From Tannerella sp. (GTDB lineage: Bacteria > Bacteroidota > Bacteroidia > Bacteroidales > Tannerellaceae): a stretch of 33,575 bases of DNA. How positions within the stretch are numbered: the first letter of the stretch is position 1; every line of letters starts with the position of its first letter. The DNA lies in NCBI GenBank assembly GCA_031277335.1, contig JAITMM010000048.1, positions 1-33,575 of the forward strand, written 5' to 3'. This document shows, piece after piece, positions 1-33,575 of the stretch. The notes beneath the pieces are model-generated. The model made no database searches, was not told where the DNA came from, and saw only the letters and a program-made list of their open reading frames with translations. The translations under genes were made by a program, and so were the position numbers.

Positions 1-423
1 ATTCAATACCGGTTAGACAAAGGCTCTTATCAGTATTTTGAAAATATGCAGAGAAATATGGATGAAAGCGGCAGCCTTTTTGCACCGCAACCATCAGAAA
101 TGACCGGCAATATTCAATGCCTGTCGGATCCCGAAGAACCTGTCATCGGGTATGTTGTCGCTTCCAAAGAAACAACGTCGCGGCTATTTATACCAATGGC
201 TGAGATGAACCTGAATTTTTATGATGACATTCAGGGTTATCCATGCGAACAGCGTGTGATTGATGATCTAATGCAAGGCTTGATGCAGGGTTATGCCCAT
301 ATAGGGTCGACCGAACTGGGAGAAAATCTCTTTGTATCAGGCATCTGCGCAGATTGCACGCGACGCGGATTAGGCGCTCCTTCAAAAACGAAACCCGATT
401 ACTGGCCTAATGACCATAAATAG
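1..423 (+). CDS. DUF4249 family lipoprotein, C-terminal part (5' end outside window)
   Basis: The frame is open from base 1 to the TAG at 421-423, so this is the last 140 codons of a longer gene; the Met at 46 is only an internal methionine. The C-terminal pattern, GYVVAS...RLFIP followed by a late CADCTRRG and a KPDYWPN ending, is what DUF4249 proteins of Bacteroidetes show. These are usually ~300-400 residue periplasm- or surface-facing lipoproteins encoded beside TonB-dependent receptors of the type found at 1120-3900. The molecular function is unknown; a substrate-binding or accessory role for the receptor is inferred from gene neighbourhood. The stop overlaps the next reading frame, which suggests one transcript. 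The lipobox and N-terminus cannot be judged because they lie outside the window. Confidence 0.75.
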   Translation: MQYRLDKGSYQYFENMQRNMDESGSLFAPQPSEMTGNIQCLSDPEEPVIGYVVASKETTSRLFIPMAEMNLNFYDDIQGYPCEQRVIDDLMQGLMQGYAHIGSTELGENLFVSGICADCTRRGLGAPSKTKPDYWPNDHK

Positions 424-430
424 AAACAAC

Positions 431-1123
431 ATGAAAATCAGGATGATCATTATAATGCTATGTTGGAGCAGCGGATTGATTTGGGCGCAGCAAAGCATTC
501 AGCCCGGCAATATTATAAATGACTATATACCAAGGGTAAAAATCTATGCCGCCTTATTTTGCGGACAAGCGGTAACACCTTATAACTTACGCTATGAAAA
601 CCATCCGTATTATGAGACGAAATCATACCTGCCGGGTACGCTCAGTTATAATCAGGTGGTCTATGCAAATGTGCTTATGCGTTTTGATTTATACAGAAAT
701 GAATTGAGCGTTTATCATCCGGATCGGATGTATGAAATAGTGCTTGACAAAGAAAAGTTTAACTATGCGATCGTGAATGGGTCAACTATCATTTTGTCTG
801 ACGACGGGAATCGTTCAAAAGGGAAATTTCTTGTCGTTCTTCATAGCGGAGCCTATCCGGTTGTCAGAAAATACAGGGTCCTCATATCGGAAAAAAACAT
901 AGACCAAACCGTAAGAAGATATTTCGACACAAAAAATCAATACGAAGTCTACGTAAACGGCATTCCGCGACCGGTCAGGAATAAAAAAACCGTCATCAAC
1001 CTCTTCCCCGACAGGAAAAGAGAACTGAATGATTTTGCCAAACAGCAAAAATTGGATTTCAAAGGACAACTCGAACATTCCATCATCGCCTTAGTCAGTT
1101 ATTACGAAAGTCTAAAAAAATGA
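431..1123 (+). CDS. Secreted protein of unknown function, 230 aa
   Basis: I do not recognise the family with certainty. From the ATG at 431 the protein begins with a basic start, a hydrophobic stretch and a likely signal-peptidase site near WAQQ (about residues 18-21), so it should be exported. An in-frame ATG at 410 would add seven residues and overlap the previous gene by 14 bases; I prefer 431 because it gives a compact signal peptide. The mature part is rich in Tyr, Asp and Lys. It ends with a segment (NLFPDRKRELNDFAKQQ, then SYYESL) resembling the ends of other small secreted Bacteroidetes proteins that carry a helical tail. Its last codon overlaps the receptor start (ATGA at 1120-1123), so the two are very probably translationally coupled and work in the same outer-membrane system. 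Confidence 0.75.
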   Translation: MKIRMIIIMLCWSSGLIWAQQSIQPGNIINDYIPRVKIYAALFCGQAVTPYNLRYENHPYYETKSYLPGTLSYNQVVYANVLMRFDLYRNELSVYHPDRMYEIVLDKEKFNYAIVNGSTIILSDDGNRSKGKFLVVLHSGAYPVVRKYRVLISEKNIDQTVRRYFDTKNQYEVYVNGIPRPVRNKKTVINLFPDRKRELNDFAKQQKLDFKGQLEHSIIALVSYYESLKK

Positions 1124-3900
1124 AACAGCCGGCCGTCAGTTATATCCTTGCCTTTTTATGGATATTTTCATTCGCCTGTCCGGCGCAGCAAAATATCATC
1201 GGCGATCGTTCTGCCACTCGAAAAGTCACGTTGAATGTTGCAGGGCGGCCTGCATCCGACATATTCGGCAGTATTATGAAACAAAGCGGATACACGGTCT
1301 ATTACAACCCGTCGGAAACAGATTCACTGCTTCTGACCGTCCAATGCACTGACTGCCTGCCCGAAACAGCCTTGAAACAAGCCCTTGAGGGAACGCCCTT
1401 TCAGGTTTCCGTGTTTGAAGACTTATACCTGTTCGTTCTCAAAGACAAATCGGTCAACACCCAATTGCCCAACGATTACTTTGCGATACGTACACTTCGA
1501 CAAGAATCAACAACCGGACAATCACTCACTTATGCCGAGCAGAAAGCCAACTCCGAAAACAAAGTCTATGTGATTGGCGATGAGAACGTCCAACCTATTC
1601 CCGAAAAAGTCAGGATCAGCGGAACGATGACCGACTTCAAGACAGGCGAACCGGTCATCGGCGCCGCCATTTTCCCTGAGAATGCGACGACGACAGGAGT
1701 CATCACCGATGCATTCGGTTTCTATAGCCTGCAAATGCCTTCAGGCCGACAGCGATTGATGATTCGCGGTGTCGGACTGAAAGATACGCAACGGCAAGTC
1801 ATGATGTATGGAGACGGCAAACTGGATATTGAATTGGAAGAGGAGGTGTTTTCCTTGCAGGAAATAGTGGTCACGGCAAATCGAATCGACGAAATAAAAA
1901 GTACGACCATCGGCATGGAGCGTCTCAAGGTGTCGGAGATCAAGAATATCCCGACCGTCTTCGGCGAAACGGACGTGATACGGGTGGTCATGATGCTGCC
2001 GGGCGTCAAAGCGGTGGGAGAGGCATCGAGCGGCTTCAATGTGCGTGGCGGCGCTACCGACCAAAACCTGATCCTGTTCAACAACGGAACGATCTTCAAC
2101 CCTACCCACCTGTTCGGTTTCTTCTCCGTATTCAATCCCGACCTGATCAAAGATATGGAGCTGTATAAAAGCAGTATACCTGCCAAGTACGGCGGGCGCA
2201 TCTCGTCTGTATTGGACATCAACGGACGTGAAGGCAATAAAAAAGAATTTGACGGTTCCGTCAGCGTCGGCCTGTTGACGAGCCGCATGACGCTTGAAGG
2301 TCCCCTCGGGAGCAAAACCTCATTTATCGTCGGCGGACGCACCACGTATTCCGACTGGCTGCTGGCCCGGCTGCCCGATGACAGCGGCTATAAAGACGGG
2401 AAAGCCGGTTTTTATGACCTGAATGCAATCATTGACCATAAATTCTCGGACAGAGACAATCTGTATCTCAGTGGTTATTACAGCAATGACCGATTTCAAT
2501 TCACGGCCGACGACCGCTTCGGCTATTCCAACATGAATGTCTCCGCCAAATGGAGACATCTTTTCGGCAACAAGCTGACAAGTACGTTTGTGACAGGATA
2601 TGACCATTATGATTTCAACACGTCGAACGTGGAAAATCCGTTCGCAGCCTATTCGCTTCAATTCGGTATCGATCAGTATTTTGCCAAATTAGACTTCACC
2701 TCCTACATCAATGACAAACATACGCTTGATTTTGGAATCGGAAGCATCCTGTACGACCTCAATCCGGGCAAATATTTACCGGACAGCCCGGAATCGATGG
2801 TCATGCCTGACATCGTGCAAAAAGAGCAGGCACTCGAATCGTCTGTCTACCTGTCAGATCGCTGGATTATGACGCCTGCCTTCTCGTTAGAAGCCGGCAT
2901 ACGATACAGCATGTTCAATGCCATAGGCCCGCGAACATACAACGTATATGATCCTGCCTTTCTGCCGAATGAGGCAACCGTCACAGCAACAAAAGAAGCA
3001 ATATCGGGCGATTTCTTCAAGACATATCAATATCCGGAACTACGCCTCTCAGCACGTTATCTGTTTAACAACGACCTGTCCGTCAAGGCCGGCGTGAACA
3101 CCATGAGCCAGTATATCCATAAATTATCGAACACAACCGTCATGTCCCCCACCGATACGTGGAAGCTGAGCGACGCCAATATCAAACCGCAAACAGGCTT
3201 ACAGGCAGCAGTCGGAATTTATAAAAATTTCAACAACGGCCTGATAGAGACCTCTGTCGAAGTGTATTATAAAACGATGGAGAACTACCTGGATTACCGC
3301 AGCGGAGCCATATTGAGCATGAATCATCATATCGAAACCGACGTGATCGAAACCGAAGGAAAAGCCTATGGCATAGAAGTCATGCTGAAAAAAACGCAGG
3401 GAAAGCTGAACGGATGGATGAGCTATTCCTATTCCAGAGCCCAACTGCGGCAACATGATCCGCGCGTAGAGAGACCGGTCAACAACGGCAGGTGGTATCC
3501 CGCAAGCTATGACAAGCCGCACGACTTGAAGATAGCCGCAAATTATAAATTCACACAACGTTACAGCATTTCGCTCAATTGCGAATACAGCACAGGCCGA
3601 CCTATCACACTGCCGTCAGCCAAATACGTCTACAAGGGTTATGAATATATTTACTATACAACGCGGAATCAGTATCGTATCTCCGACTTTTTCCGTACGG
3701 ACTTTTCCATCAATATCGAACCGAGTCATAATCTTAAACTTCTTACCCATAGCAGTATATCTATAGGCGTTTACAACCTGACAGGACGTAAAAATGCTTA
3801 CTCCGTCTATTTTACGGCTACCGACGGAAAACTGACCGGCTATCAATTGTCCATTTTCGGCGCTCCGATTCCTTATCTATCATATAATATCAAATTCTAA
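1120..3900 (+). CDS. TonB-dependent outer-membrane receptor with STN and carboxypeptidase-like domains, 926 aa
   Basis: An outer-membrane beta-barrel transporter driven by TonB; the substrate is unknown. After a signal peptide (about 1-23, ending near CPAQQ) comes an STN-type domain (about 35-108), then a carboxypeptidase-regulatory-like beta-sandwich (about 165-240), a LQEIVVTANR junction and the plug (about 265-370, with the GFNVRGGATDQNLILFNN core). The rest alternates aromatic-rich strands and ends with a C-terminal aromatic signature (YLSYNIKF). STN domains usually serve trans-envelope signalling, but no sigma/anti-sigma pair adjoins this receptor in the window, so a partner could lie upstream or be absent. 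The gene overlaps the preceding one by 4 bases and is followed 2 bases later by the MG2-like gene. This receptor class is typically paired with DUF4249 proteins, as here. Confidence 0.93.
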   Translation: MKQPAVSYILAFLWIFSFACPAQQNIIGDRSATRKVTLNVAGRPASDIFGSIMKQSGYTVYYNPSETDSLLLTVQCTDCLPETALKQALEGTPFQVSVFEDLYLFVLKDKSVNTQLPNDYFAIRTLRQESTTGQSLTYAEQKANSENKVYVIGDENVQPIPEKVRISGTMTDFKTGEPVIGAAIFPENATTTGVITDAFGFYSLQMPSGRQRLMIRGVGLKDTQRQVMMYGDGKLDIELEEEVFSLQEIVVTANRIDEIKSTTIGMERLKVSEIKNIPTVFGETDVIRVVMMLPGVKAVGEASSGFNVRGGATDQNLILFNNGTIFNPTHLFGFFSVFNPDLIKDMELYKSSIPAKYGGRISSVLDINGREGNKKEFDGSVSVGLLTSRMTLEGPLGSKTSFIVGGRTTYSDWLLARLPDDSGYKDGKAGFYDLNAIIDHKFSDRDNLYLSGYYSNDRFQFTADDRFGYSNMNVSAKWRHLFGNKLTSTFVTGYDHYDFNTSNVENPFAAYSLQFGIDQYFAKLDFTSYINDKHTLDFGIGSILYDLNPGKYLPDSPESMVMPDIVQKEQALESSVYLSDRWIMTPAFSLEAGIRYSMFNAIGPRTYNVYDPAFLPNEATVTATKEAISGDFFKTYQYPELRLSARYLFNNDLSVKAGVNTMSQYIHKLSNTTVMSPTDTWKLSDANIKPQTGLQAAVGIYKNFNNGLIETSVEVYYKTMENYLDYRSGAILSMNHHIETDVIETEGKAYGIEVMLKKTQGKLNGWMSYSYSRAQLRQHDPRVERPVNNGRWYPASYDKPHDLKIAANYKFTQRYSISLNCEYSTGRPITLPSAKYVYKGYEYIYYTTRNQYRISDFFRTDFSINIEPSHNLKLLTHSSISIGVYNLTGRKNAYSVYFTATDGKLTGYQLSIFGAPIPYLSYNIKF

Positions 3901-3902
3901 AA

Positions 3903-5573
3903 ATGATGATTCGCAAGATTCTTTTCCTCATATTGATATGTTATACAGGACAATTGGTGCTCATTGCCCAGACTCGCGAACGCGTCTATGTGCAAACCGA
4001 CAAACAGTCGTATCTGTCGGGCGAACTCCTTTGGCTGAAGCTTTATACGACCGACGCTGATGGCAAATTGCAGGTACTGAGTAAAATAGGCTACGTCGAA
4101 CTGATTCGCGACTCCATTCCCGAAGTACAGATAAAGGTCGATATTCAAAACGGGACAGGCGCCGGATGGATAGAACTGCCCGTCATGCTCCCTACAGGCT
4201 ATTACCGGATGATTGCTTACACGCGCTATATGCGCAATGAAGGCGAAAATATTTTCTTTGAAAAAAAAATCGCCGTCATCAATCCGGTACATCAAAACGC
4301 ATTCCTCAACGCAAATGAAGCGACAACAACATTCTCATTCGCATCATACGAAAAAAATAATGCTTCATTCGGGCTGTCCACCAATAAATCCTCATTTAGA
4401 AAACGTGACAAAGGCGAAATCCGACTCAACGGTTTACCGGCCGAAAACATCTCGCTCGGGATTTCCATTGCGGGACTCGATCCGTCGTTAGAAACGACCC
4501 CGACCATCGACAAATGGCTTCATCAATTGGAAACGCAAGGCAAGCCGGCGATGGAAGCTCGATACCTGCCCGAATACGAAGGAGCCATTATCGACGGAAC
4601 GATGGTAGATATACGAACAGGCGCTTCTGCCGCAGACGAGAACGCTCTCTGCTTGCTGTCATTTCCGGGTCCTGAGCTGCAACTGTTTGCAGGACAGCCA
4701 TTCACTTCAGGAGACGTCTCTTTCTATACGCAATGTGTCACCGGGAAGAAAGAACTGACTACTACCGCTATTGCTTCATCCGATAAAAAATACCGGATCA
4801 ATCTTCAATCATCTTATGCCACGCATAGTCCTGAACTTTTACCGGATTTAATGCCCGACAGCACCTGGCTTGAGTATCTGAAAATAAGGAATTTATCCAT
4901 ACAGGTGACTTATGCCTTTCTGGCAGATTCGCTCAGCAAAATCAGGGAGTTGGCCACATGTTCGTCGCTGTTGCCGCAAAAGAGATATGTGTTAGACAAT
5001 TATACACGTTTTCCTAATATGGAAGAAGTTTTTATCGAATTTATTACGAATGCCGGAATACGCCGGACGGATGCAGGGCGAAAATTTTCGATGCTTAATG
5101 AATTGACCGGCAACAACAGTACCAATACACTTGTCCTGCTCGATAACGTTCCCGTAACAGACCATGAATTGATGATCAATTATAATCCCCTGACAATAAA
5201 AATGATAGACATGTATTTTGGGCGTTATGTTTTTGGCGGTTATGCTTTTGACGGTGTTATTGCATTCTATAGCTACGACAATGATTATCCGGGGATAACG
5301 TTTAGCGAGAACACACAAGTATTTGATTATGAAGGGACACAGCCTTACCGGTATTTTTATGCCCCTCATTACGGCGAGACCGGAGCCACTTCTCCCTTGC
5401 CCGACTTCCGCCATACACTTCTTTGGGAACCCGATGTGAATACCAACGGGCAACAGACGATGATTATTCCCTTTACCACATCCGATATACCCGGAAAATA
5501 CGTGATTACAATTGAAGGAGCAGGCGAAAACGGATCTGTTTTCCATGCGCGGCAAACGATTGTTGTAGAATGA
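3903..5573 (+). CDS. Secreted MG2-like protein with degenerate plug-like segment, 556 aa
   Basis: A signal peptide (about 1-23, ending at LIAQT) is followed by a domain starting RVYVQTDKQSYLSGELLWLK, the typical opening of MG2 (macroglobulin-like) domains in Bacteroidetes surface proteins; it extends to about residue 130. The middle is a beta-rich region without a motif I can name. Around residues 400-460, LVLLDNVPVTDHELMINYNP followed by IDMYFGRYVFGGYAFDGVI resembles the plug region of TonB receptors but without a barrel after it. Relatives that I recall are often longer (800-900 residues), so this is a short form. It starts 2 bases after the receptor stop; Met codons at 3903 and 3906 are both possible starts. 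Role inferred: periplasmic or surface accessory of the receptor. Confidence 0.75.
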   Translation: MMIRKILFLILICYTGQLVLIAQTRERVYVQTDKQSYLSGELLWLKLYTTDADGKLQVLSKIGYVELIRDSIPEVQIKVDIQNGTGAGWIELPVMLPTGYYRMIAYTRYMRNEGENIFFEKKIAVINPVHQNAFLNANEATTTFSFASYEKNNASFGLSTNKSSFRKRDKGEIRLNGLPAENISLGISIAGLDPSLETTPTIDKWLHQLETQGKPAMEARYLPEYEGAIIDGTMVDIRTGASAADENALCLLSFPGPELQLFAGQPFTSGDVSFYTQCVTGKKELTTTAIASSDKKYRINLQSSYATHSPELLPDLMPDSTWLEYLKIRNLSIQVTYAFLADSLSKIRELATCSSLLPQKRYVLDNYTRFPNMEEVFIEFITNAGIRRTDAGRKFSMLNELTGNNSTNTLVLLDNVPVTDHELMINYNPLTIKMIDMYFGRYVFGGYAFDGVIAFYSYDNDYPGITFSENTQVFDYEGTQPYRYFYAPHYGETGATSPLPDFRHTLLWEPDVNTNGQQTMIIPFTTSDIPGKYVITIEGAGENGSVFHARQTIVVE

Positions 5574-5575
5574 TG

Positions 5576-5605
5576 TTTTCGTAACGCAAAAAAACGTTAC
5601 CTTTG
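5576..5605 (+). promoter_or_regulatory. Candidate Bacteroidetes-type promoter with overlapping inverted repeat
   Basis: TACCTTTG at 5598-5605 fits the TAnnTTTG -7 element well. The upstream box is poor (TTTT/TTTC around 5576-5580, spacing 17-18). A 6-bp inverted repeat, GTAACG (5581-5586) with CGTTAC (5595-5600), overlaps the -7 element and could be an operator or the stem of a weak terminator for the preceding gene. If real, transcription would begin near 5612 and give the aldolase gene a leader of about 185 bases. Confidence 0.45.
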
Positions 5606-5620
5606 CGTGCGGAAAAAAGG

Positions 5621-5711
5621 GTTCAAAGTTCAAGGTTCAAAGTTTAAGGTTCAAAGTTCAAAGTTCAAAGTTCGAGGTTCGAGGTTCAAAGTTCAAGATT
5701 CAAGGTTCGAG
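5621..5711 (+). repeat. Heptameric tandem repeat, 13 units
   Basis: Thirteen consecutive 7-bp units with consensus GTTCAAA. The variants GTTCAAG, GTTCGAG, GTTTAAG and ATTCAAG are interspersed. No unit is missing and the phase never breaks. It lies between the MG2-like gene and the aldolase/dehydrogenase gene, in what would be the untranslated leader of the latter. It holds no reading frame with a start. Confidence 0.9.
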
Positions 5712-5761
5712 GTTTAGGCAAATAGTCATTCCGTACTTGATACGGAATACCTTGTTCGCAT

Positions 5762-5790
5762 AAATTCGTGTAAATTCGTATAATTCGTGG
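5762..5790 (+). repeat. Short tandem repeat of AAATTCGTGT, three units
   Basis: Units at 5762-5771, 5772-5781 and 5782-5790 (the last one base shorter) share AATTCGT. They end 7 bases before the ATG of the aldolase gene, so they occupy the ribosome-binding region. Similar AATTCGTG-rich strings are, from memory, seen between genes in other Bacteroidetes; this could be checked by counting occurrences genome-wide. Confidence 0.7.
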
Positions 5791-5797
5791 ACAACAA

Positions 5798-7756
5798 ATG
5801 ACAGCAATCAATGATTTAATCGAAATATCGCAATACTACGGCAGCGACAACAGCTATGTCATTGCCGGAGGAGGAAATACATCGTATAAGGACGATGCCG
5901 TTTTATGGGTGAAAGCCAGTGGATTTGCACTCGGCACAATTACTGAAGAAGGCTTTGCGGCGCTCGACCGCAATAAGTTGGAAGCGATTTCCGCCAAGAC
6001 CTACAGCACCGACCCGGCAACCCGCGAAGAAGAAGTCAAAAACGACTTGGCAGCCGCCTGCCTGACCAAAGACCGCAGGCCTTCGGTCGAGACATCAATG
6101 CACAACGCCCTGAAATGGCGGTTTGTAGTGCATCTCCACCCGACAGTCGTCAACGGCCTGATGTGCAGCCAACAGGCTGAAAGTGCATCGAAACGTCTTT
6201 TTGGCGACGAAGCCGTCTATATCCCCTATACCGACCCGGGCTACACGCTTTTTAAAGAAGTGGAACGCAGGATTCAGGCTTATCGCACTCAGTTTAAGAA
6301 GGAACCGGCCGTCCTGCTGCTTCAAAATCACGGCATCTTTGTCGGGGCAGATACAATCGAAGAGATCAAAACGATATATGAACATATCATTGTAACCATT
6401 GAACAACAGATACATATATCATCCGGTGCGACGGAATGTCCTGTGAGCGACAGTGTGCAGGATATTATTCCTGCCATCAGGATGATGCTTAGCAAAGACG
6501 GTCTTAAAACGATAAAAATCAGGAATAATGACAGGATTTCGCGTTTTACTGCTTCCGAAACTGCCTTTGCCGCCGTTTCGTGTCCTTTCACGCCCGATAT
6601 TATCGTCTATTGCAAATCTGCATATATCTATCTCTCAGGGGATTCCGCCTCAGAGTTGCTTCCCAAAGCCGAAAAAGCCATCGAAAACTATATCCTGCAA
6701 CAGGGACATACGCCCAAAGTCCTGATTATACAAAATATTGGTTTGGTGGCAGTTGGCGACAATGCGGCTGCGTGTGATATCATCCTTGACGTCTTTGAAG
6801 ATATGATGAAAATTGCGGAGATTGCAAGTGATTTTGGCGGTGAACATCCTATGAACCGGGAGCAAATCGCATTTATCGACCATTGGGAAGTCGAAAACTA
6901 TCGCCGGAAGATAAGCCGTGGGCAGTCGTCCGGCCGCGTCGAAAACAAGACAGTCATCATTACCGGCGGAGCACAGGGATTCGGCTCAGGTATAGCGCAA
7001 TACATGTTGAAAGAAGGCGCCAATATCGTGATAGCCGACATCAACGAAGAATCCGGGCGGCAAACGGTCGGGATGCTGTCGGAGTCGGCCAAAAAAAACC
7101 GCGCCGTGTTCGTAAAGACAGATGTGACGGATACGGACGCCCTCCAACGTTTGATGCACGACACGGTCTGCCAATTCGGTGGATTGGACGTATTGATCAG
7201 TAATGCAGGCGTTTTGCGTGCCGGAAGGTTGGAGGAAATGACGCCGGCCGACTTCGATTTCGTTACAAAAGTCAATTATAACGCATTCTTTTATTGTTCG
7301 CAAGCGGCTGCTCGCGTAATGAAGCTGCAAAATAGATATTCACCTGATAACTACGGTGATATCATACAGATAAATTCCAAATCGGGCCTCCGTGGCTCAA
7401 AAGCCAATTTCGCCTACGCAGGCGGTAAATTCGGCGGCATCGGGCTGACGCAGTCGTTTGCGCTCGAACTGGCACCTTTCCGCATCAAAGTCAACGCCAT
7501 CTGTCCGGGTAACTTCTACGAAGGCCCGCTCTGGTCAGACCCTGAAAACGGACTTTTCGTCCAGTACCTGCGCGCCGGCAAAGTACCCGGCGCCACTACC
7601 ATCGAAGACGTCCGCAAGTTCTATCTCGCACAGGCGCCGATGCGCAAAGGCACTCAACCCGATGACGTCGCGAAAGCCATCCTGTATGCAATAGAACAAA
7701 CTTGCGAAACAGGGCAGGCGATTCCGGTTACGGGGGGGCAGGTCATGAATAATTGA
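5798..7756 (+). CDS. Class II aldolase / short-chain dehydrogenase fusion, 652 aa
   Basis: Two enzyme domains in one chain. The N-terminal part (about 1-230) is a class II (zinc) aldolase/adducin-type domain: E98 and the metal ligands H112, H114 (VVHLHP) and H178 (NHGIF) are all present. The C-terminal part (about 380-652) is a classical short-chain dehydrogenase: TGxxxGxG at 389-396, NAG at 469-471, and Tyr540-xxx-Lys544. The stretch QINSKSGLRGSK...KFGGIGLTQS and the ending VTGGQVM closely resemble E. coli SrlD (sorbitol-6-phosphate 2-dehydrogenase), pointing to a hexitol-phosphate substrate for that half. Bifunctional aldolase/dehydrogenases of the rhamnulose-1-phosphate type are an alternative assignment. 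The next gene, 68 bases downstream, encodes an L-sorbose-1-phosphate-reductase-like enzyme, which supports a shared sugar-phosphate pathway. Cytoplasmic; no signal peptide. Confidence 0.88.
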   Translation: MTAINDLIEISQYYGSDNSYVIAGGGNTSYKDDAVLWVKASGFALGTITEEGFAALDRNKLEAISAKTYSTDPATREEEVKNDLAAACLTKDRRPSVETSMHNALKWRFVVHLHPTVVNGLMCSQQAESASKRLFGDEAVYIPYTDPGYTLFKEVERRIQAYRTQFKKEPAVLLLQNHGIFVGADTIEEIKTIYEHIIVTIEQQIHISSGATECPVSDSVQDIIPAIRMMLSKDGLKTIKIRNNDRISRFTASETAFAAVSCPFTPDIIVYCKSAYIYLSGDSASELLPKAEKAIENYILQQGHTPKVLIIQNIGLVAVGDNAAACDIILDVFEDMMKIAEIASDFGGEHPMNREQIAFIDHWEVENYRRKISRGQSSGRVENKTVIITGGAQGFGSGIAQYMLKEGANIVIADINEESGRQTVGMLSESAKKNRAVFVKTDVTDTDALQRLMHDTVCQFGGLDVLISNAGVLRAGRLEEMTPADFDFVTKVNYNAFFYCSQAAARVMKLQNRYSPDNYGDIIQINSKSGLRGSKANFAYAGGKFGGIGLTQSFALELAPFRIKVNAICPGNFYEGPLWSDPENGLFVQYLRAGKVPGATTIEDVRKFYLAQAPMRKGTQPDDVAKAILYAIEQTCETGQAIPVTGGQVMNN

Positions 7757-7757
7757 C

Positions 7758-7785
7758 AATGAACAATTAATAATGAACAATTAAC
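7758..7785 (+). repeat. 14-bp direct repeat, two units
   Basis: AATGAACAATTAAT at 7758-7771 and AATGAACAATTAAC at 7772-7785 are adjacent and differ at one base, followed by a partial third start (AATT). They fill most of the gap between the aldolase/dehydrogenase and the zinc dehydrogenase genes. Confidence 0.8.
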
Positions 7786-7824
7786 AATTTTCAAGGGAAA
7801 ATTGAAGGATTCAAACACTTATAT

Positions 7825-9099
7825 ATGAAATCAAAAGCAGTCAGATTATACGGCAAGAACGATCTTAGGTTGGAAACGTTCGATTTGCCACCCATTAAGG
7901 AGGATGAAATATTGGCTAAAGTGGTGTGCGACAGCATCTGCATGTCGTCGTGGAAAGCGTCGCATGAAGCCGATGTCCACAAACGCATTCCGCGAGACGT
8001 CGCACAAAACCCGACCATTATCGGCCATGAATTTGCAGGCGAGATCGTAGAGGTGGGCAGCCGATGGAGGGATGAATTTCAGGTCGGCGATAAATTCTCC
8101 ATCCAACCGGCGCTGAACGACGAAAACGGCCCTGTAGGCGTTTTGAGCGCGCCGGGCTATTCGTATCACTATATCGGCGGAGATGCCACTTATATCGTAA
8201 TTCCCAACGTCGTAATGGAAAAAGGGTGCCTGTTGAAATACACCGGTGCGGGCTATTATCCGGCTGCGCTGTCCGAGCCGCTGTCGTGCGTCATCGGAGC
8301 CATGCACGCCAATTATCATACCAGCCCCGGTTCGTACAACCACAGGATGGAAATCAGGGACAACGGATACATGGCCATCCTGGCCGGAGCCGGGCCGATG
8401 GGACTTGCCGCCATCAACTATACCATCCTACGCCCCGATCGTAGACCTAAATTATTAGTTGTAACAGACATAGATGATACGCGTCTCCGGCGCGCCTCCC
8501 AATTATACTCCCCTGAAATGGCTGCAAAAAACGGTATCGAACTGAAATACATCAATACCGGCGCGATGAGTGACCCTGCCCAAGAATTAAGAGCGCTTAC
8601 CGGCAATCACGGCTACGACGATGTGTTTGTATTTGCGCCCGTTGCCGCCATTATCGAACAGGGCGATGCCATGCTCGCCTTCGACGGCTGCCTCAACTTC
8701 TTCTCCGGCCCGTCAAAGGCCGATTTCAAGGCGCCATTCAACTTCTACAACGTTCATTATGCTTATACGCATCTCGTCGGCACCAGCGGCGGCAATACCG
8801 ACGACATGAAAGAAGCACTGGCAATGATGACCCAAGGCCTTGACCCTTCGGGCTTTGTCACCCATATCGGCGGACTCGACGCCGTGATCGACACGACACT
8901 CAACCTGCCCTCCATCCCCGGCGGCAAGAAGCTGATTTACACTCATCTCACCATGCCCCTAACCGCCATTGCCGATTTTGAAGCCAAAGGCCGCGACAAC
9001 CCACTCTTTGCCGAACTGCACCGCCTTTGCCTGACACATAACGGCCTATGGAACGTCGAAGCTGAGACGTTGCTACTTGAGCATATCATTGAATGTTGA
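7825..9099 (+). CDS. Zinc-binding medium-chain dehydrogenase, L-sorbose-1-phosphate reductase-like, 424 aa
   Basis: A medium-chain alcohol dehydrogenase-type oxidoreductase. Zinc-site residues C39 (in DSICMSSW), H68-E69 (GHEFAGE) and E151 (EPLSC) can be placed, and the dinucleotide-binding turn GAGPMG is at 188-193. The N-terminus (KAVRLYGKNDLRLETFDLP) and the long 424-residue form resemble SorE, the enzyme that reduces L-sorbose 1-phosphate to D-glucitol 6-phosphate. The SrlD-like half of the preceding gene would then oxidise glucitol 6-phosphate to fructose 6-phosphate, so the pair could interconvert ketose phosphates. No kinase or PTS gene for forming the phosphorylated substrate is in the window. 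Exact substrate remains inferred; the superfamily assignment is firm. No clear promoter in front, so probably co-transcribed with the aldolase fusion. Confidence 0.85.
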   Translation: MKSKAVRLYGKNDLRLETFDLPPIKEDEILAKVVCDSICMSSWKASHEADVHKRIPRDVAQNPTIIGHEFAGEIVEVGSRWRDEFQVGDKFSIQPALNDENGPVGVLSAPGYSYHYIGGDATYIVIPNVVMEKGCLLKYTGAGYYPAALSEPLSCVIGAMHANYHTSPGSYNHRMEIRDNGYMAILAGAGPMGLAAINYTILRPDRRPKLLVVTDIDDTRLRRASQLYSPEMAAKNGIELKYINTGAMSDPAQELRALTGNHGYDDVFVFAPVAAIIEQGDAMLAFDGCLNFFSGPSKADFKAPFNFYNVHYAYTHLVGTSGGNTDDMKEALAMMTQGLDPSGFVTHIGGLDAVIDTTLNLPSIPGGKKLIYTHLTMPLTAIADFEAKGRDNPLFAELHRLCLTHNGLWNVEAETLLLEHIIEC

Positions 9100-9188
9100 C
9101 GCAAGTCCAACAGCAGAAAAAACTTTATTTGCGATTATTTCAAGACAATAAGGTGGTTTTTTGACATTTTCAACATATTATTTAGATT

Positions 9189-9221
9189 AAAAAAGAGGTT
9201 CACAATTAATTGTAAACCTCT
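9189..9221 (-). terminator. Rho-independent terminator of tRNA-Pro
   Basis: On the minus strand, a hairpin (plus positions 9194-9221; arms about 14 bp with one mismatched pair, loop minimal around the central AATT) is followed by a run of six T (complement of A at 9189-9194). It lies 12 bases after the tRNA 3' end. On the plus strand there is no T-run, so it would not serve the dehydrogenase gene well. Confidence 0.75.
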
Positions 9222-9233
9222 CATTATCAACTG

Positions 9234-9307
9234 TCGGGATGACAAGATTTGAACTTGCGACCACACGCCCCCCAGACGCGTACTCTACCGGGCTGAGCTA
9301 CATCCCG
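9234..9307 (-). tRNA. tRNA-Pro (anticodon GGG)
   Basis: The minus strand folds as a complete 74-base cloverleaf. It has a 7-bp acceptor stem (CGGGATG with CATCCCG), a 4-bp D stem (one G-U), a 5-bp anticodon stem with two G-U pairs, loop CTGGGGG giving anticodon GGG after the invariant T33, and a 5-bp T stem with loop TTCAAAT. The discriminator base is A. The CCA end is not encoded (next bases CAG), so it must be added enzymatically. It reads CCC/CCU proline codons. It stands alone between sorE-like and aroB genes, with its own promoter and terminator. Confidence 0.95.
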
Positions 9308-9325
9308 TTTTTTGTTTCAGCGCCG

Positions 9326-9357
9326 CAAAAGTAGTTGAAATTTTCGTTAATTCCAAG
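9326..9357 (-). promoter_or_regulatory. Promoter of tRNA-Pro
   Basis: On the minus strand TACTTTTG (plus 9326-9333) fits TAnnTTTG and CTTG (plus 9354-9357), 20 bases upstream, is a 3/4 match to TTTG. The -7 element lies 18 bases before the tRNA 5' end, a good distance for a short leader. Confidence 0.6.
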
Positions 9358-9371
9358 CGTTTGATGCAAAT

Positions 9372-9407
9372 TTATTAAAATGTTCAAGATTGAAACCTTG
9401 AACATTT
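9372..9407 (-). terminator. Terminator of aroB
   Basis: A perfect 11-bp inverted repeat (AAATGTTCAAG at 9378-9388 with CTTGAACATTT at 9397-9407, 8-base loop) abuts the aroB stop codon. In the minus direction it is followed by TTTTAATAAA. It separates aroB transcription from the tRNA. Confidence 0.7.
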
Positions 9408-10469
9408 CTATAGACACGTCTCGCGATAAAAATCCAGCGCTTCGAAAATCTTCTCCTTGTCGATATGTCGGTCTAAGCGAATATCGCCCGGTTGTGCCAG
9501 CAGCGTGAAATTGATGATGCCGCCCTTATTCTTTTTGTCGTGCGTCATCAAAGCGTAAAGCGATTCGTAATCATCACATTCAAAGGGAAATGGAGGATAA
9601 TATGATTTAATGAAATTGACCGTCCGGCGGAGCGTTTCGAGCGGGAAGCCGCAACACTGATGCGACAGGTAAAGCTCGGCTACCAATCCGGCTGCAATGG
9701 CATGGCCATGAAGGATAGGACGTTGCTGCTCAAATGAAAAGCTCTCGAGCGCATGGCCAATCGTATGTCCGAGATTTAGCGCCTTGCGGATTCCGTTTTC
9801 CTTTGGGTCTTCCGTGACGATTTGTTCCTTGATGGCTACAGATTCCTTGACAAGCATATTCAGGTACTCGGTATTTAACTCTTTAGCATCCAGCTCATAA
9901 GCCAGCAGTCTGTTCAATGTGCTTTCAGCGCTGATCAGCCCGTGTTTTATCATTTCGGCAAATCCGGACAGCAGGTTATCGTGATCCAATGTTTGCAGGA
10001 AGACACAGTCAATAAGCACGCAATCAGGGATATAAAATGCGCCTACTTCGTTTTTCAAGCCATTGAAGTTGATGCCTGTCTTTCCCCCGACCGCGGCATC
10101 GACCGAAGCCATCAGCGTGGTGGGTATATTCAAGGTATGGATGCCGCGTTTGAAAGAGGCGCCCGCAAATCCGCCAAGGTCGGTGATCATGCCGCCTCCC
10201 AGGTTGACCAACAGCGAACTGCGCGAAGCGCCGCCGTTGGAAAGCGCCGTCCAAACGGCTGCAAGCTGTTCGACGCTTTTATTCATGTCTCCTGCTTCAA
10301 TCATGATGGAAGTGGCCGTCGAGATGGCCGGAAGTGACTGAATCACAGGGAAACACAAACGATATGTATTTTTATCCGTCAGAATAAATACCTTGTCAAA
10401 ATCGCCGGCTGAAAGGAATCGTGACAATTCCTCCTTGACGTCTTCACAAATGATTACTTGATTGTCCAT
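9408..10469 (-). CDS. aroB: 3-dehydroquinate synthase
   Basis: Converts DAHP to 3-dehydroquinate, the second step of the shikimate pathway, using NAD and a divalent metal; cytoplasmic. The 353-residue length is normal for the family. Visible signatures are the glycine-rich NAD-binding stretch NLGGGMITDLGGFAGASFKRG, the metal/active-site segment GFAEMIKHGLI and the NLGHTIGHALE motif with its metal-binding histidine. It starts at the ATG complementary to 10467-10469 and ends directly before a terminator. alaS lies 76 bases upstream on the same strand with no recognisable promoter in the gap, so the two may be co-transcribed. Confidence 0.95.
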   Translation of the reverse strand: MDNQVIICEDVKEELSRFLSAGDFDKVFILTDKNTYRLCFPVIQSLPAISTATSIMIEAGDMNKSVEQLAAVWTALSNGGASRSSLLVNLGGGMITDLGGFAGASFKRGIHTLNIPTTLMASVDAAVGGKTGINFNGLKNEVGAFYIPDCVLIDCVFLQTLDHDNLLSGFAEMIKHGLISAESTLNRLLAYELDAKELNTEYLNMLVKESVAIKEQIVTEDPKENGIRKALNLGHTIGHALESFSFEQQRPILHGHAIAAGLVAELYLSHQCCGFPLETLRRTVNFIKSYYPPFPFECDDYESLYALMTHDKKNKGGIINFTLLAQPGDIRLDRHIDKEKIFEALDFYRETCL

Positions 10470-10545
10470 ACTTTTTCTCTATACATTAATTATATGTTAT
10501 GATAACGATGAGGTACAACACCATAAAGTCTTTATATCGAATTAA

Positions 10546-13167
10546 TTACTTTAATCCGGCCAATTCGAGCACCGTCTCTATTGCCTGATTCAGTCCGTTG
10601 GCATTTTTGCCGCCTGCCGTTGCGAAGTACGGTTGTCCGCCGCCGCCTCCTTGGATATGCTTTGCCGCTTCCTTCACTAATTGAGCTGCATTAAGCCCAG
10701 ATGTAACCAATTGGTCGCCAAGCATTACCATAAGCGCACATTTGTCCTTCTCCTCGATGCCGGCAATCAGGCAAAACGAATCATGTATTTCGCCTTTGAG
10801 CTGGAATGCCATCTCCTTCAACATGTCCAAAGAGCCTTCACCCCTGTAAACCAGCAATTTCACTCCATTCCTGTCAACGGCGGCGTCCAGCAAATGTTTT
10901 TTCAGCGTGATCATTCTATCGCGCACATATCCTGCAAGCTCTTTTTTCAGTTCCCCATTTTCTTCAACGACCTTGAATACAGTCTCTTTCAGGTTCGGCA
11001 CATTATTCATCATGGCTCGCAATCCCCGAATCGTATCCTGCTGAATATAAATATATTTCTCAGCCCTCTCGCCTGTGACGGCTTCGATGCGCCGGACTCC
11101 TGCGGCAATAGAGCTTTCACTGACAATCAATAACATACCTATCATGCCGGTAGCCGGAATATGCGTCCCTCCGCATAACTCAATTGAATCGCCAAATCGT
11201 ACTACCCGCACTTCATCTCCATATTTCTCACCGAACAAAGCCATGGCACCCATTTCTTTAGCCTTTGCGGCAGGGATATTGCGATGCTCTTCCAAGGGAA
11301 AATCCCGGCGTATGCGCTTATTTACCAATTGCTCGACTTTACGCAATTCTTCATCGCTAACTTTCTGAAAATGAGAAAAGTCAAACCGCAATTCGTCTGC
11401 CGTGACAAGCGAACCTTTCTGTTCGACGTGCGTCCCCAAAACATCGCGTAAAGCCTCATGTATCAAATGAGTAGCCGTGTGATTGGATTCGATTTGTATG
11501 CGTTTCTTCTCATCCACCTTCGCAACAAACGTAGTGAGCGGATCTTCAGGCAATTCTTTCGTTATGTGTACGGGCAGATTATTCTCGCGCTGCGTGTCGA
11601 TGATGGCAATCGATGAACCGTCCGCGACAAGCCACCCGCTATCGCCCACCTGCCCTCCCATCTCGGCGTAGAACGGAGTATTGTCAAGAACTATTTGATA
11701 CAACTCTTTGTTTTGTTGTTTTATCTTGCGGTATTTCAGGATATTGGCTTCACATTCGTTCATATCGTATCCCGTAAACCGGCTCTCGCCCTCCCGCAGG
11801 ACAATCCAGTCTCCTGCTTCGATGGCCGTGGCATTGCGGGCGCGCTCTTTTTGCTTCTGCATCTCTGTGTTGAACGTGTTGATGTCAACTTTTTTACCAC
11901 TTTCGCGAAGGATTAATTCGGTGAGGTCCAGTGGGAAACCAAACGTATCATACAGCACGAAAGCGTCTGCGCCATCCAATATATTCTCACCGGCCTTGTT
12001 CAGTTCGGCTACTTTCTTCTCCAGCAGTCGAATACCCGTTTCAAGTGTGCGCAGGAACGAATCTTCTTCTTCCTTCATCACCTTGCCGATCAGTTCCTGC
12101 TGCGCAATGAGTTCGGGATATGCTTCGCCCATGGCATTTAAAAGTGCAGGAAGCAATTGATACATAAACGGTTTCTGACGATTAAGGAATGTGTAGCCAT
12201 AGCGGACGGCACGACGTAGGATTCGTCTAATCACGTATCCGGCCTTGGCATTTGACGGCAACTGTCCGTCCGTAATCGAAAAAGCGATGGTGCGTATATG
12301 ATCGGCGATGACGCGCATGGCGATGTCCGTCGGTTCACTGCTGCCGTAAACGACTCCCGTCATCTGCGCAATAGCCTGAATGATAGGTTGAAAAACATCA
12401 GTATCGTAATTCGACGTTTTCCCTTGAACAGCCATGCAAAGCCGCTCAAAACCCATGCCGGTATCAATCACATGAGCAGGCAATTTGTCTAACGAGCCGT
12501 CGGCCTTCCGGTTATATTGCATAAAGACAAGGTTCCATATCTCAATCACTTGCGGATGGCCTTGATTGACAAGCGTTACACCCGGAATGGCAGCGCGTTC
12601 AGCTTCGGGACGAATATCGATATGGATCTCAGAACATGGGCCGCAAGGGCCTGTGTCTCCCATCTCCCAAAAGTTATCGTGCTTACTTCCATTGATGATA
12701 TGTTCTTTGGGCAGAAATTGTTCCCAGTATCCGGCCGCTTCGTCGTCGCGCTCCAGATTCTCCGACGGACTGCCCTCAAAGACAGTCGCATAAAGCTGCT
12801 GAGGTTTCAGCTTCAACACATCCGTCAAATACTCCCAAGCCCATGCGATGGCTTCCTTTTTGAAATAATCGCCAAACGACCAGTTGCCAAGCATCTCGAA
12901 CATGGTATGATGATAGGTGTCGTGGCCAACCTCTTCCAGATCATTATGTTTACCGCTGACACGCAGGCATTTCTGCGAATCGGCAATACGCGGATACTTC
13001 ACCGGGACATTGCCCAGAATAATATCCTTGAACTGATTCATCCCCGCATTGGTAAACATTAATGTAGGGTCGTTCTTGACGACCATCGGAGCTGACGAAA
13101 CGATATGATGATCCTTCGATGCAAAAAAGGAATAGAACGACGATCTGATATCTTTTGATGTTAGCAT
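10546..13167 (-). CDS. alaS: Alanine-tRNA ligase
   Basis: Charges tRNA-Ala with alanine and edits mischarged serine/glycine; cytoplasmic. Full length at 873 residues. The class II catalytic core opens with [16 protein letters not shown] and contains the motif [10 protein letters not shown]. The editing domain has the four zinc/active-site residues H563, H567 (HTATH), C665 and H669 (CGGTH). The C-terminal DHHA1-type end carries the glycine run [10 protein letters not shown]. The start is the ATG complementary to 13165-13167, divergent from the M23 peptidase gene; the 102-base gap must hold both promoters, though only the rightward one is clear. Confidence 0.97.
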
Positions 13168-13210
13168 TTTGAAAAATAAAATTAATTATGTCAAATAAGT
13201 TGAAAAAATT

Positions 13211-13241
13211 TTTGCAAAAGTATAGCAAATTCTTATATTTG
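13211..13241 (+). promoter_or_regulatory. Promoter of the M23 peptidase gene
   Basis: TTTG at 13211-13214, 19 bases, then TATATTTG at 13234-13241: an exact match to the Bacteroidetes housekeeping pattern. The predicted transcription start is near 13248, about 22 bases before the ATG at 13270. On the opposite strand a TACTTTTG (plus 13215-13222) could be the alaS -7 element but has only an imperfect upstream box. Confidence 0.75.
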
Positions 13242-13269
13242 CAATCCAATTAATGATAGAATATATATT

Positions 13270-14253
13270 ATGGGTCTATTCGGACGACGAAAAGTTTACT
13301 ATTTTTACAACCCTAACACGCTGAATTATGAGCGTGTATACCCATCGGCAAAGGAACGTTTCTTTGTTGTGTTGCGTCATTTGAGCGTAGGCATTTTGAT
13401 TGGAGCCGGCGTCTTTGCCGTGTTCATTTACTTTTTTACTTCGCCTATAGAAGCTCTCTTGAGGAAAGAAAATATGTTAATGAAAACGCAATATGATGTG
13501 CTGTCATTGCAATTGAATGATGCACTTGCAGTATTAGATAATATTCAGGAAAGAGACGACAATCTTTACAGGGCTATTTTTCAGGTAAAAGAAATTCCCG
13601 AATACGTCCGCAAACCAGGTGTAGGAGGGACTAATAGATATGATTATCTGATGAATATGCCGAATGCAGACCTTGTTGTAGAGACTACAAAAAAAATGGA
13701 TATGCTGAAGAGGCAGCTCTACGTTCAGTCCAACTCGCTGGACGAGTTGATCGGCATGGGAAAGACGCTGGACGAACGCAGCCGTTGCGTCCCTGCCATC
13801 CAACCGTTGTCTAATAAGGATTTAAAGAGAACTGCTTCAGGCTTCGGGATGCGTATCGACCCGATTTACAGGACACTGCGTTTTCATACAGGGATGGATT
13901 TTGCTGCTCCGATAGGAACTGACATATATGCAACCGGCGACGGACAAGTGTCGTTTTCAGGATGGAAACAAGGCTACGGAAACTGCATCATGATTGATCA
14001 TGGCTTTGGTTTTGAGACACTTTATGGTCATAACAGCAGAAATCTTGTCACCGTCGGACAGAAAGTAGTGCGCGGCGAAATCATAGCATTAGTAGGAAAC
14101 ACGGGCAAATCCGTCGGCTCTCACCTGCATTACGAAGTGATACTCAACAACAAACACGATAATCCTGCCAAATACTACTTTATGGATCTGACGCCGCAAG
14201 AATACGACGAAATGATTCAGATAGCCGAGAATCGCGGTCAGGTTATGGACTGA
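13270..14253 (+). CDS. M23 family peptidoglycan endopeptidase, membrane-anchored, 327 aa
   Basis: A LytM/M23-type zinc metallopeptidase that probably cuts peptide cross-links in peptidoglycan. A short cytoplasmic N-terminus precedes one membrane segment (about residues 34-54, LSVGILIGAGVFAVFIYFF), then a region likely to form coiled coil (about 62-95 and 135-155), and the catalytic domain from about 180 to 300. The zinc ligands H206 and D210 (HTGMD) and the HxH pair H285/H287 (SHLHYE) are present, with a further His in the DHGFGFETLYGH segment, so it should be active. It follows its own promoter and is divergent to alaS. The cell-wall role fits the dcw genes 1.3 kb downstream, though they are not in the same operon. 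Confidence 0.92.
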   Translation: MGLFGRRKVYYFYNPNTLNYERVYPSAKERFFVVLRHLSVGILIGAGVFAVFIYFFTSPIEALLRKENMLMKTQYDVLSLQLNDALAVLDNIQERDDNLYRAIFQVKEIPEYVRKPGVGGTNRYDYLMNMPNADLVVETTKKMDMLKRQLYVQSNSLDELIGMGKTLDERSRCVPAIQPLSNKDLKRTASGFGMRIDPIYRTLRFHTGMDFAAPIGTDIYATGDGQVSFSGWKQGYGNCIMIDHGFGFETLYGHNSRNLVTVGQKVVRGEIIALVGNTGKSVGSHLHYEVILNNKHDNPAKYYFMDLTPQEYDEMIQIAENRGQVMD

Positions 14254-14311
14254 TAATCACTTTATTGTATTTTTTAGAGACGTGACAGCGCCTTAATCTA
14301 TTTGAATTGAC

Positions 14312-14644
14312 ATGAAACAATTCCATTCTATCAAGGAAGTAGCGCAACTATTTGGTTTAAATGAATCTACGTTGCGTTTTTGGGAACAGGAATTTGAAGA
14401 GATAGCGCCACGAAAAAATGCTCAGGGCAAACGTTTCTATTCAGATGAAGACATCGATAACATCAGATTAGTTCATTATCTGCTGAAAATCAAAATGATG
14501 ACTATTGCCGGCGCACGTCAGCAACTTAAAGACAATAAATCTGAAACAATCAACAGAGAAGCCATTCACCATCGGCTTGAAAAGATTCGAGCCGAGTTGC
14601 ATCTCATAATAAATGCTTTGGATGACTATGAAAAGAATAACTGA
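14312..14644 (+). CDS. MerR family transcriptional regulator, 110 aa
   Basis: A short DNA-binding protein. Residues 5-70 form the MerR winged helix-turn-helix: SIKEVAQLFGLNESTLRFWEQ, then a wing with KRFYSDEDIDNIRLVHYLL. The remainder (about 75-110) is a helix suitable for dimerisation; there is no effector domain and no metal-binding cysteines. Such small MerR proteins follow M23 peptidase genes in many Bacteroidetes. It lies 58 bases after the peptidase with no strong promoter between, so joint transcription is likely. Targets unknown; the inverted repeat at 14653-14683 just downstream is a candidate site but this is speculation. Confidence 0.88.
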   Translation: MKQFHSIKEVAQLFGLNESTLRFWEQEFEEIAPRKNAQGKRFYSDEDIDNIRLVHYLLKIKMMTIAGARQQLKDNKSETINREAIHHRLEKIRAELHLIINALDDYEKNN

Positions 14645-14652
14645 AAGAAATA

Positions 14653-14683
14653 TTTTCCATAAGAAATTTGTTTGTATGGAAAA
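14653..14683. other. Inverted repeat overlapping the next promoter
   Basis: TTTTCCAT (14653-14660) and ATGGAAAA (14676-14683) form a perfect 8-bp inverted repeat with a 15-base spacer. The spacer contains the -33 box of the promoter that follows. It could be a regulator-binding operator or a terminator stem for the merR gene; no T-run follows, which favours an operator. Confidence 0.5.
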
Positions 14684-14698
14684 CATATATTATCTTTG
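14667..14698 (+). promoter_or_regulatory. Promoter of the DUF6132-thioredoxin operon
   Basis: TTTG at 14667-14670, 20 bases, TATCTTTG at 14691-14698, an exact fit to the Bacteroidetes pattern. The expected start near 14705 leaves a leader of about 17 bases before the ATG at 14722. Confidence 0.75.
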
Positions 14699-14721
14699 CC
14701 GGAAATTAATATAAAAACGAG

Positions 14722-14937
14722 ATGGCAAAAATAAAACAACTGCTGAGAGACAATGCTTTATCAATCATTGGAGCGATAATCGGAGGTGTTGGCGGCTACG
14801 TATATTGGTTCAAAATCGGATGCACATCGGGCACATGTCCGATCACGTCTTCGCCCGTGATGAGTGTAATTTGGGGTGGATTGATGGGCAGTCTGCTCGT
14901 CGGTATGTTTAAAAAGAAAGAAGAACAAAAAAATTAA
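14722..14937 (+). CDS. DUF6132-like small membrane protein, 71 aa
   Basis: A 71-residue protein with two hydrophobic segments (about 13-31, glycine-rich IIGAIIGGVGGYVYW, and about 46-63). Between them is the conserved-looking motif CTSGTCPITSSP, with two cysteines five apart. I assign it to the DUF6132 group of Bacteroidetes proteins from memory of this motif; the function is unknown. The spacing of 5 bases to the thioredoxin gene and the two cysteines placed between membrane helices make a thiol-redox role plausible, but this is inference only. Confidence 0.75.
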   Translation: MAKIKQLLRDNALSIIGAIIGGVGGYVYWFKIGCTSGTCPITSSPVMSVIWGGLMGSLLVGMFKKKEEQKN

Positions 14938-14942
14938 CAACG

Positions 14943-15410
14943 ATGAAAAAAATACTTTTTTTTACAGCCATTTTAGCTCTGTTTTTTGCTTGCGGAAACG
15001 CTCCCGGATCAGAGCAAAATAAAGATTTATCAACTAACAAATCGAATAAAAAGATGAATACGATTCATTTGACAACAGCCGAATTCAAGGCAAAAGTATT
15101 TAACTACGAAGAAAATTCAGATTGGAAATACGAAGGCGATAAGCCCTGTCTAATAGACTTTTACGCAGACTGGTGCGGCCCGTGTCGCATGGTTGCACCT
15201 GTATTGGAAGAACTTGCGGAGGAATACGAAGGCAAGATTTATATCTACAAAATAGACACAGACGCAGAGCAGGAACTCGCTTCTGTTTTTGGGATTCGCA
15301 GCATTCCGTCACTGCTTTTTGTGCCTATGAATGGTGAGCCTCAAATGGCACAAGGCGCAATGGGCAAAGCCGATTTCAAAAGGGCAATTGACGGTGTATT
15401 GTTGCAATAA
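14943..15410 (+). CDS. Lipoprotein thioredoxin (TrxP-like), 155 aa
   Basis: A thiol-disulfide oxidoreductase. Residues 1-17 are a lipoprotein signal with the cysteine at C17 (LALFFAC), so the protein should be anchored to a membrane and act in the periplasm. A Ser/Asn/Lys-rich linker leads to a thioredoxin fold (about 38-155) with the active site W77-CGPC (C78, C81) and the cis-proline in RSIPSLLF. It resembles the exported thioredoxin TrxP of Bacteroides fragilis. It is co-transcribed with the DUF6132 gene. An internal ATG (codon 38) would produce a cytoplasmic form without the signal, but the upstream start has the better operon spacing. No electron donor such as DsbD/CcdA is encoded nearby. 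Confidence 0.9.
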   Translation: MKKILFFTAILALFFACGNAPGSEQNKDLSTNKSNKKMNTIHLTTAEFKAKVFNYEENSDWKYEGDKPCLIDFYADWCGPCRMVAPVLEELAEEYEGKIYIYKIDTDAEQELASVFGIRSIPSLLFVPMNGEPQMAQGAMGKADFKRAIDGVLLQ

Positions 15411-15437
15411 TTTTCATAAACCCAAAGGGTGTTGAAA

Positions 15438-15512
15438 AATTTTTTACGTTAAAATACTGACTGCATGTAAAAAATTACGTATTTTTACGCTCGCAAAATC
15501 AAAGAATGCGAG
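15438..15512 (+). promoter_or_regulatory. Structured leader of the dcw cluster
   Basis: Arm 1, AATTTTTTAC (15438-15447), pairs perfectly with arm 2, GTAAAAAATT (15467-15476). Arm 2 can instead pair with ATTTTTAC (15481-15488), so two hairpins compete. A third hairpin, CTCGCA (15490-15495) with TGCGAG (15507-15512), ends 10 bases before the rsmH ATG at 15523. No good TAnnTTTG box is present; TATTTTTA at 15480-15487 is the nearest. No MraZ-type TGGGA repeats were seen. Confidence 0.4.
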
Positions 15513-15522
15513 AGAATTGAAA

Positions 15523-16437
15523 ATGCAGGAATCGGTATCTTATTATCATAGACCAGTCTTATTTGAAGAAAGTCTGAACGGACTTAATATTCAGCCAGAC
15601 GGAGTCTATGTCGACGTGACATTCGGCGGAGGAAGTCATTCGCGCGGCATTCTGCAATGCCTTGGGAATGAAGGTAGACTATATGCATTCGACCAGGATG
15701 CAGATGCAGAAGCCAACATTCCGGCCGACTCACGTTTCACTTTTGTGCGCAGCAACTTCAGGTATCTGTCTAATTTTATGCGTTATCATGGAGTGAAAGC
15801 CGTCGATGGTATTTTGGCCGACCTCGGAGTGTCGTCCCATCATTTTGACAATGCAGCTCGCGGCTTTTCGTTTCGTTTCAACGGCGAACTCGACATGCGT
15901 ATGAACAATCGTAACGGCAAGACAGCCACAGACATACTGAATACTTATTCCGAAGCAGACTTGTCGGATATCTTCTTCACCTACGGCGAATTGCAATTTG
16001 CCCGACGATTGGCGTCTCATATCGTGGCTGCCCGCACCCAAAAGCCCATTCAAACAAGCGAAGGACTATTGGAAGTCGTTAAACCGTTTATACACAGGGA
16101 CAAAGAGAAGCAAACCATTGCACAGGTTTTTCAATCCTTACGCATAGAAACAAACTCTGAACTGGACTCCCTCAACGCCTTGCTTAGGCAAACTGTCAGC
16201 ATCCTTAAACCCGGTGGAAGATGTGTAGTCATCACGTATCACTCGCTGGAAGACAGGATGGTAAAAAACTTTTTCCGCTCAGGCAATCAAACCGGTGAGA
16301 ATGTGGAAGACTTATTCGGCAACAGGATAACTCCTTTTAAACCTGTAAACAATAAGGTAATAACTCCATCAACAACTGAAATAGCATCAAATCCCCGCGC
16401 TCGCAGCGCAAAATTACGAATCGCCGAAAAAAAATAA
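15523..16437 (+). CDS. rsmH: 16S rRNA (cytosine(1402)-N4)-methyltransferase
   Basis: Methylates N4 of C1402 in the decoding region of 16S rRNA, using S-adenosylmethionine. The SAM-binding motif VDVTFGGGSHSRGI is near residues 30-43 and the family signature YHSLEDRMVKNFF near 240. At 304 residues it is full length. A TTG at 15517 is in frame two codons earlier, but ATG 15523 is preferred and gives MQESVSYYHRPVL, a typical family start. It is the first gene of the cell-division/cell-wall cluster here; mraZ, which normally precedes it, is not between it and the thioredoxin gene. The FtsL-like gene follows 2 bases after the stop. Confidence 0.95.
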   Translation: MQESVSYYHRPVLFEESLNGLNIQPDGVYVDVTFGGGSHSRGILQCLGNEGRLYAFDQDADAEANIPADSRFTFVRSNFRYLSNFMRYHGVKAVDGILADLGVSSHHFDNAARGFSFRFNGELDMRMNNRNGKTATDILNTYSEADLSDIFFTYGELQFARRLASHIVAARTQKPIQTSEGLLEVVKPFIHRDKEKQTIAQVFQSLRIETNSELDSLNALLRQTVSILKPGGRCVVITYHSLEDRMVKNFFRSGNQTGENVEDLFGNRITPFKPVNNKVITPSTTEIASNPRARSAKLRIAEKK

Positions 16438-16439
16438 AT

Positions 16440-16781
16440 ATGGATCAAGACAAACAATCAACCCCCAAGAAGGCAAATTTTTTCGTATCCCTCGTCAGCG
16501 GTGGGATTTTAAAAGAAGATTTTGTGGTAAAGAATACGCAAATGATTATTGTCATTTTCATTCTACTTGTATTTTACATTGGCAATCGATATACATGCTT
16601 GTCGAAACTTCGTGAGATTGACCGTTTACAAAAAGAATTGCAAGACGTTAAAAATGAAGCCATTCACTTTTCAGGACAATTGACAGGCCATAACAGAATG
16701 TCGCAGATTGAGCAACTTGTCGAATCGCAAGGCTTGGGATTGGAGAGTGCGCAGTCACCTCCGTACATTTTACATAAATAA
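16440..16781 (+). CDS. ftsL: FtsL-like cell division protein, 113 aa
   Basis: A small bitopic membrane protein: a cytoplasmic N-terminus (1-32), one membrane segment (about 33-51, NTQMIIVIFILLVFYIGNR), then a periplasmic part with heptad-like pattern (LREIDRLQKELQDVKNEAI) expected to form a coiled coil with FtsB-type partners. Sequence identity in this family is low, so the call rests on size, topology and position between rsmH and ftsI, which is the standard ftsL position. In Bacteroidetes the family is described as FtsL-like putative membrane protein. Confidence 0.85.
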   Translation: MDQDKQSTPKKANFFVSLVSGGILKEDFVVKNTQMIIVIFILLVFYIGNRYTCLSKLREIDRLQKELQDVKNEAIHFSGQLTGHNRMSQIEQLVESQGLGLESAQSPPYILHK

Positions 16782-16803
16782 CTGAGTAACTGAATAACTG
16801 AAT
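16780..16803 (+). repeat. 8-bp tandem repeat, three units
   Basis: AACTGAGT (16780-16787), AACTGAAT (16788-16795) and AACTGAAT (16796-16803). The first unit overlaps the TAA stop of the FtsL-like gene, and the last ends 9 bases before the ftsI ATG. Confidence 0.8.
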
Positions 16804-16812
16804 AAAAAAAAT

Positions 16813-18957
16813 ATGGCATCAAAAGACAAAACAAACAATTCAAGAATAGCGCTCATACGTTATTTTCTTGTGATTGTGCTAATCCTTCCTTTCATCGTAG
16901 GAATCAGTGGTTTCACATTCAAAATCGCTTTTGGAGAAAAGGAAAAATGGACAAAAGAAGCCGAACGGTATAAATTGCCTAATCGCCTGATTAATCCGAC
17001 ACGAGGCGATATTTATTCGGCCGATGGCAAAATAATGGCAACAACAATGCCTCGTTACTATTTGTATATTGATTTTCAGGCTGACGGCTTTTCGAGAGAC
17101 ACATTCCTTCATTCTAAGCGTAATGGAATAGACTCATTATCAATCTATTTATCAAGACATCTGAAAAATCGCACTGCCGACGGATATAAAAAACATTTGA
17201 TTCGCGGGCTGAACTCAAAAAGTCGCCATTATCCTGTATATGAGGCATGGGTATCGTATGATGATTTAAGGAAAATACAACAGTTTCCATTCTTCCGTCA
17301 AGGTCGAAACAGAAGCGGACTCTATGAGAATGAGATTGTTCTGAGGCAGAAGCTGTTTGGCAGATTATCTTCGCGAATGATTGGAGATATCGAACCTGAC
17401 ATAAAGGATGGTCTCTCCAAAGGCAAAAACGGCCTGGAGATGTATCACGACTCATTATTGCGCGGACGAGCAGGGGTGAATGCCATGTGGCGGGTAGGCG
17501 GCAAATGGACTAACGTAGCCGAGGTAGAGCCTGTAGACGGATATGATGTAGTCACGACGATTGATATTCCTATCCAGGACTTTACGGAGAAAGCGCTGAT
17601 AGACAAGCTCAGAGAAGTAGATGGCGAACTTGGAATAGCTATCGTGATGGAAGTCAAGACCGGAGAAATCAAAGCTATGTCTAATTTGGTGAGGACGAGA
17701 GCCGGTGAATACGTAGAAAATTTCAATCATGCCGTTGCCGACGAAATAGAACCCGGCTCGACGTTTAAAATCGCCTCAATGATGGTCGCTCTCGAAGATA
17801 ATATATGCTCGCCTGATGACACAGTTGATGTGGGGCATGGATTTTATAAATACGGAAATCGCACAATAACTGACCATAATGCCGGTAAAGATGGGTATGG
17901 TAAAATTTCGGTTGCACAAACAATCTGGTATTCGTCAAATGTAGGCGTTGCAAAAACAATCCTGAAAGGATACGAGCAAAATCCGGGCAAATTCGTTGAA
18001 GGACTGAACAAGATTGGTATCAATGACGACTTGAAACTTGAGATACCCGGCGCAGGACGTGCAAAGATTAAAAACACGAAAGATCGGACTTGGTCAAGGA
18101 TGTCGTTACCGTGGATGTCATTTGGCTATGAAGTACAAGTTCCTCCTATTCAGACACTTGCTTTCTACAATGCCATAGCAAACGATGGTAAAATGATACG
18201 TCCTGTCTTCACGAAAGAAATCCGTAAAGACGGAAAAACAATCAAACGCTTCTCCACCGAGACAATACGTTCTTCGATATGCTCGCGTAAAACGCTGGAT
18301 ATCATACGTGATATGATGTTGCATGTCGTTGAAGACGGGACAGGCAAGCCTTTCAGTTCCAAGACTGTCACATTTGCAGGTAAAACTGGTACTGCACAGA
18401 TTGCTTCCGGAGGTAAATATTCCTATTCCCACAACCTGTCTTTCTGCGGGTTCTTCCCTGCCGACAAGCCTCAATACACATGTTTTGTCCTAATCCGGCG
18501 TCCACGAATAGGATATCCGTCGGGAGCTATGCCGGGAAGTGTATTCAAGAATATTGCAGAAAAAATATATTCATCTCAAAATCAATTAGATATACGTTCA
18601 GTAAAGATAGACTCGACTGAAGTTAAAATACCGTCTGTAAAAAATGGAAACGTCTTGGCACTGAGAAATGTGCTTAATGAACTGGATATCAAGAATAATG
18701 TCCGCCAAGTAGAATCTCAATACGCACGCGTCGAATATCAGCCTGATAATGATGAACAAATATCATTCAAGGAAATTCAGATTATCTCCGGCCTCGTCCC
18801 CAACGTAGTAGGGATGGGAGCTAAAGATGCCGTGTTCGCAATGGAGCAGGCCGGGTTGCGCGTCAACTTTGTCGGCAGAGGCAAGGTCGTGTCACAATCC
18901 ATTGCGCCCGGGTTGCGCGTCAACAAAGGACAGACGGTGGGGATTGAGCTTCGGTGA
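16813..18957 (+). CDS. ftsI: Division-specific penicillin-binding protein (transpeptidase) with C-terminal PASTA domain
   Basis: A class B penicillin-binding protein that cross-links septal peptidoglycan. After a membrane anchor (about 14-36) comes a dimerisation/pedestal domain (about 55-220) and the transpeptidase domain (about 250-590). All three active-site motifs are intact: S316-xx-K319 (GSTFK), S374-S375-N376 and K524-TGT. The last ~65 residues (VPNVVGMGAKDAVFAMEQAG, ending in IELR) form a PASTA domain, a normal feature of FtsI in this phylum and absent from E. coli FtsI. At 714 residues it is full length. It follows the FtsL-like gene by 31 bases and is separated from murE by 113 bases without a recognisable promoter or gene. 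Confidence 0.95.
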   Translation: MASKDKTNNSRIALIRYFLVIVLILPFIVGISGFTFKIAFGEKEKWTKEAERYKLPNRLINPTRGDIYSADGKIMATTMPRYYLYIDFQADGFSRDTFLHSKRNGIDSLSIYLSRHLKNRTADGYKKHLIRGLNSKSRHYPVYEAWVSYDDLRKIQQFPFFRQGRNRSGLYENEIVLRQKLFGRLSSRMIGDIEPDIKDGLSKGKNGLEMYHDSLLRGRAGVNAMWRVGGKWTNVAEVEPVDGYDVVTTIDIPIQDFTEKALIDKLREVDGELGIAIVMEVKTGEIKAMSNLVRTRAGEYVENFNHAVADEIEPGSTFKIASMMVALEDNICSPDDTVDVGHGFYKYGNRTITDHNAGKDGYGKISVAQTIWYSSNVGVAKTILKGYEQNPGKFVEGLNKIGINDDLKLEIPGAGRAKIKNTKDRTWSRMSLPWMSFGYEVQVPPIQTLAFYNAIANDGKMIRPVFTKEIRKDGKTIKRFSTETIRSSICSRKTLDIIRDMMLHVVEDGTGKPFSSKTVTFAGKTGTAQIASGGKYSYSHNLSFCGFFPADKPQYTCFVLIRRPRIGYPSGAMPGSVFKNIAEKIYSSQNQLDIRSVKIDSTEVKIPSVKNGNVLALRNVLNELDIKNNVRQVESQYARVEYQPDNDEQISFKEIQIISGLVPNVVGMGAKDAVFAMEQAGLRVNFVGRGKVVSQSIAPGLRVNKGQTVGIELR

Positions 18958-19070
18958 TGATGGTGATGTAGTTATTAGTTCTCAGTTGTCTGTTGTCTGA
19001 AATTTTAATTGAAAATTGTGATTGTTTTTTTTATGTAAAAGTGGGTTTTTAGCGAAAAAATAGAGGCGAA

Positions 19071-20534
19071 ATGAATTTGAATCAGCTGATTAAATCAAAT
19101 AGTGTAAATGAAATTGCAGGAGACGGTCAAATCACGATTTCCGGCATAGAATCCGATTCCCGGAAAGTGATTCCCGGCATGCTGTTTGTAGCCGTCAAAG
19201 GCACGACAGTGGATGGACACGACTATATCGGCAAGGCGATAGAAAACGGGGCGACAGGTGTTGTATGTGAATATATACCTGACAATGTGGCATCTGCAAG
19301 CGTAGTTTTTGTACTTGTACCTGATTCGGCCGATGCGTTAGGCCGGATGCTCGATACGTGGTATCACCATCCTACCTCGCGGCTTACCCTCGTCGGCGTG
19401 ACGGGCACCAACGGGAAGACGACGGTCGCCACAACGCTTTATAATCTCTTTCGCCGCTTAGGACATAAAACAGGCTTGCTGTCAACAGTTTGCAACTATA
19501 TCAACGACGAACGCCTTCCGGCTTCCCATACGACGCCGGACCCTGTTTCACTCCATCGGTTACTTGCTCAAATGGCAGACGCAGGCTGTGAATACGCCTT
19601 TATGGAAGTCAGCTCTCACGCCATTGATCAACAGCGCATTAGCGGACTTAATTTTCGGGGAGGCATCTTTACCAATCTCTCGCGCGACCATCTTGATTAC
19701 CACAAGACAGTCGATAACTATTTGAAAGCGAAGAAGAAATTCTTCGACGACCTGCCTGATACGGCTTTTGCGCTGACCAACATTGACGACAAAACCGGCA
19801 GCGTCATGCTGCAAAATACGGCAGCCCGCAAACTGACCTATTCGCTGCAAACGATGGCCGACTTCAAGGCGAAAATCATCGAATCGCATTTTGAAGGTAC
19901 GGAGCTGACAGTCAATGGACGGGACGTCTTTGTCCGTTTTGTCGGCAAATTCAATGCCTACAACATGCTGGCTATCTATGGCGCTGCCATGGCACTGGGA
20001 CAGAACCCTGAGGAAACGCTGATTGCCCTCAGCGACCTGCAGCCGGTAGCCGGCCGATTCGAAACGGTACGCTCGCCTTTGGGCAGCACCGCCATCGTGG
20101 ACTACGCCCATACGCCTGATGCACTGACGAATGTATTGAACGCCATTCGCGAAGTATTAAACGGGAACGGCCGCATCATCACGGTCGTCGGCGCCGGAGG
20201 CAATCGCGACAAAGGCAAACGGCCGCTGATGGCACGCGAAGCATCCCGCCTGAGCGACACCGTCATCCTGACGTCCGACAACCCCCGCTTTGAAGAGCCG
20301 GATGATATCATCAACGATATGTTAGCCGGCCTCGATGACAAAGCGCAGGCATCAACGCTCTGTATCACAGACCGTAAGCAAGCCATTCGCACCGCCGCCC
20401 AACTTGCGCAAAAAGGCGACGTCATCCTGATCGCCGGCAAAGGCCACGAAGATTATCAGGAAGTGAAAAGCGTAAAAACCCACTTCGACGACAAGGAAAT
20501 CATCATGGATTCTTTTAAGCATCAAACCGTATAA
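19071..20534 (+). CDS. murE: UDP-MurNAc-L-Ala-D-Glu:meso-diaminopimelate ligase
   Basis: Adds the third residue of the peptidoglycan stem peptide in the cytoplasm. The ATP-binding loop TGTNGKT is at 111-117, and D403-N404-P405-R406 is the motif that marks meso-diaminopimelate-specific enzymes. The start at 19071 is preceded by AGAGGCGAA, a good ribosome-binding site. Length 487 is normal. The 3' end is odd: the last 29 codons (20448-20534) are repeated in diverged form at 21239-21322, just before mraY. The tail now attached to the gene ([13 protein letters not shown]) looks less like what I recall of usual MurE ends than the orphan copy (CEIVRDIFKTQQ). The gene appears intact despite this. 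Confidence 0.95.
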
Positions 20535-20600
20535 ATTAAGATGTTTATACGGAAAATTGTTTTTTTCTATTCGAAATACAGAAAATTCGTTTTTTTTATA

Positions 20601-20608
20601 TACTTTTG
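20601..20608 (+). promoter_or_regulatory. Candidate -7 element of the toxin-antitoxin operon
   Basis: TACTTTTG fits TAnnTTTG and sits 26 bases before the antitoxin ATG at 20635, within a very AT-rich stretch with several T-runs. The expected TTTG box about 20 bases further upstream is not evident. Confidence 0.45.
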
Positions 20609-20634
20609 CATAAGTTTTTTTAAGAATCAAAACA

Positions 20635-20883
20635 ATGGATGTACAACATATTCAGTTGAATATACCGCTTTCGTTTCGACAGGTGATTGATATTGTGATG
20701 CAATTGTCGCCTTCCGAGAAGCAACAACTTGGTGAAGTCTTATGGGCTGAACAAAATGATGATGATGTTTTTATAGCGGAAGAACACAAACAGATAGTGA
20801 GAGACAGAATCAAAAAACTTGAAAACAGTCCCTACAGTTATCTCTCGTGGAATGATATTGAAAGGAAAATGGCTTCTCGCTAA
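20635..20883 (+). CDS. Antitoxin of a type II toxin-antitoxin module, 82 aa
   Basis: A small acidic protein. The N-terminal half (QLNIPLSFRQVIDIVMQLSPSEKQQLGEVLW) resembles antitoxins of the addiction-module-protein type that neighbour RelE/ParE toxins, and the C-terminal half (IKKLENSPYSYLSWNDIERK) would be the flexible toxin-binding part. Its TAA overlaps the toxin ATG by one base (20883), the classic tight coupling of such pairs. Expected role: neutralises the toxin and represses the shared promoter. It sits inside the dcw cluster, in the same direction as murE and mraY, where no such gene is normally found. Family name not certain. Confidence 0.75.
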   Translation: MDVQHIQLNIPLSFRQVIDIVMQLSPSEKQQLGEVLWAEQNDDDVFIAEEHKQIVRDRIKKLENSPYSYLSWNDIERKMASR

Positions 20884-21191
20884 TGAAATTCACAATTGAA
20901 TATAATCCTGAATTCTTTGACGATCTTGTTCAAGCTGTTGACTGGTACAATAACAAACTTATTGGATTAGGAGATAGATTCCTCGACAAAGTCAAAAAAC
21001 AAACGGCGAAACTATCTACATCTGCTTTACTTTTTTCCGTAAAATATGAGAATATACGTTGTATGAGAATAGAAAAATTTCCTTATTTGGTACATTATCA
21101 AGTAGACGAACAAACTTTAACTGTTAAAGTGGAAGCGCTGTTCCATACAAGTCGAAACCCGGGCGTTTGGCATAAACGCGCTTTAGATTGA
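20883..21191 (+). CDS. RelE/ParE superfamily toxin, 102 aa
   Basis: A typical RelE/ParE-fold protein: the N-terminal YNPEFFDDLVQAVDWYNNK segment forms the first strand and helices, followed by the core strands YENIRCMRIEKFPYLVHYQV and the C-terminal ALFHTSRNPGVWHKR. RelE-type members are ribosome-dependent mRNA endonucleases and ParE-type members poison gyrase; the sequence alone does not separate these for me. The R/H residues near the C-terminus (HTSRNPGVWHKR) are common in both. It overlaps the antitoxin stop by one base. The reading frame is intact, so the module is probably active. Base composition here is more AT-rich than murE on the left. Confidence 0.85.
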   Translation: MKFTIEYNPEFFDDLVQAVDWYNNKLIGLGDRFLDKVKKQTAKLSTSALLFSVKYENIRCMRIEKFPYLVHYQVDEQTLTVKVEALFHTSRNPGVWHKRALD

Positions 21192-21238
21192 ACTAACATA
21201 CTAAATCATTTATTGAACGGAATATTAGGTGCAAACGA

Positions 21239-21322
21239 GAAGATTATCAGGAAGTAAAAGGCGTCAAAACCCACTTCGACGACTGCGAAATTGTAAGAGA
21301 TATTTTTAAAACGCAACAATAA
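21239..21322 (+). pseudogene. Orphan duplicate of the murE 3' end
   Basis: These 84 bases align with the last 87 of murE (20448-20534). The first 45 bases differ at only 3 positions, while the remainder diverges but keeps the reading frame: 20 of the 27 encoded residues agree and each ends in TAA. There is no start codon in frame (a stop lies at 21194-21196). The TAA ends 5 bases before the mraY ATG, a natural operon spacing, so this is probably the original murE tail left behind after the toxin-antitoxin cassette was inserted. Confidence 0.9.
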
Positions 21323-21327
21323 AAACT

Positions 21328-22593
21328 ATGTTATACGACCTCTTTAACTATTTAGATCAGATTGATGTGCCCGGCGCCGGAATGTTCAAATACATTTCGT
21401 TCCGTTCCATTTCGGCGCTCGTCTTCTCATTGATAATCTCTACCTTGATAGGACGACGGATTATAGATAAGCTGAAGTCATTGCAAATAGGCGAATCCAT
21501 CCGCAACTTGGGCGTCGAAGGCCAATATTCAAAACAGGGAACACCTACCATGGGAGGGATTATCATTATCATTGCCATTTTAGTTCCGACGCTACTCTTC
21601 GCAAGATTGAATAATATATACCTGATAATCATGCTTATTACTACCGTATGGCTGGGGGCACTCGGTTTTGCAGACGACTACATCAAGGTGTTTAAAAAGG
21701 ACAAAAAAGGACTGCAAGGGCGGTTTAAAATCATCGCCCAGGTTGGACTTGGGATTATCGTTGGATTGATTCTTTTCCTAAGTCCTGCCGTCGTCATACG
21801 CGAAAATATGGAGATACGCAATCCGGAAAATAACGGGATTGAAAATATTCATTATCAGACGAATCATACTAAATCAGCCAAGACCACCATTCCTTTTGTC
21901 AAAAATAATAACCTGGATTATTCGCAACTGTTTAATTGGACCGGAGACTTCAAGACGCTGGCAACCTGCATATTCTTTATTGTTGTCGTAACATTTATAG
22001 TCACAGCCGTCTCAAACGGAGCCAACCTGACCGACGGATTGGATGGCCTGGCGGCAGGCAGTTCGACCATTATCGGAGCCGTGCTGGCCATTTTTGCCTA
22101 TACCTCGTCGCACTTACAGTTGGCTTCTTTCCTCAATATCATGTTTATACCCGGTGCCGAAGAGCTTGTAGTGTTTGCTGCAGCCTTTATTGGCGCTACA
22201 TTCGGATTTTTATGGTATAACGCCTATCCGGCTCAGGTTTTTATGGGCGATACCGGCAGTCTGATGCTGGGAGGCATTATCGCAGTATTTGCCATTATCA
22301 TTCGCAAAGAGCTGTTAATCCCTCTGTTATGTGGTATTTTTTTGGTTGAAAGCCTCTCGGTCATGCTGCAAGTGAGTTATTTTAAGTATACAAAGAAAAA
22401 ATATGGCGAAGGGAGGCGGGTTTTTAAGATGACGCCGCTCCATCACCATTTTCAGAAACAGGGCAATGTCGGGATTCAGGCATTGATACAGAAGCCGTTA
22501 AATGCCGTGCCCGAATCGAAAATCGTGATCCGGTTCTGGCTTATCGGGATAATTTTGGCTGCACTAACGCTGATTACGCTGAAGGTTAGGTGA
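21328..22593 (+). CDS. mraY: Phospho-MurNAc-pentapeptide transferase
   Basis: An integral membrane enzyme that transfers phospho-MurNAc-pentapeptide to undecaprenyl phosphate, making lipid I. About ten hydrophobic segments. The catalytic motifs are DDYIK (with the aspartate pair), NLTDGLDGLA, FMGDTGSL and the C-terminal PLHHHF. At 421 residues it is longer than the ~360 of E. coli; the extra length lies in a polar loop around residues 155-205 (NPENNGIENIHYQ...), as usual in Bacteroidetes. It begins 5 bases after the orphan murE tail and 136 bases after the toxin stop, so its transcription could come from the dcw operon, from the toxin-antitoxin promoter, or both. Confidence 0.96.
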   Translation: MLYDLFNYLDQIDVPGAGMFKYISFRSISALVFSLIISTLIGRRIIDKLKSLQIGESIRNLGVEGQYSKQGTPTMGGIIIIIAILVPTLLFARLNNIYLIIMLITTVWLGALGFADDYIKVFKKDKKGLQGRFKIIAQVGLGIIVGLILFLSPAVVIRENMEIRNPENNGIENIHYQTNHTKSAKTTIPFVKNNNLDYSQLFNWTGDFKTLATCIFFIVVVTFIVTAVSNGANLTDGLDGLAAGSSTIIGAVLAIFAYTSSHLQLASFLNIMFIPGAEELVVFAAAFIGATFGFLWYNAYPAQVFMGDTGSLMLGGIIAVFAIIIRKELLIPLLCGIFLVESLSVMLQVSYFKYTKKKYGEGRRVFKMTPLHHHFQKQGNVGIQALIQKPLNAVPESKIVIRFWLIGIILAALTLITLKVR

Positions 22594-22640
22594 TGGAAGT
22601 CGGTAGTCTTTTGTCGATAGCTTTTTATAAAAAAATCTGA

Positions 22641-23984
22641 ATGAAGCGGATGGTCATTTTGGGAGCAGGCGAAAGCGGGACAGGAGCGGCTGTTCTTGCT
22701 CAAAAACAGGGCTTTGACGTGTTCGTATCTGATCTGTCCTCTATCCGACCGGAACATAAATTGCTGTTGGAAAAATACAATATCCCGTTTGAAGAGAATC
22801 AGCATACTGGCGATAAAATCCTCAATGCCGATGAAATCATTAAAAGCCCCGGCATACCCGATAAAGCGCCTGTCATACAACAGATTATTGCACATCAAAT
22901 CCACATCATTTCCGAAATTGAATTTGCCGGTCGCTACACCGGTGCCAAGATGATCTGCATCACGGGGAGCAACGGTAAAACTACTACTACCATGCTGACT
23001 TACCATATCTTACAGCAGGCAGGGCTTGACGTGGGATTGGCCGGTAATGTCGGGAATAGCCTGGCTTTTCAGGTTGCCGAAACGCCGCATGAATATTATG
23101 TCGTCGAACTGAGCAGTTTCCAGCTTGACAATATGTACGATTTCAAGGCAGACATAGCCATCCTGCTGAATATCACCCCCGACCATTTGGATCGCTATCA
23201 TTACGAATTTCAAAACTACATCGACGCCAAATTCCGCATCCTGCAAAATCAAACTGAGGCAGATGCTTTTATCTTTTGGAACGACGACCCGGTTATCGCC
23301 CGTGAGCTGGCAAAACGCTGTCCCAAAGCGGCTTTATATCCATTTTCAGATGTCAAAAACCCCGGAGTCAAAAGTTTTGCCGAAAAAGGAGAAATCCGGA
23401 TTGAAACCCTCAACGGGTCATTTTCCATGCCTCAAGCCGGGCTTGCGCTTAAAGGGATCCATAATTTATACAACTCATTATCAGCAGCTACAGCCGCAAA
23501 AATATTAGGTGTCTCCAACGAAACAATCCGCCAATCGTTGAGTGACTTCGCCGGTGTGGAACATCGCATGGAGCACGTCGCCCGGATCGCCGACGTAGAC
23601 TATATCAACGACTCGAAAGCCACCAATGTCGATTCGTGCCGCTATGCCCTGCAAAGTATTGAAACGCCCATAGTCCTGATCCTGGGCGGGACCGACAAGG
23701 GCAATGACTACACTGATATTGAGGATCTTGTGACGGGAAAAGTACACACCTTGATATTCCTTGGAGTTGATAATGAAAAACTACATACTTTCTTCGACCA
23801 TAAAATTTCCCGCATTGTTGACGCCCGTTCCATGGACGAAGCCGTCTCGTCAGCGCATCTCTTTGCCAATCAAGGCGATACGGTATTGCTCTCCCCCTGC
23901 TGCGCCAGCTTTGACTTATTTCAAAACTACGAAGACCGCGGCCATCAATTTAAAAACTGCGTTCACGGACTGTCAAACGACTGA
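22641..23984 (+). CDS. murD: UDP-MurNAc-L-alanine:D-glutamate ligase
   Basis: Adds D-glutamate to UDP-MurNAc-L-Ala in the cytoplasm. It has the N-terminal nucleotide-binding turn GAGESGTGAA, the ATP loop T108-GSNGKT, the central motif SSFQLDNMYDF, and the C-terminal domain with HRMEHVARI and NDSKATN. At 447 residues it is full length. It follows mraY by 47 bases. It is the last dcw gene here: in other Bacteroidales ftsW, murG, murC, ftsQ, ftsA and ftsZ come next, but in this window a repeat block and an ECF sigma gene follow instead. No terminator is visible after the stop. Confidence 0.96.
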   Translation: MKRMVILGAGESGTGAAVLAQKQGFDVFVSDLSSIRPEHKLLLEKYNIPFEENQHTGDKILNADEIIKSPGIPDKAPVIQQIIAHQIHIISEIEFAGRYTGAKMICITGSNGKTTTTMLTYHILQQAGLDVGLAGNVGNSLAFQVAETPHEYYVVELSSFQLDNMYDFKADIAILLNITPDHLDRYHYEFQNYIDAKFRILQNQTEADAFIFWNDDPVIARELAKRCPKAALYPFSDVKNPGVKSFAEKGEIRIETLNGSFSMPQAGLALKGIHNLYNSLSAATAAKILGVSNETIRQSLSDFAGVEHRMEHVARIADVDYINDSKATNVDSCRYALQSIETPIVLILGGTDKGNDYTDIEDLVTGKVHTLIFLGVDNEKLHTFFDHKISRIVDARSMDEAVSSAHLFANQGDTVLLSPCCASFDLFQNYEDRGHQFKNCVHGLSND

Positions 23985-24006
23985 TTCTCTTATCTAAACA
24001 TTTAGT

Positions 24007-24138
24007 TTCCGTAAAAATATGGGGCAAAGATAGCACAATTTCCGTAAAAATAGTAACCGAAATGGGAAATAAAACATGAAAAATATGGGGCAAAAATTTC
24101 ACCAGTTCCGTAAAAATACTAATCAAAAAAAAAATTAT
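24007..24138 (+). repeat. 33-bp-period direct repeat block upstream of the ECF sigma gene
   Basis: TTCCGTAAAAATA occurs at 24007-24019, 24040-24052 and 24106-24118, and a degenerate copy (AACATGAAAAATA) at 24073-24085, so four units follow each other every 33 bases. Units 1 and 3 also share TATGGGGCAAA, giving a 66-base higher-order repeat: 24011-24062 aligns with 24077-24128 without gaps at 42 of 52 bases. The block ends 17 bases before the sigma-type promoter at 24156. No reading frame is present. Confidence 0.85.
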
Positions 24139-24155
24139 AAAAAAAGTCGCTTCAT

Positions 24156-24185
24156 AATAATACTATTCACTTTCTTGCGTGTTAT
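24156..24185 (+). promoter_or_regulatory. ECF-type promoter of the sigma factor gene (copy 1)
   Basis: AATAATACT (24156-24164), 14 bases, GTGTTAT (24179-24185). The same two boxes with the same spacing precede fecR and susC. Copy 1 lies 33 bases before the sigma ATG and also shares the following ATAAGAAAA with copy 2. This implies that the sigma factor drives its own gene. Confidence 0.75.
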
Positions 24186-24218
24186 ATAAGAAAAATAACC
24201 CGCAAACTGCACTCAATC

Positions 24219-24740
24219 ATGACATGCTCAGAGCGACAACTTTTAGAATCTGTCAAAAAAGGCAACGAAGCAGCCTTTCAAAAGATTTTCTATTCGTATA
24301 GCGATAAGTTGTATACTTTGGCGTATAAGATCACCCGAAACACATCGGCAGCCGAAGATATCGTTCAGGATTTTTTTGTCAGATACTGGGAAAAACGCGC
24401 TTCTCTTGAATTTAATCCATCATTTGCAGCTTACGCATACAGATCAATATATAACTTGTCGTTAAACTATCTCAGAGATAATGAACGTTTTATCTATGGA
24501 CTTGAGTTGACTATCGATTTACATGACAGCGAAGTAGAAGATGATGATTTACAGGAACTTAAGACTCTTTTAATGAAAGCTATAAACGAATTGCCGGAAA
24601 GATGTAAAAAGATATTTGTCATGGCCACTTTGGAAAACAAAAAATATTCGGAAGTAGCTGATTTGATGGGTATATCAATCAATACAGTGAAAGTGCAGGT
24701 TTCAAAAGCTTACCATATATTGAAAGAGAAATTAGGATAA
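24219..24740 (+). CDS. ECF sigma-70 factor, Bacteroidales FecI-like type, 173 aa
   Basis: An extracytoplasmic-function sigma factor. Region 2 lies at about 18-85, with KITRNTSAAEDIVQDFFVRY as the core- and -10-recognition segment; region 4 lies at about 115-170 with the helix-turn-helix KKYSEVADLMGISINTVKVQ. Region 3 is absent, as in all ECF factors. The fecR-type anti-sigma gene is 57 bases downstream, followed by an STN-bearing SusC, the standard trans-envelope signalling set for glycan uptake. ATG 24219 is the only sensible start. The AATAATACT-N14-GTGTTAT motif upstream of it and of its two partners suggests positive autoregulation. Confidence 0.93.
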   Translation: MTCSERQLLESVKKGNEAAFQKIFYSYSDKLYTLAYKITRNTSAAEDIVQDFFVRYWEKRASLEFNPSFAAYAYRSIYNLSLNYLRDNERFIYGLELTIDLHDSEVEDDDLQELKTLLMKAINELPERCKKIFVMATLENKKYSEVADLMGISINTVKVQVSKAYHILKEKLG

Positions 24741-24752
24741 ATGTCATATTAG

Positions 24753-24782
24753 AATAATACTTTTTCACTGTATATGTGTTAT
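24753..24782 (+). promoter_or_regulatory. ECF-type promoter of fecR (copy 2)
   Basis: AATAATACT (24753-24761), 14 bases, GTGTTAT (24776-24782), then ATAAGAAAA as in copy 1. The -10-like box ends 15 bases before the fecR ATG, so the transcript would be nearly leaderless (about 8 bases). Confidence 0.75.
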
Positions 24783-24797
24783 ATAAGAAAATAAATA

Positions 24798-25832
24798 ATG
24801 AAAGTTGTCAAAAACAAATATGCTCAATACAAAATTCTTTTAAGCGTACTTAGTGGCGAAACAGCCGAAACAGACCCTGAGTTTCAACAATGGCTAACGC
24901 TGGAAATAGATAATAAAGAGTTATATAATTACTTAAACGGCAGATATAAAGGCCGAAGAAAAGATATATTTTCGCATCAGGAATCTTCTTTTAATAAAGA
25001 TCAGGCATTCGAAAACATAAAGTATATTCTCGGTTTGGAAATGCAAACAAAGAAGCCGTTTTTTCGATCCCCACTTTTTAATCTCGTAGCGTCAGTTGCT
25101 ATTATTGTCATTCTCTATATAACAGGATACTATATGTATCAGGGGTTTATAAAAGAGCAAACTGATGAATTTGCCAAATCCGTGAATAAAGAAACGTTAC
25201 AGAATGTTTATGTACCAAAGGGAATCATACATGAGGTCATCTTGAGCGACAGCACAAAAGTCATTCTTAATTCAGAATCGAGATTAGTATTTCCGACAAA
25301 ATTCACCGGTAAGTCGCGAATAGTGGAGTTGATCGGAGAGGCATTTTTTGAGGTATCAAAAAAAGATGCCCCTTTTATTGTTAAAACGGCGGAAATGCAA
25401 ATTAACGTGACCGGTACTTCATTTAATGTAAGCGCTTATCAAGATAATTTGTCAGTACAAACCACATTGGTGGAAGGAAAAGTGCAAATCACAATTCCTG
25501 ACAAACCTGACACATACACCTTAAATCCGGGCAACAATTTCAGTCTGTCAAAATCATCCGAAGAAATAACTATTCAAAAAGTTAATACAGACAAGTATAC
25601 ATCATGGATGAGAGGCGAGCTTATTTTCCGCAATCAACGTTTAGAAGAGATATTTATAACCCTAAAAAGATGGTATGATTTTGATATTGAATATAACAAC
25701 CCTCATATCAGAAACATGAGATTCACGGGAAGCGTAGAGAAAAAACGTTCTTTAGATTATTTTCTGAAACAAATTCTAACCGTCACCGACATAAAATACA
25801 AGTATAAAGACGAAAAAGTCATATTGTTTTAG
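24798..25832 (+). CDS. FecR family anti-sigma factor, 344 aa
   Basis: A membrane-spanning regulator that holds or activates the ECF sigma factor and receives the signal from the STN domain of the receptor. The cytoplasmic N-terminus (1-90) binds the sigma factor, and a single membrane segment spans about 92-114 (LVASVAIIVILYITGYYMY). A FecR domain (about 130-235, VYVPKGIIHEVILSDSTKVI through FEVSKKDAPFIVKT) is followed by a C-terminal DUF4974-type domain (about 270-344, ELIFRNQRLEEIFITLKRWY), all in the periplasm. Length and order are normal for Bacteroidetes FecR proteins. It has its own copy of the ECF promoter motif as well as the sigma gene upstream. Confidence 0.94.
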   Translation: MKVVKNKYAQYKILLSVLSGETAETDPEFQQWLTLEIDNKELYNYLNGRYKGRRKDIFSHQESSFNKDQAFENIKYILGLEMQTKKPFFRSPLFNLVASVAIIVILYITGYYMYQGFIKEQTDEFAKSVNKETLQNVYVPKGIIHEVILSDSTKVILNSESRLVFPTKFTGKSRIVELIGEAFFEVSKKDAPFIVKTAEMQINVTGTSFNVSAYQDNLSVQTTLVEGKVQITIPDKPDTYTLNPGNNFSLSKSSEEITIQKVNTDKYTSWMRGELIFRNQRLEEIFITLKRWYDFDIEYNNPHIRNMRFTGSVEKKRSLDYFLKQILTVTDIKYKYKDEKVILF

Positions 25833-25871
25833 CTTCCGATATGGTTTTGTTTGTTAGCATATTTCTCAGTT

Positions 25872-25908
25872 CAAAGTCCTTGATTTCCATCGCGAAATCG
25901 GGACTTTG
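25872..25908 (+). terminator. Hairpin between fecR and susC, possible terminator
   Basis: CAAAGTCC (25872-25879) pairs with GGACTTTG (25901-25908), and inside it GATTTC pairs with GAAATC around a 6-base loop, with a small asymmetric bulge. There is no clear T-run after it (CATTTAAC follows), so it may be a weak terminator or an attenuator that makes susC depend on its own promoter at 26021. The rest of the 250-base gap shows no gene. Confidence 0.5.
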
Positions 25909-26020
25909 CATTTAACACGAAACTCAATGTCGAAGTCTTCTGAAAATACAATTTTATTGGGACAAAAAAGACGTCTATACAAACAGTAGTTCAGCTAAAC
26001 ATAAAAATAATCTCGTTTCA

Positions 26021-26050
26021 AATAATACTTTTTAACTTCTCATGTGTTAT
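26021..26050 (+). promoter_or_regulatory. ECF-type promoter of susC (copy 3)
   Basis: AATAATACT (26021-26029), 14 bases, GTGTTAT (26044-26050), in the same layout as the copies before the sigma gene and fecR. Transcription would start near 26057. Because the -10-like box includes the GTG at 26044, that codon cannot be the susC start. Confidence 0.75.
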
Positions 26051-26082
26051 TAATATCACAATTATTAACAAATTTTAAATGG

Positions 26083-29000
26083 ATGAAAGGTATGAAAGGA
26101 AATTATCTTAAAAATGCAAAAATGCTTCCTGTCAACAAAAGGCTTTTACGTATTTTGTATGTGACTTATTTCTGTTTTTTATTGGGTACCAATATTATGT
26201 GGGGAGAATTTACGTATGCTCAACAAACATTATTGACGCTATCGTATAATAATGTAGAGTTGGAAGAAGTGTTTAATTCGATTCGTCGGCAAAGTGAATT
26301 TGAATTTTTCTACAACAACGATCAGGTCGATACTTCGACAAAGACAAGTGTGTATGTCAAAGATGCTGACATTTATGAAGTCATGAAACAAATCCTACCG
26401 ACTGTTTATGAATATGAGATCAAAGACCGGTATGTGCTGATTAGCAAAGCGAAAGCGCTTCCTCCGGAAATTATTTCAATAGTTCAACAGCAAGGCAGAA
26501 CGGTAACCGGAGTTGTTCGTGACGCATCAGGCCCTGTTATAGGCGCAAATGTTGTAGTAAAGGGGACGACAAATGGCGCTGTGACAGATGTTGACGGAAA
26601 ATTTTCCATTGAGAATATACCGGCAAATGCTATCTTACAAATATCTTATGTCGGATACATTTCTCAAGAGATCTCCGTTGATAATCAATCGCAAGTCACA
26701 ATCACTTTGCGCGAAGACGCCGAGTCATTAGACGAGGTAGTCGTTGTGGGTTATGGTACGATGAGGAGAAGAGATGTCACAGGGTCGGTAGCATCTCTTT
26801 CTTCAACACAATTAAAAGACAGGCCAATAGCAAAGCTTGACCAGGCTTTAAGCGGGCAATTGGCCGGTGTTCAGGTAATGGATGTGACAGGAGAGCCGGG
26901 AGCCGATATGCTAATCAGAGTCAGAGGAGTAGGCAGTATTTCCGCAGGTTCGGCACCTTTATATGTCATTGACGGATTCCCGTTTGCCAATTTGCAAACA
27001 TTGAATCCGGGAGATATTGAAACGATAGATGTATTGAAAGACGCTTCAGCGACAGCTATATATGGTTCAAGAGGCGCAAATGGAGTTGTCATGATCACGA
27101 CTAAAAGAGGGAAAGAAGGTCAGACAAGGATTACAGCCGATATTTATACAGGTTGGCAGTCGGCAATGATGCGTCCGGAATTTTTCAATTCAAAGCAACA
27201 GTCTCAATATTATTATGATGGTGTTCGCAACGAAAATACTGATTTAGGAATTGACGTATCACTTCCCTACACGGAATGGGGCAAACAGCCGAGTCCGATT
27301 TATTCGGGGACAATGGGTTCTGCAATGCCTCAAACACCAATGGACGTGCTTGAAGGTAGGAATACGTTCGAGACGGACATGCTCGATGAAGTATTACGAA
27401 ATGCCATGCAAACTCGCTACTCAATTTCAGCAACAGGCGGTACGCAATCTCTAAAGTACTCTATAAGCGGAGAATATCTTGATCAAGACGGTATTGTATT
27501 AGGTACCGATTTTAAAAGATATTCATTCAGCTCAAATTTCGATGTTCAATTAAAGCATAAATTATCTTTAAAACTGAACTTTAGAAGCGCAATGACCGAT
27601 GTGAGTTGGCAACGCAACAGTGATGGAGGCGGTGGAAATAACTGGAGTGTGATAGCTCAGGCAACATCTCAAATGCCGTATTATCCGGCTTATAATGAGG
27701 ACGGAAGTTATTACGTCCTTTTTGATTTGGATGCTTCGACCGTCTTGTACAACGCATTAGCTGTTGCTAAAGAAAGGCTGACAAAACGCAATAGAAGAGA
27801 AACCTTCGGCAATGCGAATTTGAATTATATCATTACAGATGGTTTAAATATAAATTTTAATTCAGGCGCGATATTGACTTCTTTCAATGAAATGATATTC
27901 ACACCCGGCTTGCCTGTTTTCAATAATAATGCTCCAAGCGGAAGCGACGCCTCAGAATTTGGACTGGACTGGAATACTGAAACAACATTAAACTTTGACA
28001 AATCAATTAAAAATCACAATTTCAAAGCTTTATTAGGTTTTGCCACAGAAAAGACAACAATTAAATCTTCAAGTCTTTCAAGTGATAGATTTCCAAATAA
28101 TCTTGTTCAATACCTCAGTGCTGTCAGTGGCATAATTACAGACGGGACATCAGCGCTGAACGAATATTCTCTGATTTCTTATTTTGGACGAATCAATTAC
28201 AATTATTCTGAGAAATATTATCTGTCGGCTTCTCTTCGAACAGACGGTTCATCTCGATTTGGATCAAACCATAAATACGGCTGGTTTCCGTCGGCATCAG
28301 CCATGTGGCGTGTATCGGAAGAAGGTTTTCTAAAAGACGTTCCATATCTAAGTCAATTACGTTTAAAACTCACTTACGGCGTGACGGGGAATAATAATAT
28401 CGGCAACTACGATCATTTAGCCACAGTCAATTATGTGCGTTCTATTCTTGGAAACGTAGCTTCTCAGGGATATGCTCCTGCAAGATTATATAACCCTGAC
28501 CTGACATGGGAAAAACAACAACAGATCAATGCAGGCGTCGAGGTGGCTTTTCTAAATAATAGAATTGGATTAACTGTTGATTATTATAATTCTACAAATA
28601 GCGACCTGCTACTTAATGTGAATGTTCCTACTATATCAGGGTTTCCTACTGCCTTGCAGAATATAGGAGAAGTTAAAAATCATGGGGTTGAATTTGTATT
28701 GAATACCGTCAATTTACAGGGAGATTTCAACTGGTCGACGAATTTTAATATTTCTATGTATAGAAATAAGGTGACCAAACTCGGCCCGGAAGGTGACCCG
28801 ATTCGTAGTGGATGGAATATTACTGAAATAGGCCAACCTATTGGAATGTTTTACGGCTTGCTTTGGGACGGAATTTTCCAAAATCAGGCTGAACTCGACA
28901 AGGGGCCGAAATATAATCCCGGCCTAAGAGACGAGTCGCGTGTAGGCGATATACGTTTCAAAGATGTAAGTGGGCCTGACGGCGTCCCTGATGGCATCAT

Positions 29001-29541
29001 AACAGTCGATGACTATTCCATTATGGGCAATCCATATCCTGATTTCTATTATGGCATGACAAATCAGTTCTCATATAAAAATATCAATTTGAACATCGGT
29101 CTCGTCGGCTCATCCGGAGCAGATGTACTAAATCGCGCCAACGAAATACGACTCCTTACAAGATCGCGTAGCAGAACACTCGCGACACAGGTAAATTATT
29201 GGAAATCAGAAGCAGATCCCGGAGATGGAAAAACGCCGAGACCAAATAACAATCCTACGGGAGGTATACGGTTGCCGAATCAGCGTCACATGGATAGCGG
29301 CACATTCCTTAGAATAAACACGATTTCATTTGGATATCTCTTCCCCAAGTCAATCACGCAAAAGCTGCAACTCTATTCGCTTAGAATCTATGCCACAGCT
29401 ACAAATCCGTTTATTTTCACTGACAACACCTCATTTAATCCCGAAGTGGCTAATAGCAGAGCTGCATTAGAACCTGGTATAGACTACAATAATTACCCTA
29501 TTGCCAAAAGTTTTATTTTCGGATTAAATCTTGAGTTTTAA
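26083..29541 (+). CDS. SusC/RagA family TonB-linked outer-membrane transporter with N-terminal STN domain, 1152 aa
   Basis: The outer-membrane channel of a glycan or peptide uptake system. A long N-terminus with a hydrophobic export segment (about 23-45) is followed by an STN signalling domain (about 50-120, LLTLSYNNVELEEVFNSI...), a carboxypeptidase-like domain (about 140-225) and the plug. The family signatures DEVVVVGYG, LYVIDGFPF and LKDASATAIYGSRGANGV are all present, then the barrel ending in FIFGLNLEF. The STN domain fits control by the adjacent FecR/ECF pair. ATG 26083 and ATG 26092 are both possible starts (the latter has GAAAGG upstream); an in-frame GTG at 26044 is excluded because it lies in the promoter. 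susD follows 21 bases after the stop. Substrate unknown. Confidence 0.94.
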   Translation: MKGMKGNYLKNAKMLPVNKRLLRILYVTYFCFLLGTNIMWGEFTYAQQTLLTLSYNNVELEEVFNSIRRQSEFEFFYNNDQVDTSTKTSVYVKDADIYEVMKQILPTVYEYEIKDRYVLISKAKALPPEIISIVQQQGRTVTGVVRDASGPVIGANVVVKGTTNGAVTDVDGKFSIENIPANAILQISYVGYISQEISVDNQSQVTITLREDAESLDEVVVVGYGTMRRRDVTGSVASLSSTQLKDRPIAKLDQALSGQLAGVQVMDVTGEPGADMLIRVRGVGSISAGSAPLYVIDGFPFANLQTLNPGDIETIDVLKDASATAIYGSRGANGVVMITTKRGKEGQTRITADIYTGWQSAMMRPEFFNSKQQSQYYYDGVRNENTDLGIDVSLPYTEWGKQPSPIYSGTMGSAMPQTPMDVLEGRNTFETDMLDEVLRNAMQTRYSISATGGTQSLKYSISGEYLDQDGIVLGTDFKRYSFSSNFDVQLKHKLSLKLNFRSAMTDVSWQRNSDGGGGNNWSVIAQATSQMPYYPAYNEDGSYYVLFDLDASTVLYNALAVAKERLTKRNRRETFGNANLNYIITDGLNINFNSGAILTSFNEMIFTPGLPVFNNNAPSGSDASEFGLDWNTETTLNFDKSIKNHNFKALLGFATEKTTIKSSSLSSDRFPNNLVQYLSAVSGIITDGTSALNEYSLISYFGRINYNYSEKYYLSASLRTDGSSRFGSNHKYGWFPSASAMWRVSEEGFLKDVPYLSQLRLKLTYGVTGNNNIGNYDHLATVNYVRSILGNVASQGYAPARLYNPDLTWEKQQQINAGVEVAFLNNRIGLTVDYYNSTNSDLLLNVNVPTISGFPTALQNIGEVKNHGVEFVLNTVNLQGDFNWSTNFNISMYRNKVTKLGPEGDPIRSGWNITEIGQPIGMFYGLLWDGIFQNQAELDKGPKYNPGLRDESRVGDIRFKDVSGPDGVPDGIITVDDYSIMGNPYPDFYYGMTNQFSYKNINLNIGLVGSSGADVLNRANEIRLLTRSRSRTLATQVNYWKSEADPGDGKTPRPNNNPTGGIRLPNQRHMDSGTFLRINTISFGYLFPKSITQKLQLYSLRIYATATNPFIFTDNTSFNPEVANSRAALEPGIDYNNYPIAKSFIFGLNLEF

Positions 29542-29562
29542 ATAATTAAAAAAAATTAGGAA

Positions 29563-30999
29563 ATGAAAAAAATATATTTATTCTTATTTATTACGTTTCT
29601 ATGCACTGACTGCAGCGACGATTTCATTAACCTTGAACCTCAGTCGACAGTAATCATAGACAATCTGTATACCACAGATAATGACTTTAATAACGCCGTA
29701 GTTGGAGTATACGCCGTGTTGCAAACTCAATTCACACAGATGTATATTTTTGGAGACATACGGGCAGACGATGCCGAAGTACATGTCATCAAAAACAATA
29801 ATCATTCTGAGTCAGACCTATTTATCATGAATTCTATAAATGGGTTGATAAATAGTACATGGCAGAATTTTTATAACATAATTTTCAGGGCAAACATGGT
29901 TTTAGACAGAATAGAAGCAGCTGATCCATCAGTCGTTACTAATAAAAACAGATACATAGCCGAAGCTAAATTTCTGCGAGCGTTTGCCTATTTCAACCTT
30001 GTAAGAATTTATGGTGATGTGCCTTTAGTTACCCTACCGATCAGTTCGGTCGAAGCTCTTGAAACGCCGCGTTCGGGCACGGATGCTGTTTACCAACTAA
30101 TCATCAGCGATATAGCAAGTGCAGAGCCGGACTTGCCTACAGAATATTCAGGCAGTAGCGTCGGTAGAGTTACGCGTGGCGCTGCAAAATCCATACTTGG
30201 TAAAATTTATTTAGACCGTCATGATTATGTTAATGCAGAAAGTAAACTGCAGGAAGTGACCACTATGGGTTATAAACTGCTTGACAACTACAACGACCTC
30301 TTTAACTATTCACTCGACGAGCATCATAGCGAATATATTTTCGATGTAGAATATGCAGCCGGTCAAAATGTTGCAAACAGCCTGACAAACGACCTTTTAC
30401 CCAACTCGGCAGCCTTTGAAGCTTTTTACGGCATTGCAGGTATAGGAGGAGAGACTCTTAATCCAACCGAGGCGTTGAGAAGTTTGTTCGAAGAAAACGA
30501 TACGCGCAAAGACGTCACAGTGGCAACCTTCGGAGGATGGATCAATGGCGATGGTGAATTTGTAGCGTTTCCTCCGGCAACAGGCCGCTCATGGACAAAA
30601 AAATATATCGCTCCTGTAGCAGTGTCCGGCCAAAGTCCATGCAACTGGAAAGTGACAAGATATGGAGATGTAGTATTAATGTATGCAGAAGCATTGAATG
30701 AAAACGGAAAAACAAGTGAAGCATTGACATGGCTGAATATGATCAGAACAAGAGCCGGCGTTTCAACGTATTCTGATCTCTCCCAAGAAGAAACGCGTGA
30801 AGCCATTTACACTGAGCGAAGATTGGAGCTGAGCTTTGAAGGTCACAGATGGTTCGATTTAGTAAGATACGGAAGAGCTTATGACACCATGAGAGAAAAA
30901 GGGATGGCGCAGTATATGACACTTTTCCCTGTCCCGTGGTCGCAGATTCAGGTTGTCAACGACCAGGCGATATTCTGGCAAAATGAAGGTTACAATTAA
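29563..30999 (+). CDS. RagB/SusD family nutrient-binding lipoprotein, 478 aa
   Basis: The surface lipoprotein that forms a lid over the SusC channel and binds the substrate. The first 16 residues are a hydrophobic leader and the probable lipidated residue is C17, followed by SDDF as usual in SusD; the residues before it (CTD) are not a canonical lipobox. The TPR-like helical body includes AKFLRAFAYFNLVRIYGDVP and GAAKSILGKIYLDRHDYVNA, and the C-terminal part has RRLELSFEGHRWFDLVRYGR, both hallmarks of the family. At 478 residues it is within the family range. It follows susC closely and should be co-transcribed. The hydrolase gene after it has its own promoter. Confidence 0.94.
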   Translation: MKKIYLFLFITFLCTDCSDDFINLEPQSTVIIDNLYTTDNDFNNAVVGVYAVLQTQFTQMYIFGDIRADDAEVHVIKNNNHSESDLFIMNSINGLINSTWQNFYNIIFRANMVLDRIEAADPSVVTNKNRYIAEAKFLRAFAYFNLVRIYGDVPLVTLPISSVEALETPRSGTDAVYQLIISDIASAEPDLPTEYSGSSVGRVTRGAAKSILGKIYLDRHDYVNAESKLQEVTTMGYKLLDNYNDLFNYSLDEHHSEYIFDVEYAAGQNVANSLTNDLLPNSAAFEAFYGIAGIGGETLNPTEALRSLFEENDTRKDVTVATFGGWINGDGEFVAFPPATGRSWTKKYIAPVAVSGQSPCNWKVTRYGDVVLMYAEALNENGKTSEALTWLNMIRTRAGVSTYSDLSQEETREAIYTERRLELSFEGHRWFDLVRYGRAYDTMREKGMAQYMTLFPVPWSQIQVVNDQAIFWQNEGYN

Positions 31000-31009
31000 A
31001 TAGACATCT

Positions 31010-31042
31010 TTTGGATGGCGTCATTAATATTGATTATATTTG
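31010..31042 (+). promoter_or_regulatory. Promoter of the glycoside-hydrolase-like gene
   Basis: TTTG at 31010-31013, 21 bases, TATATTTG at 31035-31042, an exact fit to the housekeeping pattern. The start near 31048 leaves a leader of about 38 bases before the ATG at 31086. It differs completely from the ECF-type boxes of the preceding genes. Confidence 0.75.
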
Positions 31043-31085
31043 TGGCGCCTTTCTTTTGAAATTCAATAATAATAAATACTACAAT

Positions 31086-33290
31086 ATGGACAGACGAAAT
31101 TTTATCAGGAATGTATCGATAGCCGGCGGTGCGATGGCTATTTCAGGGAATGCTGCATTTACGACGATGGCGGCAGATGGGGAGTCTTTACCTTTGCAGC
31201 AGATGCGGCAGATGCAGTCGGACGAGCCTTGGTTCAATAAGGCCATGCGATGGGCGCAGGTGGCGTTTGTGGAAAATGATCCGGAGAAATATGACAGACA
31301 ATTTTGGGTGGATTATTTCAAAAAGGCGCATATAGACGGCGTATTGCTTAGCGCTGGAGGAATTGTGGCTAATTACCCGACGCAGATACCGTTGCATCAT
31401 CGCAGCGACTGGCTGGGCGATAAGGATATTTTGGGTGATCTGATTGCCGAGTGCAGGAAAATGGAGATGACGGTCGTGCTCAGGACTGATCCTCATGCTG
31501 TCAGGCAGGATGTTTGCGATGCCCATCCCGAATATATTGCCGTCACGGCCGACGGGCAGAAACGCCGTCACTGGGCGCGGACAGACCTGTGGGTCACCTG
31601 TGCCTTAGGGCCGTATAACTTTGAGTTTATGACCGAAGTACATAAGGAAATCATGCAGCGCTATATGCCGGAAGGGATTTTCTCAAACCGCTGGGCAGGG
31701 CATGGCGTCTGTTACTGTGACAGTTGCAAGAAACTGTTCAAAGCCGCCACAGGTCTTAACCTGCCAAAAAATACGAACCGTCTCGATCCGGTATATCAGA
31801 AATGGAACGACTGGCAAACCGACAGATTGAAAGAGCTTTGGTTTCTTTGGGATGCCGAAATACGGAAAATCAAGCCGACGGCAAGGTTTATCCCTAATGG
31901 CTTCCCTGACAGAATGTTGACTGGTAAATATTCGGATTTTTTCTTTGCCGACCAGCAGGGCAGGCGCGGACAGTCGCTCCCGTGGGAAAATGCGCGCGGC
32001 GCCAAGGAATTGCGGGCAAGCCTTGGTTTAAAGCCGCTTATAGGGATTTTCAGCGTGGGTCTGGAGGAAGAATTTCGATGGAAAGATTCGGTGCAGACCG
32101 ATGCCGAACTGCGGATCTGGGTGGCTGAAGGCACGGCCAACGGCATGAAACCCTGCTTTGTGAAGTTCGGAGCGCACGTGCTCGATACAAGATGGATGGA
32201 TACGATCGCTGCTGTGTATCAGAATTATTATAAAAGTGAACGTTATCTGCGCAATACGGCTTCCATGTCGCGCATAGGTGTGGTTTTTTCGCAGCAGACA
32301 AGCCGCAGATATGGAGGAGAATCTTGGCAGCAAAATAGTAATCAGCATGGTATGGGCATGTATCACGCCCTTGTCGAAGGAAGTATTCCTTTCGATATGG
32401 TCAACGACCAGATGATGGACACCGAAGGTCTTAAACAGTATAAACTACTTATACTCCCCAATATAGCTGCTCTCTCAGACGCACAGTGCGATCAGCTGCG
32501 GGCGTTTGTTGGGGCAGGCGGAAGCATCGTAGCAACTTACGAGACATCGCTTTACGACGAAAACGGCAAACGCCGCGCCGATTTCGGATTGAAAGACCTT
32601 ATCGGCGCATCATTCGACAATGCCGTGGAAGGTCCGATGCGCAACAGCTACCTCAAACTGAAGAAAGATGCTTCGGGCGCTTTCCATCCTGCATTGCAGG
32701 GATTGGAAAACGCTTATCGCATTATCAATACGATATATAATGTGAAAGTTAAGCCGCTGGATCAATCCCTGCCGTCGCCTGTGACATTGGTGCCTACGTA
32801 TCCCGATTTGCCGATGGAGGATGTCTATCCGCGAATTGAGGAGACGGATATCCGCGAACTGTATCTGCGACAGGTCGGCAAAGGTCGCGTCGCCTATTTC
32901 CCCGTAGACATCGACCGGACTTTCTGGCAGTTAATGGCCGATGATCATGCGCGTTTGCTACGCAGCACTATCGACTGGGCGCTGAATGAAGACCCCGTAG
33001 TCGATGTCAAGTGTCAGGGAGTGATGGATGTAGCCGTATGGCGTCAAAAAGATTCCATGACGGTGCATCTCGTCAACCTGACGAATCCGATGATGATGAA
33101 GGGTCCGTTTCGTGATATCTTCCCTGTCGATGCGACAGTAGATATACAAATACCTGATAATAGCAGCGTTAAGGCTGTCAAGTTGTTGTTTTGCGGGAAA
33201 ACGCCGCAATATTCGATCAGGGGAAACAGGGTCTCGCTTTATGTGCCGCAAGTTCCTGATCATGAGATTGTGGCGATAGATTTGACATAA
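31086..33290 (+). CDS. Tat-exported glycoside-hydrolase-like protein with beta-galactosidase-trimerisation-like domain, 734 aa
   Basis: The first 30 residues are a twin-arginine signal (RRNFIR at 3-8, then GGAMAISGNAAF), so it is exported folded. Residues about 45-340 look like a TIM-barrel hydrolase of the family often listed as hypothetical glycoside hydrolase 6: WVDYFKKAHIDGVLLSAGG, EGIFSNRWAGHG and the cysteine motif CYCDSC. Residues about 380-530 (GVVFSQQTS..., YKLLILPNIAALSDAQCDQL) resemble the flavodoxin-like trimerisation domain of GH42 beta-galactosidases. A small beta domain ends the protein. Catalytic residues cannot be assigned safely. A longer frame opening at TTG 31011 runs through the promoter and is rejected; ATG 31086 gives the clean signal. 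Role inferred: degradation of a glycan imported by the adjacent SusCD. Confidence 0.8.
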   Translation: MDRRNFIRNVSIAGGAMAISGNAAFTTMAADGESLPLQQMRQMQSDEPWFNKAMRWAQVAFVENDPEKYDRQFWVDYFKKAHIDGVLLSAGGIVANYPTQIPLHHRSDWLGDKDILGDLIAECRKMEMTVVLRTDPHAVRQDVCDAHPEYIAVTADGQKRRHWARTDLWVTCALGPYNFEFMTEVHKEIMQRYMPEGIFSNRWAGHGVCYCDSCKKLFKAATGLNLPKNTNRLDPVYQKWNDWQTDRLKELWFLWDAEIRKIKPTARFIPNGFPDRMLTGKYSDFFFADQQGRRGQSLPWENARGAKELRASLGLKPLIGIFSVGLEEEFRWKDSVQTDAELRIWVAEGTANGMKPCFVKFGAHVLDTRWMDTIAAVYQNYYKSERYLRNTASMSRIGVVFSQQTSRRYGGESWQQNSNQHGMGMYHALVEGSIPFDMVNDQMMDTEGLKQYKLLILPNIAALSDAQCDQLRAFVGAGGSIVATYETSLYDENGKRRADFGLKDLIGASFDNAVEGPMRNSYLKLKKDASGAFHPALQGLENAYRIINTIYNVKVKPLDQSLPSPVTLVPTYPDLPMEDVYPRIEETDIRELYLRQVGKGRVAYFPVDIDRTFWQLMADDHARLLRSTIDWALNEDPVVDVKCQGVMDVAVWRQKDSMTVHLVNLTNPMMMKGPFRDIFPVDATVDIQIPDNSSVKAVKLLFCGKTPQYSIRGNRVSLYVPQVPDHEIVAIDLT

Positions 33291-33305
33291 TAATTAAATT
33301 ATAAT

Positions 33306-33575
33306 ATGAAAATAGGATTTATCGGTTTGGGAATTATGGGTAAACCCATGTGTCGTAACCTGATTAAGGCCGGTTACGATATGGTGGTCATGGACAAAAA
33401 CGATGACGCGAAAAAAGAGTTTGAAACGCAGGCCACTGTCGTTCAGACGTCTGCGAAAGTCGCATCGCAATCGGAAGTCGTAATCACCATGCTTCCCAAT
33501 TCGCCTGATGTGAAAGATGTTGTGTTGGGCGACAACGGTATATTAGCAGGAGCCGTCAAAGGACTGACTGTGATT
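33306..33575 (+). CDS. 3-hydroxyisobutyrate dehydrogenase / tartronate semialdehyde reductase family, 5' part
   Basis: Ninety codons to the window edge, without a stop. The opening MKIGFIGLGIMGKPMCRNL is the dinucleotide-binding turn GxGxMG typical of beta-hydroxyacid dehydrogenases, and VVITMLPNSPDVKDV is the next conserved segment of the family. Substrate candidates are 2-hydroxy-3-oxopropionate (GarR/GlxR-type) or 3-hydroxyisobutyrate; the catalytic part lies outside the window. It starts 15 bases after the hydrolase stop, so the two are probably one operon, suggesting use of an acid derived from the released sugar (e.g. a uronate or aldarate route). That link is inference. Confidence 0.85.
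   Translation, partial: MKIGFIGLGIMGKPMCRNLIKAGYDMVVMDKNDDAKKEFETQATVVQTSAKVASQSEVVITMLPNSPDVKDVVLGDNGILAGAVKGLTVI

What the first reader, a model, noticed from the sequence alone, without database searches (positions are those of the whole stretch)
20448..21322. Toxin-antitoxin cassette inserted in the dcw cluster with a replacement murE tail
Seen directly: the last 29 codons of murE (20448-20534) are repeated at 21239-21322. The copies differ at only 3 of the first 45 bases, then diverge while keeping frame and stop. Between them lies exactly one intact antitoxin-toxin pair. The second copy has no start and ends 5 bases before mraY, as a native murE-mraY junction would. Inference: the cassette (new tail + promoter + TA genes) entered the essential murE gene at the GAAGATTATCAGGAAGT stretch and restored the reading frame with its own tail. 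This would let a small TA module colonise an essential operon without loss of the host gene. The alternative is import of a murE-TA segment by homologous recombination from a relative.
Basis: partly seen in the sequence, partly recalled or inferred. Interest (0 to 1): 0.78.

Follow-up and report, generated by a model that had tools for sequence, protein, structure and literature searches.

The report
Toxin-antitoxin pair beside duplicated gene end
A two-gene toxin-antitoxin module sits inside a cell-wall operon of a Bacteroidales bacterium with the end of the neighbouring gene present on both sides of it, and a few relatives of this module carry the same kind of scar, which hints at how such modules get into chromosomes.

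Summary
The last 29 codons of murE (20448-20534) recur as a start-less copy at 21239-21322, 5 nt before mraY, with one intact PF09720/PF05016 antitoxin-toxin pair between. The toxin is missing from 40 congeners but for one 29% hit; 77% and 69% homologues lie in other families at unrelated sites without a murE tail, so the tail is not a fixed part of a cassette. Of 112 loci of this toxin family, 27 have flanking same-strand repeats, against 8/376, 16/200 and 1/56 control positions; six, window included, duplicate a gene or tRNA 3' end. Insertion with long target duplication is described for restriction-modification systems and one-sided homologous insertion for secretion effectors, so this is a new variant of a known kind. 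In-situ duplication is not excluded; one other case favours it, and no break was shown inside murE.

The parts
19071..20534 (+). murE, 487 aa, intact; ends with tail copy 1
   Evidence: translation; Pfam Mur_ligase, Mur_ligase_M, Mur_ligase_C
20448..20534 (+). tail copy 1: functional end of MurE, deviant from the genus ([28 protein letters not shown])
   Evidence: deviates at 3 of 21 conserved tail columns, copy 2 at 1
20527..20552 (+). 10-bp hairpin spanning the murE stop codon, weak terminator-like
   Evidence: fold z -3.65
20601..20608 (+). TACTTTTG, -7 element of Bacteroidota type (TAnnTTTG, recalled consensus), promoter candidate of the TA pair
   Evidence: motif not enriched: 29 found, 26 expected in the window; the same letters lie upstream of the homologous pair in L176
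20635..20883 (+). antitoxin, 82 aa, Unstab_antitox (PF09720)
   Evidence: 30.2 bits against cut-off 23.3
20883..21191 (+). toxin, 102 aa, ParE/RelE superfamily (PF05016)
   Evidence: 32.2 bits against cut-off 23
21192..21238 (+). 47-nt spacer with no detectable murE homology; right junction of the insert at 21238/21239
21239..21322 (+). tail copy 2: start-less native-like murE end, 5 nt before mraY
21328..22593 (+). mraY, 421 aa, intact

Best explanation
The insert is the scar of a one-sided homologous import. DNA from a close relative, in which this TA pair already lay just downstream of murE, recombined with the resident murE on the left by homology. On the right it joined the resident chromosome by illegitimate recombination at 21238/21239, inside the resident murE end. 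The gene therefore now ends with the donor tail (copy 1), followed by the TA pair, and the resident tail (copy 2) is stranded as an untranslated leader of mraY. The TA pair keeps its own promoter; antitoxin and toxin are presumably made as an ordinary type II pair, and MurE stays complete, so the event is tolerated in an essential operon. Shown: anatomy, TA pair foreign to the genus, native-like copy 2, abrupt right junction, gene-end duplications around some homologous modules. Inferred: donor, left crossover, illegitimate right end, promoter, TA activity.
For: Copy 2 fits the tails of 36 congeners better in 33 and equally in 3; among the listed family matches those to copy 1 end by 20516 while many to copy 2 run to 21315 or beyond. 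The two copies are about as far from each other (14 of 72 nt) as each is from the sister species G019 (16 and 13), and the window's murE differs from that of G019 at 108 of 174 four-fold sites. A tail dead since so old a split would be scrambled, but copy 2 keeps a coding-type pattern. The copies diverge with the early/late contrast of other murE pairs of the genus. In five coding cases of the family 20 of 38 nucleotide changes between copies are synonymous against about 0.2 expected, most clearly in L180 (6 of 7) and L305 (6 of 10), as if both copies had been working gene ends in different genomes; the window alone has 5 of 14 (P 0.05). The right junction is abrupt. The donor was close. 27 of 112 TA loci carry flanking repeats, above three control sets. 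A published model of the same form exists for secretion effectors (PMC5361080, passages).
Against: No donor genome with murE-TA was found. A break inside murE was sought and not shown: codons 1-200 and 201-458 both place the window with G019 (support 95 and 75), although GC3 rises from about 0.5 to 0.7 along the gene (other genes of the window reach 0.72) and G019 is the nearest relative in windows 1-80 and 121-200 but in no later one. In single parts of the tail copy 1 is sometimes the closer: 1 of 36 congeners for nt 1-45, 3 of 36 for nt 46-72, and 42 of 122 tails for the last residues. For the tRNA-Leu case L291 the gene copy is native-like in 23 of 24 relatives, 1 tie, which fits in-situ duplication. 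In L290 only 2 of 6 changes are synonymous. The synonymous test rejects wholly neutral divergence only; a constrained functional copy alone would also add synonymous changes. 72-84 nt is little sequence.
Confidence: 0.5

Rival explanations
1. Insertion with long target duplication in situ: the TA segment was inserted into the resident murE end and gap filling or break repair duplicated about 84 nt of the resident gene; the two copies then drifted.
For: This mode is described for restriction-modification systems, with target duplications of the order of 100 bp (PMC3874152 and PMC3031569, passages). The 36-143 nt gene-end repeats at unrelated genes fit one local mechanism. L291 behaves this way.
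Against: In the window it is the functional copy that departs from the genus while the untranslated copy is conserved, the reverse of what drift of a dead copy gives. The distance between copies equals that to a sister species. Excess of synonymous changes in L180 and L305.
Confidence: 0.27
2. Site-specific integration at a gene 3' end: the element carries an att-like gene tail and a recombinase acting in trans replaced the resident tail, as integrases do at tRNA and some protein-gene ends (recalled).
For: Anatomy of a restored gene end with the old end displaced; one homologous module lies between two copies of a tRNA-Leu 3' half with its terminator.
Against: No integrase or transposase gene lies between the murE copies; the nearest homologous modules and the other gene-end cases share no common tail; the listed matches of the family search show no second murE-tail junction with a TA pair (4 candidates scored per genome), and an exact degenerate tail pattern had no match in viral contigs.
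Confidence: 0.1
3. Copy 2 is kept because the murE end is also the leader of mraY; any mechanism of insertion is acceptable but only products that keep the leader survive.
For: The tail has the highest raw synonymous-codon conservation of 95 windows of the gene in the genus.
Against: After correction for residue type the excess is small (5 of 95 windows higher). G043 and G012, with large inserts between murE and mraY, show no second tail before mraY.
Confidence: 0.08
4. Assembly chimera of two strain variants.
For: The genome is a draft of 284 contigs and the two tails look like two variants.
Against: Longest exact shared runs are 17-18 nt (by eye); similar structures occur at other genes in other genomes.
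Confidence: 0.05

Closest known systems
Insertion of restriction-modification systems with long and variable target duplication (Nobusato 2000, seen only as cited in passages of PMC3031569 and PMC3874152)
   Same: Small addiction-type gene pair, flanking direct repeats of the order of 100 bp
   Different: Here a type II toxin-antitoxin pair; in the window and two other cases the copies look like diverged working gene ends rather than fresh duplicates
Homology-facilitated illegitimate recombination, and its use as a model for orphan immunity genes of Vibrio cholerae T6SS clusters (PMC5361080, passages)
   Same: One homologous anchor, one illegitimate end, new module upstream, old 3' part stranded downstream
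   Different: There the stranded part is a gene with a use (immunity); here it is a tail of under 30 codons without a start
Chromosomal mazEF, yafNO and ccd modules between neighbouring genes in E. coli (relA-mazG, dinB-yafP, folA-apaH; PMC7167474, passages)
   Same: Solo TA modules placed between neighbouring genes at plastic insertion sites
   Different: The passages seen report no duplicated gene end and call the integration mechanism unelucidated
Integrative elements at tRNA or gene 3' ends (recalled)
   Same: Gene end restored, old end displaced
   Different: No integrase, insert under 0.8 kb, no shared att core seen

Membership tests
Type II toxin-antitoxin module, ParE/RelE superfamily | Toxin of PF05016 | tested here: met
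   32.2 bits, cut-off 23
Type II toxin-antitoxin module, ParE/RelE superfamily | Upstream overlapping antitoxin gene | tested here: met
   PF09720, 30.2 bits, cut-off 23.3; the two ORFs overlap by one base at 20883
Type II toxin-antitoxin module, ParE/RelE superfamily | Toxin kills or arrests, antitoxin rescues; target gyrase or ribosome | not testable with these tools
   needs expression assay; no convincing solved chain by sequence (best E 0.37)
Insertion with long target duplication | Insert flanked by same-strand repeats of the target | tested here: met
   71 nt at 82%; 27 of 112 family loci have some flanking repeat
Insertion with long target duplication | Both copies derived from one resident site | tested here: inconclusive
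   window argues against, L291 for
Homology-facilitated illegitimate recombination | One homologous side with donor sequence in the resident gene | tested here: inconclusive
   copy 1 is the odd tail, but trees show no break in murE
Homology-facilitated illegitimate recombination | Other side joined without extended homology | tested here: inconclusive
   abrupt start of copy 2; the donor beyond the joint is unknown, so homology or microhomology there cannot be measured
Integrase-driven element at a gene end | Recombinase gene and common att core | tested here: not met
   only the two TA genes lie between the copies; homologues at unrelated sites without a shared tail
PARIS (AriA-AriB), for the inserts of two congeners | AriA ATPase and AriB DUF4435 as adjacent genes | tested here: met
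   PADLOC AriA and AriB models hit in G043 and G012 at E 6e-69 to 5e-84; DUF4435 in Pfam; defence not testable

The most novel reading that the evidence does not exclude
Solo chromosomal TA modules of this family spread as naked two-gene segments by one-ended homologous capture at gene 3' ends: they hitch to the tail of the neighbouring gene in one strain and are carried into relatives by recombination in that gene, leaving a stranded old tail each time. Duplicated gene ends would then be a general, datable fingerprint of TA invasion, and would explain how such modules enter essential operons without harm.
Probability: 0.3. Interest if true: 0.75.

Novelty: new variant of a known kind. Interest (0 to 1): 0.52.

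Why it matters
How TA modules move between hosts and integrate is called unelucidated in a 2020 review (PMC7167474, passages). The window shows a junction at which an incoming and a resident gene end may be told apart, and the flanking repeats around 27 of 112 homologous modules give a simple genomic test that can be extended to other TA families. It also shows a toxin pair, and in two congeners a PARIS-like defence pair, lodged at one and the same junction of a cell-wall operon.

Tried and rejected
A mosaic murE: sliding identity, gene-by-gene identity and GC3 suggested that codons after about 200 are imported, but both halves group with G019 in trees, so this is only a hint. Copy 2 extending further upstream in decayed form: not supported. 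Nucleotide-level conservation of the murE end as an mraY leader: the raw signal shrank after correction for residue type. A mobile vector of the TA: no toxin match in 50,697 phage records, under-60% matches in 7 of 72,556 plasmid records, none of 3 candidate stretches confirmed in viral contigs. A tail motif in viral contigs: 0 exact matches. A donor: no match that covers the TA pair among those listed for 118 family genomes (4 candidates scored per genome), and the insert in 4 of 393 order genomes including its own (2 candidates scored per genome), none of those beside a murE tail in the match.

Dropped before the gene-end count: of 27 loci with flanking repeats, 21 were not counted. L323 and L335 look like integron attC repeats (recalled). 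L183, L262, L274, L275, L282, L285, L303, L309, L324, L327, L331 and L343 are noncoding, palindromic, long or unassigned repeats. L186 lies beside what looks like an Rhs gene (recalled). L292 lies in two adjacent similar genes. L267 and L115 are inside a gene on one side. L268 is a 99% composite. L321 and L332 are possible but unclear. The sorting was by hand: the script flagged gene ends by first repeat only, flagged L268, L309, L323, L335 and L343 as touching one, and did not flag the window, L290 or the tRNA of L291. Control hits were not sorted by gene ends.

What the flank test was given: 29 loci and 20 of the 29 places it left without a locus; 29 loci and 40 of its 44 listed places without a locus; L114 and L115; and the window: 121, of which 9 were too short. 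The idea arose on the first 31; on loci fetched afterwards the count is 21 of 81.

No claim is made that gene-end duplication around TA modules is absent from print: paper searches listed no such report by title or abstract start, but one search listed 15 of 771 and 12 of 76. Papers were seen as passages only (PMC5361080, PMC7167474, PMC2884548, PMC3031569, PMC2654758, PMC3874152, PMC2701414).

Full report
WHAT IS THERE. In the window, murE (19071-20534) is followed by an antitoxin gene (20635-20883), a toxin gene that overlaps it by one base (20883-21191), a 47-nt spacer, a start-less second copy of the murE end with a stop (21239-21322), 5 nt, and mraY (21328-22593). The antitoxin matches PF09720 and the toxin PF05016, both above the curated cut-offs. 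The two tails differ at 3 of 45 and then 11 of 27 bases, and the repeat is significant in the window (E 1e-12). The 47-nt spacer is not detectably murE-like, so the right border of the insert is sharp while the left border is hidden inside murE. A 10-bp hairpin spans the murE stop, and a TACTTTTG element lies upstream of the antitoxin, as it does upstream of the 77% homologue in L176. The nearest named relatives by MurE are Bacteroidales genomes at about 60-64% identity.

WHICH TAIL IS NATIVE. The MurE ends of 36 congeners were compared over 24 residues: copy 2 is better in 33 and equal in 3. By nucleotides copy 1 is the closer in 1 of 36 for nt 1-45 and in 3 of 36 for nt 46-72. Of 122 distinct tails in hand, 94 fit copy 2 better, 26 copy 1 and 2 tie (the 122 include the window's own tail, under copy 1); for the last residues alone it is 73, 42 and 7. 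Copy 1 departs at 3 of 21 conserved columns, copy 2 at 1. Both share TH with G019 alone, and G019 groups with the window by ftsI, mraW and the first 200 codons of MurE (support 99, 98, 95). So both tails come from this lineage, and the one that now ends MurE is the odd one.

WHERE THE TA PAIR COMES FROM. Of 41 genomes of the genus only the window's own and one other (29% identity) have a toxin match; most of these genomes are incomplete (13 of 41 at least 90% complete and at most 5% contaminated). In 393 order genomes 44 match at 1e-12, the best after itself being 77% (G282) and 69% (G077), in other families. At DNA level the insert is found in 4 of 393 order genomes including its own. The homologues in G282 and G077 carry no murE tail; that of G282 lies near a tRNA-Ser-like sequence (by eye).

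THE JUNCTION. Adjacent dcw gene pairs were measured in the genus. A gap of at least 300 nt occurs between murE and mraY in 5 of 32 genomes (window included), and at the ten other junctions measured in more than one genome together in 8 of 309. With a threshold of 100 nt and six junctions picked afterwards as tight, the count is 8 of 32 against 7 of 185 (P 3e-4); that choice was made after seeing the data. Genomes whose murE and mraY lie on different contigs are not in the 32. In G043 and G012 an AriA-AriB (PARIS-like) pair fills the murE-mraY gap, without a second murE tail. By eye G006 shows the start of a like gene before its contig ends and G015 a decayed remnant without a second tail. Other long gaps were not searched for gene families. 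Among 75 named loci with both genes the gap exceeds 200 nt in 2.

DOES IT RECUR. Loci of homologous toxins were collected: 121 with the window, 112 long enough. Same-strand repeats between the upstream and downstream flank (blastn E up to 1e-3) occur in 27 of 112, against 8 of 376 positions in core-gene loci, and 16 of 200 evenly spaced and 1 of 56 small-ORF positions in 40 regions from TA-bearing genomes (P about 1e-4 each). With at least 35 nt and E up to 1e-8 the counts are 25 of 112, 8 of 200 and 0 of 56; with both copies also within 400 nt of the pair, 16 of 112, 1 of 200 and 0 of 56. The 376 core positions were not re-scored this way, and 9 of the 16 hits among the 200 come from two repetitive regions. 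The window was the discovery case; without it the three counts are 26, 24 and 15 of 111. Counts are of loci, some from one genome. The idea arose on the first 31 loci (6 hits); of the 81 added later, 21 have repeats.

GENE ENDS. Sorted by hand, six of the 112 (five without the window) duplicate a gene or tRNA end: murE (window); nadC, 36 nt, in L198 (Pfam QRPTase); an AIRS-family gene, thiL-like by recall, facing the pair, 51 nt, in L180; a tRNA-Leu 3' half with its terminator, 125 nt, in L291; a glyoxalase-family gene end, 54 nt, in L305; an aminomutase-family gene in two pieces in L290. The other 21 repeats are of other or unclear kinds, and control hits were not sorted this way. Changes between copies are synonymous in 6 of 7 (L180, the seventh making a stop), 6 of 10 (L305), 1 of 1 (L198), 5 of 14 (window) and 2 of 6 (L290): 20 of 38 in all against about 0.2 expected. 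Two other cases could be tested with relatives: in L291 the gene copy is native-like in 23 of 24 relatives with 1 tie, against my reading; in L198 the one relative agrees with the far copy at a single synonymous site. In L290 the relative G887 has a homologue of the pair on the other side of the gene, which decides nothing about the tails.

HOW IT MOST LIKELY AROSE. The window's two tails are as far apart (14 of 72) as each is from G019 (16 and 13), and the two murE genes differ at 108 of 174 four-fold sites. An untranslated copy of that age would not look like copy 2. The simplest account is that the tails parted in different genomes and were put together recently: donor murE end and TA on the left by homology, an illegitimate joint on the right. 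This is the form proposed for T6SS effector displacement (PMC5361080, passages) and for dimorphic loci in E. coli (PMC2884548, passages). Insertion with target duplications of the order of 100 bp is described for restriction-modification systems (PMC3874152, PMC3031569, passages). Trees do not show a break inside murE, so the donor was close or the imported part short. I hold this at 0.5, in-situ duplication at 0.27.

WHAT IT DOES. By family the pair should act as a type II module; activity and target are untested. On the + strand no terminator-like site follows the toxin stop in the scan (one lies inside the toxin gene), so the TA promoter may read into mraY; this is inference.

Noticed in passing
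L161 (G043:C174) and L162 (G012:C235), between murE and mraY: An AriA-AriB (PARIS-like) defence gene pair fills the murE-mraY junction; by eye a third congener (G006) shows the start of a like gene at a contig end and a fourth (G015) a decayed remnant.
   Followed up: partly
L205 14100 (G000:C149:14100): A putative S41 peptidase gene (name recalled) starts with 21 bp identical to the start of the window's antitoxin gene (AATGGATGTACAACATATTCA); its tandem paralogue upstream lacks them.
   Followed up: no
window 24219-33290 and L205: The dcw cluster is split in this genome: after murD comes a sigma factor/FecR/TonB receptor/SusD/glycoside hydrolase-like set, while ftsW to ftsZ lie on another contig.
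   Followed up: partly
L238 and L239 (G053): murE is followed by murG and murC; mraY and murD lie on another contig, so the cluster broke at the same murE/mraY junction.
   Followed up: no
L291 1127-1941 (G721): A homologous TA pair is enclosed by two copies of the tRNA-Leu 3' half plus terminator (125 nt, 91%) with no room for an integrase between them.
   Followed up: partly
L323 and L335: Homologous TA pairs flanked by TAACAAAGCGTTTTAAATCGGAC-type repeats that look like integron attC sites (recalled).
   Followed up: no
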